Part shown: positions 1 through 46,104 of the stretch, in pieces
Position numbering within the stretch: position 1 is the first letter of the stretch
How the letters are laid out: each line of letters opens with the position of its first letter
The notes under the pieces: generated by a model
Told to the model about the DNA's origin: nothing
What the model saw: only the letters and a program-made list of their open reading frames with translations
Database searches by the model: none
Program-made: the position numbers and the translations under genes
Assembly (NCBI GenBank): GCA_937902985.1
Contig: CALFNG010000192.1
Coordinates: 1-46,104 of the forward strand
Source of the DNA: an uncultured Myxococcales bacterium
GTDB taxonomy: Bacteria > Myxococcota_A > Polyangia > Polyangiales > Polyangiaceae
DNA: 46,104 nt
Direction: 5' to 3'

Positions 1-56
1 GCCACGAATTCGCACGTTCCGCGTTCCCCCCTCAACCACTCCCCTGAACGGATACC

Positions 57-336
57 GTGTGAAGGGCGACATGAACAAGCCCGCATGTCGCTCCGCACAC
101 GTGGCAAGGGCGACATGAACAAGCCCGCATGTCGCTCCGCGCACGTGTGAAGGGCGACATGAACAAGCCCGCATGTCGCTCCGCACACGTGCGAAGAGCG
201 ACATGAACGAGCCCGCATGTCGCTCCGCACACGTGTGAAGGGCGACATGAACAAGCCCGCATGTCGCTCCACACACGTGGCAAGGGCGACATGAACAAGC
301 CCGCGTGTCGCTCCGCACACGTGTGAAGAGCGACAT
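57..336. repeat. 44-bp tandem repeat array, six full copies plus a partial one
   Basis: Six consecutive 44-bp units start at 57, 101, 145, 189, 233 and 277, and a truncated seventh starts at 321. Units differ by only a few bases. Each unit holds a dyad, GCGACATG - 10 nt - CATGTCGC, able to form an 8-bp stem, and most unit junctions form a second palindrome around CACGTG. More degenerate pieces of the same motif (cgacat ... tgtcgc) trail on to about 470. No coding signal is convincing here; the open frames that cross it are repetitive by construction. Confidence 0.93.
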
Positions 337-694
337 CGAGCCGTGGGTGACCTCGCCATAGCGCTCGAGCAAGGCGACATTCACCCTCTTGCTTGTCGCG
401 CGGCGCGCGTGGGCCGTGCGACATGCCGCGGCCACACGGGCGGCGAGCACGAGGGCGAGTGTCGCTTTTGGCTCGCAAGCCACGGAATCGACGGCGCTTG
501 TTCGCTCCTCGGGAGACGGGGTTCGCCGCGGCGATACCTGAAAGACAACCCTGACAGCGCGTCGGCGCGTCCTCCGGGTCCGCTCGACGTAGAGGCGAAC
601 GGTGGAGCCCACCGACCCTGGCAGAAAACCGCGGACCTTTGTCATGGCCGCTCGCTGCCGCCAGGCGCACAGTCATTGCCGAAAGGACGCGACC
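337..694. other. Gene-free stretch before the DJ-1/PfpI gene
   Basis: I see no convincing gene here. The first 130 bases hold decayed versions of the 44-bp repeat motif. The last bases hold an AAGGA ribosome-binding site at about 682-686 for the gene starting at 695. No clear promoter could be assigned. Confidence 0.5.
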
Positions 695-1382
695 ATGACT
701 CTGAACGTTGGGATGCTGCTCTTCCCGCGGCTGACGCAGCTCGATCTCACGGGCCCCTTCGAGGTGATGCACCGGATCCCGGGCGCCAAGGTGCACCTCG
801 TGTGGAAGGACCTCGAGCCGGTGCACGCCGACTCCGGCTTGGGCATCTTGCCGACGACGCGCATCGGCGACTGCCCGCCGCTCGACGTCGTGTTCGTGCC
901 CGGCGGCGGAGGGACCGCCGATCTGCTCGCCGACGACCCCGTGCTCGACTTTCTCGCCGCGCGAGGCAAGTCCGCGAAGTACGTCACCTCCGTGTGCACA
1001 GGCTCCCTCGTGCTCGGAGCGGCCGGGCTCCTCGACGGCTAACGACGCGACGACCCACTGGGCGTACACCGACGTGCTCCCCCTGTTCGGGGCGCGCCCC
1101 GTGCGCAAGCGCGTGGTCGTCGATCGCAGCCGCATCACCGCCGGCGGCGTGACAGCCGGTATCGACTTCGGGCTCCGCATCGCCGCCGAGACGGCAGGCG
1201 AAGACGTCGCGAAGAGCATCCAGCTCGCGATCGAATACGACCCCGACCCGCCCTTTCGCAGCGGCCACCCCGACGTCGCCGACCCCACCCTCGTCGCCCG
1301 GACGCGCGCCGCCTTGTCGAAGACCCTCGAGCAACGCAAAGCGCTCGCTGAAAAGTGCGTCGCACGACGGCGCGGTCACTAG
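695..1382 (+). pseudogene. DJ-1/PfpI family protein, isonitrile hydratase-like, frameshifted
   Basis: The first frame (ATG 695, AAGGA upstream) gives 115 residues of a DJ-1/PfpI protein and stops at 1040-1042. The rest of the family sequence (ATTHWAYTD onward) continues in the next frame to the stop at 1380-1382. Removing one A from the TAAC at about 1039-1042 would restore one protein of about 229 residues, the usual isonitrile hydratase (InhA) size. Asp17, the nucleophile Cys101 and Thr102 sit where the Pseudomonas InhA catalytic residues lie. InhA adds water to isonitriles to give N-substituted formamides. It is either a recent pseudogene or a one-base sequencing error. It converges on the nitrilase cluster, which also handles C-N triple bonds. 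Confidence 0.85.
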
Positions 1383-1558
1383 GAGAGGGAGACTGGCCGC
1401 AGAGCCGCAGAGAACGCCGAGGGGAGACGGGTCGAAGACTTCTCACGTGAGGCGAGATCGCGCCCAGGAACGCGTCAGCCACGGAACCCCGCCGCAGGTC
1501 AGAAGTCTTCGACCCCTCACTCAGCGCCCTCTGCGCCTCTGCGGCCAATCTCCCTCTC
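1383..1558. repeat. Long imperfect inverted repeat between convergent genes
   Basis: The left arm (1383-1443) and right arm (1501-1558) are imperfect reverse complements. Shared blocks include GAGAGGGAGA-TTGGCCGCAGAG and GGGTCGAAGACTTCT. The loop of about 57 nt contains its own CACGTG. The element fills the gap between the PfpI-like gene and the end of the Nit1C operon, so it may act as a two-way terminator. A related piece (GGAGATTGGCCGCGGAG) recurs at about 45849-45865, which suggests a dispersed genomic repeat family. Confidence 0.8.
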
Positions 1559-1574
1559 GAAGCGAGACGAAGCG

Positions 1575-3134
1575 TCACGAACCGAGCGCGAGCTCGTTGA
1601 GCGTCGTCTCCGGCAGCTGGTGCGTCTTGCCGATGCGCGCGTAGATGCGGTCGGCGAGGAAGCGCGCGTCCTCTGCGACGCCGGAGAAGCGTCCCGACCC
1701 CCACGTGTACTGCCAGGGCAGGCCGATGAAGTGTAGCCCTTCGACGGCCGTGATCCCGCGCGTGTGGCATGGGTAGCCTTTGCCGTCGAACACGGGGGTC
1801 TCGATCCAGCGGTAGTCGGCGCGGTAGCCGGTGCTCCAGATCACCGAGGTCACGCCGGCCTTCGCGAGGTCGAGCGTGCCCGCGCCCTCGCTCGGCTGCC
1901 AGACGGGCACGTAAGACGGCTCGGTGGGCGCGTCGATCCCCTGCCCCTCGATGTACTTGTCGACGGTGCGCTTGATGCTCTCGGAGACGGCGTCGGCGTT
2001 GTCGAGGTTCTGCTTCAGATCGGCGTTGAACTCGAGCACGCCGTCGTTCGCGCAGAGGAGGCGCCCGTAGAGATGCATCCCCTCCTTCGCGAACTTCCGG
2101 AGATCGATGTCGCGGCCGCCGTCGCGGCCGGTCACGTAGTGGTTGGCCTTCCCCCGAACGCGCTCTTGAAGCGGGTGTTCGTGGACGGGCATGCGGTAGT
2201 AGCCCATCGCGTCGAGCCATTCGACGACGTCCTTGCCGCGGTAGCGCCGCGCGGTGCGAGGCGCGCTGCCGACGCAGAGGTGCACGCGGCGGCCGGTGAG
2301 GTGCAAGTCTTCGGCGATCTGGCACCCCGACTGCCCGGTTCCCACCACGAGAACACCGCCCGGCGGCAGCGACGCGGCGTTGCGGAACTCGGACGAGTGA
2401 ATCTGGACGAGGTCGGCTGGAATGCGCTCGGCGATGCGCGGTATCGAAGGGACCTGATAGCCGCCCACGGCGACGACCACGTGATCCGCGACGCAGGTGC
2501 CGAGCGTCGTCTCGAGCTCGAAGGCGCCGTCGGACCGCTTGCGAAGCGCCGTCACGGAAACGCCCTCGAACATCGGCGGCGCGAACGACGCGGCGTAGTC
2601 CTCGAGGTACCGGACGATATCGCTCTTCTTCATGAAGCCGAACGGTTCGGGGCCGCTGTACGGGTAGCCGGGGAGCGTGCACTGCCAGTTCGGCGTGACC
2701 AGGCAGAACGAGTCCCACCGCCGCTCGCGCCACTCGTGCCCGACGCGGTTCTTCTCGAAGACGACGTGGTCGACCCCGCGCTCCTTGAGGCAATGGCTCA
2801 TGGCGAGCCCCGCCTGTCCGCCGCCGATCACCGCGACGCTCCTTCGAGGTCGCGGCATCTCGAAGCGGACGACGGTGACCGTCGATCCCGCGTCGTGGCG
2901 CTTCGACTCGGCCTCGATCTCGGCGAGCTGGTCCATCGCCGAGCTGCAGTAGGTCCCGAACTTCGCGCGCACGCGGTCGGACGCGACGTGCAGGAGCGTC
3001 CGCGCCCGCTCCACGAACGACGAGAGAGCGTAGCTCTTTCCGACCTCCAGGTGCTCCCGCACGACGAGCGACGGCGAGTAACACCGCTGCTCGTTGCCGT
3101 CGGACCACCGAACTACGAAATGCATCTCAGGCAT
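1575..3134 (-). CDS. MSMEG_0570-type domain fused to MSMEG_0569-type flavin monooxygenase
   Basis: This 519-residue protein ends the Nit1C operon. Residues 1-92 match the small nitrogen-starvation-response protein called MSMEG_0570 (MPEMHFVVRW..., SSAMDQLAEIEA). From about residue 99 a flavin-dependent oxidoreductase of the MSMEG_0569 type follows, with an FAD Rossmann motif GGGQAG at 104-109 and a second dinucleotide motif (VVGTGQSG) in mid-protein. In the clusters I know these are two genes; here there is no stop between them. Met93 lies where a separate oxidoreductase would start, but no ribosome-binding site precedes it. The start at 3134 has GAGG seven bases upstream and overlaps the glycosyltransferase end by 8 bases. 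The substrate is unknown; in pseudomonads this gene is part of the cyanide-assimilation cluster. Confidence 0.9.
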   Translation of the reverse strand: MPEMHFVVRWSDGNEQRCYSPSLVVREHLEVGKSYALSSFVERARTLLHVASDRVRAKFGTYCSSAMDQLAEIEAESKRHDAGSTVTVVRFEMPRPRRSVAVIGGGQAGLAMSHCLKERGVDHVVFEKNRVGHEWRERRWDSFCLVTPNWQCTLPGYPYSGPEPFGFMKKSDIVRYLEDYAASFAPPMFEGVSVTALRKRSDGAFELETTLGTCVADHVVVAVGGYQVPSIPRIAERIPADLVQIHSSEFRNAASLPPGGVLVVGTGQSGCQIAEDLHLTGRRVHLCVGSAPRTARRYRGKDVVEWLDAMGYYRMPVHEHPLQERVRGKANHYVTGRDGGRDIDLRKFAKEGMHLYGRLLCANDGVLEFNADLKQNLDNADAVSESIKRTVDKYIEGQGIDAPTEPSYVPVWQPSEGAGTLDLAKAGVTSVIWSTGYRADYRWIETPVFDGKGYPCHTRGITAVEGLHFIGLPWQYTWGSGRFSGVAEDARFLADRIYARIGKTHQLPETTLNELALGS

Positions 3135-4311
3135 GATGGACCTCATCGATTCGCGAGGCCCGAAGGCCCCGATAATGTTCCAGATGGAGCGCGGCGACGC
3201 GCGACCACGAGTGCGAGCGAGCGCGGAGCTCGCCGGCGTCGCCGCGCGAGCGCGAAGGCTTGCGGAGCGCCTCGACGATGCCGCGCGCGATGTCGGCGTC
3301 CGACTCCGGATCGACGAGAACGGCGCAGGACTCGTCGAGGAACTCGGTCAGGGGCGCGCGGCGTGACGCGATTACGGGCAGTCGCGCGGCGAGCCCTTCG
3401 AGCGCGGCGAGACCGAAGCCCTCGTGGAGCGACGGAAACGCGAGGACGCTCGCTAGGCGAAAGATCGCCGGGACGTCTTCGTCGTCGACGACGCCGAGCT
3501 CGGTGACCGAAGCGCGCAGGCTCATCGGGCTGGCGCAATGTTTCGCGAGCTCCTGATCGAACGCGGCGCGATAGGCGCCGTGGTCGAGGACCGTCGCGCC
3601 GCCGAGGATCCAGAGGCGCGCCGTCGGGTACTGCTCGCGCACCCTGGCGAAGGCGCGGAGGGTCCCCAGGGTGTTCTTGCGCTCCTCGACGCCGCCCACC
3701 GCGAGGATGACCGGGCCCGAGCCCGCGTACATCTTCTGCGTCCATGCGGCTAGACGCCGCGGATCGACGCGCGCGAAGCGCTCGACGTGGACGCCGTTGG
3801 TGACAGGCACGGCGCGGACCCCGAACTCGTGGAGCACGTCGCGCGCGCTCGCCTTGCTCACGGCGAGACAGAGCGAGGCGCCGAGAATCGACCGGCTCTG
3901 GCAGTCGGCGAGGTACTCGTCGCTGAACGCTTCGACGTGGTGAACCGTTCGCACCAGGGGAAAGGCGTGGGCGGGGCCGAGCCGCGCGCGCAGACGGTCG
4001 AGGCCGTTCGCCGTGAGGCAGTCCTCCGCGTGGTAGACGTCGTGCGCCGGGGCAAGCCGCGCGAGGTGATCGACCAGCTCGACGGCCCTCGTACGAACGA
4101 GCTCCGCCGTCGTGGAGGGCGTGGACGACGCGGGCACGAGGCACAGCCGCGCACGGAGAGGCCGGAAGAAGCCGCGGCGCTCCTTGTCGAGGGCATAGAC
4201 GGTCACGTCGCACCCGGCGTCGTGGAGGGCGTCGGCGAGGTTCGCCGTGTGCACGACGCTCCCGCGCGGGACGGTCGAGTACGTGAAGAGGCCGATCGAC
4301 AGGCTGGTCAC
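3127..4311 (-). CDS. MSMEG_0565-type glycosyltransferase (GT4-like)
   Basis: This 394-residue protein has a two-domain GT-B layout. The N-terminal domain carries FTYSTVPRGSVVHTANLADAL, as in MSMEG_0565-type glycosyltransferases of nitrilase clusters. The C-terminal domain has a nucleotide-sugar-binding motif with two glutamates (SLHEGFGLAALEGLA). It starts with GTG and overlaps the stop of the upstream AIR-synthase-like gene by 4 bases (GTGA), so the two are probably translationally coupled. Donor sugar and acceptor cannot be told from sequence. Its fixed presence in Nit1C clusters suggests that a small metabolite or carrier is glycosylated. Confidence 0.88.
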   Translation of the reverse strand: MTSLSIGLFTYSTVPRGSVVHTANLADALHDAGCDVTVYALDKERRGFFRPLRARLCLVPASSTPSTTAELVRTRAVELVDHLARLAPAHDVYHAEDCLTANGLDRLRARLGPAHAFPLVRTVHHVEAFSDEYLADCQSRSILGASLCLAVSKASARDVLHEFGVRAVPVTNGVHVERFARVDPRRLAAWTQKMYAGSGPVILAVGGVEERKNTLGTLRAFARVREQYPTARLWILGGATVLDHGAYRAAFDQELAKHCASPMSLRASVTELGVVDDEDVPAIFRLASVLAFPSLHEGFGLAALEGLAARLPVIASRRAPLTEFLDESCAVLVDPESDADIARGIVEALRKPSRSRGDAGELRARSHSWSRVAALHLEHYRGLRASRIDEVHHA

Positions 4312-5342
4312 GACGATCTCGGAGGGCCGAAGCCGGTGAAAGGTTGGCGGGCCAGGTCCCAGAGGAGCGACTCGTGGTCGCCGGAGGCGAGGCAAAGCTG
4401 CGACGACGCGTCGACACGGCCGACGCGCTCGCAAGCGATCCCGCGCTCGCGCAGGAGCGCGAGCACCCAGCCGGAGCTCTCGGGCGCCGCGGCGAAGACG
4501 AAGCCGTAGCTCGGGAAGGTCGCGAGCCAGGCGGCGAGGTCGACACCGGCAGGACGCGGCAGGCGATCGAGCTCCAGAACACCCCCGACGCCGGACGCTT
4601 CGAGCATCATCAACAGCGAGCCCGCGACGCCGGCGTTGCTCACGTCTTTGCACGCGTGGACCACGCCCGACGCGGCGAGGGTCCCGAGGGCGGCGAGGTC
4701 GTCGCGGAGGTCTCGCGACGCGCGGCCCTTCGAGGCATTCCAGAACGGGAAGTCGGCGTGGTAAGAGCCGCGGAGATCGATCCCGACCACGACGTCGTCT
4801 CCGGCGAGCGCGCCGAAGCTCGTCAGCAGGTGCTCGGCGCGCCCGAGGATCGCGACGGCGAGGGCGTTCGGTCCGCCCTCCGAGCGCGTCGTGTGGCCGC
4901 CGACGAGAGGCACGCCGTAGGCCCGGCAGCCGTCGCGGACACCGGCGAGGACCGCTTCGACGTCCGCCCCCCCCGCGTGGAAGTACACGTCGACGAGCGC
5001 GAGCGGGAACCCGCCCATCGCGGCCACGTCACTCACGTTGACCATCACCGCGCACCAGCCGGCAAAGTAGGGATCGCGCTCGAGGAAATTCGGGAGGATC
5101 CCCTCGGCCGCGAGGAGCAGATGACCGTCGCCGTCGGGAATCGCGGCCGTGTCGTCGCCGAGGAGAATACGCGCCTTTCCGCCGTCGCGTTCGCCGCGCT
5201 CGCGCCACCGCGAGACGGCGGCGGGCGCGGCCTCGAGGCTGCCGGCGACGCGGCCGATGTCTCGCTTCGAGCGGAACGCTGCCCCTCCGGCGAGGTGCGC
5301 GCACAGCGCGTCGAGCTTGGCGGGTGAGATGGCGGGCGTCAC
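4308..5342 (-). CDS. AIR synthase-related protein, Sll0787 family
   Basis: This 344-residue protein belongs to the PurM/AIR-synthase-like ATP-binding fold. The N-terminal half has GDDTAAIPDGDGHLLLAAEG and VNVSDVAAMGG, typical phosphate- and metal-binding segments of AIRS proteins. A later segment (CKDVSNAGVAGSLLMMLEASG) is also family-typical. The start is GTG at 5342, in a GTGA overlap with the stop of the GNAT gene. In mycobacteria the GNAT and AIRS parts form one protein (MSMEG_0567); here they are two coupled genes. It presumably uses ATP to activate an intermediate of the nitrile or cyanide pathway, but the reaction is not known. Confidence 0.9.
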   Translation of the reverse strand: MTPAISPAKLDALCAHLAGGAAFRSKRDIGRVAGSLEAAPAAVSRWRERGERDGGKARILLGDDTAAIPDGDGHLLLAAEGILPNFLERDPYFAGWCAVMVNVSDVAAMGGFPLALVDVYFHAGGADVEAVLAGVRDGCRAYGVPLVGGHTTRSEGGPNALAVAILGRAEHLLTSFGALAGDDVVVGIDLRGSYHADFPFWNASKGRASRDLRDDLAALGTLAASGVVHACKDVSNAGVAGSLLMMLEASGVGGVLELDRLPRPAGVDLAAWLATFPSYGFVFAAAPESSGWVLALLRERGIACERVGRVDASSQLCLASGDHESLLWDLARQPFTGFGPPRSS

Positions 5343-5842
5343 GCCGGGCCCCCGCCGTAGTGGGCGAGGTCCGCCTCCATGAGCGCGTGGGGAGCGCCGC
5401 ACACTTCGACGGGCTCGAGCGCGCGCCAGAACAGGCGCTCGAAGAGGGGGACGTTCCGGACCTGCACGGTCGCGCGGAATCGCTGGCAACCGCGCCGGCA
5501 TGCCGTCTCGACGGCGAGGCGAATCAACCCGGGCGCGATCGTGCGGTCGCCCCGGTGCGACGGGTGCGTCCCGAGCCTGCCCCCCCACCATTGACCTGGC
5601 GACGCCTCCCAGATGCGCACGACGCCGACGACGGCGTCCGGCATGCCGGAGACGTTCGACAGCGCGACGAGCGGCGTCGCGCGATCGTCGACCGCGTCCC
5701 CGTCGTCGGTATCGAACAGGTTCTGCTCTTTGCAGAAGATACGACGGCGAAGGTTTCGATACGCGCGGAGCTCCCACGCCTCGACGGCAGGCTTGAAGGT
5801 GAGGTGGTGCGAGCGGAACGGTTGAACGGGTTCCAGAATCAT
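5339..5842 (-). CDS. GNAT family acetyltransferase, MSMEG_0567 N-terminal type
   Basis: This is a 167-residue GNAT-like protein. The recognisable parts are the N-terminal YRNLRRRIFCKEQNLF block and the acetyl-CoA site region GGRLGTHPSHRGDRTIAPGLI, followed by ETACRRGCQRFRATVQ. It matches the N-terminal domain of MSMEG_0567, which accompanies the Sll0787-type AIRS protein. The ATG at 5842 overlaps the radical SAM stop by 4 bases (ATGA), and its own stop overlaps the next start by 4 bases. It corresponds by position and content to the acetyltransferase of the pseudomonad Nit1C operon. The acyl acceptor is unknown. Confidence 0.88.
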   Translation of the reverse strand: MILEPVQPFRSHHLTFKPAVEAWELRAYRNLRRRIFCKEQNLFDTDDGDAVDDRATPLVALSNVSGMPDAVVGVVRIWEASPGQWWGGRLGTHPSHRGDRTIAPGLIRLAVETACRRGCQRFRATVQVRNVPLFERLFWRALEPVEVCGAPHALMEADLAHYGGGPA

Positions 5843-7038
5843 GCGGCGTCCTGCGGGGCTGGCGAAGCGAGGGAGGCCGGCGACGTCTGCGGCGACCGCG
5901 AGGCCTGAGCGCTCTCGTGCGACTTGAGCGTGGAGCACGCGCCGCAGCGACCGCAGCCCGCCTTGAGCGCCTCGCGGCTGAGCCCTCCCTGACGGACGAT
6001 CGCGGCGACCCCGGCGAGGAGATCTTGCATGAACGCCGGCGCCGGCGGCGCGTGGCCTTCGAGCGGCGTTCCCGAGATGGGCACGAACGGCACGACGAAC
6101 GGGTAGACGCCGAGGCCGACGAGCACGCGACTGATGGCGAGGATGTCGTCGCGTCCGTCGCCGAGACCCCCGAGGATGTACGTGCTGACCTGTCCGCGCC
6201 CGAACACCGCCACGGCGCGCTCGAACGCCGCCAGGTAGCGCGCGACGGGAACCTCGGCCTTGCCGGGCATGATCTTCCGGCGAACGGGCTCGGTCACGGC
6301 CTCGAGGTGCATCCCGAGCGACACGATCCCCGCGCCCTTCATGCGTTCGAACCAGACGTCGTCGTCGGGGGGCTCGCACTGCGCCTGGATGGGGAGGTCG
6401 ACGCGCGCCGTGATGGCCGCGGCGGCCTCCGCGAGGACCCGCGCCCCGCGGTCGGACGTGCCGGGCGTGCCGGTCGTCATGACCATGTGCTTGACGCCGT
6501 CGAGGCGAACCGCGGCCTCCGCGACCTCGACGAGCTGCGCGGGCGTCTTGCGGGCGATCGTCCGCCCGGCCGCGAGCGACTGGCCGATCGCGCAGAACTG
6601 GCAGGCGGTGTCGCGGTCGATGTAGCGGACGCACTGCTGGAGGACCGTGGTCGCGAGCACGTCGGTCGCGTGGAGCTGCGCGATCTTCCAGTAGGGAATC
6701 CCCTCGGCGGTGGTCTCGCCGTAGAAGCGGGGCGGGGTCGGGAACGAGACGTCGCCGATGCGCTCGCCGTTCCGTTCGAGGACGCCGCGGCCCTGGCCCG
6801 ACGCCCGGATCGCGTAGGGAGACGCCGCGGACGCGGCCGTGTGGATGGGCACCATCAGGGTCTCGCCCCCGAGGACGAGCGCCTTGTGATCCGAGGGGCC
6901 GGCGCCGCCGGCGCGAGACAATCCCGGTCCGTCGGCGCTGACCCAGCGCGCTCCGAGCGACTGGAGCTCGGTCATCAACGCGACGCCGTTGGCGTCGTCA
7001 TGCGAGCGCCGGAGCATCGGCAGCGATGTCATCGCCAT
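5839..7038 (-). CDS. MSMEG_0568 family radical SAM protein
   Basis: This 399-residue protein belongs to the radical SAM type found in nitrilase clusters. The likely iron-sulfur cysteines lie in [19 protein letters not shown], giving the spacing C-x9-C-x2-C rather than classic CxxxCxxC. A second cysteine group near the C-terminus (CGRCGAC) could hold an auxiliary cluster. The start is ATG 7038, because AGGAGGT stands six bases upstream; this start lies 41 bases inside the end of the nitrilase gene. It probably performs a radical step or sulfur or carbon insertion on a nitrile-pathway intermediate, but no substrate is established. Confidence 0.92.
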
Positions 7039-8071
7039 GGGAGACCTCCTCGTGAACGGGAACCGGACGGATCGTGGGTTTCGCTTGCCGGCGCTCGGCG
7101 GGCGTGGCCGGCGCGGCAAGCGTGGCCTGTGTGGCGTGCGTGGCCTGCGTGACCAGAGGTGTGTGGGTCGAACGGTCGATGACGAGGCTGAGGAGCTCGG
7201 GCCGGGCATAGTGCCCGACGCTGTCCATCATTCGCTTCCGCTTCGTGATGAGCGCCATGTCGAGCTCGGCGACGACCATGCCTTCGCCGTCGGTGAGCGG
7301 CGGCGCGAGAAGGTTTCCTTCGGGCGAGACGATCGCGGTGAAACACCCGCCGTTGAGCGCGGATTCGAGCTCCGTGCCCTTCGCGATCTGCGCGCGCTGC
7401 TCGGGCGTGAGGAAACCCGTCGCGTTGACGAAGAAGCAGCCCGACTCGAGCGCGTGGTGGCGAATCGTGACCTCGATCTGGTCGGCGAAGATCTGCCCGA
7501 CCATGGAGCCGGGGAACATGCCGACGTGGATCTCCTCGCCATCGGCCATGAGCGCGTAGCGCGCGAGCGGGTTGTAGTGCTCCCAGCAAGCCAGCTGCCC
7601 GACGCGGCCCACGGCGGTGTCGGTCGCGCGGAGCCCGTCGCCCTGGCCTTGCCCCCAGACCATGCGCTCGTGATACGTGGGCGTGATCTTCCGGCGGCGC
7701 TGCACCAGGGTGCCGTCGGCGTCGAAGAGGAGCTGCGTATTGTAGAGGGTGCCGTGATCGCGCTCGTTGACGCCGAGCGCGACCACCACCCCACGCCGTC
7801 GCGCGGCTTCCGACACTGCGTCTACGGTGGGCCCGGGGACCGTGACGGCCTGCTCGTAGAGCTCGAGGTGAGGCTTGCCCATCACGGCCGCGGGCAGGAT
7901 GAACGAGAAATATGGGTAATAAGGGACCACCGTCTCCGGGAAGACGACGAGTGACGCCCCGCGCGACGCGGCCTCGTCGATGGCGCGGCACACCTTCTCC
8001 GTCGTCCCCTCGCGACTGAAGAGCACGGGGCTGAGCTGCACGGCGGCGGCTCGAAATCTCGCCAGTTTCAC
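6998..8071 (-). CDS. nitC: Nitrilase, Nit6803/Sll0784 family (Nit1)
   Basis: This 357-residue carbon-nitrogen hydrolase carries the nitrilase catalytic triad: Glu46 ([12 protein letters not shown]), Lys128 ([11 protein letters not shown]) and Cys162 ([11 protein letters not shown]), plus the extra conserved Glu135. Such enzymes turn nitriles into carboxylic acids and ammonia. Members of this subfamily sit in Nit1C clusters, and pseudomonads need the cluster for cyanide assimilation; the real substrate there is thought to be a cyanide-derived nitrile. The C-terminal 45 residues are a low-complexity Thr/Ala/Gln tail encoded by imperfect repeats, and the last 41 bases overlap the radical SAM gene. 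The nine-base gap to the upstream gene points to one transcript. Confidence 0.95.
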
Positions 8072-8079
8072 GGCGGACC

Positions 8080-8562
8080 TCAGAGCGTCCAGGTGTTGAT
8101 GATGAACGCGTTGTCGCGCTTGTGGAGGAGCATGATGTCGAGCACGTCCAGGGGGCTGATCGGGCGGATTCCCGGGATGAGCGAGGGCTCGCCGTGGCCG
8201 TAGAGGGCCTGCAGCGCGAATCGGCAGGCGTAGACTTTTCCGCCCTCGGCCATGAAGGCCCCGATCTTCTGATTGACCACCAGATGCCCGGGGAATGCCT
8301 CCGATCCAATTTTCGGGAATCCGCGCTGAACACCCAGAAGGACGCCGGGCCCGTAGAGGAGGACGCTGGTGTCGAAGCCTTTGCGCATCAAGCGCGTGGC
8401 CTGGAGAACGTTGACCAGGCCAATGGATCCTTCGAGGGCGACGGTGTGGAAGGTCACGAGCGCCTTCTCGCCCGGCTTCGCCTTGACGTCTTCGAAGACC
8501 TTCTCCTCGTAGTCGATGTAGAAGTCACCATCTTTGTGGGCGGGCTGCTGAACGGCGGGCAT
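8080..8562 (-). CDS. MSMEG_0572/Sll0783 family nitrogen-starvation response protein
   Basis: This is the first gene of the Nit1C operon, 160 residues from ATG 8562. An ATG three codons upstream (8571) touches the AGGAG directly and so is unlikely to be used; AGGAG lies about nine bases from 8562. The protein matches the Sll0783/MSMEG_0572 family ([29 protein letters not shown]) and looks like a DsrE-type alpha/beta fold. In Synechocystis, Sll0783 is induced by nitrogen starvation and needed for polyhydroxybutyrate accumulation. The biochemical role is unknown. Transcription is probably sigma-54 dependent, from the promoter just upstream. Confidence 0.9.
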
Positions 8563-8600
8563 ATTCGTCATCTCCTGTGGCAGGCGTTTGCGCCCCCCTA

Positions 8601-8616
8601 CGCAAGGCGCGGACCA
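8601..8616 (-). promoter_or_regulatory. Sigma-54 (-24/-12) promoter of the Nit1C operon
   Basis: On the minus strand the sequence TGGTCCGCGCCTTGCG fits the sigma-54 consensus TGGCACG-N4-TTGCW. The invariant GG (8615-8614) and GC (8603-8602) have the exact required spacing. Transcription would begin near 8590, giving a leader of about 28 bases before the ATG at 8562. The divergent neighbour is a sigma-54 activator, which supports the call. Confidence 0.75.
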
Positions 8617-8697
8617 GGAGCGCTACGCCGCTCCGCCGCACGGACGGCGCGAGCGAAGATGTCGTCGACGTTTCTTGTTGGTAGCGGCCGAATGCAC

Positions 8698-8810
8698 TGT
8701 TTCGAAAAAGTGGTCGCCGGAGTGAATGGATCGTTTCCAGTTGAAACATGCCACGAATTGCCACTTTTGCCGATCGCGAAATCTTGAGTTGGAGCGTTCG
8801 AAGTTTCGCG
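8698..8810. promoter_or_regulatory. Candidate activator-binding sites (upstream activating region)
   Basis: Three dyads lie 80-210 bases upstream of the -24/-12 promoter, the usual distance for enhancer sites. They are TTTCGAAA (8700-8707) preceded by TG, GTTTC-N5-GAAAC (8733-8747), and CGCGAAA-N22-TTTCGCG (8775-8810). All share the half-site GTTTC or TTTCG. The stretch is AT-richer than its surroundings and also serves as the control region of the divergent activator gene. The assignment as binding sites is an inference. Confidence 0.5.
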
Positions 8811-8842
8811 GTGATCACGAATCGTCGGGCTATGGTGCGGCG

Positions 8843-10477
8843 GTGTTCCTATCGGAATCGGGGACCACGGCCTTCGAGGCGCTCAAAGACCTCCTGCTCG
8901 AGATCGCGCAGGAGCGCGAGCTCGGGACCCTCTTGCCGCTCATCGTGCGCCGCGTCGCCGAGAGCTCCGAGAGCGTCGCGCTCGCTCGAATCTGGCTGCT
9001 CGGTCCCGGAGATTCGTGCGCGACTTGCCGCAACGCGCCCGTCTGCCCCTCGCACGAGCAGTGCCTGCACCTGGCCGCGAGCGCCATCCGGCCGCTCCAC
9101 GGCTCGGTGACCGTCGACTCGCAGCTCCTCGGAGCTTTCCGCCGCATCCCCATCGGCGCCTTCAAGGTCGGTGCCGTCGTCGCCGAGCGCCGCGCCGTGA
9201 TCGTGGCCGACGCCACGAGCGACCCGTATATCAAGCGCCCGGAATGGGTCCGCGAGGAGGGCATCCAGAGCTTCGGCGGTCAGCCGCTCCTCTATCGAGA
9301 GCACGTGCTGGGGGTGCTGGGCGTCTTTCTCCGGATGCGCCTCTCCCAGTCGGCGATCGACGTCCTCCGCGTGCTCGCCAACCACGCCGCGGCCGCCATC
9401 GCGAGCGCGCGGGCCTTCGAAGAGATCGCGCGCCTGCAGACGAGGCTGCAGCGCGAGAACGAATACCTGCGCGAGGTCGTCACCTCGCACGACGACTTCA
9501 CGACCATCGTCGGTTCGAGCCCGGCCATCTATCACGTGAAGCGCCAGATCGACCTCGTGGCGCCGACCGACGCCACGGTCCTCGTCTCCGGCGAGTCGGG
9601 AACGGGAAAGGAGCTCGTGGCCGAGGCGATCCACCGGCGAAGCCGGCGGTCCGGGGAGACATTCATCCGCGTCAACTGCGCGGCCATCCCGCGCGAGCTC
9701 TACGAGAGCGAGTTCTTCGGGCACGCCAAGGGCGCCTTCTCCGGGGCGCTCCGCGATCGCGTCGGCCGCTTCGAAGCTGCGGAGGGCGGGACGCTCTTTC
9801 TCGACGAGGTCGGCGAGATCCCGATCGATCTCCAGGGAAAACTGCTCCGCGTGCTGCAAGAGGGGGCTTTCGAGCGGGTCGGCGAGACGCGGCAGCGCCA
9901 GGCCGACGTGCGCATCGTCGCCGCCACCAACCGGGAGCTCACGCGCGAGGTGGCCCAGGGCCGGTTCCGCCAGGACCTCTATTACCGATTGAACGTGTTC
10001 CCGATCGAGATGCCCGCCCTTCGCGAGCGGCGGGAAGACGTGGCGCTCATCGCCGTGCACCTGGTCGCCGAGATCTGTCGCCGCATGCACCGCGAAACGC
10101 TCGCTCTCGGGCCGGACGAACTGGCGGAGCTCGAGGGGTACGACTGGCCTGGCAACGTGCGGGAGCTGCGAAACGTGCTCGAGCGGGCCGTCATCAGCAC
10201 CCCGCACAGCGCGTCGAGGTTGGCGCTCCCGCCCATCGGCGCCGTTCGCGAGGCGGCGTCCGGCGTTCGCAGCGACTCCTCGCTCAGGCAGCATCGCGCC
10301 AAGACCGTCGTGCCCGAGGCCGACGTGCGTCGCTTCGAGAAGGAGAACCTCCTCGCAGCGCTCGAGGCGACCGGCGGTCGCGTCTACGGCCGGGGGGGAG
10401 CCGCCGATTTGCTGGGCGTGAAGCCCACGACCCTGGCCTCTCGGCTGAAGAAGCTCGGCATCGCGACGCGCTCTTGA
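8843..10477 (+). CDS. Sigma-54-dependent activator (GAF-AAA+-Fis), probable Nit1C regulator
   Basis: This 544-residue protein has the three parts of a bacterial enhancer-binding protein. A GAF sensor covers about 10-190. An AAA+ domain has Walker A GESGTGKE at 250-257, the sigma-54-contact loop GAFSGA at 297-302 (Ser in place of the usual Thr) and Walker B LFLDE at 318-322. A Fis-type helix-turn-helix lies at the end ([23 protein letters not shown]). The GAF domain carries Cys59, Cys62, Cys68 and Cys74 in a tight cluster. I chose GTG 8843 because the 39 codons from the alternative ATG at 8726 run through the dyad-rich control region and resemble no protein; this start is uncertain. It is divergent from the Nit1C operon and by position matches the pseudomonad NitA activator. 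Confidence 0.9.
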
Positions 10478-10598
10478 GACGCGGTGTTGAGGTGTGACCC
10501 TCGAGCGATCGGCTATCGTTCGCCGGCCCGCGCTCCCGTTTGCGCGGCGCCGCGCCGAAAAGACCATAAGCGACGCTCAGTGCGACGACGGAGTCCTC

Positions 10599-10685
10599 AT
10601 GTCCAGCATCGGCATGCGGAATTCCGCCAATCGACCCGGGTGCCCGCCGGGCACGTCGTGCGCCACCGTACGAGGGACGTTCTAG
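10599..10685 (+). CDS. Candidate 28-residue peptide
   Basis: A short frame, ATG to TAG, encodes 28 residues with a core GCPPGTSCATVRG. GGAG stands six bases before the ATG. Its TAG overlaps the stop codon of the opposite-strand DUF6084 gene in a shared CTAG. The AT-richer patch CGAAAAGACCATAAG about 40 bases upstream could hold a -10 element. I do not recognise a family. The two Cys residues separated by Pro-Pro-Gly-Thr-Ser would suit a small structured or modified peptide, but with this length a chance frame is quite possible. Confidence 0.3.
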   Translation: MSSIGMRNSANRPGCPPGTSCATVRGTF

Positions 10686-11296
10686 AGCAGCAGGCGGTCG
10701 ACCAGCGCGTCCCACGACGGGAGGCGGTTCTCGCGACGGTAGCGATCGAGGCGCTCGAAGAGATCGCGTCGCACCGGGACAGGCGCGGCTCCGGCGTAGT
10801 GGTCGTCGAGCGCGTCATGCCAGACTTGCGCGGGAATGGTGTACCGCGCCTCGGCGCTCCACGGCACCGCAGACGCGCAGAGCGCGCCCGTCGCGTCGCG
10901 GCGAAAGACCGTGCCGTTGAACAGAACGACGATGGGCGCACCGCCTTCGACGAGCGCGCGGAAGTACTTGGCGGTCGCGATGCACATGTCGAACGTGCAC
11001 GGCACACGCACTTCGAAGCAGCCTTCGTGCTCGAACGGTGGGACGACCGCCGTGGCCTGGGTCCACAAGAGACGCTTCGCCGCGCGCCTGCTGATCGACG
11101 CATCGCCCGAGGGATCGGTCGGCGCGTCGGCTTCGCGGCGCGCAGCGGCGTCGATCTGGATCTGGCAGCGGAGGAGCGCCGAGTGAACGGGTTGCTCCGG
11201 GCGCGCGTTGACGACGCGCACGGCCAGCGCGATCTGCGGCGATACCGCGAAGGCGACGGGTGATGCACCCTCGATGCGAAAGATGAGATCATTCAT
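10682..11296 (-). CDS. DUF6084 family protein (hydrogenase-cluster associated)
   Basis: This 204-residue protein shows the DUF6084 pattern: HSALLRCQIQIDA near the N-terminus, then KRLLWTQATAVVPPF, CTFDMCIATAKYFRALVEG, LFNGTVF and a closing LPSWDALVDRLL. DUF6084 genes are typically found near [NiFe]-hydrogenase structural and maturation genes, often with DUF5947, but no function is known to me. It lies 78 bases downstream of hypE on the same strand and is probably co-transcribed with it. No hydrogenase subunits are visible in the window. It ends tail to tail with the candidate peptide gene. Confidence 0.85.
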   Translation of the reverse strand: MNDLIFRIEGASPVAFAVSPQIALAVRVVNARPEQPVHSALLRCQIQIDAAARREADAPTDPSGDASISRRAAKRLLWTQATAVVPPFEHEGCFEVRVPCTFDMCIATAKYFRALVEGGAPIVVLFNGTVFRRDATGALCASAVPWSAEARYTIPAQVWHDALDDHYAGAAPVPVRRDLFERLDRYRRENRLPSWDALVDRLLL

Positions 11297-11374
11297 GAGT
11301 TTCCCCCGCTTCTCGTGGCGCGCGGGCGAAACGCGGTAGCGTGTTCGCGAGCGCTGCGATCGACCTCGGGTCCA

Positions 11375-12424
11375 TCAACAGACCCTTGAAAGGGGCTCTC
11401 CCGCGAGCATCGGCAACGCTCGCTCTCCCCCGTTGTTCGAACGGACGGCGACCGTCCCGGCCCGCGTGTCGACCACCTCGCCGACGAGCGCCGCATCTCG
11501 ACCGCGCGGCAGCGCGCGCACGGCCGCGAGCACGCGCTCGGCGTCGGCGGCTGGAACGACGGCGACGATCGTTCCCGCGTTCGCGAGATACGCCGGATCG
11601 AGGCCGAGCATCTCGCACGCATTCGCGACCTCGGGCTGCACGGGGAGGTCGCGCTCCGTCACCACGATGCCGACCCGGGAAGCCGCAGCGATCTCGTTGA
11701 GGGTGGTGGCGAACCCGCCGCGCGTGGGGTCGCGCATGCACCGGGCGTCGGGGCACGCGTCGAGGATGGCGGCCGCCAGCTTGCCGACGGGCGCGACGTC
11801 GCTCTGGAGCACGGTCTCGAACGCGAGCCCCAGGCGCGCCGCGTGGATCGCGATGCCGTGGTCGCCGAGCGTGCCGGTCACGAGCACGCGGTCGCCGGGC
11901 CGAGCTGCGGCGACGGAGAGCGGGCGCCGCATACCCGGGTACGTCCCGAGGCCGGTGGTGGTGATGAACACCTGGTCGCCCTTGCCTCGTTCGACCACCT
12001 TCGTGTCACCCGCGACGAGCGACACGCCGGCCTCGTCGCACGCGGCGCGCATCGAGCGAGCGATTCGTTCGAGGTCGGCGACGAGCATCCCTTCTTCGAT
12101 GACGAAGGCGGCCGTGATGAAGCGCGCGATCGCGCCGCCGCCGACGAGGTTGTTGACGGTGCCGCAGACGGCGAGGCGCCCGATGTCGCCCCCCGGAAAG
12201 AAGATCGGCTCGACGACGAACGCGTCGGTGGTCACCGCGACCCGCACCCCCGGTTCGAGGGTCAGCGTGGCTTGATCTTCGAGGGCGGCGAGGACGTCGT
12301 TGCGGAAGGCCGGAACGAAGACGCTCTCCACGAGCTCGGCAGAGAGGCGGCCCCCGCCCCCGTGCCCGAGGACGACGCGGTCGTGCCGCCCGATCGGCGC
12401 GGGACACGCGAAGGTGACGCTCAT
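11375..12424 (-). CDS. hypE: Hydrogenase maturation protein HypE
   Basis: This 349-residue protein is HypE, the PurM-like enzyme that uses ATP to dehydrate a carbamoyl group on its own C-terminal cysteine to thiocyanate, the source of the cyanide ligands of [NiFe]-hydrogenase. Visible marks are GHGGGGRLSAELVE, a GDTKVVERGKGDQVF metal/ATP segment, DPTRGGFATTLNEIA, and the terminal Cys in LSRVC (canonical ends read PRIC). The start is ATG 12424, with GAGGG shortly upstream. HypF, which supplies the carbamoyl group, and HypA-D are not in the window. The downstream DUF6084 gene suggests a link to a hydrogenase elsewhere in the genome. Confidence 0.94.
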   Translation of the reverse strand: MSVTFACPAPIGRHDRVVLGHGGGGRLSAELVESVFVPAFRNDVLAALEDQATLTLEPGVRVAVTTDAFVVEPIFFPGGDIGRLAVCGTVNNLVGGGAIARFITAAFVIEEGMLVADLERIARSMRAACDEAGVSLVAGDTKVVERGKGDQVFITTTGLGTYPGMRRPLSVAAARPGDRVLVTGTLGDHGIAIHAARLGLAFETVLQSDVAPVGKLAAAILDACPDARCMRDPTRGGFATTLNEIAAASRVGIVVTERDLPVQPEVANACEMLGLDPAYLANAGTIVAVVPAADAERVLAAVRALPRGRDAALVGEVVDTRAGTVAVRSNNGGERALPMLAGEPLSRVC

Positions 12425-12646
12425 GGCGCGCCCTCGAAGGCGGCGGACCACGAGGGTACGATCCTCAGCTCGATACCGGCGTCTTCGTCGTCGATTCGCG
12501 TCGCTAACGACATCGTGCCCCCGTTCCCAGGCGGAAGGCACACGCTCGCGCCGCATCCCGCCCGGCTCGAAGAAAGCATGGCGGGTGGCCTTCGTAAAGA
12601 TGCACTGACGACATCGCGCCCTCGAGCGAGCGGGCTGGGCGGCAGG
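12425..12646. other. Intergenic gap between hypE and the MMPL gene
   Basis: I see no gene in these 222 bases. The stretch must hold the promoter of hypE and the end of the long operon that finishes with the MMPL gene. No strong terminator hairpin or promoter could be assigned. Confidence 0.4.
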
Positions 12647-15157
12647 TCAGTCCTCGATTCGGCCGCGCAGGCCGGAGATCCACTCGACGAACGCGGGCAT
12701 CACGACCACGGCGGTGGTCAGGCACGCGACCTCTCCGAGCACGGCGAGGAGGCCGAAGAGAAACAACGCGCGGTTCTCCGCCAGGAGGAGCGACGAGTAG
12801 CCGATGATCGTCGTCAACGAGCAGAGGGTCACGGCGCCGCCCGTCGTCTGCACGGCGTCGACCATCGAGCCCGCGCCGTCGAGCTCCCACCGGCTGGCCA
12901 CGTTCACCGCGTAGTCGACGCCGATCCCGAAGGTGATCGGGAACGCGATGAAATTGGCGAAGTTGATCCGGATGTTGAGCGTGATCGCGAGCGCGGCCAG
13001 CACGAGGACGCCGAGGACCAGCGAGCCGAGCACGAGGAGGGTGGCGAACCGGAAGCGCAACAGTGCGACGACGACGAGCACGACGCCGAAGAATGCCGTG
13101 GCGCTCGCGATCGCGCCGTCGCGGCGGACCGAGGCGAGGATGTCGGCCGAGAGGGCGTGGGAGCCGGCGAGCCGCCCGGGGCGATTGGGCGGCGAATTGA
13201 CGGCCGCGGCCGCTCGCAAGCGCGCCACGAAATCGGCCAGCAGGTTCCCCTGCCAGAGCGCCTGACCGGGCCGCGGATAGACGAGCACGGTGCGCCCTAC
13301 GGAACCGTCGCGCTCACGGAGGCCGGTGGTGAACGCAGGGGGGATCTCGGCGAGGGTCAACGGGTGCAACGGGCCGTTCCCGAGGAAGCGATCGACGGCA
13401 CGCCGCTGGTCGTCCCTGATGGACGCGCGGATCTTGGGCGTGAGGTCTTCTCGGATCTGCTCGACCAGGCGGATCTTCGCGTCTTGCGCGACCGGGACCA
13501 CGTCGTCGAGCGTCCGAACGCTCGCGATCATCCCTTCGAGCGGCGGCTGCTTCGAGGCGGTCGTCACCGCGTGACCGATCTCGCGCGCCTGGTCGACGCT
13601 GTCGGCGAGGATGACCGTGGGCGTCACGTACGTCCCGAAGAGGGCGTCCATTTTTCGGCCCCAGTACCCCTCGCCCTTCTGCCAGGTGTCGACGCGACGC
13701 AGCTTCGAGAAGTCGGTCTCGATCTGCCCCGGACCGAACGATCTCACCTGCCAGATCGCCGCCAGAGCCAGCACACCGGCCGTTGCGACGACGGCCGCCC
13801 GATGGCGGTGGACGAGCGCGACCGCGGTCTTCATCGGCGCGCGCCGGCGCGGAGGCATCTCCCCCGTGTCGAGCTTGGCGGCCAGAGGCGGCATGAGCAA
13901 GAACGCGAGGACCCATGACAGGACCATCCCGATCCCGCCGATGAGCCCGAACTGGCGGAACCCGCGGAAGTCCGTCAGCGCGAGCGACGCGTACGACACC
14001 CCCGCCGCGAGCGCCGCCGAGAGGGTCCCGGTGTGCGCGCCCCAGACGCCGAACTCGAGCGCGTCTCGGACGTCTCCCCCGGCGCGCCGCTCGTCGACGT
14101 AGCGAGCGAGCAGCACGATGCCGAAGTTGATCCCGTTGCCCACGATGATGGACCCGAGGAACGCCGTGTTCGAGTTGAGCTCGGTGACCCCGATGAAAGG
14201 CAACGACGCGATCGCGAAGGTGAAGACGGTCGCGAGGAGCAGCGGCGGCAGGAGCACGACGACGCTCTTCCACCAGCCGTAGTAGAGGACGATGACCGCC
14301 ACGACGAGCACGACCACGACCACGCTCGACACCGAGAGGTCGGTCACGAGGGCGCTGGTCTCTTCGACGTTGATGGCGACGTCACCGGTGAACCCGACGC
14401 GCAGGCCGGGCGCGTAGCTGTCGGGTCCGAGGGCCGCGAGGTCGGCCTGGACGCGGTCGAGCAGGTCCTTCGCGTGCCCGCGGCCGGTGCTGAACTCGCC
14501 CACCTCGATGAGGATGAGCGCCACGTGCAGCGCCTTGCTCGCGTAGCGGTCGTCGTCGAAGTGACCGGACCCGCGCGCGCGCTCGTCGTACTTCTTCTGG
14601 ATGTCGTCGAACCCGAGCGGCGGGGCGGTCTGGTCGTCGTCGAGCAGGACGCCGGTCTCTTTCGAGGCCTCCCAGTCGCGCCGGGCCTCGATGCGGGTTC
14701 GCACCGCCTCGAGGTCCGCGAGGTCCATGTAGAGAGGCGCGTGGTCTTCGACGAACTTGCGCTCGGGCGCGTCGCCGGTGCGCACGGACTGCGCGAGCTC
14801 GGGCGGATACCCGCGAACGCGCGCGGCGAGATCGTCGAGCAGCCTCTCGGCGGCCGGCAGGTTGGCGTCGGTGTTGCTGTCGACGACCACCCCGAGGTGC
14901 TGGAGACCCGGGAGCCGAGCCCGAAGCTCGTTTATCGCGAGCACGCTGGGCGCGCTGCGCGGCAAGAGCTGCTCGATCTCGCTCCGCAGATGGGCGTAGA
15001 GCTGCGCCGTGCGCCACGTCGCGGGGATGGCCAAGACGAGCGAGCCGATCCAGAGCCACGTGCCCCACCGCAGCACCCAATCGACGTAGGCCCGCGACCG
15101 CGGGCCCGGGTGGCCGCCCGCCGTGGCCGGCGAACGCGGCGAACCCGGTGAATTCAA
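12647..15157 (-). CDS. MMPL/RND-superfamily exporter
   Basis: This 836-residue membrane protein has the duplicated RND/MMPL plan: one helix near 33-53, a large extracytoplasmic loop to about 265, five helices to about 430, then the same pattern repeated (helix near 447, loop to about 690, five helices to about 825). Segments such as IIVGNGINFGIVLLARYVDERR and ITFGIGVDYAVNVASRWE are typical. The layout resembles HpnN-type lipid or hopanoid transporters and mycobacterial MMPL proteins. It is the last gene of the inositol-lipid operon, so a lipid product is the likely cargo (inference). The frame opens with TTG 15157 in a TTGA overlap with pgpA; there is no good ribosome-binding site, so coupling or a start slightly further in is possible. 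Confidence 0.88.
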   Translation of the reverse strand: MNSPGSPRSPATAGGHPGPRSRAYVDWVLRWGTWLWIGSLVLAIPATWRTAQLYAHLRSEIEQLLPRSAPSVLAINELRARLPGLQHLGVVVDSNTDANLPAAERLLDDLAARVRGYPPELAQSVRTGDAPERKFVEDHAPLYMDLADLEAVRTRIEARRDWEASKETGVLLDDDQTAPPLGFDDIQKKYDERARGSGHFDDDRYASKALHVALILIEVGEFSTGRGHAKDLLDRVQADLAALGPDSYAPGLRVGFTGDVAINVEETSALVTDLSVSSVVVVVLVVAVIVLYYGWWKSVVVLLPPLLLATVFTFAIASLPFIGVTELNSNTAFLGSIIVGNGINFGIVLLARYVDERRAGGDVRDALEFGVWGAHTGTLSAALAAGVSYASLALTDFRGFRQFGLIGGIGMVLSWVLAFLLMPPLAAKLDTGEMPPRRRAPMKTAVALVHRHRAAVVATAGVLALAAIWQVRSFGPGQIETDFSKLRRVDTWQKGEGYWGRKMDALFGTYVTPTVILADSVDQAREIGHAVTTASKQPPLEGMIASVRTLDDVVPVAQDAKIRLVEQIREDLTPKIRASIRDDQRRAVDRFLGNGPLHPLTLAEIPPAFTTGLRERDGSVGRTVLVYPRPGQALWQGNLLADFVARLRAAAAVNSPPNRPGRLAGSHALSADILASVRRDGAIASATAFFGVVLVVVALLRFRFATLLVLGSLVLGVLVLAALAITLNIRINFANFIAFPITFGIGVDYAVNVASRWELDGAGSMVDAVQTTGGAVTLCSLTTIIGYSSLLLAENRALFLFGLLAVLGEVACLTTAVVVMPAFVEWISGLRGRIED

Positions 15158-15627
15158 GGGAGGACCCGGGCGTAGCGGAGGCCGGCCATGACCAGGGCGC
15201 CGAAGACCCCGGCGGCCACGTCATCCATCACGATCCCCCACCCGCCCGGGAGCTTCTCGAGGCGGCGCGCAGGCCAGGGCTTGGTGACGTCGAACAGGCG
15301 AAACAGGACGAAGCCGACGACGACCGCCCGCCAGGAAACATCGGCCATGGGTACCATCGTTACGAGGATGCCCGCGACTTCGTCGACGACGACGATCTGC
15401 GGGTCGTGGGCGCCCAGGTCGCGCGCGACGATCGAGGCCGCCCAGATCCCGATGGCGGTGACCCCGATGGCGGCGACGACGACCCCGGTACGCCCGCCTT
15501 GCGCAGCCAGCAGATAGAGCGGGATCGCTCCGAGGGACCCCATCGTGCCGGGCGCCTTCGGGACCCAGCCACACCCGAACCAGGTGGCGATGAGCCAGGC
15601 GGGCCGTAGCGCGCGTTCTTTCGTCAA
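15154..15627 (-). CDS. pgpA: Phosphatidylglycerophosphatase A family protein
   Basis: This 157-residue protein matches PgpA: the N-terminal WFGCGWVPKAPGTMGSLGA motif, DPQIVVVDEVAGI, FVLFRLFDVTKPWPARRLE and the ending GWGIVMDDVAAGVFGAL. PgpA removes the phosphate from phosphatidylglycerophosphate at the inner membrane. Here it sits in an operon with inositol-phosphate and CDP-alcohol transferase genes, so dephosphorylation of phosphatidylinositol phosphate is a sound alternative; PgpA-like enzymes are part of inositol-lipid clusters in Bacteroidota. The start is TTG 15627, chosen because AGAGGTGA precedes it by five bases. Nineteen bases separate it from the PAP2 gene. Confidence 0.92.
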   Translation of the reverse strand: MTKERALRPAWLIATWFGCGWVPKAPGTMGSLGAIPLYLLAAQGGRTGVVVAAIGVTAIGIWAASIVARDLGAHDPQIVVVDEVAGILVTMVPMADVSWRAVVVGFVLFRLFDVTKPWPARRLEKLPGGWGIVMDDVAAGVFGALVMAGLRYARVLP

Positions 15628-15646
15628 GGGGTCACCTCTTGGAGCG

Positions 15647-16612
15647 CTAGTGCGTCAGGCTCCGGCGGGTCTCCGGGCCGGACAGGTCGGCCGCCCGCGC
15701 CGCGCGCAGACGCGTATACACGGTGACGACGCCGAAGACGACGGTGCAGTACACGATGCCCGCGACCGCATCGAGCACCCAGTGGTGGTCGAGATAGACC
15801 GCCGAGAAGGCCATGAGGCAAAAGAAGGCCAGGCTCCCCGCGCGCCCGATGAGGGGGAAGCTCGCCCACCCGTAGAGAACGACGATGAGGGCGTAGGCCA
15901 CATGGAGGCTCGGCATCGCGCCGAACACATCGCTGGCGCGGCCATACATGCCGGCGAAGTACTGCACACCGAGCCACGCGTCGACGCGGGCGAGGTTCGG
16001 TCCCTCGCTGGCGTGTGCGGCGAGGTCGACCACGCAGCCGTGGGTGTGGAAGTACCACGGCGGGGCCGCCGGATAGACGTGATAGGTCACGAACCCCGCC
16101 ACGTTGAGGGCCAGAAAGCTCCACGTGAAGCGCTGCATGGCCGCGTAGTCCTTGACGTAGAGCCACACGGCGCAGCCGAAGCACACGAAGATGAACGTCC
16201 CGTAGGGGATGGCGCAGATGCGATCGAGCGTCGGCGTCGCGTGTGCCTGGAACCAATCGTGCACCGTGGCGGGCGCACCGTTCATCGTGATGCCGAAGAG
16301 CGCGATCTCGTGCGCTCGGAGGTCGCACAGGTGAACCCGCTCGGGGGTGACGCCGACGTTCTCGATCACCTTCATGGTGTCGTACACGAGGCCAACCAGG
16401 CCGAGCGGATACACGCCGAGAAAGAGCTTCTTCGTGCGCGGTCCGACCGCGAAGAGGCCTAGCGCAGCAGCCAGCACCGCGAGGTTCTCCCAGTGGAACA
16501 GGTGCCGCGACAGCGCCCACGCGCCGTGGATGACGAACGGAACCGGAGCCAGGATCGAGAGCCCAGGCCAGAGCGCGCGAAGGTGTCGTACGAAGCGGGT
16601 CAGCGCGGTCAC
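15647..16612 (-). CDS. PAP2/AUR1-like membrane protein, inositol-phosphorylceramide synthase-like
   Basis: This 321-residue multi-spanning protein belongs to the PAP2 superfamily branch that includes AUR1-type inositol-phosphorylceramide synthases. The catalytic residues fit: His237 in GAMPSLHVAYA, and His277 with Asp281 in AVYLDHHWVLD, the H-x3-D spacing seen in AUR1. Family-typical are also VHLCDLRAHEIALFG and the stretch around residues 172-192 (YHVYPAAPPWYFHTHG). AUR1 moves phosphoinositol from phosphatidylinositol to ceramide. The neighbouring inositol-phosphate synthase and CDP-alcohol transferase make the same role likely here, though a plain lipid phosphatase is possible. GTG 16612 overlaps the aminotransferase stop by 4 bases. 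Confidence 0.85.
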   Translation of the reverse strand: MTALTRFVRHLRALWPGLSILAPVPFVIHGAWALSRHLFHWENLAVLAAALGLFAVGPRTKKLFLGVYPLGLVGLVYDTMKVIENVGVTPERVHLCDLRAHEIALFGITMNGAPATVHDWFQAHATPTLDRICAIPYGTFIFVCFGCAVWLYVKDYAAMQRFTWSFLALNVAGFVTYHVYPAAPPWYFHTHGCVVDLAAHASEGPNLARVDAWLGVQYFAGMYGRASDVFGAMPSLHVAYALIVVLYGWASFPLIGRAGSLAFFCLMAFSAVYLDHHWVLDAVAGIVYCTVVFGVVTVYTRLRAARAADLSGPETRRSLTH

Positions 16613-18021
16613 GCGCCGCCTGCGGGCCTGTCTCCCCGATCCCCCCAGCCGCCGTCGCGCCTGAAGAGATCGAACACCTCGCGCAGGATCGCGATGCCGT
16701 TCATGGCGGTGGCGCGGTCGATCGTGAGCGCCGGCTGGATGCGAAAGCTGGGCGCATAGGCCATTGTCAAGAGCCCGCGCTTCACGCACTCGTCGAAGAT
16801 GCGGCGGGTCACGGCGCGCGACAGCGGTTCTTTCGTCTTCTTGTCCCGCACGAGCTCGAGGCCGATGAGGAGCCCGCGGCCGTGCACCTCGCCGACGAAC
16901 GGGTAGTCGTCGACGAAGGGGCGCAGCGCGTCGATCATCGCGGCGCCGACGACGCGCGCGTTGTCGACGAGGTGGTCCTCTTCGATCGCGCGAAGAGCGG
17001 CCGCTCCCGCAGCGGCGCCCAGCGGGTTCCCCCCGTAGCTCGATGACGAGCCGCTCTGGACGCTCCAGGGCTTCGCGCTCGCGATGTCGTCGCGCGTGAC
17101 GAGACCGGAGAGAGGGAACCCGCCGCCGAAGGCCTTGCCGATGGTCACGATGTCCGGCGACGTCCCCGAGTGCTGAACGCCCCACCACGTGCCGGTGCGT
17201 CCGAAGCCGGTGATCATCTCGTCGGCGATGAGGAGCGCGTCGAACTCCTTCGCGACGGCATGGACGGCGGGGAGGAAGTCGTCGGGCGGGATCACGTTGC
17301 CCGCCGTTCCCTGCATCGGTTCGATGATGAACGCCGCGATCGCGCCCGCGCCGGCCATCTTCAGCTGCTTTCGCGCGAGGTCGACGCACCCGAGCCCGCA
17401 CGACGGGTACGTCGAGCCGATGGGACAGCGGTAACAGTCCGCGTACGGAACGAGATGCGAGCCCGAGACCGTGGGCCCGAGGCCCTCTTTGAAGGAGGAG
17501 CCGATGAGGCTGAGGGCGCCCATGGTCTTGCCGTGGAAGCCGCCCCAGAAGGACACGAACTCGTACTTCTTCGTATGGCTCTTCGCGAGGCGAAGGGCGC
17601 TCTCGACGGCCTCGGCGCCGCCCGAGTAGAGCTGCACGCGGTGGAGCTCGGGCGCCGGGCGGTGCGCCGCCAGGCGTTCGACCAGCTCGACCCGGGCCTC
17701 GCTCGTGAACGACCCGACGTGGGCGCGCGCGACCTGCCGCTGGATCGCGTCGACGACGGCTGGGTGGGCGTGCCCGAGGGCGTTGACCCCGATGCCCCCG
17801 ATGAAGTCGAGGAAGGTGTTCCCGTCGACGTCGGTCACGGCGCTGCCCTCGGCGTGGTCGACGACCAGACCGGCCATGAGGGCGTACCCCTGCAGGCCCG
17901 GCGCGATGTGCGCGTCTTCACGGGCGCGCAGCGCTGCGCTCTTCGGGCCCGGGACGACCGTCCTGAGGTGCACCTTCTGGTCGACCGGACTTCGCTCGCT
18001 CGCGCCCGACGCGCTTTTCAT
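16609..18021 (-). CDS. Class III PLP-dependent aminotransferase
   Basis: This 470-residue protein is a fold-type I, class III aminotransferase (acetylornithine / 4-aminobutyrate type). PLP Lys296 lies in TIGKAFGGGFPLSG and the PLP-ring Asp267 in LLIADEMITGFGRTG. It has the insert with four cysteines (CYRC...CGLGC, residues 196-212) seen in one branch of these enzymes. The substrate cannot be read from sequence. Because it stands inside an operon for inositol lipids beside a Gfo/Idh oxidoreductase, it may add an amino group to an oxidised inositol or to a lipid head group (inference). The ATG overlaps the gtrA-like stop by 4 bases (ATGA). Confidence 0.92.
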   Translation of the reverse strand: MKSASGASERSPVDQKVHLRTVVPGPKSAALRAREDAHIAPGLQGYALMAGLVVDHAEGSAVTDVDGNTFLDFIGGIGVNALGHAHPAVVDAIQRQVARAHVGSFTSEARVELVERLAAHRPAPELHRVQLYSGGAEAVESALRLAKSHTKKYEFVSFWGGFHGKTMGALSLIGSSFKEGLGPTVSGSHLVPYADCYRCPIGSTYPSCGLGCVDLARKQLKMAGAGAIAAFIIEPMQGTAGNVIPPDDFLPAVHAVAKEFDALLIADEMITGFGRTGTWWGVQHSGTSPDIVTIGKAFGGGFPLSGLVTRDDIASAKPWSVQSGSSSSYGGNPLGAAAGAAALRAIEEDHLVDNARVVGAAMIDALRPFVDDYPFVGEVHGRGLLIGLELVRDKKTKEPLSRAVTRRIFDECVKRGLLTMAYAPSFRIQPALTIDRATAMNGIAILREVFDLFRRDGGWGDRGDRPAGGA

Positions 18022-18518
18022 CTCGCTCTGCCCTCGCGGAAGACGAACTCACGCTGCATGGGATAGTTCCACAGGAGGCTCACGACGATCGACACGAGAG
18101 CACGGGCTACGATGTACTGGATGTGAGCGCGGTCGTGAACGACATGTTCGCCCAGGGCGTTCCACCCTGCGCCGGCCGCCGAGACGAGGGCATAGCGCGC
18201 GGCCTGACCGCCCAGCCGGCCCGACTGATGCCGGAAAATCCACGTGCGGCCGAGCGAAAAATTCGCGATTCCGCCGAGCGCGGCGCCGAGGGCCGTGGCT
18301 CGCACCGCCGAGATCCCGAGGAGCTCGACGAACGCGATCATCGTCCCGAAGTCGACGGCGGTGGCGACGAGAGAGCCGATCTGATGCCGGCCCAGCGTCC
18401 GCCACGCGGCGCCCCCCAGGACGCGGACGGCTGCGCCGCCGCTGGACGGTGCGGCGCGCACGCTCGGAGGAGCGCCGTCGGGCGGGCTGTCAGCGAAGCG
18501 CGTCGCCGGCGGCGGCAT
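18018..18518 (-). CDS. GtrA-like membrane protein
   Basis: This 166-residue protein has an N-terminal Pro/Ala-rich stretch of about 45 residues followed by the GtrA domain with four predicted membrane helices (SLVATAVDFGTMIAFVELLG; AALGGIANFSLGRTWIF; AARYALVSAAGAGWNAL; ARALVSIVVSLLWNYPMQREFVF). GtrA proteins are thought to help move lipid-linked sugars across the membrane. In this operon it could help flip the inositol-lipid product or a precursor. AGGGAGG precedes ATG 18518, and the start lies 29 bases inside the upstream gene. Confidence 0.88.
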   Translation of the reverse strand: MPPPATRFADSPPDGAPPSVRAAPSSGGAAVRVLGGAAWRTLGRHQIGSLVATAVDFGTMIAFVELLGISAVRATALGAALGGIANFSLGRTWIFRHQSGRLGGQAARYALVSAAGAGWNALGEHVVHDRAHIQYIVARALVSIVVSLLWNYPMQREFVFREGRAR

Positions 18519-19350
18519 GACCCTCCCTCGCGAGGGCGCTCGTCTCGCTCGACGTCTGGGTGCGGGACGCCTCGGGCTTGCGCAAAAGGGTCGGCCGGCG
18601 AACAGCCGCCGCGGTCACGCGGAGCCGGCGCACCGCGGACACGTTCCCGACGGTGGCAACGAGCGCCAGAACGCCGAGGAGAGGCAGGCGCGCGAGCCAC
18701 GAAGGCAAGCCCGTGCGCGCGCAGACCGCGGCGACGATCGGCACGAGAGCCACACCGACGACCAGGTAGACGGCGCGCTCTTGCCGGCGCATCGAGCCAC
18801 GCGGCGGCGGCACCTGCAGCGCCTCGGCCTTCGCGGTCGAGTAGCTGACCATGATGGCGCCGGCCGTGGCCGCGAGAGTGAGGAGGATCGCGATCGGGTC
18901 GAAGCGCTCGTGGAAGGCGATGCCGCCGAAGAAGAAGAGCTCTGCGTAGCGATCGACGGCGGCGTCGAGCACTTCCCCGGCGTCACTGGCGGTCCCGGTC
19001 TCGCGCGCGACCATCCCGTCGAGCGCATCGCACGCCGACGACACGAGGCTGAGCACGGCGCCGACACCGAACGCCCCCAGGGCGAGCGAGACGCCCGCGA
19101 GCGCGGCGAAGGCGAACGACGCCATCGAGACCGCGTTCGCCGTGAGACCGACGGCGATGCAGGCGCGCGCTGCGGGCCGCATCGCCCAGTAGCCCATCTC
19201 CATGGCGCCCTTGCCGAGCAAGACGGAGCTGCCGGCGCGCTCGATGCGAGCGTCCCTGGCGTGGCCGACCCGCGCCACGCGCTCGGCATAGGCCACCGCC
19301 ACCGCGAGCGTGCTCACGGCGAGGGCCAGGGAGAAGGCGAGATCGATCAC
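18490..19350 (-). CDS. CDP-alcohol phosphatidyltransferase family protein, candidate PI-phosphate synthase
   Basis: This 286-residue membrane protein contains the CDP-alcohol phosphotransferase signature DG-x2-AR-x8-G-x3-D-x3-D, seen from DALDGMVARE to GEVLDAAVD. The four aspartates bind the metals that activate the CDP-linked donor. About six helices surround it. With inositol-phosphate synthase at the head of the same operon, the likely reaction is transfer of a phosphatidyl group from CDP-diacylglycerol to inositol phosphate, as in mycobacteria. Other alcohol acceptors are possible. The start is GTG 19350, in a GTGA overlap with the Gfo/Idh stop. The C-terminal 35 residues are polar and look disordered. 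Confidence 0.88.
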   Translation of the reverse strand: MIDLAFSLALAVSTLAVAVAYAERVARVGHARDARIERAGSSVLLGKGAMEMGYWAMRPAARACIAVGLTANAVSMASFAFAALAGVSLALGAFGVGAVLSLVSSACDALDGMVARETGTASDAGEVLDAAVDRYAELFFFGGIAFHERFDPIAILLTLAATAGAIMVSYSTAKAEALQVPPPRGSMRRQERAVYLVVGVALVPIVAAVCARTGLPSWLARLPLLGVLALVATVGNVSAVRRLRVTAAAVRRPTLLRKPEASRTQTSSETSALAREGHAAAGDALR

Positions 19351-20474
19351 GCCAGGTTCCCACCCCTCGCGGCGATGCCGGTCAGGCCCGGAGAGAGCGA
19401 TCGCTCGATCGAGCGATCGCGCGCAGACGCGTAGGCCGTGGAGATGAGCTCCATGCAGCGGACGCTGGCTTCCGCCTCCTTGCCGAAGAAGTCGCCTTCG
19501 GCAATCGCGGTCGCGAACTGATTGAAGAGCGACCGGAACCAGCCGACGTGGCTGGCGTCCATCCACTCGGACGCGACCTTCTGCTTGGTCACCTCCCAGG
19601 CGGCCGGGCCGTTGACGCCGCCGCTCATCGCCGCGACTTCCACGTCGTCGTCTTCGACCCGGATCGCCCCCCGGTCGCCGTGAATCGTGTAGATGACCTT
19701 GCGTACGCCGGCAGTCCACGAGAGATGAGCCGTGGCCGTGCCGCTCGGGAAGGTGAGCGCGCACGAGAAGTTGTCTTCGGTGTCGAACGTGCCCTGCGCC
19801 GACATCTTCGCGCTGATGGCCGTCGGGAACTCGCCGAACCAATCGAACGCCAGGTAAAAGGTGTGGCTCCCGTGGTCCATGGCGATGCCGCCACCGGAGT
19901 ACCGGTTCTCGCGTCGCCAGTCGCGACGCCACTCGTCGACGCCTTTGGCGTGCGTGTTCCGGAACGTCTGGAGGGTGACGAGCTGCACCGAGCCGATGCG
20001 CCCCGAGTCGAGGACTTGCCGCACGGCCTTGATGACCGGCGCGTGCTTGTAGTTGTGGCAAGGAAAGAGCACGCGCCGCACTTCGCGCGCGTGGATCGCC
20101 ATCGCGCGCGCCTCGGATCCGCTCGTTGACAGCGGCTTCTCGCAGAGCACGTGAAGCCCCCGCGACAGCGCGTCGAGCGCGATGCGTGCATGATCGCATG
20201 GCGGCGTGGTCACGTCGACGAAGTCGATTCGACCGCGCTCGGCGTCGAGCAGCTGCTCGTGCGTCTCGTAGACGCGAACGCGCTCACCGCTCGAGGGCAC
20301 GATCGTGCGCCGCGCCTTCTCGCGCCGCGCCTCGCAGGTGTCGGCCACGGCCACGATATCGAACTGGGTCGGCCCGGGCAGCGCGTACGCGGGCAAGTGC
20401 CCGCGCTCGCTGATGAACCCGAAGCCGACGATCGCGCCACGCAGGGTCTTTGGAGGAGTCGGACTCTTAGTCAT
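19347..20474 (-). CDS. Gfo/Idh/MocA family NAD(P)-dependent oxidoreductase
   Basis: This 375-residue protein has an N-terminal Rossmann fold (GAIVGFGFISERGHLPAY, residues 14-31) and the family EKP motif (LHVLCEKPLS), whose Lys is catalytic. The later GGGIAMDHGSHTFYLAFDW segment supplies the usual Asp and His. The family includes inositol 2-dehydrogenases and many sugar oxidoreductases. Located directly behind inositol-phosphate synthase, an inositol or inositol-phosphate dehydrogenase role is attractive but unproven. The start at ATG 20474 overlaps the ino1-type stop by 8 bases; an ATG at 20510 would lie deeper in ino1 and adds residues unlike the family. Confidence 0.9.
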   Translation of the reverse strand: MTKSPTPPKTLRGAIVGFGFISERGHLPAYALPGPTQFDIVAVADTCEARREKARRTIVPSSGERVRVYETHEQLLDAERGRIDFVDVTTPPCDHARIALDALSRGLHVLCEKPLSTSGSEARAMAIHAREVRRVLFPCHNYKHAPVIKAVRQVLDSGRIGSVQLVTLQTFRNTHAKGVDEWRRDWRRENRYSGGGIAMDHGSHTFYLAFDWFGEFPTAISAKMSAQGTFDTEDNFSCALTFPSGTATAHLSWTAGVRKVIYTIHGDRGAIRVEDDDVEVAAMSGGVNGPAAWEVTKQKVASEWMDASHVGWFRSLFNQFATAIAEGDFFGKEAEASVRCMELISTAYASARDRSIERSLSPGLTGIAARGGNLA

Positions 20475-21780
20475 AGTACTCGGTGCCCAGGTGCGAGATG
20501 GGTTCCTCACCCATCATCCAGCGAAGCGTATTCTTTAGCTTCATGAGCTGGATGAAGAGGTCGTGCTCGGGATAAAGGTTCGGAGCCGTCATCGGGCTCT
20601 TGAAGTAGAAACTGAGCCACTCCTGCGTCCCCTGGAGGTCCGCGCGTTGCGCGAGGTCGAGCATCAGCGCGAGGTCGAGAACGACCGGCGCCGCCAGGAT
20701 CGAGTCGCGACAGAGGAAGTTGACCTTGATCTGCATCGGGTAGCCGAGCCACCCGAAGACGTCGATGTTGTCCCAGCCCTCTTTCTGGTCGCCGCGGGGC
20801 TTGTAGTAATCGATGCGAACCTTGTGAACGAAATCTCCGTAGAGCTCCTTGTAGATGTCGGGCTGCAGAATGTGCTCGAGGACCCCGAGCTTCGAGACCT
20901 CCTTCGACCTGAAGCTGTCGGGGTCTTCGAGGACCTCGCCGTCGCGGTTTCCGAGGATGTTGGTGCTGTACCAGCCTGCGAGGCCGAGCATCCGCGCCTT
21001 GAAACCGGGGGCGAGGATGGTCTTCATCAAGGTCTGGCCGGTCTTGAAGTCTTTGCCGGCGATGGGGACGCGTAGCTCGCGCGCGAGATCCCACACGGCC
21101 GGGAAGTCGACGCACAGGTTCGGCGCGCCGTTCGCGAAAGGGACGCGCTCCTTGATGCACGCCCAGGCATAAATCTGCGCGTTGGAGATCATCGGGTCGT
21201 CTTTGAGAAGGCCCTCTTCGAAGGACTGCACTGTGGCGTGCACGGCCGTGGGCGTGAGGTATGCCTCCGTGGAGCCACACCACACTGCGACTAGACGGTC
21301 ACACCCCCGATCTCGCTTGAACGTCCGGATGTCGTCGCGGACCTGCTCCACCATGTCTGCCTTGGTACGCGCGACCTTCATGTGAGTTCCGTGAAGACGC
21401 TTCACGTACCCGGGATAAAACACGCCCTTCATGGGGTGAATCGCTTCGAGCTCGTCACGAACCTCGGCGATGTGGTGGCCTTCGAGCACCTTGGCATGCT
21501 CCGCGGCCTCGAACGCGGTGTCCGGGAAGATGTCCCAACCGCCGAACTCGAGCTTCGACAGGCTTGCCAGGGGGACGAAGTCTGCGATCTTGGGCACTCG
21601 CTTGTCGGTCCGGCGGCCGAGGCGAATCGTTCCCATTTGCGTCAGCGAGCCTACGGGGACCCCTTTGCCCTTTCGCGCGAGGAGAACGCCGGCGATCGTC
21701 GTGGTCGCGACGGCACCCATGCCGGGGAGGAGGACGCCGAGTTTGCCTTCGGCGGGGCGGATCGAGGTCGGTTGTTTCAT
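20467..21780 (-). CDS. ino1: myo-Inositol-1-phosphate synthase
   Basis: This 437-residue protein is an inositol-3-phosphate synthase (Ino1/MIPS), which turns glucose 6-phosphate into myo-inositol phosphate with bound NAD. Visible marks are the N-terminal GVLLPGMGAVATTTIAGV nucleotide motif, GKDFKTGQT with an active-site lysine, and the NILGNRDGE ... FRSKEVSKLGVL stretch. The length fits bacterial members. It is the first gene of the operon and sets its theme: everything downstream can use or process an inositol head group. The ATG has only a weak GGGA upstream. Its promoter should lie in 21781-22047, but I could not assign one. Confidence 0.95.
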   Translation of the reverse strand: MKQPTSIRPAEGKLGVLLPGMGAVATTTIAGVLLARKGKGVPVGSLTQMGTIRLGRRTDKRVPKIADFVPLASLSKLEFGGWDIFPDTAFEAAEHAKVLEGHHIAEVRDELEAIHPMKGVFYPGYVKRLHGTHMKVARTKADMVEQVRDDIRTFKRDRGCDRLVAVWCGSTEAYLTPTAVHATVQSFEEGLLKDDPMISNAQIYAWACIKERVPFANGAPNLCVDFPAVWDLARELRVPIAGKDFKTGQTLMKTILAPGFKARMLGLAGWYSTNILGNRDGEVLEDPDSFRSKEVSKLGVLEHILQPDIYKELYGDFVHKVRIDYYKPRGDQKEGWDNIDVFGWLGYPMQIKVNFLCRDSILAAPVVLDLALMLDLAQRADLQGTQEWLSFYFKSPMTAPNLYPEHDLFIQLMKLKNTLRWMMGEEPISHLGTEYYD

Positions 21781-22047
21781 TTAGATTTCCCAGTTGGGTT
21801 CGATTCCACGGCCCTGATGCAGGTTGCGCACCCGCGAATGTTCGCCCCGGCGGCCGGGTGCATGCTCGGTCCGTGCCCTGGGGACCCGCCGGTCGATTGG
21901 GTCAAGTAGACCGCCAGGGACGGGGATTCCAGCCGCGCTCCTGCGCTCGAGAGAAGGCGAGAACGCGGGTTCGCACCGCGCTCTCGGTTCGCGGTGCGAG
22001 CGGCCCGCGAGCCAAGCGCGGCGGCGAGGTCGAGTCGCCCGTGGCGC

Positions 22048-23001
22048 TCAGGGCGTAGGACCGCGGCGTATGGGGCGGCTCGGGTCCTCGCCCCACTCGT
22101 TCCACGAGCCGTCGTACACCGCGGCGTCGTTACGCCCGAGGATGCGTAGTGCGTTGAGCGGAACGGTGCATGACACGCCCCCATTACAATAAACGATGAT
22201 TTCGCGCGGAAGAGCTGCCACGTCAATGCCGGAATCCAGGAACACACGAACAAGCTCCCCGGAGGGAAGGAACTGACCGGTCGCAGGGTCGACCAGGCGC
22301 GCGTACGGCACGTTCAGCGCGCCCGGGATGTGCCCGGCGCGAGAGGCGGCACTCATGTTGCCGGCGTACTGGTCCGACGGACGCGCGTCGATGAGCACCA
22401 CGTCGTCTCGACCGAGCACGCGTTCGACTTCGTCGGCCGTGCGCCGAAGGGCGTGCATCGGCCGCGCATGAAACGCGCCTTGACCGCGAGGCTCGGAGGG
22501 TGACCGCGCCGCGCCGGTCGAGGGAGCGTCCGCCGCACTCTCGGTCGGGCGCCCCTCGGCGATCCAGCGGGACCAGCCGCCGTCGAGGACCCGCACGGCG
22601 TCGTGGCCGTAGTAGCGAAGGGCCCACGCGAGGCGCCCGGCGAAGATGTGATCGTAGTCGTCGTAGGCGACGACCAGCGTTCCATCGCCTACGCCGAGCG
22701 CCGTCATCGTGGCCGCGAACGCCTCGGGCGGGGCCACCTGCATCGGGACCGGGTCGGCGGGATCGATGATGTCGACGGTCCAGTCGACGAACCGGGCGCC
22801 CGGGACGTGGGCGGCGTCGTAGTCGGCCCGCTTGGCGAGGTAACGGGGCTTGTTGCCGGGGGGCAGGACCTTGCCTCGCACGTCGACGACGCGGACGCCC
22901 GGATCCTGGAGCCGGGCGGCGAGCCACTCGGTAGAGACGAGCACCAGGCCCGCGTCGCCAGCCTTCTCGGTGGCGCCGACGCCGACAGCCCCGGCCGTCA
23001 C
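22048..23001 (-). CDS. Two-domain sulfurtransferase (rhodanese / 3-mercaptopyruvate type)
   Basis: This 317-residue protein has two rhodanese domains. The first (about 18-155) lacks the catalytic cysteine (VVAYDDYDHIFAGRLAW). The second (about 180-305) has Cys272 in YCNGGVSCTV at the active-site loop. Such enzymes move a sulfane sulfur from thiosulfate or mercaptopyruvate to cyanide or another thiophile. The loop does not decide the donor. The start is GTG 23001, overlapping the stop of the DUF6918 gene by 4 bases (GTGA). It could belong with cyanide handling by the Nit1C cluster 14 kb away, but such enzymes are common and the link is weak. Confidence 0.9.
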   Translation of the reverse strand: MTAGAVGVGATEKAGDAGLVLVSTEWLAARLQDPGVRVVDVRGKVLPPGNKPRYLAKRADYDAAHVPGARFVDWTVDIIDPADPVPMQVAPPEAFAATMTALGVGDGTLVVAYDDYDHIFAGRLAWALRYYGHDAVRVLDGGWSRWIAEGRPTESAADAPSTGAARSPSEPRGQGAFHARPMHALRRTADEVERVLGRDDVVLIDARPSDQYAGNMSAASRAGHIPGALNVPYARLVDPATGQFLPSGELVRVFLDSGIDVAALPREIIVYCNGGVSCTVPLNALRILGRNDAAVYDGSWNEWGEDPSRPIRRGPTP

Positions 23002-23438
23002 GGCGCGTGCTTTTCGATCATCGCGGCGAGACGGGGTACCGCGGCTTCGACGTTCTTCTTCGCGCTGCTCCGGAGCTTGTCGTACGTGCCCTTGACCATG
23101 CCGCTCTTCGAACGCTTCGCCTTCTCGTCGGTGATGGAGAGCAGGGCGTCGGCGACGCGCCCGGAGTTCGCGGTCAAGTACTCGCGGACGCCTCCGCCGG
23201 CAGTCTTCGCCTCCTGGTAGAGCGGGTCGAGCGCCTTCGCGAACTCCGGCAGCAGGTCCGTCACGACCTGACGCACGAACCCCGGCTTGATGCCCTGTAC
23301 CGTCCTGTACCCGGCCTTGATCGCGAGCCCGGTGAACCCCCCCTTGTCGGCCACCTCGGCATCGATCAGCGCGAGGCAGTCGTCCGTTACGACGCTTTTT
23401 TTGGAATCGGAGGTGAGGGCTTCAGTGAGGTTGGGCAT
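22998..23438 (-). CDS. DUF6918 family protein
   Basis: This 146-residue, mostly helical protein follows the DUF6918 pattern: MPNLTEALTSDSKK..., LIDAEVADKGGFTGLAIKAGY, a middle with VTDLLPEFAKALDPLYQEAK and an ending with TYDKLRSSAKKNVEAAVPRLAAMIEKHA. No function is known. ATG 23438 is preferred over one at 23480 because family members begin MP-x-L; a GGAAAGGA lies 12 bases upstream. The gene is coupled to the rhodanese gene through a GTGA overlap. Confidence 0.8.
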   Translation of the reverse strand: MPNLTEALTSDSKKSVVTDDCLALIDAEVADKGGFTGLAIKAGYRTVQGIKPGFVRQVVTDLLPEFAKALDPLYQEAKTAGGGVREYLTANSGRVADALLSITDEKAKRSKSGMVKGTYDKLRSSAKKNVEAAVPRLAAMIEKHAP

Positions 23439-23630
23439 CGTGGCGGGCGGTCCTTTCCGAACCCGCGGCTTAGCACACATTCCACGGCGGCTTCACCGAC
23501 CCTTGACACGCGACGGGGCTGCGCGCCGGGGTCCCCTGCGGACGGGCCTGGTTGACACCGTGCGTCATTAGGGGGACACCGGGCATCGGGGGCGGCTGAC
23601 CGACGGATCGAATCACCCGAGGGCCACGCG

Positions 23631-24457
23631 ATGGCGGCGAAGTCGAAGAAAGCGCTGAGCATCCAGGCCCCCGAGGGCCGCGCCGCAGCGAGCGCGACCC
23701 CGCCGACGAACGGCACGGTGGTCCACAACGGCGTTTCGCGCGCGCGCGAACGCATCGCCATCGTCGGCGGATTGAGGACGCCGTTCGCCCAGCGCTCCAC
23801 GGCGTTCCGCGACATGAGTGCCCTCGACCTCGGGCGCCTCGTAGTGCGCGAGTTGCTCGCTCGCGCGGAGCTCGATCCCGCCGAGGTCGACCTCCTGGTC
23901 TACGGGCAAGTCGTGCCGAGCCTCGAGGCGCCGAACATCGCGCGCGAAGTCGTGCTCGGAACCGGGATGCCGAGGGACGTGCAGGCGTTCAGCGTGAGCC
24001 GCGCGTGCGCCACGAGCTTCCAGGCCATGACGAGCGCCGCCGAGGCGATGCTCGCCGGTCAATGCGCAGTCGCGGTGATTGGCGGCGCAGACAGCGAGAG
24101 CGATGCCCCTCTCGTCGCAAGCAAGGCGCTGGCCCGTGCTCTGCGCGAGGCGGCCCGAGCCCACACGTTGAGCCAGAAGGTGCGCGCGTTCGCCGGTCTC
24201 TCGCCTCGCGACTTGCTTCGCGCTCGTTCGCCCGGACGGAGCTCGGCCTCGGAGAAGCGATCGGAGAGGTCGACATGGATCGCTTCAACGTCCACGTCGG
24301 CTCGATCGCGGTGGGGCACCCGTCGGCGGCGACCGGGGCGCGCATCGTGACCACGGTGCTCCACGAGCTCCGGCGGCGCGGTGGCGGCCTCGGGCTCGCC
24401 ACGGGGTCCGCCGCAGGCGGGCTGGGCGCCGCCGTCGTGCTCGAGGTTGCGTCATGA
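23631..24457 (+). pseudogene. Thiolase (FadI/acetyl-CoA acetyltransferase) with internal deletion and frameshift
   Basis: The first part (ATG 23631) gives about 197 residues of a FadI-type thiolase, with the acyl-binding Cys126 in [11 protein letters not shown]. At about 24215-24235 the sequence jumps to the last 80 residues of the family ([20 protein letters not shown]...) in another frame. About 180 residues of the middle are missing compared with the usual length near 430. In the remaining C-terminus the second catalytic cysteine is Ser ([10 protein letters not shown] in place of the usual ATACAAGG). I therefore call it a pseudogene. Its stop overlaps the start of the next gene (ATGA), the normal fadI-fadJ arrangement. 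Confidence 0.85.
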
Positions 24458-26673
24458 CCGCGGCGGCCGAACTCGGTCGCTTCGAGCGCCCTCCCGAGGC
24501 CGTTCTCTCGATCGACGCGCGGGGCGACGGCGTCGCGGTCGTGACGCTCGACGACGCGCGTGCCGTCGATAACGCGATCACGCCCGCGTTGCAGGCGCAG
24601 CTCCTCGACGCGATCACCCGTATCGAAGACGACGCGAGGATCTCCGCGATCGTCCTCGCGAGCGGAAAACCAGGCGGGTTCGTGGTCGGAATGGATCCCT
24701 CGTTCGTCACGTCGATCAAGTTCGCGAGCGACGCCGAGCGCGTCGCCATCGAGCTCGGGAACGCATTTGCCAGGCTCGAGGCCGTGCGCAAGCCCCTGGT
24801 CGCCGCGGTGCATGGCGCCGCCCTGGGCGCCGGCTTCGGGCTGGCTCTCGCTTGCCATGCGATCGTGGCGAGCGATGACGTCGCGACGCAGTTCGGCCTG
24901 CCCGAGGTTCACCTGGGAATGGTGTCGCCAGGGAACGCCGCCCTCCGCGTCGCGAGCCGCGCGGGGCTCCGGGCCGCGATCGACATCTCTTCGAACGGGT
25001 CGTCGCTCGACGCCGGCGAGGCGCGGCGGCTCGAGTTGGTCGACGAAGTATGTCCGCTGGCCATCTTGCTCGACGCGGCGATCCGTCACGCGAAAGCCCT
25101 CGTCGGCCGCGTGCCGCGCGTTCGCGACCAGCGGGCGGGATTCGACGTCGTGGCGCTCGAGAGGAACGTCATCGGACGGGCGTTTCTCTTCCGGCGGGCT
25201 CGGGCGCGAGCCGTGGCCGCATCGACCGAAGAGCGGCGCGGTCACTCGGCGGGGCCTCTCGCGGTCGATGTGCTCCAGCGCTACGGCGAGAGGGGGTTCG
25301 ACGAGGCCGCCCGCCTCGAGGCCCGGACGTTCGGCGATCTCGTGGTCACGGCGACGGCGCACCGGCTCGTAGAGTTCGCCGTCACGCGGGCGGCGCTGGA
25401 TCGCGAAGCCAGCGCGGGGGCGGGGGCGCGGCCCGCGCGGCAGGTCGTCGTGATCGGCGGCGGGGCGATGGGCGCGAGCGTCGCGTACCTCACGGCGGCG
25501 GCTGGAATCGCCGTGAGGCTGAAGGAGCGCGACGACGACGCGCTCGGGCGCGCGCTCCGGGCCGTGCGGGCGCGCCTCGACGCGCGCGTGAGAATCGACG
25601 GGCGCCAGGGCGCGCGCGAACGCGAAGGAGACGTCAGACGTGTGCGCGCCCGCGAGCGCAGCCGTGAAGACCTGTTCGGCCGCATCGCGGGCCCGAGCGA
25701 CTGCTCCGGCCTTCGGAACGCCGATGCCGTCATCGAAGCGGTTTCCGAAGACCTCGCGGCGAAGCAAGAGGTCTTGCGCCAGGTCGAAGAGAAGATCGGC
25801 GCCCGATGCGTCTACGGATCGTGCACGGCGTCGATCCCCATCGCCACGCTCGCGCTGGCCGCCTTTTCCCCCGAGCGCGTCGTGGGCCTGCACTCGCTCG
25901 GACCGGCCGACGAGACGCCGCTCCTCGAGATCGTTCGTGCCGAGAAGACTGCGTCGTGGGCCCTCGCCGCCGCAGTCGCCCTCGGCCGCCGCCAGGGAAG
26001 GACCGTGATCGTCGTTCGCGACGGTCCCGGCTTTTACACGCGCAGGATCCTCGCCCCGTACCTCGCCGAAGCCATCCGGCTCCTGAGCGACGGCGTCGAC
26101 GGAACGTCGATCGACCGCGCCCTCACGGACTGGGGGTTCGTCGCGGGGCCGCTGCGCTGCCTCGACGAGACGGGGATCGACGTCGCTGCCCGGGTCGCGC
26201 ACGATCTGCACGCGACCTTCGGGTCGCGGATGACGCCGCCGGGCGCGCTGGCGACGCTCGTGGCCGACGGACGACACGGCGGCAACAGCGGCCGCGGCCT
26301 CTTCCACGAGCCGGTCGGGCGCGAGGGAACGCGCGCAGTGGACGCGACCGTCTATACACTCCTCGGCGTCGAGCCGAACATCAAGCTTCCTCGCGAGGAG
26401 ATCGCGCAACGGTGCGCGCTCGCCATGGTGAACGAGGCGGTCCGGTGTCTCGGCGACGGCGTCGTGCGGGACGCGCGCGACGGCGACGTGGGCGCGGTCT
26501 TCGGGGTCGGTTTCCCGAGATTCCGTGGTGGGCCGTTCCGCTATGTCGATACGATCGGCGCGGCCGACGTGCTGCGGCGCGTCCAGGGGTACGCCGATCG
26601 TTTCGGGGACCGGTGGCGTCCGGCCCCGCTGCTCATCCAGATGGCGCGAAAGGGTGAGCGCTTCTTCGGGTGA
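24454..26673 (+). CDS. FadJ-like fatty-acid oxidation protein with altered active sites
   Basis: This intact 739-residue protein aligns end to end with FadJ, the alpha subunit that carries enoyl-CoA hydratase (about 1-300) and 3-hydroxyacyl-CoA dehydrogenase (about 330-739). Key residues have changed. In the hydratase, [16 protein letters not shown] has Gly129 where the catalytic Glu of GGGLELALACH should be, while Glu151 of GLPEVHLG remains. In the dehydrogenase the dinucleotide motif [11 protein letters not shown] is kept, but ASNTSSLPI reads GSCTASIPI and HFFSPVEKMPL reads [11 protein letters not shown]; the His remains. The frame is unbroken over 2.2 kb, so it is either a recent decay product or a repurposed pseudoenzyme. 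Its partner thiolase is broken. Confidence 0.85.
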
Positions 26674-26690
26674 GGCACGGCCGCCCACGG

Positions 26691-26770
26691 CCACGCTCGG
26701 CCACGCTCGGCGACGCTCGGCGACGCTCGGTCACGCTCGGTCACGCTCGGTCACGCTCGGTCACGCTCGC
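26691..26770. repeat. 10-bp tandem repeat, eight copies
   Basis: Eight copies of a 10-bp unit (YSACGCTCGG) follow the FadJ-like stop. The variants come in blocks: two CCACGCTCGG, two CGACGCTCGG, then four ending or beginning TCACGCTCG. The last copy differs at its final base. The blocks look like successive duplications. The array lies 48 bases before the start of the S41 protease gene. Confidence 0.92.
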
Positions 26771-26817
26771 GACAAACTGCGGCCCTCGACGTCCTGCCTG
26801 CTACCCTTTGTCGTCCC

Positions 26818-28770
26818 ATGTCGAGGCGAGCTGCGTGGATAGTTGGCGGGACGGTCACCGCCGTCGCGACCCTCGCCGGCCTCGTCCGGTTCGAGCGCCC
26901 GGTTACGCGGATCGCCCAGATCGCCGAGACCGCGTTCGCCCGTGCAAGCGCCGTGGGCCCGTCGCGGGCCGTCCCCCCCGCGTCGGCCGCGCCCGTTGAC
27001 GACGCCCCGGCGTCCTCGGCGGCCGACGACGCTCGATCGCACGCCTTCCGTGTTCCGAGCGGCCGGGCTCCGTCGCTCACATGCGAAGCGGCGCGCAGCA
27101 TCGTCGCTCAGGCCCGGACGCAGCTGGCGTACGGCCCGGGCAAGGTGGAAATATCGACCTTCGTCGACGCGGCCGTCGACTGGCTCGATCCGTACGGCCT
27201 CTGGAGCGTCTCGCCCGACGCGATCGTAGCGAACGCGTTCGAGCGGCGGGCACCGGAGCTCGTCGCGGAGCTCGAGGGGCGAGGGCCGCGCGACTGTGCG
27301 GCCGCGCGCGCTCTCGGAGCCGCGCTCGTCCCCTGGGTCGCGGCGCTCCGCACCGTGTTCGACGACGCGCGACAGCACCCCCTCGCGGGAGACGACGCCG
27401 AGACCGCGGCGTCGGCGCCTGCGTTCGAAGGCGCCACCGTCACCAAGACGGCCCGGGTCCTCGCCGAAGCGCTCGGCCATCGCGTGGGCGCCGTCGAGCG
27501 CGACCTCGGCGCAGCGGCGCATCCGTACGTCGACGCCGCACGCGCGCGCTACTTCCCCGAAGCGAGCGCGAACGAGTGGGCCGGCGTGGTGCTCGCGGCC
27601 GCCGTCCGTGCCTACGTTCCGACGATCGATCCCCACGGCGCCTGGGCGCCCCTCGACGAAGAGTCGAGCGTCTACGAGGTCGACCTCGAAGCCCATCCCC
27701 CCGAGCGCCTGTGGGACAAGGCCGAACGAACCGCGGTGGGTCTGAAGCTCGAGACGGGAGCGGAGCCGCCGCTCGCCGACGGCGACGTTCTCCTCTCGCT
27801 CGCAGGCGTGGCCACGGCCGGCCTCAGCTACGAGCAGACGGAGCAGCTCGGGTTCGCGGCGTCCGACGTGCGGCCGCCGGCGCAAGCCGTCGTGCTGCGC
27901 GCCGGCGAGAAGGCTCCCCTCACGACGTGGCTCGACGGAAGCAACCACGAGCCGAAGACCCTCGCTGCGACTCCCGAAGACGACGACGATCTGCCGGTCG
28001 AACGCTTCGCCTACGGCGACGGCGACGCGATCGTCGTGGTCATCCACGACGTGCGAGACGACCTGGGCGAACAGCTCACGCGCGCCATCCTCCGCGAACG
28101 CGAGCGCGACGGGCGGCCCCTTCAAGGAGTCGTGCTCGACGTGCGCGGCAACGGCGGCGGCTCGACCGACGGGGCTATCGACGCGCTCGGCATTTTCATT
28201 CCCGGGGCGCCGCTCTTTCCGATGAAGCGACGCGACGGCTCCCTCGAGACCGACCGCGCACCCGAGCCGCCCACCGTCGATCGCTGGCGAGGACCGGTCG
28301 CGACGCTGGTCGACGGCGACACGGCGAGCGCCGCCGAGATGATCGCCGGAGCGCTGACGGCGTACCGGCGCGGTCCGAGCCTCGGCGCCACGACCTTCGG
28401 GAAGGGCTGCGCGCAGGAGTACCTCGACGACGAGGCGCAAACCGGGGTCGTCCGCCTCACGACGCTGCTCTACGCGCTGCCCGACGGCGCGCCCGTGCAG
28501 CGCGTCGGCCTCGCGCCGACGATTCGCTTTCCGTTCGGAACGGCGGACGCCACCGACCGCGAGGCGGCCCTGGCCCACGCGCCGCCCACATGGCGGGGGC
28601 CGGACGTGCGCGACCGTTCGCTCATCGCGCACGGCGAAGAGGGCACCTGGTCGCCGCACGGAGGCAACGTCGGCCCATGCAAGGAGGCCGAGGTCTGCCG
28701 TGCCCTCCGTCTCCTCGGCACCAACGGCGTCACCGCCCGCCGGTCCCCGGCCGCATCCAAAGGGCGATAG
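26818..28770 (+). CDS. S41 family peptidase (C-terminal processing protease-like)
   Basis: This 650-residue protein starts with a membrane anchor or signal segment (AAWIVGGTVTAVATLAGLV), then an Ala/Pro-rich linker to about 85, an N-terminal helical region, a divergent PDZ-like part near 290-370, and the S41 catalytic domain. The Ser/Lys dyad is Ser504 (DGDTASAAEMIAGAL) and Lys529 (GATTFGKGCAQEY), 25 residues apart as in Tsp/Prc. GVVLDVRGNGGGSTDGAID is the usual strand before the active site. It probably cuts or trims envelope proteins outside the inner membrane. A Lon-N-domain protein follows 121 bases later on the same strand. Confidence 0.9.
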   Translation: MSRRAAWIVGGTVTAVATLAGLVRFERPVTRIAQIAETAFARASAVGPSRAVPPASAAPVDDAPASSAADDARSHAFRVPSGRAPSLTCEAARSIVAQARTQLAYGPGKVEISTFVDAAVDWLDPYGLWSVSPDAIVANAFERRAPELVAELEGRGPRDCAAARALGAALVPWVAALRTVFDDARQHPLAGDDAETAASAPAFEGATVTKTARVLAEALGHRVGAVERDLGAAAHPYVDAARARYFPEASANEWAGVVLAAAVRAYVPTIDPHGAWAPLDEESSVYEVDLEAHPPERLWDKAERTAVGLKLETGAEPPLADGDVLLSLAGVATAGLSYEQTEQLGFAASDVRPPAQAVVLRAGEKAPLTTWLDGSNHEPKTLAATPEDDDDLPVERFAYGDGDAIVVVIHDVRDDLGEQLTRAILRERERDGRPLQGVVLDVRGNGGGSTDGAIDALGIFIPGAPLFPMKRRDGSLETDRAPEPPTVDRWRGPVATLVDGDTASAAEMIAGALTAYRRGPSLGATTFGKGCAQEYLDDEAQTGVVRLTTLLYALPDGAPVQRVGLAPTIRFPFGTADATDREAALAHAPPTWRGPDVRDRSLIAHGEEGTWSPHGGNVGPCKEAEVCRALRLLGTNGVTARRSPAASKGR

Positions 28771-28891
28771 GCCCGTTTCAATCGTCTCGGAGCCCGCCGC
28801 GGGCGCAACTGAACCGGGGCGCCGATGAGCTCGACCGAGCGTCTTGGCGTCTTCCGACGGACCGAAGACCGTTAGTAGACTGTGCCCCAAG

Positions 28892-29545
28892 ATGCCTCAC
28901 GACGACGCCGAAGCTCTTGCGTCTGCTCTCGAAGCCATGCCCATTTTCCCGCTGCCCGGCGTGGTTCTCTTTCCGGGAGCGCTCTTGCCGCTCCATGTGT
29001 TCGAGCTGCGGTACCGCGCGATGCTCGCCGACTGCCTCGCAACGAACCGGTGCATGGCCATGGCACTCGTCGACGGCGATCCCGATCGGGTCGACCTCGA
29101 GACCGAATCAGCCCTCGCGCGCGTCGCCGGCGGCGGTGTCGTCGTGCGCCACACCGAGCTCGCCGACGGCCGGTCGAACATCGTCCTGCAGGGGTGCGCG
29201 CGCCTCGCTCTCGAAGAGCTGCCTTTCGTTGCGCCGTACCGGCGGGCACGCGCCCGGATCCTCGAAGACCTCGAGACGCCTACCTCCGCGGTCGACCGGA
29301 TGGGGCTGCACGCCGCAGCGGCCGCGTTCGCCGCGGCATCGCGCAAGTCGGACTTCGTGCTCCCTCCGGGGGTCGCGCCGGGAGCCGCGGCCGATCATTG
29401 CGCTCACCAGCTCATCGCTGACGTGCAGGCCCGCCAGCGCACACTCGAGGAGCTCGACGTCGCGGCGCGCGTGCGGTTCGTCACGGCGACGCTCGCCGAG
29501 CAGATGGGGCTCATGAAGCGCGAGAGCCGGGGCAAGCCTGACTGA
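28892..29545 (+). CDS. Lon substrate-binding (LON N-terminal) domain protein
   Basis: This 217-residue protein is a stand-alone LON N-terminal domain. The family start is clear: MPIFPLPGVVLFPGALLPLHVFELRYRAML. It lacks the AAA+ and protease domains of Lon. Such proteins are common and of unknown function; they may bind unfolded or damaged proteins. ATG 28892 starts the recognisable domain; an in-frame upstream start at 28844 would add 16 residues that do not look conserved. The preceding 121 bases hold a GTCTTC/GAAGAC dyad at 28849-28869, possibly regulatory. Confidence 0.85.
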   Translation: MPHDDAEALASALEAMPIFPLPGVVLFPGALLPLHVFELRYRAMLADCLATNRCMAMALVDGDPDRVDLETESALARVAGGGVVVRHTELADGRSNIVLQGCARLALEELPFVAPYRRARARILEDLETPTSAVDRMGLHAAAAAFAAASRKSDFVLPPGVAPGAAADHCAHQLIADVQARQRTLEELDVAARVRFVTATLAEQMGLMKRESRGKPD

Positions 29546-29589
29546 CTGCCCCCCGTGGCCCTTCTCGCGGCAGCTGGGGCGTCGCCGCG

Positions 29590-30621
29590 TCAGAACGTCG
29601 TTCGTACGAGGGCCGCTGCGCCGCCGGCGATCGGCCCCGCCGACACGGTGATGCCGACGACGCTGCTTTGCTTCTTTCGCGGGAGAACGAACGTCACCAC
29701 GGCGCTCGCGCCGAGGCTGGCGACGCCCACGACGAACGCGACCGTCGAGATGCGGGCTTCGCGGATGGCGTCGTCGCGCAGCGAGAGGCCCCGTGGGTTG
29801 CACTGATCGGCGGCGTTGCAGGGGCCCGCGTTCGACGCGTTGCGATCGGAGATCGCCATGGCGCCGAACACCGATCCGAGACCGACGCCGACGACACCGA
29901 CCCCGAGGAGGCCGACGCCGGCCCACAGCCGCGTGGAGTCGCCGTCGGACGCCGGCGCGGCCTCCGTGTCGGCATACGATTCGGCCGCCGAATCGGGCGA
30001 CGGCGTGCCCGCCGCGGCCGATGGATCCGCCGGGACGCCGCCCGCGCCGCCTTTGTCGTCGAGCGGCGCGATCGTCACCTCGGCCGACGGCTTCTCGGCG
30101 TCGACGTGCACCTCGAACTCGCGGTGCCGCGAGCCCGAACGAGCGACGACGACGTGGTCGCCGGGATCGACCGGCATCGCCGTTCCCCAGGCGTCGGGCG
30201 CCAGCGGGCGCCCGTCGAGCGAGACGTCGAGCGACGAGGCCGACGACGCGACCCGGACCGTGAGCCGCTCCAGTCGCGGCTCGAGCGCGCGCGCACGAAG
30301 CCGCGCGACCTCGGCGCGCTTGTCGTTCCGGTCGCGCGCCAGGGCCTCGGCGCTCTGGAACTCGGTCCAGGCGCTCGCGATCCGGCCGAGGCGTTGATAG
30401 CAATCCGCCAGGTAGAGGGTGACTCCGACGCCGGGCGCGAGGCGCTTGCTCTCGGCGAAATGGGCGCAGGCTTCGGCTTCGTTCCCGTGCTGCAGCAGGC
30501 GCTTGCCCGTAGTGAAGGCGGCATCGGCGCGGGCCGCGTCGTCTTTCGATTGGGCGCGAGCAGCGGCTGGAGTCAGCGCCGTGATCGCTGCCACCGAGAA
30601 CCCGAGGGCGAGACGCCTCAC
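29590..30621 (-). CDS. TPR/PEGA-like exported protein with C-terminal membrane helices
   Basis: This 343-residue protein has a signal peptide (RRLALGFSVAAITALTPAAARAQ). Residues 35-120 contain TPR-like repeats (ADAAFTTGKRLLQHGNEAEACAHFAESKRLAP...LYLADCYQRLGRIASAWTEF). A PEGA-like beta segment follows (LTVRVASSASSLDVSLDGRPL ... DPGDHVVVARS), then a Pro/Ala-rich linker and two membrane helices (LWAGVGLLGVGVVGVGLGSV; STVAFVVGVASLGASAVVTFV). This plan is frequent in Polyangia next to protein kinases. GTG 30621 overlaps the kinase stop by 4 bases, so they are probably coupled. It may be an envelope sensor or partner of the kinase. Confidence 0.85.
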   Translation of the reverse strand: MRRLALGFSVAAITALTPAAARAQSKDDAARADAAFTTGKRLLQHGNEAEACAHFAESKRLAPGVGVTLYLADCYQRLGRIASAWTEFQSAEALARDRNDKRAEVARLRARALEPRLERLTVRVASSASSLDVSLDGRPLAPDAWGTAMPVDPGDHVVVARSGSRHREFEVHVDAEKPSAEVTIAPLDDKGGAGGVPADPSAAAGTPSPDSAAESYADTEAAPASDGDSTRLWAGVGLLGVGVVGVGLGSVFGAMAISDRNASNAGPCNAADQCNPRGLSLRDDAIREARISTVAFVVGVASLGASAVVTFVLPRKKQSSVVGITVSAGPIAGGAAALVRTTF

Positions 30622-32234
30622 TCTCGCCCTCCGAATCCGGCGGTCCCGACGGGCGCGTCGGCCGCTGGCGTCGGCGCAGGGGCCGACTTCGCCTTCAAGC
30701 GCGGTGTCGTCGAGGTCCTCGCGGGCACGAGCGCTGGCGGCAGACTCGCGGCGCCCGGGCCCGGGCCGGGCACGGGCTCGACAGCGGGAACGGGGGCCTC
30801 CGTCGGAGGCAACGGAGCCAACGGCGCCGCGGGCAAAGGCGGCGTCGAGGGTATCGTCTGCGCCTCGAGCGCGTGCGGAGCTGCGCTCGCGGGCGACGTC
30901 CGGGCGCTCGGTTCGGCATCCGGGCGCAAGCGCCCCGCGACGAAGATCGCGAGGCCGACCGCGGCCGCGGCGCCAACGACGAGGAGCGGCATCATCGCCG
31001 GAGCGCGCAGCCTGGAGCGGCGCCACGGCGTGGCGAACGAGGCTGGCGTTTCGGTGGGTTGGAGCGCGATGGCAACGGGCTCGACGGTCGAAGGCGCCGC
31101 GGGCGCGGGTCGGGGAGGGGCGACTTGCTCGGGCGACCCGTTCACGATCTGGCCGATCCCCGCCAGTGCCCGCCCGTAGCTAGTCTGGGTGAGCGAGACG
31201 TGCGGTACGATCGCCACCGCGCTGCCGTCGGGCGTGAGGTCGTCGGCGCTGGCTTCCTGCTCTAGGGCCTCTTGGCGGGCGCCGATGCGCGCGATGCGCT
31301 CCGCCCTCTTTCGCGCCGCCGCCGTACCGCCGGCGGCGAGCGCCCGCGCCAGCGCTCCGGCGTTCTTGAAGCGGCGTCGCGGGTCCTTCTGGAGGCACTG
31401 CATGACGGCCGCCTCGAGCGTCTCGGGCACGTCGGGCCGGATGGCGCGCAACGGAGTCGCGTCGTCGTTCAGGACACGCGCGGAGACTTCGGGCACCGTG
31501 CCGTCGCCGAACGGCGAACGGCCCGCCAGCGCTTCATAGAGAACGGCGCCGAGGCTCCAGAGATCCGATCTTCGGTCGGCGTCGCCCGACGAGCGGATCT
31601 GCTCGGGCGCCATCCACCGCGGCGACCCGAAGCGAGGGCTCGATGCGCCGCTCAGTTCGATCGAGTCGCCGGGGCCGTAGACGCTCATCGCGATCCCGAA
31701 GTCGACGACCTTCACCCGCGCAGGCCCGGCGGCGCCCCGGGCGAGGAAGAGATTCGACGGCTTGAGGTCGCGGTGGACGATGCCCAGCGAGTGCGCCTCG
31801 GCGAGCCCCTCGATCGCTTGCAGCGCATAGGAGACGAGAAGCTGCACCGGCAGGCGCCGGCGCTTCTCGAAGAGCCCCTCGAACGTCTGCCCTTCGAGGA
31901 ACTCCATGATCAGGTAGGCCGAGCCGTCGAGCGCGCCCGAGTCCGACACGCGACCCACGCAGTCGCTCTGAATGCGCGCCGCGGCGCGAGCCTCGCGGAG
32001 GAACCAGGACGCGCCCTCGGTGGAGTCGAGCTGCGGACGCATGAACTTCACGGCGACCGGCTCGTCGGTCTCCGTGTGGCGCGCAAGCATCACGGGACCG
32101 ACGCGGCCCTCGCCGAGCCGGCGCTCGATGCGGTACACGCCCGCCACAAGGACCCCCGGTGGCAATGACCTGGCCGGCGCGAGGGCCGCCTCGAGCGCGC
32201 CACCCGTCGAGATGAGCGTCGTGCGGTTAGTCAT
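30618..32234 (-). CDS. Membrane-anchored Ser/Thr protein kinase (PknB type)
   Basis: This 538-residue protein has a Hanks-type kinase domain at about 30-300: glycine loop GEGRVGPV, Lys63 in VAVKF, HRDLKPSN with Asp156, DFG with Asp178, and GSPRWMAPE. All catalytic residues are present, so it should be active. One membrane helix (414-434) follows, then a Pro/Ala-rich outer part of about 100 residues without a known sensor domain. Its ATG overlaps the stop of the upstream Cys-rich lipoprotein gene by 8 bases, and its stop overlaps the next start, making a three-gene unit. Confidence 0.95.
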   Translation of the reverse strand: MTNRTTLISTGGALEAALAPARSLPPGVLVAGVYRIERRLGEGRVGPVMLARHTETDEPVAVKFMRPQLDSTEGASWFLREARAAARIQSDCVGRVSDSGALDGSAYLIMEFLEGQTFEGLFEKRRRLPVQLLVSYALQAIEGLAEAHSLGIVHRDLKPSNLFLARGAAGPARVKVVDFGIAMSVYGPGDSIELSGASSPRFGSPRWMAPEQIRSSGDADRRSDLWSLGAVLYEALAGRSPFGDGTVPEVSARVLNDDATPLRAIRPDVPETLEAAVMQCLQKDPRRRFKNAGALARALAAGGTAAARKRAERIARIGARQEALEQEASADDLTPDGSAVAIVPHVSLTQTSYGRALAGIGQIVNGSPEQVAPPRPAPAAPSTVEPVAIALQPTETPASFATPWRRSRLRAPAMMPLLVVGAAAAVGLAIFVAGRLRPDAEPSARTSPASAAPHALEAQTIPSTPPLPAAPLAPLPPTEAPVPAVEPVPGPGPGAASLPPALVPARTSTTPRLKAKSAPAPTPAADAPVGTAGFGGRE

Positions 32235-33375
32235 CAGAGGGGCCTCCCTCCGATGCGTCCGGTGTCGAAACGCCCGAGTCGAGGGCGCCCGCTTCGGGGG
32301 AACCCGCTTCGTTCACTCCTGCGTCGATACCCGAATCGACGCCCGCGTCGACCGCTGCATCGACGCCCGCATCGATGCAGCACGAAGGTGCCTGGAGACC
32401 GCAGCTATCGACGCAGTCCCCGCCGCAGCCCTGGGGCGTACAGCAAGCGCTCGCCGCCGTGCATTCCTGGGCTCCCGTACAACCGCACTGCACGGTCTGG
32501 CCGCAGTTGTCCGTCTTCGTGACCCCGCACGCTCCACTGCACGGATTGACGGGCGTACAGCACGCCTGCTGAACGCAGACACGCCCGGAACCGCAGGAGC
32601 TCGGGCACTGGACCGACCGCCCACAGTTGTCGGTGGCAAACGTGCCGCACTGGTTTCCGCACGCCGCGGAGCTCTGGGGAGCACAGCAACCCCCGTCGGA
32701 GAGGCATATCTCCTGCCGCGGCTGCGCGCAGAGGCCGGTGCCGAGCAAACCGCAGTTCACGGTCTGATTGCAGTTGTTGACGGCCTGCCCGCACTGTTTC
32801 GTCCCGCAGGCCACGCTCTCGGGCTCGGCGTCGCACCCGCCGGCGTCGCAGGGCCCGCAGTCGATCGGCCGGCCGCAATTGTCCATGAGCAACCCGCAAC
32901 GGGCGGTGCACCAGCTCGCCTCCGTCTGGCATTCGCACGTGTTGGTCGTGCCGCACACGTAGCTCTGCGGGGTGCAGTCGATGGCGCAGGCCCGGGACTG
33001 CCCGCAGTTGTCCGGGCCAGTGCCGCAGTGCGAATCGCACCAGGACAGGTCCGGGGTGCACTCCAGCGACGGCGCGTCCGCCTCGCCCGGCGCCGCATCG
33101 GGCTTCCGCCCATCTTCGAGGGTGAAGGCGTCTTCGATGGCGACCGCGTCGTCGGAGCCTTGGCCCGCCTCGTCGCCGCCGCCTTCGCTCGAAACATCGG
33201 GGTGGCTGCCGTCGAGAGATGCGTCGGGCTCGCCAGCCGGGACGCCGTGATCGAGGTCGAGGATCAGCCCGCAGGCGGGGAGGGCGACGCAGGCGACCGC
33301 AAGGCTACCGACGCCTGCCCACCAACGTTGGGCACGGTTTACCGATCGAGACAGTGAGCCGACGTTCGCGCGCAC
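32227..33375 (-). CDS. Cysteine-rich repeat lipoprotein
   Basis: This 382-residue protein has a lipoprotein signal (LAVACVALPACGL, lipobox Cys about residue 35). The mature part starts with an acidic low-complexity region, then five repeats built on C-x2-3-CG-x5-[DN]NC[GN][QR]-x3-C between about residues 110 and 310, and ends in DAGVDA-type runs. More than forty cysteines suggest many disulfides outside the cell. Such repeats are common in Myxococcota surface lipoproteins; no function is known. Start GTG 33375 has AAGGTGG seven bases upstream. It heads the operon with the kinase and TPR protein. Confidence 0.85.
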   Translation of the reverse strand: MRANVGSLSRSVNRAQRWWAGVGSLAVACVALPACGLILDLDHGVPAGEPDASLDGSHPDVSSEGGGDEAGQGSDDAVAIEDAFTLEDGRKPDAAPGEADAPSLECTPDLSWCDSHCGTGPDNCGQSRACAIDCTPQSYVCGTTNTCECQTEASWCTARCGLLMDNCGRPIDCGPCDAGGCDAEPESVACGTKQCGQAVNNCNQTVNCGLLGTGLCAQPRQEICLSDGGCCAPQSSAACGNQCGTFATDNCGRSVQCPSSCGSGRVCVQQACCTPVNPCSGACGVTKTDNCGQTVQCGCTGAQECTAASACCTPQGCGGDCVDSCGLQAPSCCIDAGVDAAVDAGVDSGIDAGVNEAGSPEAGALDSGVSTPDASEGGPSDD

Positions 33376-33552
33376 GCAATACCACCTTGTGACTCATGAA
33401 GGCGTCTTCCACTAGGTTTTAATTTGCATCTTTGCCTTCCTCTTCTTCTTCGTAGCTCGTAGCGCTCATTTTCACGCTCATTCGCCTGGCATTGGCGACG
33501 AGCGGCCGGCGAGCCCGCACCGCGGACCGGCTGAAACCGAGGGGAAACCCCC

Positions 33553-33594
33553 TCGAGCGTCGAGCGTCGAGCGTCGAGCGTCGAGCGTCGAGCC
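33553..33594. repeat. 7-bp tandem repeat TCGAGCG, about six copies
   Basis: Six units of TCGAGCG, the last one ending in C, lie in the 312-base gap between the divergent lipoprotein genes. The rest of this gap (33376-33552) has an AT-richer stretch around 33410-33450 that probably carries the promoter of the leftward lipoprotein-kinase operon; I could not fix its boxes. Confidence 0.85.
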
Positions 33595-33687
33595 CGTGCT
33601 CACGTGCCGGAATGACTCCCCGCCAGCCGCGCGGTTATGGTCAGCCTCGAACGACGGGTGCAGACTCGGCCGGCCATGAGGGAGACT

Positions 33688-34203
33688 ATGCGATCGGGCC
33701 TGCGCAGATTGTTTACGGAATGGGGTCCCGTGGCCGCTGCTACGCTGGCCGCTATCGGCTCGATCGCGACGTCGGCGTCGTTTGCGGGGTGCCACGCCGA
33801 GCAAGTGGTGGCCGTGCCCGGGTGCAGCGAGCCATGCTGCGGCGGGAACGCGGGGCCGATTGATTGCGGGAAGACCCCGACGATCGCCTGCTCCGAGATG
33901 GGCGACCCCTGCACCGCGCGCGACTACGGATGCTCCAACGGCGCCTACTACCTGAGAGCCCGGGCGCCCCTTCCGACGACCTGCACGGCCGTCGAGGCCG
34001 GCCTCGTCGGCGACGATGGCGGGGGCGCGTTCGGGGATCTCGACGCCGACGACGGAGAGCCGGACGACAGCGCTACAGCGCCCGACGTGGGCGCCGACGG
34101 GAGCCAGGCAGCCCCGACGGACGCCAGTGCGGACGGGGCGGCCGGCGGGGCGGTCGACGCTCGCGTCGACGCGGTCGCCGATGGGCCGCCGGATGCTCCC
34201 TGA
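33688..34203 (+). CDS. Small Cys-containing lipoprotein
   Basis: This 171-residue protein begins with a charged N-terminus and hydrophobic stretch (GPVAAATLAAIGSIATSASFAGC), a probable lipoprotein signal. The mature part has a short Cys-rich head (GCSEPCCGGNAGPIDCGKTPTIACSE) and an acidic Asp/Ala/Gly-rich tail typical of Polyangia surface proteins. ATG 33688 was chosen because GAGGGAG stands four bases before it; upstream in-frame ATGs at 33637 and 33676 lack this. No family is recognised. Confidence 0.7.
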   Translation: MRSGLRRLFTEWGPVAAATLAAIGSIATSASFAGCHAEQVVAVPGCSEPCCGGNAGPIDCGKTPTIACSEMGDPCTARDYGCSNGAYYLRARAPLPTTCTAVEAGLVGDDGGGAFGDLDADDGEPDDSATAPDVGADGSQAAPTDASADGAAGGAVDARVDAVADGPPDAP

Positions 34204-34228
34204 GGGAGAGGAACGGGGACGCCGGCGG

Positions 34229-34768
34229 TCAGGGGCAGCAGTAGACGCCGATCCCGAGGGGATTCGGGCTCGGCGGGGAACACTCGTTGGGCGCGCCAAC
34301 ACAGAAGACCGGGTTCGTGCCCGCGAGATCGGGTGAGCCGCACGAGCTATTGCCGGGGAGCGCCACGCATGCGGAAACGAGACCGGGCGATGCGTTGCAA
34401 TCGAGGGTCTCCTGGCGCGCGGTCTGGCACTGCGCTGGCGTGATGAGGACATACTGCCCGTCGGACCCGCAATGGACCGACGTCGCCCCCGCCTCGCACG
34501 TGAGGTAGCTGAGGAACGGATAGAGACAGCTCGACGGCAAGAGATTCAGGTCGTTGCATGCGCTGAGACATGTCGTGTAGAGGCCCGTGGCCTGCACGCA
34601 CTGCGCGACGACGTTGTTGCAGATCGTGTCGCACGTGGACACGAGGCTGGCGGGCGAACCGTTGGAACCGTTGTTGATGGTGCTTCCGCTGCCCGAGCAA
34701 CTCGCGACCGCGACCCCCAGCAATCCGAACAGCGGCAGGGCGCGAAGGGCTTTGGATCGGTCGAACAT
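34229..34768 (-). CDS. Small Cys-rich lipoprotein
   Basis: This 179-residue protein has a lipoprotein signal (LRALPLFGLLGVAVASC) followed by a Ser/Gly/Asn linker and a domain with about sixteen cysteines (CDTICNNVVAQCVQ..., LSACNDLNLLPSSC, ...GVYCCP). The pattern resembles small secreted Cys-rich proteins frequent in Myxococcota. It converges with the lipoprotein gene at 33688-34203. ATG 34768 places the signal peptide at the N-terminus; an in-frame ATG at 34831 would bury it. Confidence 0.75.
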   Translation of the reverse strand: MFDRSKALRALPLFGLLGVAVASCSGSGSTINNGSNGSPASLVSTCDTICNNVVAQCVQATGLYTTCLSACNDLNLLPSSCLYPFLSYLTCEAGATSVHCGSDGQYVLITPAQCQTARQETLDCNASPGLVSACVALPGNSSCGSPDLAGTNPVFCVGAPNECSPPSPNPLGIGVYCCP

Positions 34769-34906
34769 GCCTGCCGGTACTGCCTTTCCACCAGCGGTGC
34801 AATCAACGAGTGCAGGGGGAACGCACGTCACGTGAGGAGACGCTGGAGACCATGACCGCGCGGGCTTAGGCGCTGTCCCGTGGGAGATCCAGGTCGGGGG
34901 GGTCGG

Positions 34907-35863
34907 CTACGTCAGGTCCATGACGCGTTGCTCCAGGCCGCGGCCCTTCGTCACGCCGCTGATTCGCACCCGATTTTGCAGGAGGATCGTCAGCACCTGA
35001 CCGATGACCGTCTCGGCGTCGGCTTCCTGTCGCTTGAAGCTCACGACGAGCTCGAGGCCCTCGTCGTCGAAGTCGACGCTCGCCACGGTCGGCAGATCGC
35101 GGATGGGAGAGAGCGGCACCTTGCCGGGATCGGTGCCTCTTCGCGTGCCCGCGGCCACCAGGAAACGAACCTCTTCGTTCGCCGCCGTGAGCTCGGCCAT
35201 CGAGCCGCTGGCGACGAGGCGCCCGCGATCGAGGATGGCGGCACCGTCGCAGATCTCTTCGAGCTCTTGCAGGTTGTGGCTCGAGATGACGATCGTGCAG
35301 CGCCCGCCTCGCGAGCCTTTCTTGGCGCGAATGAGCTGGCGCATCTCCCAGGCCACGCGCGGGTCGAGGCCCGCGGTGGGCTCGTCGAGGAGAACGAGCT
35401 CCGGCTGGCCGAGGAACGCCTGCGCCAGCGCGACGCGCTTGGCCATGCCGTGCGAGAGGCTCCCGCATCGCTGATCCCACCACGCGCGGCCGTCGACGTC
35501 GTCGAGCGCCGTGTGGGCGGCTTCGAGCGCCTTCGCGTGCGGCAGGTCTTGCAGGCGCGCCATGTGGAACAAGAACTCGCCGACGCGATCGCTGGCGGGC
35601 AAGATCGCGTCTTGCGGCAGGACGCCGAGGCGCGATCGCAGCGCGTCGACCGCCGTGGGCGCGAAGCCCAGAACCTCCACGCTCCCTTCGGTGGGCCGGA
35701 GGTAGCCGGCGAGCATCGAGAACGTCGTGGTCTTGCCGGCGCCGTTCGGGCCGATGAGCCCATACACGGACCCGGTCCCCACGGTGAGCGTCACGGCGTC
35801 GACTGCGGTCTTCGGCCCGAACCGCTTCGTCAGACCCGCGACCCGGATCGCGTGGCTGTCCAT
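34907..35863 (-). CDS. ABC transporter ATP-binding protein
   Basis: This 318-residue protein is an ABC ATPase of the DRA/Nat (CcmA-like) type: Walker A GPNGAGKT at 38-45, signature LSHGM at 136-140, Walker B VLLDEPTAGLDP and a following His switch (ISSHNLQELE). The C-terminal 85 residues form the extra domain usual in this group. The ATG at 35863 shares its first base with the permease stop (TGATG), so the pair is coupled. The cargo is unknown. Confidence 0.93.
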   Translation of the reverse strand: MDSHAIRVAGLTKRFGPKTAVDAVTLTVGTGSVYGLIGPNGAGKTTTFSMLAGYLRPTEGSVEVLGFAPTAVDALRSRLGVLPQDAILPASDRVGEFLFHMARLQDLPHAKALEAAHTALDDVDGRAWWDQRCGSLSHGMAKRVALAQAFLGQPELVLLDEPTAGLDPRVAWEMRQLIRAKKGSRGGRCTIVISSHNLQELEEICDGAAILDRGRLVASGSMAELTAANEEVRFLVAAGTRRGTDPGKVPLSPIRDLPTVASVDFDDEGLELVVSFKRQEADAETVIGQVLTILLQNRVRISGVTKGRGLEQRVMDLT

Positions 35864-36693
35864 CAAACGTCCCGGCGCTCGAAGATCGCGGTGGCCGCGG
35901 CGACCGTCAGGCCCGCGATGAGCCCCGTACCGAGCAAGCCCTTGGCGACATCGGCCGCCCTCGGCGAGAGGAGGAAGTCGTCGTAGATGTTCGGGTAGAG
36001 GTACGCGAGCCATTCGGCCTGCGAGAAGCCGGCGACGACCCGCAGGAGCCAGAGCCCGAAGAACGTCGCGAAGATGAAGAGGAGCGAGAGCATCGGCGTC
36101 TTCACCTGCGAGCCAACGAGCGTCGCAATGCCGCACCAGGCCGCTCCGATGGGGATCGACACGGCGAAGAAGCGAACGCCCCAGCCGAGCACGGTCGAGA
36201 CCGGGAGGCCGCCGACCGCGGCCGTCGCCACCCAGACGATGACGTTCATGCCGAACGTGACCACGAGGACGCTGATCCACGCGCCGAAGTACTTGCCGAG
36301 CATGTACGAGCTCCGGCGCACACGGACGGTCCAGAACCGGACGCTGCGGTGCTGGAGCTCGCCGGATACGGCGTCGAAGTCGAGCAGCGCGACGAGCAGC
36401 GGCGCGAGCCAGAGGGTGCCTATGAGCATCATCCAGAGCGAGTAGGGGCAGTCGGCGAGGCGCTTGCCCGTGTTGGGGCCGTACCAGCGCGCGAAGAACT
36501 GCTCCTGCGCGTCGTGGACGTCGAGCCCCGCGGGCATGTTCTCGCGCTGCACGCGGTCGAGCCAGGCGAAGAGCATCGCCACGCCAGCGCCTCCGGCCAG
36601 GCTCACGGCTGCGAGCACGATACCCTTCACGCTGCGGAAGCTCTTTCGGAGCTCGCGTGCGGTGACGAGCTGGACCTCGGCGAACGGGCTCAC
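35863..36693 (-). CDS. ABC transporter permease
   Basis: This 276-residue protein has about six membrane helices (KGIVLAAVSLAGGAGVAMLFAW; LWMMLIGTLWLAPLLVALLDF; AWISVLVVTFGMNVIVWVA; FFAVSIPIGAAWCGIATLV; LLFIFATFFGLWLLRVV; GLLGTGLIAGLTVAAATAIF). It fits the ABC-2 permeases that pair with Nat/DRA-type ATPases, and the ATPase gene follows directly. The start at GTG 36693 is preferred, because the longer frame from 36828 would run through the SRP RNA gene; no clear ribosome-binding site is seen. Confidence 0.85.
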   Translation of the reverse strand: MSPFAEVQLVTARELRKSFRSVKGIVLAAVSLAGGAGVAMLFAWLDRVQRENMPAGLDVHDAQEQFFARWYGPNTGKRLADCPYSLWMMLIGTLWLAPLLVALLDFDAVSGELQHRSVRFWTVRVRRSSYMLGKYFGAWISVLVVTFGMNVIVWVATAAVGGLPVSTVLGWGVRFFAVSIPIGAAWCGIATLVGSQVKTPMLSLLFIFATFFGLWLLRVVAGFSQAEWLAYLYPNIYDDFLLSPRAADVAKGLLGTGLIAGLTVAAATAIFERRDV

Positions 36694-36815
36694 GAGAAGA
36701 AAATCACGGGGCGGGCGAGACGGCGCGCGCAAGAGGCGCGAGCGAGAGCGAGCAAAGCGACACGGTGCGCAAGCACCCGGCACAGTCGATGCGATCGACC
36801 GGGCCCATGGACGAA

Positions 36816-36893
<78 letters not shown>

Positions 36894-37479
36894 GCACGGT
36901 CCTCTCTTGCGAGAGGGGACGCTTACGAGTCGCCCGGAGTCTTAGTCCGGCCTCGGCAGTCCGTCGAGAGTTTCTCGTCGGGTTTCCCCTCATCGGCGCT
37001 CTTTCACGCGACTTTCGGGTCGATTCCGTTCCGCTTCCGTTCCGGTTCGCGTCGCGGGTCACGAGGAGCGCACCAGCAAGCGCACCAAGCAGCTGGCCAA
37101 GGGGAACCGTTTCCGCTAAGCGAATGGGCATAGGGAACGCGCCGCGCCCCGCCTGGGGTCACGCGCCTACCCGCAAGGTTTTATGTCTCTCGCTTCCCGC
37201 GGTCCTGTCCTTTTTTCGAGGCGGCGTGGTGGGCGAGCTCAGTTCTAGTCGTCGCGACCCGGCGCTCACGCGCAGAAGGTGTCGCGGCGGCGCCCGAGGC
37301 AATCAGTTGCTCTGTTCCGGCTCGCGTGCGCCCTCATCCGATGACCGTCGTCGACCTCGTCGGCACGAGGCGTCGTCCAACGTCGATCGCCTGGCCCTCT
37401 GGGCCCCCCGCGATGGCGACCGGGTACCCGCGCGGCCTGCAAGCAGCTGTTGTGTACGGGCGGGAAAGCTCCGCACCGA
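36894..37479 (+). other. Gene-free region and probable long leader of the RNase E/G gene
   Basis: These 586 bases hold no convincing protein gene. A strong hairpin, GTCCTCTC-TTGCGA-GAGGGGAC, stands at 36899-36920, next to the SRP RNA start. A pyrimidine- and T-rich patch (GTCCTTTTTTCG) lies near 37204. RNase E genes in enterobacteria have long leaders used for autoregulation by mRNA cleavage, so a similar role is possible here, but no conserved leader structure was recognised. Confidence 0.4.
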
Positions 37480-39711
37480 ATGGCCAAGAACATCCTCGTC
37501 ATCTCCTGCGACATCGCCGAAACGCGCGTCGCTCTCATCGAGAACGGCATCATCGCCGAGCTCCACATCGAGCGCCGCGGCGCGACGCCGCGCGGCGGCA
37601 CCGTCGGTGACATCTATCTAGGTCGGGTCACCCGGGTCCTGCCGGGCCTGCAGGCGGCCTTCATCGACATCGGGCTCGAGCGTGCGGCGTTCCTTCACGT
37701 CGAAGACCTCATTCGCCCCGACGACTTCGAGGCCTACCTGGCCGGCGGCCGCAAGCACGCGCTCGGCACCAGCGAGGGCGCTCAGGGATCGGCGCCCGAT
37801 GAGGGCGAGGTCCCTGCCCCGGCGGTCATCGTCGGGACGGTGACGCCCGAGGCCGAGAAAGACGCTGTGCACGAGGCCGCCGCCGAAGTCGTCGCCGACG
37901 AGCCAGACGATGGCGAAGAGGCCGACGACGCCGACGAGGCCGGCGAGAGAGAGACGCCCGCGCCTTTCGCGCGCGAACCGAGCGGCGAGCACGCGGTCCT
38001 CGAGGCCGCCGGGCTGACGTTCGGAGCCGGCGCCGGCGCCATCCCCAGCGCGGCTGGAAGCGGCGCCACCCTCGGGGCGCGCGCGGCGGCGGAAGAAGAG
38101 GCGATCGAAGAGGCCGAAGAAGAAGAGGCCGAGCTCGAGGACGCGGCGGCGTCAGCGGACGCGATGGCCGTCACCTCGACCCGCCTCGACGACCCCGACA
38201 GCGACCCGCCGCCCCCGCCGGTTCCTGGCGACATCGACGACCTCCTCGACAACCCGAATCTCCCGGGGTTCACCATCAGCGATCCGGGCAGCCCGACGCC
38301 TCGCGCGCCGGCGCCGCGGGTCGACGAGCGTCGCGACGGCGGTCGTTCCGGCGACAAGTGGCAACGCGGACGAGGCCGGGGCCGAGGCCGCGGGCGCGCG
38401 CCGGGGGGCGGAGGCGGAGGCCAGGGAGGCGCGGGCGGCCCTCACGGGCAGAGCCGCGACCATCGGTCGCGCACGAGCGGCGTCGCCGGCCGACTGTCGA
38501 AGTCGACGCCGATTCGCGACGTCGTCAAGGAGGGTCAGGAGATCATCGTCCAGATCACCAAGGAGCCGATCGGCACGAAGGGCGCCCGCTGTTCGAGCCA
38601 CGTGTCGCTGCCCGGCCGTTACGTCGTGTACCTGCCGACGCTCGAGCACATCGGCGTCAGCAAGCGCATCGGCAGCGACAAGGAGCGGGCGCGCCTCCGC
38701 GAGACGATCGAGAGCATGAAGCCTCCGGCCGGGGGTCTCATCGTGCGCACGGTGGCCGAAGGCCTCACCAAGAAGCAGCTGAAGCAAGACGTCGGCTACC
38801 TCGTGCGCCTCTGGGGCGAGGTCGCGAAGAAGCACGAGGGCGCGAGGGCCCCAGCCACGCTCCTCAGTGAGCTCGACATCGTGCTCAAGACGGCGCGCGA
38901 TCTCTTCACCGACGACGTCGATCAGATCGTGATCGACGACCGCGCCCAATACGAGCGCACCTGCCGCTTCGTCGAGATGTTCATGCCCGAGCGGCTGAAG
39001 GACATCCTCTACTACAACGACGACGAGCCCATCTTCGACGCGTACGGCATCGAAGACGAGATCGCGCGCGCCCTCTCACGCAAGGTGCCGCTGCCGAGCG
39101 GCGGGTACCTCATTCTCGACGAGGCCGAGGCGCTGACGGCCGTCGACGTGAACACCGGCCGCTTCGTGGGGAAGGGCAGCAAGGACATGGAGGAGACGAT
39201 CCTCAAGACGAACCTCGAGGCGGTTCACGAGATCGCCTACCAGCTGCGCTTCCGCAACATCGGGGGGCTCATCATCCTCGACCTCATCGACATGGAGAAG
39301 GCGTCGAACCGCGAGAAGGTTCGAAAGACGCTCGACGAGCTGCTCCAGAAAGACAAGGCCAAGACCACGCTCAATCGCATCTCGGAGCTCGGGCTCATCG
39401 AGATGACGCGCAAGCGAACGCGCGAGAGCCTCGGCCGGCTGATGCACGAGCCCTGCTTCTACTGCGACGGCACGGGCCACCTGATGTCGAAAGAGACGGT
39501 GTGCTTCGACATCTTGCGGGAGATCCGGCGCAAGCGTCAGGATCTTCCGGGCTACAGCATCCTCGTCAACTGCCACCCGGCCGTTGCCGACCTGCTGACC
39601 GGCAGCGAGAAGGCCGCTGTGCAAGACGCGGAGAGCAAGTTCATGCGCCGCATCCAGGTGACCGCTCGAACCGAGTACCATCTCGAGCAGTTCGACCTCT
39701 CTGGCCACTGA
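37480..39711 (+). CDS. rng: Ribonuclease E/G with disordered insert in the S1 domain
   Basis: This 743-residue protein has the RNase E/G catalytic core: N-terminal start MAKNILVISCDIAETRVALIE, S1 first half (GDIYLGRVTRVLPGLQAAFIDIGLERAAFLHVEDL, to about 77), S1 second half from about 343 (EGQEIIVQITKEPIGTKGARCSSHVSLPGRYVVYLP), DNase-like domain with metal-binding Asp556 (VDVNTGR) and Asp601 (LDLIDM), and the zinc-link Cys659/Cys662. Between the two S1 halves sits an insert of about 265 residues: Glu/Ala-rich, then Pro-rich, then an Arg-Gly-rich tract (RGRGRGRGR). There is no C-terminal degradosome tail. It should cut AU-rich single-stranded RNA and process rRNA. ATG 37480 matches the family start. 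Confidence 0.95.
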   Translation: MAKNILVISCDIAETRVALIENGIIAELHIERRGATPRGGTVGDIYLGRVTRVLPGLQAAFIDIGLERAAFLHVEDLIRPDDFEAYLAGGRKHALGTSEGAQGSAPDEGEVPAPAVIVGTVTPEAEKDAVHEAAAEVVADEPDDGEEADDADEAGERETPAPFAREPSGEHAVLEAAGLTFGAGAGAIPSAAGSGATLGARAAAEEEAIEEAEEEEAELEDAAASADAMAVTSTRLDDPDSDPPPPPVPGDIDDLLDNPNLPGFTISDPGSPTPRAPAPRVDERRDGGRSGDKWQRGRGRGRGRGRAPGGGGGGQGGAGGPHGQSRDHRSRTSGVAGRLSKSTPIRDVVKEGQEIIVQITKEPIGTKGARCSSHVSLPGRYVVYLPTLEHIGVSKRIGSDKERARLRETIESMKPPAGGLIVRTVAEGLTKKQLKQDVGYLVRLWGEVAKKHEGARAPATLLSELDIVLKTARDLFTDDVDQIVIDDRAQYERTCRFVEMFMPERLKDILYYNDDEPIFDAYGIEDEIARALSRKVPLPSGGYLILDEAEALTAVDVNTGRFVGKGSKDMEETILKTNLEAVHEIAYQLRFRNIGGLIILDLIDMEKASNREKVRKTLDELLQKDKAKTTLNRISELGLIEMTRKRTRESLGRLMHEPCFYCDGTGHLMSKETVCFDILREIRRKRQDLPGYSILVNCHPAVADLLTGSEKAAVQDAESKFMRRIQVTARTEYHLEQFDLSGH

Positions 39712-39764
39712 TCCCGGAGACCGGACCTCTGGTAGAGCGAGTCTGGTAGAGCGAGGAGACCGCG

Positions 39765-40100
39765 ATGAGCGATTCCGACAAGCGTGGGGACGAACGCGTC
39801 ACCATCAACAAAGAGTTCGAGTCGTTCGACGCGTTCATCCAGGAATACGTCACGAACATCTCGCGAACCGGCGTCTTCATCAAATCGCAGCAGCCGCTGC
39901 CGATCGGCACGCGCGTGAACCTGCGCTTCACCGTGATCATGGACGACATCGAGACGATCGAAGGCATTGGCGAAGTCGTGCGCGTCGAGACGAGCCCGGC
40001 CGGGATGGGCGTCGTCTTCCGCGAGCTCTCGACGTACTCCAAGGGTCTCATCGAGAAGTTGCTCGTGCAGACCAGCCCCCTGGTTCCCCTCGCGCCGTAG
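39765..40100 (+). CDS. PilZ domain protein
   Basis: This 111-residue single-domain protein fits the PilZ type common in myxobacteria: an N-terminal Arg region (DKRGDERVTINKEF), the N-x-S-x-x-G box (NISRTGVFIKS), and a closing GMGVVF strand. The RxxxR c-di-GMP motif is imperfect, so binding is uncertain. GAGGAGA precedes ATG 39765. The gap to the RNase E/G gene is 53 bases with no terminator, and contains TCTGGTAGAGCGAG twice in direct order (about 39727-39757), so both genes may be on one transcript. Confidence 0.88.
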   Translation: MSDSDKRGDERVTINKEFESFDAFIQEYVTNISRTGVFIKSQQPLPIGTRVNLRFTVIMDDIETIEGIGEVVRVETSPAGMGVVFRELSTYSKGLIEKLLVQTSPLVPLAP

Positions 40101-40216
40101 TCGGCGGTTCCGAGCGGGGGGTCCCGAGGCGTAACGAACGGCTCATCCCGTGCGGTGGCCGTTGACACGCTGCAGGGTAAGGGCATGTTCCCTGGTTGAA
40201 TCCCCCGCCTGAAACC

Positions 40217-40360
40217 CACGCTTGAACCCACGCTTGAACCCACGCTTGAGCCCACGCTTGAACCCACGCTTGAACCCACGCTTGAACCCACGCTTGAGCC
40301 CACGCTTGAGCCCACGCTTGAGCCCACGCTTGAACCCACGCTTGTACACACGCTTGAACC
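40217..40360. repeat. 12-bp tandem repeat upstream of the superoxide dismutase gene
   Basis: Twelve perfect-length units of CACGCTTGARCC run from 40217 to 40360. Units 3, 7, 8 and 9 have G at the variable position, unit 11 ends TACA, the others read CACGCTTGAACC. The array ends 22 bases before the sod start codon and so lies in the leader or promoter. Read on the minus strand it would give Lys-Arg-Gly-Phe repeats, which I regard as a by-product of the DNA repeat. Confidence 0.95.
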
Positions 40361-40382
40361 AAGCACGACAAGGAGTGAACCA

Positions 40383-40970
40383 ATGGCCTTCTCGCTACCC
40401 CCGCTTCCGTATGACAAGAACGCGCTCGCGCCGCATATCAGCGCGGAAACGCTCGAGTTTCACCACGGCAAGCATCATCAAGCATATGTCACGAACCTGA
40501 ACAAGCTGCTCGAAGGCAAGGCCGACGCGAACAAGAGCCTCGAAGAGGTCATTCTCTCGAGCGACGTCGGCGTCTTCAACAACGCCGCGCAGGTGTGGAA
40601 CCACACGTTCTACTGGAGCTCGATGAAGCCCAACGGCGGTGGATCGCCGAGCGGCGACCTCGCCGACGCGATCAAGCGCGACTTCGGCTCGGTCGAAGAG
40701 TTCGCGAAGGAGTTCAGCGAGGCCGGCGCGACTCAGTTCGGCTCTGGCTGGGCGTGGCTCGTGCTGAACAAGGACAAGAAGCTCGAGGTCACGAAGACCC
40801 CGAACGCCGACCTGCCGCTCAAGCACGGGCACAAGGCCCTGCTCACCATGGACGTGTGGGAGCACGCCTATTACATCGACTACCGAAACGCGCGCCCCAA
40901 GTACATCGAGACGTTCCTCAAGAGCCTCGTGAACTGGGACTTCGCGCTCGAGAACCTGAAGAAGGCGTGA
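40383..40970 (+). CDS. sodB: Superoxide dismutase, iron type
   Basis: This 195-residue protein is an Fe/Mn-family superoxide dismutase. The metal ligands are His27, His74, Asp157 and His161, matching E. coli SodB with an offset of one. Gln70 in NNAAQVWNH and the AGATQFGSGWAWL stretch mark the iron type. It turns superoxide into hydrogen peroxide and oxygen in the cytoplasm. AAGGAG stands eight bases before the ATG. The 12-bp repeat array directly upstream could affect its expression. Confidence 0.96.
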   Translation: MAFSLPPLPYDKNALAPHISAETLEFHHGKHHQAYVTNLNKLLEGKADANKSLEEVILSSDVGVFNNAAQVWNHTFYWSSMKPNGGGSPSGDLADAIKRDFGSVEEFAKEFSEAGATQFGSGWAWLVLNKDKKLEVTKTPNADLPLKHGHKALLTMDVWEHAYYIDYRNARPKYIETFLKSLVNWDFALENLKKA

Positions 40971-41066
40971 CGCCGCCATGCGCCCGCGATACCCGCGCGA
41001 GCGAGGGCGAGGGCGCCGGCGTGAACGAAGGAGTCGTCGCGCCGCTGCCGCTCGCGCGAGGCGCGC

Positions 41067-42074
41067 TCAGAACGTGAGGCGCAGTTCGAGAGACAGCGGC
41101 GCGTAGTAGATCGAAGGGGGCACGACGGGCTGGGGCGCGATCGTTCCCGCGCCCCCGCTGATGGTCTGGCCCGATCGGTCGTTAGTCACCGAGAAGAACG
41201 GCGCGTCGAGCCGGGCCCCGATGGCCAGGTGCGTGTGCCGCTGCCGCAGGAACTCGACGCCCGCTTCGCCGTAGGCGCCGAGGCCGGCGTGGCTGCCGCT
41301 GAAGTCGTTGTTCACGTTGTCATTGACGCTCAGGTAGCTCCAGGCGAAACCACCGCCCAGGTACGGGCTCGTGTCTCCGTCGCCCGGAAAGTAGCGGCCA
41401 CCCATCGCGAAGTTGACGAAGACGACTCCGACGCTCCGATCGTCGGAGTCGGCGCCGAACCGGAAGTTGCCAACGATCTCGAAGGGGTCGAGCTCCGAGT
41501 GGAGCTCGAAGTCGATGCCCGGCGCCGGCGTCGCGCTCCGATCGAACGGCGGAAACTGGCCGATGAGGCCGAGCGCGAAGTGAATCTTCGAGGCGCTGAT
41601 GGGCGGGTTGCGCTTGTCGCCCGCGACCGTCTGCGAGACGACCTCGGCCTCGTCGAGCGCGGTGCCGTTGACCAGCGCGGCGGCGAGGCGAGGCGCCGCG
41701 GATGTCACGTCTTCGATGCCGTGGAGCTTGAGCTGGCGCGCGTCGGCCGTGCTCCCCGGCAAGCTACCTTCGCGGGCGACCGTGAGGACAACGAGGGATC
41801 CGAGGCGTCCGATGTCGACCCGATACGTCGCGCCCGCCGGCGCGCCCGCGCGCGAAAGCTCGGCACACACGAGCTGCGTGGCCGTCTGCGCGTCGGCGTC
41901 GTCGACGCCCCCGTGCTCTCCGATGTGGCAAGACGCCGACGGGGCGGCGGGTGCCGCGGCGGCCGGCGCCGACGCGGGGAGCGTCGGCATCGGCGACGAC
42001 GGTTCGTCGGCCGCAGCCCCCGAGGCGAATGCCGACAAGCTAGTGAACAATGCGACAGCGATAGGCGTCTTCAT
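41067..42074 (-). CDS. Exported protein with outer-membrane beta-barrel-like C-terminus
   Basis: This 335-residue protein has a signal peptide (KTPIAVALFTSLSAFASGAAA) and an Ala/Pro-rich linker. A middle domain (about 50-150) has two cysteines. The C-terminal part from about 165 alternates polar and hydrophobic residues with short Gly/aromatic turns (FALGLIGQFPPF; VVFVNFAMGGRYFPGDG; SPYLGGGFAWSYLSV) and ends in Phe (LELRLTF), as outer-membrane barrels do. No family is recognised. ATG 42074 puts the signal at the N-terminus. It converges with sodB across a 96-base gap. Confidence 0.75.
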   Translation of the reverse strand: MKTPIAVALFTSLSAFASGAAADEPSSPMPTLPASAPAAAAPAAPSASCHIGEHGGVDDADAQTATQLVCAELSRAGAPAGATYRVDIGRLGSLVVLTVAREGSLPGSTADARQLKLHGIEDVTSAAPRLAAALVNGTALDEAEVVSQTVAGDKRNPPISASKIHFALGLIGQFPPFDRSATPAPGIDFELHSELDPFEIVGNFRFGADSDDRSVGVVFVNFAMGGRYFPGDGDTSPYLGGGFAWSYLSVNDNVNNDFSGSHAGLGAYGEAGVEFLRQRHTHLAIGARLDAPFFSVTNDRSGQTISGGAGTIAPQPVVPPSIYYAPLSLELRLTF

Positions 42075-42257
42075 AGCAGGCGAACCAACCGAGCAATGGC
42101 CGGGCCACGGCAGAGGTGTCACTGGACCCGCTGGATTCACGCGAGTTCGCGCTCCCGCTCGCCTGGGCGCGCCGACACCGCCGTGAACGGGGAGTCGCTA
42201 CCGTTGCTGGATATTCACACCCGGAGTCCCCGGTTCGGGGTCGCGAGCGCTCCTTGC

Positions 42258-43181
42258 CTACACGCGTTTCGCCAATTGGCGAAGCGCCTCCGGCGTGGAG
42301 GCGTCGTCGAGGAGCAGCGGCAGGAACGACGGCGCGACCGGGAGCTCCCGCGATAGACGACCCATGCTGTCGGCCTGGAGCCGCTCGCGAGTCGCCCGGC
42401 CGCGCGCCGCGTCGAGCGCCGCGTCTCCCGGCGTGGCTCTCGCGAGCGGCGCCGCGAGCGGCGCACCTTCGAGCACGGCGCGCTCGTCGCGTGAAAAGAG
42501 AGGCGGCAGCACCTGATTGACGACGACGCGACCGATGGGCAGCCCGAGCTTCGTGAGCGCGGTCGCGAGCTCGATCGTCTCGGTGGTCGGCATCTCCTCG
42601 GGGAGCGTCACCAGGACGATCGCGCACATCTCGCCGTCCTGGAACAGCGCCCACGCCCGCTCGGCGTCGCGACGCAAGAGGCCGGGCGGCACCACGTCGA
42701 TGATCACTTTCGGCACGCGGAGCATGTCGAGTCCGTGCCCAGTGGCCGGCGCATCGAGGATGACGACGTCGTATTTGAACGAGCCGTCGGGCAGCGTCTC
42801 GGTCGTGTGCCACCACGCCTTGCCGAGCATCGTCCACTCTTGCATCCCCGGGACGGCACGCAAGAACGCGCGCACGTAGGCGTTGTCGAACAGCGTCTTG
42901 TAGAGAACGCGGCTCTTCAGAACGAGGACCCCGTACTCTTCGAGCGCCTTTTCGGGCAGCATGTTGACGGCCCATACGTTCTTCGTGACCGGCGTCACCG
43001 TCGAACCGATGGGCTCCGAGCCCAGCATCGTGCTGAGGCGCTCCTTCGCGTTGCACATCGCGACGAGGACACGTTTGCCCTTCGCCGCCAGCGCCAGCGC
43101 CTCGGCGGCGCACACCGTCGTCTTGCCGACGCCGCCCTTGCCGGTGACGAGAACGAAGCGCTTTTCCGCGAGTGTCGACAT
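42258..43181 (-). CDS. ArsA/Get3-type ATPase
   Basis: This 307-residue protein has the deviant Walker A motif GKGGVGKTT at 14-22 and the later VVILDAPATGHGLDMLRVP typical of ArsA-family ATPases in myxobacteria and actinobacteria. Only one ArsA half is present. The metal-binding cysteines of arsenite pumps are not evident, and no arsenic genes are nearby, so a Get3-like or other role is more likely. It is divergent from the RNase J gene with 50 bases between the start codons. ATG 43181 begins the conserved part. Confidence 0.9.
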   Translation of the reverse strand: MSTLAEKRFVLVTGKGGVGKTTVCAAEALALAAKGKRVLVAMCNAKERLSTMLGSEPIGSTVTPVTKNVWAVNMLPEKALEEYGVLVLKSRVLYKTLFDNAYVRAFLRAVPGMQEWTMLGKAWWHTTETLPDGSFKYDVVILDAPATGHGLDMLRVPKVIIDVVPPGLLRRDAERAWALFQDGEMCAIVLVTLPEEMPTTETIELATALTKLGLPIGRVVVNQVLPPLFSRDERAVLEGAPLAAPLARATPGDAALDAARGRATRERLQADSMGRLSRELPVAPSFLPLLLDDASTPEALRQLAKRV

Positions 43182-43199
43182 GCCCGGCCAGCCTGGAGA

Positions 43200-43220
43200 T
43201 AGCATGCCGGGCACATGCTA
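43200..43220. promoter_or_regulatory. Perfect 7-bp dyad between the divergent ArsA and RNase J genes
   Basis: TAGCATG and CATGCTA stand 7 bases apart in the 50-base gap between two divergent start codons. The right arm touches the AAGGAG ribosome-binding site of the RNase J gene, so a bound protein or an RNA hairpin there could control translation. Its use as an operator is an inference. Confidence 0.4.
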
Positions 43221-43231
43221 AGGAGCACGCC

Positions 43232-44911
43232 TTGCGGATCATCGTCCTCGGCGGCCTCGGCGAAGTGGGCATGAACTGCCTCGCCCTCGAGCAGGGCGGC
43301 GAGGCGCTGGTCGTCGACTGCGGCGTCACGTTCGACAATCGCGGCCTCGGGATCGACGTCGTGCACCCGGACTTCGGCGCGCTCGACGGATACCGCATCG
43401 CGGGCATCTTCGTGACGCACGGGCACGAGGACCACATCGGCGCGATCCCCTATTTCCTCCGCCGGTTCGACGCGCCCGTCTTCGGGCCGGCCTATGCGCT
43501 CGGCCTCCTTCGCGAGCGGGCGGCGGAGCACGAGGTGCTCGCCCACGCCGACCTCCGCTGCGTCAGGCCGCGCGCCCGCGAGCGTGTCGGCTCGTTCGTG
43601 GTCGAGCCGGTTCGGGTCACGCACTCGATCGCCGACGCGACCGCGCTGGCGATCCGCACCGAGGCGGGCCTCGTCGTGCACACTGGCGACTTCAAGTTCG
43701 ACGACGCGCCGCCCGACGGCGAAGTGTTCGACGTGGAGCGCTTCGGAGAGCTCGCGCGCGAGGGCGTCGACCTCTTGTTCAGCGATTCGACGAACATCGA
43801 CGCGGCCGGGCCGACGGGCAGCGAAGAGGGCGTCGGCGAAGCGCTCGAGGCCATCGTCGCGGGCGCCGACCAGGCCATCGTGGTCGCCATGTTCGCGTCG
43901 AACGTGCACCGCCTGCGCATGCTCGGCGAGATCGCCCGACGGCACGGGCGCAAGATCGTTCCGCTGGGCCGCAGCGTGACGACGCACGCCCGAGTCGCGC
44001 GGGCCACGGCGCGCTCCACGGGCGAGCACGCGGGCCGACCCTACCTCGAGTGGCCGGTCGATCTGGTGTGGCCGCCCGAGCGCGCGCGCGAGCTCTCGAA
44101 GCGACAGATCCTCGCCGTGGCTACCGGTTCTCAGGGCGAGAAGATGGCCGCGCTCGCGCGCCTCTCCCGCGGCGATCACAACGCCCTCGACCTCGGCAAG
44201 GGCGACGTCGTCGTGCTCTCGAGCCGCGTCATCCCCGGCAACGAGCCCGAGGTGATGCAGCTGATGAACGACCTCTTGCGGAGAGAGGTCGACGTTCGCT
44301 CCTGGCACTCGAGCCGCGCCGTGCACGTCAGCGGTCATGCGCACCGGCAAGAGCAGCGACGGATGCTCGAACTCGTCGAGCCGCGTGCCTTCGTGCCGGT
44401 CCATGGAACGCTACACCATCTTCTGCGCCACGCCGAGCTCGCGCGAGACGTCGGCGTACCCGCCGTCACCGTGCTCGAGAACGGCGACGTCGCGACGCTC
44501 GAGGCCAACGGCGCGGGCGTGCGCAAGACCGACCGAGTGCAATCCGGGCGGGTCTACGTCGCCGCCGGGCGGGTGCTCCCGGAGAGGGTGATCGCGGAGC
44601 GAGCGGCGCTGGCGTCGCTCGGGGCCGTGCACGTCGCGGTGGCCCTCGACGCGCAGGGCCATCTCGCGGGCGACGTGGCGATCGCGACCCGCGGTGTCAT
44701 CGACCCCGACGCAGACGACGTTCTCGTCGACGCCGCCCGCAAGGAGGCCCGCTCGGCGTTCGAGGCGCTGCTCGCGCTCGCCGAGCTCGGCGAGCGCCTT
44801 GACGACGAGCGAGTCGCCGAAACGGTCCGCCTGGCCGTGAGGCGCACGCTGGCCAAGGCGCTGGGCTTCAAGCCGGTGACCACGGCGAGCGTCGTGCGGG
44901 TCCGTCGATGA
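43232..44911 (+). CDS. rnj: Ribonuclease J
   Basis: This 559-residue protein is an RNase J of the metallo-beta-lactamase/beta-CASP group. The zinc motif HGHEDH lies at 63-68, and a later SGHAHRQEQRRMLELV stretch carries the beta-CASP His residues. It cuts mRNA internally and from the 5' end, and helps mature rRNA. I chose TTG 43232: AAGGAG is seven bases upstream, and the sequence LRIIVLGGLGEVGMNC fits the family start, while the longer ATG/alternative starts reach into the ArsA gene. The stop overlaps the CHAD gene start by 4 bases. Confidence 0.93.
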   Translation: MRIIVLGGLGEVGMNCLALEQGGEALVVDCGVTFDNRGLGIDVVHPDFGALDGYRIAGIFVTHGHEDHIGAIPYFLRRFDAPVFGPAYALGLLRERAAEHEVLAHADLRCVRPRARERVGSFVVEPVRVTHSIADATALAIRTEAGLVVHTGDFKFDDAPPDGEVFDVERFGELAREGVDLLFSDSTNIDAAGPTGSEEGVGEALEAIVAGADQAIVVAMFASNVHRLRMLGEIARRHGRKIVPLGRSVTTHARVARATARSTGEHAGRPYLEWPVDLVWPPERARELSKRQILAVATGSQGEKMAALARLSRGDHNALDLGKGDVVVLSSRVIPGNEPEVMQLMNDLLRREVDVRSWHSSRAVHVSGHAHRQEQRRMLELVEPRAFVPVHGTLHHLLRHAELARDVGVPAVTVLENGDVATLEANGAGVRKTDRVQSGRVYVAAGRVLPERVIAERAALASLGAVHVAVALDAQGHLAGDVAIATRGVIDPDADDVLVDAARKEARSAFEALLALAELGERLDDERVAETVRLAVRRTLAKALGFKPVTTASVVRVRR

Positions 44912-45819
44912 GCGACGAGTCGTCGGTCGCTCGGGCTGCCGAGGGCGTGCAGGTCGCGGGAGGCGAGCAGGCCGTGCCCCTTGCCGGGCAGTTCCTGCTG
45001 GAGCGGCTCTCGGCCTTCGAGACGAGCCTCGCCGAAGTCGGCCCGCGCCTCCTCTCGCCGGCCGACGAGCGCGCGGTGCACGACCTCAGGGTGGCCCTCC
45101 GCCGCACGCGTACGCTCCTCGAGGTGGGCCGCACCGTGCTCGGTCGCTTCCACGCGGACGAGGTTCGCTCGGCGCTACGCGACGTGCAGCGAACCTCGGG
45201 CGTGCTCCGGGACGAAGAGGTCGTGCTCGAGATCGTGACGTCGCTCACGATCCTCGGTGCCGACGCGCGGCCGGAGGTGAGCGCCGGCGTGAAGGCGTGG
45301 ATCGACTCTCGTCGCCGCCGCGAGAGGCGATTGCGGAGCGGTCTCCGCCGCAAGATCCGGGAGGGCGAGCTCGAACGCGGGCGACGCCTCCTCACGGCGC
45401 TGGTGGCGTTTCGAACGAAGCCGTCACGCGACAAGCGCCTGACCAAGTTCGCGCGCCGGGCCGTCGAGGACGCCCGGCGCGAGGTCGAGCGGAGGCGCGC
45501 CGGGCCTCTCCAGGAGCCGGAGGCGCTGCACAGCCTGCGCATCGCCTACAAGCGGCTCCGCTACACCGTCGAAGCCTTCGCCATGGTCCTGCCCGACGAG
45601 CTTGCGGGCCTCGCCCAGCCTGCGGCGCGCCTCCAGGGGCGCCTCGGCAAGTTGCACGACGTCGACATGGTCATCGCGTGCGTCAAGGCGGCGCGGCACC
45701 TCGCCGACGCCGCCCGTGACGCGCTAATGGTCGAACTCGAGCGCCTGCGGCAAGACCGCGCGGCCGCCTTCGAGAAAGACGCGACGCCCATCGCGCCACC
45801 GCCGACGCGCCCGATCTAG
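44908..45819 (+). CDS. CHAD domain protein
   Basis: This 303-residue helical protein carries a CHAD domain: VHDLRVALRRTRTLLE near 58-72, LRDEEVVLEIV near 99-109 and a second half with LHSLRIAYKRLRYTVEAF and GKLHDVDMV. The conserved His and many Arg/Lys residues form a basic surface known to bind polyphosphate. The gene starts inside the RNase J stop (ATGA), so the two are probably translated together. A role at polyphosphate granules is likely; the tie to RNA decay is unexplained. Confidence 0.93.
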   Translation: MSDESSVARAAEGVQVAGGEQAVPLAGQFLLERLSAFETSLAEVGPRLLSPADERAVHDLRVALRRTRTLLEVGRTVLGRFHADEVRSALRDVQRTSGVLRDEEVVLEIVTSLTILGADARPEVSAGVKAWIDSRRRRERRLRSGLRRKIREGELERGRRLLTALVAFRTKPSRDKRLTKFARRAVEDARREVERRRAGPLQEPEALHSLRIAYKRLRYTVEAFAMVLPDELAGLAQPAARLQGRLGKLHDVDMVIACVKAARHLADAARDALMVELERLRQDRAAAFEKDATPIAPPPTRPI

Positions 45820-46104
45820 GCCCGATGCCGCTCAGTTAAGAGGAGAAGGAGATTGGCCGCGGAGGGTACGCGCCGGGAGACCGGCAGGAGGACGTAGGTG
45901 AGCGGAAGGTGAGTAGACATCGGAAGCAAGTCCTACCCCGGGAGGAATCCGCCCCCGGGAAGCCCAGACCTTGCGGAGCTGGGAGCGATCCCAGCGCCGA
46001 AGCGTAGGCGGGCCAGTGCGCGGGCCGGGCGATCGAGCCTCGACACGCTATTTTCGGAAGGAGCCGACGTCGTCCTCTGTGACGGAAGGCCATGGCGCCG
46101 CGGC
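45820..46104. other. Gene-free right edge with repeat fragment and GNRA hairpin
   Basis: No convincing gene is seen. At about 45849-45865 a piece GGAGATTGGCCGCGGAG matches the arms of the inverted repeat at 1383-1558. A perfect 7-bp stem capped by GCGA (GCTGGGA-GCGA-TCCCAGC) lies at 45978-45995, and other short GC stems (CCCGGG pairs near 45940-45960) surround it. GNRA loops suggest a folded RNA, perhaps the start of a mobile intron or other RNA, cut by the window edge. Confidence 0.4.

What the first reader, a model, noticed from the sequence alone, without database searches (positions are those of the whole stretch)
57..336. 44-bp tandem array in which every unit has two dyads
Six near-identical units, each with an 8-bp stem dyad (GCGACATG/CATGTCGC) and a CACGTG palindrome at the junction. 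The regular spacing of about 44 bp (four helical turns) would place bound proteins on one face of the DNA. It could be a partition, nucleoid-protein or regulator array, or a string of RNA hairpins. It is not CRISPR, since there are no unique spacers.
Basis: seen in the sequence. Interest (0 to 1): 0.5.

Follow-up and report, generated by a model that had tools for sequence, protein, structure and literature searches.

The report
Dispersed 44-bp dyad repeat array
The array is one locally expanded copy of a family of non-coding repeats scattered through one bacterial genome, whose short mirrored motif changes about three times more slowly than the DNA around it, which suggests that something reads it.

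Summary
The array is real (window 56-336, period 44, 6.4 copies, 91% match). Its left end is cut: window 1-55 is the end of a multi-copy insertion sequence. The array goes on at contig C418 behind an 8-bp target duplication; joined, the 44-bp phase is exact, with eight full units and a degenerate ninth. It is one copy of a dispersed family: eight loci in this genome share the 44-bp period and ordered unit types. Searches of other genomes gave no convincing copy (17, 28, 57), plasmids and phages none (32, 33). The GCGACAT/ATGTCGC arms differ at 6.3% of positions between homologous copies, against 19.2% elsewhere. The CACGTG dyad is not conserved outside this array. There is no covariation (34, 35), no match to the RAYT-type transposase family (36) and no unique spacers. 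Best reading: a lineage-specific, REP/BIME-like repeat whose half-sites are read as DNA by an unknown protein; unit number changes by slippage. Side lead: in five sampled relatives, 18 of 32 arrays called non-coding with period 30-60 have period 41-44.

The parts
1..55 (.). End of a multi-copy insertion sequence (IS66-like by its 8-bp duplication and GTAWCC end; recalled hallmarks, inferred). Terminal repeat at 44-55.
   Evidence: CTGAACGGWTAC found 9 times in the genome, 7 of them 42-43 bases from a contig end
56..63 (.). 8-bp target-site duplication CGTGTGAA; the other copy is beside the IS end on contig C418
   Evidence: the joined array keeps the 44-bp phase across the junction
56..336 (-). 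Tandem array of 44-bp units, expanded part of the element (strand = head-to-tail orientation used for all copies)
66..91 (.). dyad 1, GCGACATG-N10-CATGTCGC
110..135 (.). dyad 2
154..179 (.). dyad 3
198..223 (.). dyad 4
242..267 (.). dyad 5
286..311 (.). dyad 6 (one changed arm base)
312..475 (-). Head of the element: degenerate units in the same 44-bp register (unit B 330-355, unit A 374-399; outermost unit at a half step), shared with contigs C101, C255, C338

Best explanation
The array is the locally expanded middle of one copy of a lineage-specific, dispersed, non-coding repeat element. Shown: eight loci in this genome carry rows of 44-bp units, each a 26-bp dyad GCGACAT-N12-ATGTCGC (or a degenerate form of it) plus an 18-bp linker; homologous unit types follow each other in the same order in different copies; at this locus one unit is present in eight near-identical full copies and a degenerate ninth; the dyad arms differ about three times less between copies than loops and linkers, without covariation. 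Inferred: the ancestor was an ordered row of about eleven non-identical units; units are gained and lost by slippage or unequal exchange; the 7-bp half-sites are read as double-stranded DNA by an unknown sequence-specific protein, which gives a row of bound sites about four turns apart. I think it most likely that this protein is a host factor or the enzyme that once spread the element, so that the element works like a BIME without a RAYT.
For: Eight loci share unit order and 44-bp period. With half-site spacing left free at N2-30, all 15 exact dyads in the genome have a 10-base loop, and the reversed control has 0. In three independent locus pairs the arms differ at 14 of 223 positions and the rest at 91 of 473 (p 4e-6); the true phase ranks first of 44 phases. 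In all eight pairs: 37 of 477 against 210 of 998. In the head the right arm is identical in 12 of 12 units of four loci, while no left arm reads GCGACAT. Five of the eight loci have an end within about 50 bp of a stop codon. Two copies seem to cut genes: C207 follows the first 37 residues of a receiver-domain frame (weak Pfam match, 20.3 bits, below its cut-off), and the frame beside C128 holds only a late part of a lactonase-type propeller (profile 244-313 of 344).
Against: No binding protein or mobilising enzyme was identified. Element ends, target duplications and empty sites could not be shown. The eight pairs are not independent, and gene conversion among units could mimic constraint. Head units were located partly through the right arm. 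Single off-phase steps exist (one base in C207, four in C338, a 12-base step at the end of C255, half steps at the head). The neighbouring registers, shifted by one or two bases, also score low (0.33 for the true one, then 0.41 and 0.47). The family was found in one genome only, so its age and transfer are unknown.
Confidence: 0.5

Rival explanations
1. Neutral satellite-like DNA: a repeat scattered by recombination and expanded by slippage; the arms look conserved only because conversion between neighbouring units homogenises them.
For: Strong local homogenisation at this locus (eight near-identical full units) and an F-G-F-G duplication in C101.
Against: Loops and linkers, which conversion should also homogenise, differ about three times more between homologous copies; arms stay alike in units whose loops are unrelated.
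Confidence: 0.25
2. A string of RNA hairpins at gene ends that terminates transcription or protects 3' ends.
For: Very stable folds on both strands (z -12.0 and -10.2); five of eight copies close to stop codons.
Against: No compensatory change beyond shuffles; head units keep ATGTCGC without a pairing partner; no Rfam family at gathering score in the array.
Confidence: 0.15
3. A classical REP/BIME moved by a RAYT tyrosine transposase.
For: Palindromic units in composite arrays, most copies between genes where that was looked at.
Against: No Y1_Tnp match in the own genome, while the same search rings in 5 of 14 control genomes; the bases next to the dyads are TCC/GGA/AGG and similar, with no constant GTAG or CGTC; 28 dyads with both 6-base arms in the eight loci, not more than 100.
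Confidence: 0.05
4. A ParB/parS-like partition array built on CACGTG.
For: CACGTG in each of the six linkers that follow the dyads.
Against: Linker centre differs at 19 of 91 positions in the independent pairs, no slower than the background; the copies are scattered over eight places on nine contigs.
Confidence: 0.02

Closest known systems
REP / BIME elements (GTAG- and CGTC-tagged REPs, PMC3733652)
   Same: Extragenic palindromes, often downstream of genes, in composite arrays; CGTC REPs are reported there to lack a dedicated transposase (abstract and one section read).
   Different: No constant GTAG or CGTC tag, low copy number, 44-bp direct period, ordered non-identical units found as a set.
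REPINs and tandem REP arrays of Pseudomonas fluorescens (PMC3116915)
   Same: Palindromic repeats that also occur as regular tandem arrays (passages read, abstract in part).
   Different: Those belong to RAYT genomes and have 71-, 110- and 112/72-bp spacings; no Y1_Tnp gene was found here.
Iteron arrays of plasmid origins (recalled)
   Same: Direct repeats with a helical spacing that line up bound protein.
   Different: Eight scattered loci; inverted half-sites inside each unit. Replication genes beside the copies were not systematically looked for.

Membership tests
REP/BIME | extragenic imperfect palindrome of 20-40 bp | tested here: met
   26-bp dyads; five of eight loci have an end close to a stop codon; C207 and C128 seem to lie in gene remnants; genes around C446 were not examined
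REP/BIME | GTAG or CGTC motif at one end of the stem | tested here: not met
   bases flanking the dyads read in all copies, no constant GTAG or CGTC
REP/BIME | high copy number, usually more than 100 | tested here: not met
   28 dyads with both 6-base arms in 8 loci; only 150 of 12,949 first-look candidates were scored, so the count is a lower bound
REP/BIME with RAYT | RAYT (Y1 transposase) gene in the genome | tested here: not met
   0 matches to PF01797; genome 96% complete
CRISPR array | unique spacers between identical repeats | tested here: not met
   whole units repeat, 10-base loops shared between units
Structured RNA | compensatory base changes in the stems | tested here: not met
IS66-family insertion (interrupting element) | 8-bp target duplication | tested here: met
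   TTCACACG/CGTGTGAA
IS66-family insertion (interrupting element) | transposase of the family inside the same copy | tested here: inconclusive
   PF03050 has 9 matches in the genome, 7 over the cut-off, but the body of this copy is not on the contigs that carry these ends

The most novel reading that the evidence does not exclude
Genomes of this order carry a general class of non-coding tandem arrays with a preferred unit of about 42 bp (four turns; multiples of 21 bp), of unrelated sequence from array to array, because a common DNA-wrapping protein or copying process sets the length; the window array is one member in which the half-sites of the bound protein can still be seen. In regular-grid samples of five relatives (400 kb each), 18 of 32 arrays called non-coding with period 30-60 have period 41-44 (G062 4 of 7, G022 1 of 3, G033 4 of 9, G047 6 of 8, G079 3 of 5; p 7.5e-9 against a flat distribution; without multiples of three, 10 of 14, p 3.2e-6). 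The range 41-44 was chosen after the first four samples; G079 came later. Against it as something special to this order: the mixed control from other lineages also shows repeat distances of 21, 42 and 63 in non-coding DNA (six bins each), and G022 shows none at 41-44 there.
Probability: 0.15. Interest if true: 0.75.

Novelty: new variant of a known kind. Interest (0 to 1): 0.42.

Why it matters
A dispersed repeat with constrained half-sites and a 44-bp period, in a genome with no detected RAYT, is a clean handle for finding a new DNA-binding or mobilising protein in a group with very large genomes. If the 41-44 bp preference of non-coding arrays holds, it would tie array length to the DNA helix and hint at an unknown architectural protein or copying mechanism.

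Tried and rejected
Relatives by BLAST: with the C101 element, 49 of 116 genomes (the own one included) gave matches at E 0.01 or better. Outside the own genome the best is 2.9e-5 over 60 bases, and the listed matches cover 77 bases or less of 514. Many fall on one stretch that could encode LDELVK, so I take them as chance or coding. The exact dyad was found in 1 of 58 genomes, the own one. The 14-base linker pattern had 25 forward matches in the own genome; 7 of 187 others in the phylum had 1-2 each, taken as chance.

At most two lie in one stretch (128 and 217 bases apart), so these look like unrelated palindromes; only the 70 rows with the most neighbouring half-sites were read. Eight viral contigs with a single match each were not pursued. 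Plasmids and phages: no match at E 1e-5.

Rfam gave sub-threshold matches, nearly all microRNA-like hairpins (three; ten, one of them a weak cobalamin match at 12.9 bits). Weak model matches elsewhere in the genome (C500 at 20.8 bits and lower; C500 was fetched but read only by the tandem-repeat scan) and in relatives (up to 21.8 bits in 1.2 Mb; 20.4 bits in L235) are at noise level and were dropped. The G033 samples L325-L344 and the G079 sample were not searched with the model.

Empty site: the SNF2-helicase neighbour of the C101 copy has orthologues in relatives, but the methyltransferase gene of the other side was not found in the flanks (at most 1.5 kb) of the 11 loci held, so no clean empty site could be read.

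Palindromes as hallmark of the 41-44 bp class: longest perfect inverted repeat 5.56 against 4.65 in shuffles, only 3 of 18 units below p 0.05 (other periods: 5.07 against 4.65, 1 of 14), so dyads do not define the class. Control DNA of other lineages (0.87 Mb) held too few arrays called non-coding (two of period 30-60, none at 41-44; others at 63 and 84) to compare period distributions, and its repeat distances do show 21, 42 and 63. The gene calls behind 'non-coding' come from a crude codon-position GC script of my own. The own-genome sample was picked around family copies and is not in the count of 32.

Full report
Observation. The array is present as described: 56-336, period 44, 6.4 copies, 91% matches, no indels; 217 of 237 positions agree at lag 44. 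Six units carry the GCGACATG-N10-CATGTCGC dyad, five of them exactly, and CACGTG stands in each of the six linkers that follow them. The folds are far more stable than shuffled sequence.

Where it really ends. The window is contig C192 of an 8.3-Mb, 563-contig genome. Its first 55 bases are the end of a repeat found at other contig ends: CTGAACGGWTAC occurs nine times, seven of them 42-43 bases from a contig end. C418 starts with a second kind of end of that repeat, followed by the same kind of 44-bp array. Both sides carry TTCACACG/CGTGTGAA, an 8-bp target duplication, and joining them keeps the 44-bp phase exactly: six full units from the window, two from C418 and a degenerate ninth. The interrupting element is IS66-like by end sequence and duplication length (recalled hallmarks); IS66-type transposase domains exist in the genome (9 matches, 7 over the cut-off), but the body of this copy was not found beside these ends.

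A dispersed family. Further copies lie on C101, C128, C207, C255, C338, C365 and C446: eight loci with C192 and C418 counted as one. Arms with at most one mismatch fall on one 44-bp register in each copy, with these exceptions: one inserted base in C207, four in C338, a 12-base step at the end of C255, half-step head units in C255 and C192, and four stray one-mismatch sites inside loops. Loop and linker types come in the same order in different copies: head, A, B, then C, D, E, F, G, H, I, J and a tail, with truncations (read by eye; letters are mine). That an ancestor held the whole row is inference. One search scored only 150 of 12,949 first-look candidates, so further diverged copies may exist.

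Distribution. The exact dyad was found in 1 of 58 genomes, the own one. The linker-spanning pattern has 25 forward matches in the own genome and 1-2 in 7 of 187 other genomes of the phylum. BLAST with the C101 element gave no convincing match elsewhere, and plasmid and phage collections gave none. The relatives include single contigs of 16,040,666 and 11,388,132 bases, which I recall as the sizes of Minicystis rosea and Chondromyces crocatus, so the host is probably a member of the Polyangiaceae (inference from recall).

Constraint. Between homologous copies, arm positions differ at 14 of 223 and other positions at 91 of 473 in three independent pairs (p 4e-6). In all eight pairs, which are not independent, the counts are 37 of 477 and 210 of 998. 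The true register gives the lowest ratio of all 44, with the neighbouring registers next. The CACGTG columns differ at 19 of 91 positions, no slower than the rest. Base-pair counts show no covariation beyond shuffles. In the head the right arm ATGTCGC is identical in 12 of 12 units of four loci, while the left arm never reads GCGACAT; since units were located partly by that arm, this is supporting evidence only. Together this points to a sequence read as DNA and not to a hairpin kept by pairing.

Context. C101: 16 bases after the stop of a methyltransferase gene, and facing the 3' end of a SNF2-helicase gene. C255: about 40 bases after a thioredoxin-domain gene. C338: within about ten bases of the stop of a response-regulator-like frame, with a KdpD-type kinase gene beyond it. 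C365 and C207: about 13 and 25 bases from the 3' ends of neighbouring genes. The C207 copy also follows the first 37 residues of a receiver-domain frame, and the frame beside C128 keeps only a late part of a lactonase-type propeller, so two copies seem to cut genes. At the window locus the head side faces the 5' end of a DJ-1/PfpI gene. Genes around C446 were not examined. Gene calls come from a simple codon-position GC script, backed by Pfam for several genes.

Mechanism and rivals. The best-supported account is a REP/BIME-like, non-autonomous repeat whose half-sites are bound by an unknown protein and whose unit number changes by slippage. It is not filed as a REP: the tag motif, the copy number and the RAYT gene were tested and not met. 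Neutral repeat DNA homogenised by conversion is the main rival, then RNA hairpins.

A wider pattern. C446 carries, directly before its family copy, a second 44-bp array of different sequence. In regular samples of five relatives (G062, G022, G033, G047, G079; 400 kb each) 18 of 32 arrays called non-coding with period 30-60 have period 41-44. Repeat distances in non-coding DNA peak at 41-42 and 82-84 in G047, at 21, 42, 63, 84, 105 and 126 in G033 and, more weakly, at 42 in G062; G022 shows none at 41-44, and the mixed control from other lineages also shows 21, 42 and 63 (G079 was not in that count). The range was chosen after the first samples, the non-coding calls are crude, and outgroup arrays were too few, so I treat this as a lead. 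Paper searches for such arrays in this group or with helical spacing found nothing on point (listings only, 8 of 91 papers shown; passages of PMC6344855).

Noticed in passing
window 602-1382: DJ-1/PfpI-family gene whose reading frame appears broken near 1042; the Pfam match of the first part stops at profile position 115 of 165.
   Followed up: partly
window 45927-46104: Group II intron domain match (RF02005, 77.1 bits) running off the contig end.
   Followed up: no
window 36810-36896: Bacterial small SRP RNA on the - strand (RF00169).
   Followed up: no
window 40196-40360: 12-bp tandem repeat TTGAACCCACGC, 13.6 copies, shortly before an ATG at 40383.
   Followed up: no
window 26688-26769 and 33553-33593: 10-bp (CGGCCACGCT, 8.2 copies) and 7-bp (TCGAGCG, 5.9 copies) tandem repeats.
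   Followed up: no
L270 1-310 (C446): Second 44-bp tandem array of different sequence directly beside a copy of the family.
   Followed up: partly
L153 1994-2590 (C128): Frame that overlaps the C128 copy holds only a late part of a lactonase-type propeller.
   Followed up: partly
L245-L264, L285-L364: Preferred period 41-44 bp of tandem arrays called non-coding in five relatives.
   Followed up: partly

What the first reader, a model, noticed from the sequence alone, without database searches (positions are those of the whole stretch)
37711..38505. Disordered insert of about 265 residues inside the S1 domain of RNase E/G
The S1 RNA-binding fold is cut between LHVEDL and TPIRDVV by an acidic, then Pro-rich, then Arg-Gly-rich segment. 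In Proteobacteria the disordered part of RNase E is C-terminal and drives degradosome assembly and condensates; here the C-terminus ends at the core. Moving the disordered, RNA-binding part into the S1 loop would be a different solution to the same need.
Basis: partly seen in the sequence, partly recalled or inferred. Interest (0 to 1): 0.65.

Follow-up and report, generated by a model that had tools for sequence, protein, structure and literature searches.

The report
Disordered insert splitting RNase E's S1
In one family of soil-dwelling myxobacteria (Polyangiaceae), the main RNA-cutting enzyme carries its long floppy scaffold inside its RNA-gripping domain and has nothing past the core at its end, where E. 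coli keeps its scaffold; smaller inserts at the same spot were already known in alpha-proteobacteria and plants.

Summary
The only RNase E/G of this genome (window 37480-39711, 743 aa) has its S1 domain split by 268 residues between the RNA-contact residues equivalent to E. coli F67 and K112. AlphaFold2 gives the core pLDDT 92-98 and most of the insert under 50, and the protein ends at the core. It is no artefact: all 63 distinct complete Polyangiaceae sequences, including closed genomes, have it (56-460 aa, median 290). Sister families of the same order have 28-95 aa, and the rest of the phylum 15-49. On the core tree it is one clade. The acidic-then-basic/RG layout is kept although the sequence is not. 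Two short motifs arose inside it: LPGFT(I/V)(T/S)DP in the window's clade (21/21) and LPTALDV in the Sorangium clade (10/10).

A disordered, charged S1 insertion at this place is already described for alpha-proteobacteria and plants (Voss 2014); Caulobacter's is structured in part and lies in the fragment that binds RhlB. What is new is the length, its being the only disordered region, the RG-rich end, and the motifs. Most likely it does the work of the C-terminal degradosome scaffold. RNA binding, partners and condensates are inferred. New variant of a known kind.

The parts
37480..39711 (+). rne/rng gene, 743 aa RNase E/G; the only PF10150 match in the genome
   Evidence: PF10150 E 3e-99, TIGR00757 473 bits over its cut-off; one match in own genome
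37606..37707 (+). first half of S1 domain (residues 43-76), holds F61 and F71 = E. coli F57 and F67
   Evidence: alignment to 2BX2; invariant columns
37708..37779 (+). insert start: conserved LIRPDDFEAYLAGGRK and predicted helix (helix residues 80-100)
   Evidence: 85% mean identity of the first 16 residues in the motif clade; pLDDT 91 then 76; omega 0.065
37756..38202 (+). acidic segment of the insert (residues 93-241, net charge -35)
   Evidence: contains an 18-bp tandem repeat at 37893-37946
38203..38334 (+). Pro-rich linker with the motif (residues 242-285)
38248..38307 (+). conserved short motif DNPNLPGFTISDPGSPTPRA (residues 257-276)
   Evidence: P-G-F-T in 21 of 21, mean identity 0.61 against 0.12-0.26 in the flanks; omega 0.14; once in genome; single origin on tree
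38335..38487 (+). Arg-Gly-rich segment (residues 286-336, RGRGRGRGRG, net +8)
38488..38511 (+). conserved exit of the insert, GRLSKSTP (residues 337-344)
   Evidence: 78% mean identity in the motif clade; R338 nearly invariant
38512..39708 (+). second half of S1, 5'-sensor, DNase I-like catalytic domain, Zn-link, small domain; no C-terminal extension
   Evidence: PF10150 376-647, PF20833 658-740; tail 1 aa

Best explanation
The insert is the noncatalytic scaffold region of this RNase E, located in the S1 loop instead of the C-terminus. SHOWN: it is an enlarged, rapidly evolving but selected S1 loop, predicted disordered, with a conserved helix at its entry, an acidic body, a Pro-rich/motif linker and an RG-rich end, kept across a whole family that has no C-terminal tail. 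INFERRED: the RG-rich end, which re-enters the S1 fold 23 residues before K367 (= E. coli K112), holds RNA near the 5'-sensor/S1 channel; the acidic body competes with RNA for that basic site or for the RG part, gating the enzyme and promoting electrostatic clustering; clade-specific motifs (LPGFTITDP, LPTALDV) are binding sites for partner proteins such as PNPase or a DEAD-box helicase.
For: Same site as the Caulobacter insertion, which lies in the RhlB-binding fragment and reaches the RNA site. Insert kept in 63/63 complete sequences, no C-tail in any. One clade, SH-aLRT 96. Acidic first part in 64/64, basic last part in 60/64, RG dipeptides concentrated in the last third. Omega 0.18-0.46, below 1, with motif and helix near core constraint (0.14 and 0.065). 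Two single-clade motifs far above shuffles, the way microdomains evolve in the C-terminal region of gamma-proteobacterial RNase E (PMC4435900). All S1, 5'-sensor, catalytic and Zn-link residues invariant. PNPase and DEAD-box proteins are encoded in the genome.
Against: No binding, condensation or activity data. Three of five clades tested show no conserved motif, so a partner is not universal. The either/or pattern of S1 insert and C-tail rests on few evolutionary events (insert 1 change, tail 3), and an alpha-like sequence, L076, has both. The motif region has only slightly raised pLDDT (45-55).
Confidence: 0.5

Rival explanations
1. Autoregulatory gate only: the acidic body acts as an RNA mimic that blocks the S1/5'-sensor channel until displaced, with no scaffold role.
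For: Caulobacter's insert helix protrudes into the RNA site and its acidic side chains were proposed to mimic RNA; the insert here lies between F71 and K367 (= F67 and K112); acidic body and entry helix are the most general features.
Against: Gating would not need 120-460 residues, an RG-rich end or clade-specific motifs.
Confidence: 0.2
2. Mostly neutral expansion: replication slippage in GC-rich repeats lengthens a tolerated loop; the insert has little function.
For: Length 56-460 aa, low identity, omega ~10 times that of the core, tandem repeats in the acidic part (repeats also in L011, L024, L035).
Against: Never lost in 63 sequences; charge order kept in 60/64; omega below 1; two motifs and the entry helix strongly kept.
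Confidence: 0.18
3. Helicase dock: the insert mainly recruits a DEAD-box helicase next to the active site, as in the Caulobacter RhlB-binding fragment.
For: Position equals that of the Caulobacter insertion; RhlB binds fragment 1-274 holding it; two strong DEAD-box matches (E about 1e-48) in this genome.
Against: No sequence similarity between the two inserts was found; binding not tested; most clades lack a shared motif.
Confidence: 0.12

Closest known systems
S1-domain insertion of alpha-proteobacterial RNase E (Caulobacter crescentus, PDB 4OXP; Voss et al. 2014, PMC4245959)
   Same: Same place in the S1 fold; charged; predicted disordered; variable in length and sequence between species
   Different: Reported as ~50-150 aa (about 75 in 4OXP by my anchors) and, in Caulobacter, accompanied by a long C-terminal disordered region; here 56-460 aa, the only disordered region, acidic-to-RG layout, own motifs, separate origin (relatives lack it)
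Plant chloroplast RNase E S1 insertion (cited in PMC4245959)
   Same: Same site; its deletion in Arabidopsis reduced activity, according to that paper
   Different: Different lineage; composition not compared here
C-terminal noncatalytic region of gamma-proteobacterial RNase E with microdomains (PMC4435900)
   Same: Disordered, compositionally two-part, rich in tandem repeats, with short motifs gained once per clade and Arg-rich RNA-binding parts
   Different: C-terminal, not inside S1
Wolbachia RNase E (PMC5436854)
   Same: S1 insertion (~50 aa) in a short protein of 591 aa, close to RNase G in net length
   Different: Far shorter insertion
C-tailed RNase E/G of other families in this phylum (e.g. 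L161, L159, L173)
   Same: Same core; low-complexity charged extension of 90 aa or more
   Different: The extension is C-terminal and the S1 loop is short

Membership tests
RNase E/G family | PF10150 / TIGR00757 catalytic core | tested here: met
   E 3e-99; 473 bits over the cut-off of 326
RNase E/G family | Metal site D303, N305, D346; Zn-link C404, C407; 5'-sensor R169, T170; S1 F57, F67, K112 (E. coli numbers) | tested here: met
   D556, N558, D601, C659, C662, R423, T424, F61, F71, K367 align and are invariant in 84 sequences; functional roles recalled
RNase E proper (E. coli type) | Large C-terminal noncatalytic region | tested here: not met
   Tail 1 aa; best NCBIfam equivalog is ribonuclease G but under its cut-off (500.6 against 594)
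Alpha-proteobacterial/plant type S1 insertion | Located at the same S1 loop | tested here: met
   Residues 1-88 match 4OXP chain 21-104 and 327-464 match 149-288; 4OXP found by fold, TMt 0.81
Alpha-proteobacterial/plant type S1 insertion | Charged, predicted disordered | tested here: met
Alpha-proteobacterial/plant type S1 insertion | Length ~50-150 aa | tested here: not met
   268 here, median 290 in the family; alpha-like L076 reaches 251
Alpha-proteobacterial/plant type S1 insertion | Common descent | tested here: not met
   Sister families and the rest of the phylum have 15-95 aa loops; the insert is one clade inside the phylum
Alpha-proteobacterial/plant type S1 insertion | RhlB binds the fragment carrying it (Caulobacter) | not testable with these tools
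   needs binding assay
BR-body-forming RNase E | Disordered region drives condensates | not testable with these tools
   charge segregation only

The most novel reading that the evidence does not exclude
Polyangiaceae build a degradosome whose whole scaffold projects from the RNA-binding groove of the nuclease: partners dock on new motifs (LPGFTITDP, LPTALDV) and the acidic/RG halves switch the channel between closed and RNA-loaded or condensed states.
Probability: 0.25. Interest if true: 0.65.

Novelty: new variant of a known kind. Interest (0 to 1): 0.42.

Why it matters
It gives a natural case in which the disordered scaffold of RNase E sits only in the S1 loop, beside relatives of the same phylum that carry it only at the C-terminus. 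That separates what the scaffold does from where it is attached, and makes the unexplained S1 insertion of alpha-proteobacteria and plants testable in a protein where no second disordered region confuses the result. The two clade-specific motifs are ready-made bait for finding the first myxobacterial degradosome partners.

Tried and rejected
Assembly artefact or frameshift: rejected, since closed Sorangium and Minicystis genomes have the insert in frame. Insert as mobile element or separate domain: Pfam and NCBIfam show no domain in it. Motif repeated elsewhere in the genome as a general interaction tag: only chance-level hits (E 4.75 and worse). Motif conserved in all clades: no, only in the window's clade and a different one in the Sorangium clade. 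Significance of the S1-insert-or-C-tail alternation: too few events to claim. Paper searches found nothing on myxobacterial RNase E inserts, RGG in RNase E, or PilZ with RNase E in the open-access set.

Full report
OBSERVATION. The open frame 37480-39711 (+) codes 743 aa with MAKNILVISCD at its start. It is RNase E/G: PF10150 at residues 376-647 (E 3e-99), the RNase E/G thioredoxin-like domain at 658-740, TIGR00757 over its cut-off, and it is the only PF10150 match in the genome, whose window is contig 192 of an 8.3-Mb, 563-contig assembly. Alignment with E. coli RNase E 2BX2 breaks into two pieces, query 3-91 and 344-715, where E. coli has no gap. The 268 residues between the S1a and S1b anchors (77-344) therefore interrupt the S1 fold. 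From the alignment, F61, F71, K367, R423, T424, D556, N558, D601, C659 and C662 correspond to E. coli F57, F67, K112, R169, T170, D303, N305, D346, C404 and C407; all are invariant in 84 homologues. The insert thus leaves after the strand that carries F67 and returns before K112, i.e. between RNA-contact residues (their roles recalled from the E. coli structures).

STRUCTURE. AlphaFold2 on an 84-sequence alignment (mean pLDDT 78) gives the core blocks 92-98, and nearly all residues 106-237 and 261-327 under 50. A helix at 80-100 (pLDDT 91 falling to 76) continues out of the S1 domain; residues 241-260, just before and into the motif, are slightly raised (55, 52) with a short helix 252-257. The best PDB match by fold is E. 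coli RNase E; the Caulobacter S1/5'-sensor structure 4OXP aligns with TM 0.81 by its own length. The long disordered part makes whole-chain rmsd meaningless.

DISTRIBUTION. Loci were taken from genome contigs, from 60 genomes of the same family and from a phylum sample of 190, with fetched stretches. S1 loop and C-tail were measured by HMM anchors. In family f1, which is Polyangiaceae (Sorangium, Minicystis, Byssovorax; contig of G039 has the length of CP016211), all 63 distinct complete sequences have loops of 56-460 aa (median 290) and tails of about 1 aa. Twelve further sequences are cut by the contig end; eleven of these already show insert residues there and the twelfth begins inside the core. 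Sister families of the same order have 28-95 aa. Other sampled members of the phylum have 15-49 aa, and 33 of these 85 rows have a C-tail of 90 aa or more. Gamma/beta-proteobacterial loci have 16-19 aa with tails mostly 250-650. On a core tree (insert excluded) the insert group is one side of a branch (SH-aLRT 96), 1 change; the shortest inserts (56, 108, 110 aa) form its first branch, which suggests growth of the ~30-aa loop. Tails need 3 changes, so the alternation between insert and tail rests on few events. L076, whose C-terminus ends in KKRGWWRRLIE, like the PNPase-binding GWW motif of Caulobacter (recalled), has both a 251-aa insert and a 321-aa tail, so the two are compatible. Four of the 60 family genomes gave no PF10150 match at all, among them the one other genome of the same genus; these are draft assemblies and absence was not followed up.

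WHAT IS CONSERVED. Across 64 distinct inserts the first 65% is net acidic in 64 and the last 35% net basic in 60; the contrast exceeds 500 shuffles at p<0.01 in 60. RG dipeptides have a median of 4.5 in the last third and 1 before. The short loops of relatives often show the same order in miniature (57 of 87), so the layout is probably older than the expansion. Between close species the insert has omega 0.18-0.46 and in-frame indels, against 0-0.07 in the core (Nei-Gojobori estimates on GC-rich codons, so approximate). Inside it lie strongly kept islands: the entry LIRPDDFEAYLAGGRK, the exit RISKSTP, and in the window's clade the motif D..(D/N)(L/M)PGFT(I/V)(T/S)DP..P.P(R/K)A. P-G-F-T is in 21 of 21 sequences, mean identity 0.61 over 19 positions against 0.12-0.26 in neighbouring stretches; omega 0.14 with 49 synonymous changes in 160 codons, so the constraint is on protein; one origin on the tree, support 100. 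It occurs once in this genome. The Sorangium clade has instead LPTALDV (10 of 10); three other clades show little or nothing beyond shuffles.

PRIOR KNOWLEDGE. Voss et al. 2014 (PMC4245959) state that the main deviation in the RNase E catalytic domain is a diverse, charged, disorder-predicted insertion of ~50-150 aa in S1 of alpha-proteobacteria and plants; that in Caulobacter it is partly helical and protrudes into the predicted RNA site; that RhlB binds the fragment with it; and that deletion in Arabidopsis impairs activity. A ~50-aa S1 insertion in Wolbachia RNase E is called typical of alpha-proteobacteria (PMC5436854). Microdomains gained once per clade within a repeat-rich disordered region are described for the C-terminal region of gamma-proteobacterial RNase E (PMC4435900). 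I found no open-access paper on the Polyangiaceae case; subscription papers are not held.

MECHANISM. Best reading (0.5): the S1 loop has become the noncatalytic scaffold. Shown: position, disorder prediction, family-wide retention, charge order, motifs, selection. Inferred: RNA holding by the RG end beside the S1/5'-sensor channel, competition by the acidic body, partner docking at the motifs, clustering. Rivals are a pure autoregulatory gate (0.2), mostly neutral slippage (0.18) and a helicase dock in the Caulobacter manner (0.12).

VERDICT. Real, family-defining, not an artefact; a longer, RG-bearing and exclusive version of a known kind of insertion, with two new candidate binding motifs. 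Interest 0.42.

Noticed in passing
window 39765-40100 (+): A PilZ-domain gene (PF07238, E 9e-11; RxxxR and NxSxxG both present by eye) follows rne directly; a same-strand homologue follows rne in 113 loci across the phylum (median gap 18 bp). It suggests a c-di-GMP receptor tied to RNase E.
   Followed up: partly
L076: Alpha-like RNase E (C-terminus KKRGWWRRLIE) with a 251-aa acidic, His-rich S1 insert as well as a 321-aa C-tail, longer than the 50-150 aa reported for such inserts.
   Followed up: partly
L195, L200: The motif is doubled in tandem (DLPGFTV(S/T)EDLPGFTVGDD), as expected if short repeats seed binding motifs.
   Followed up: no
window 40196-40360: 12-bp repeat, 13.6 copies (TTGAACCCACGC), between the PilZ gene and a superoxide dismutase-like gene.
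   Followed up: no
window 56-336: 44-bp tandem repeat, 6.4 copies, 91% matches.
   Followed up: no
L202-L208: Several genomes of the phylum carry a second RNase E/G with a 15-22-aa S1 loop and a 146-243-aa tail (all but L206), closer to the proteobacterial RNase E layout.
   Followed up: no
L002: A contig labelled Nannocystis exedens (MAG) groups with Polyangiaceae RNase E and carries the insert and motif; the label is probably wrong.
   Followed up: no
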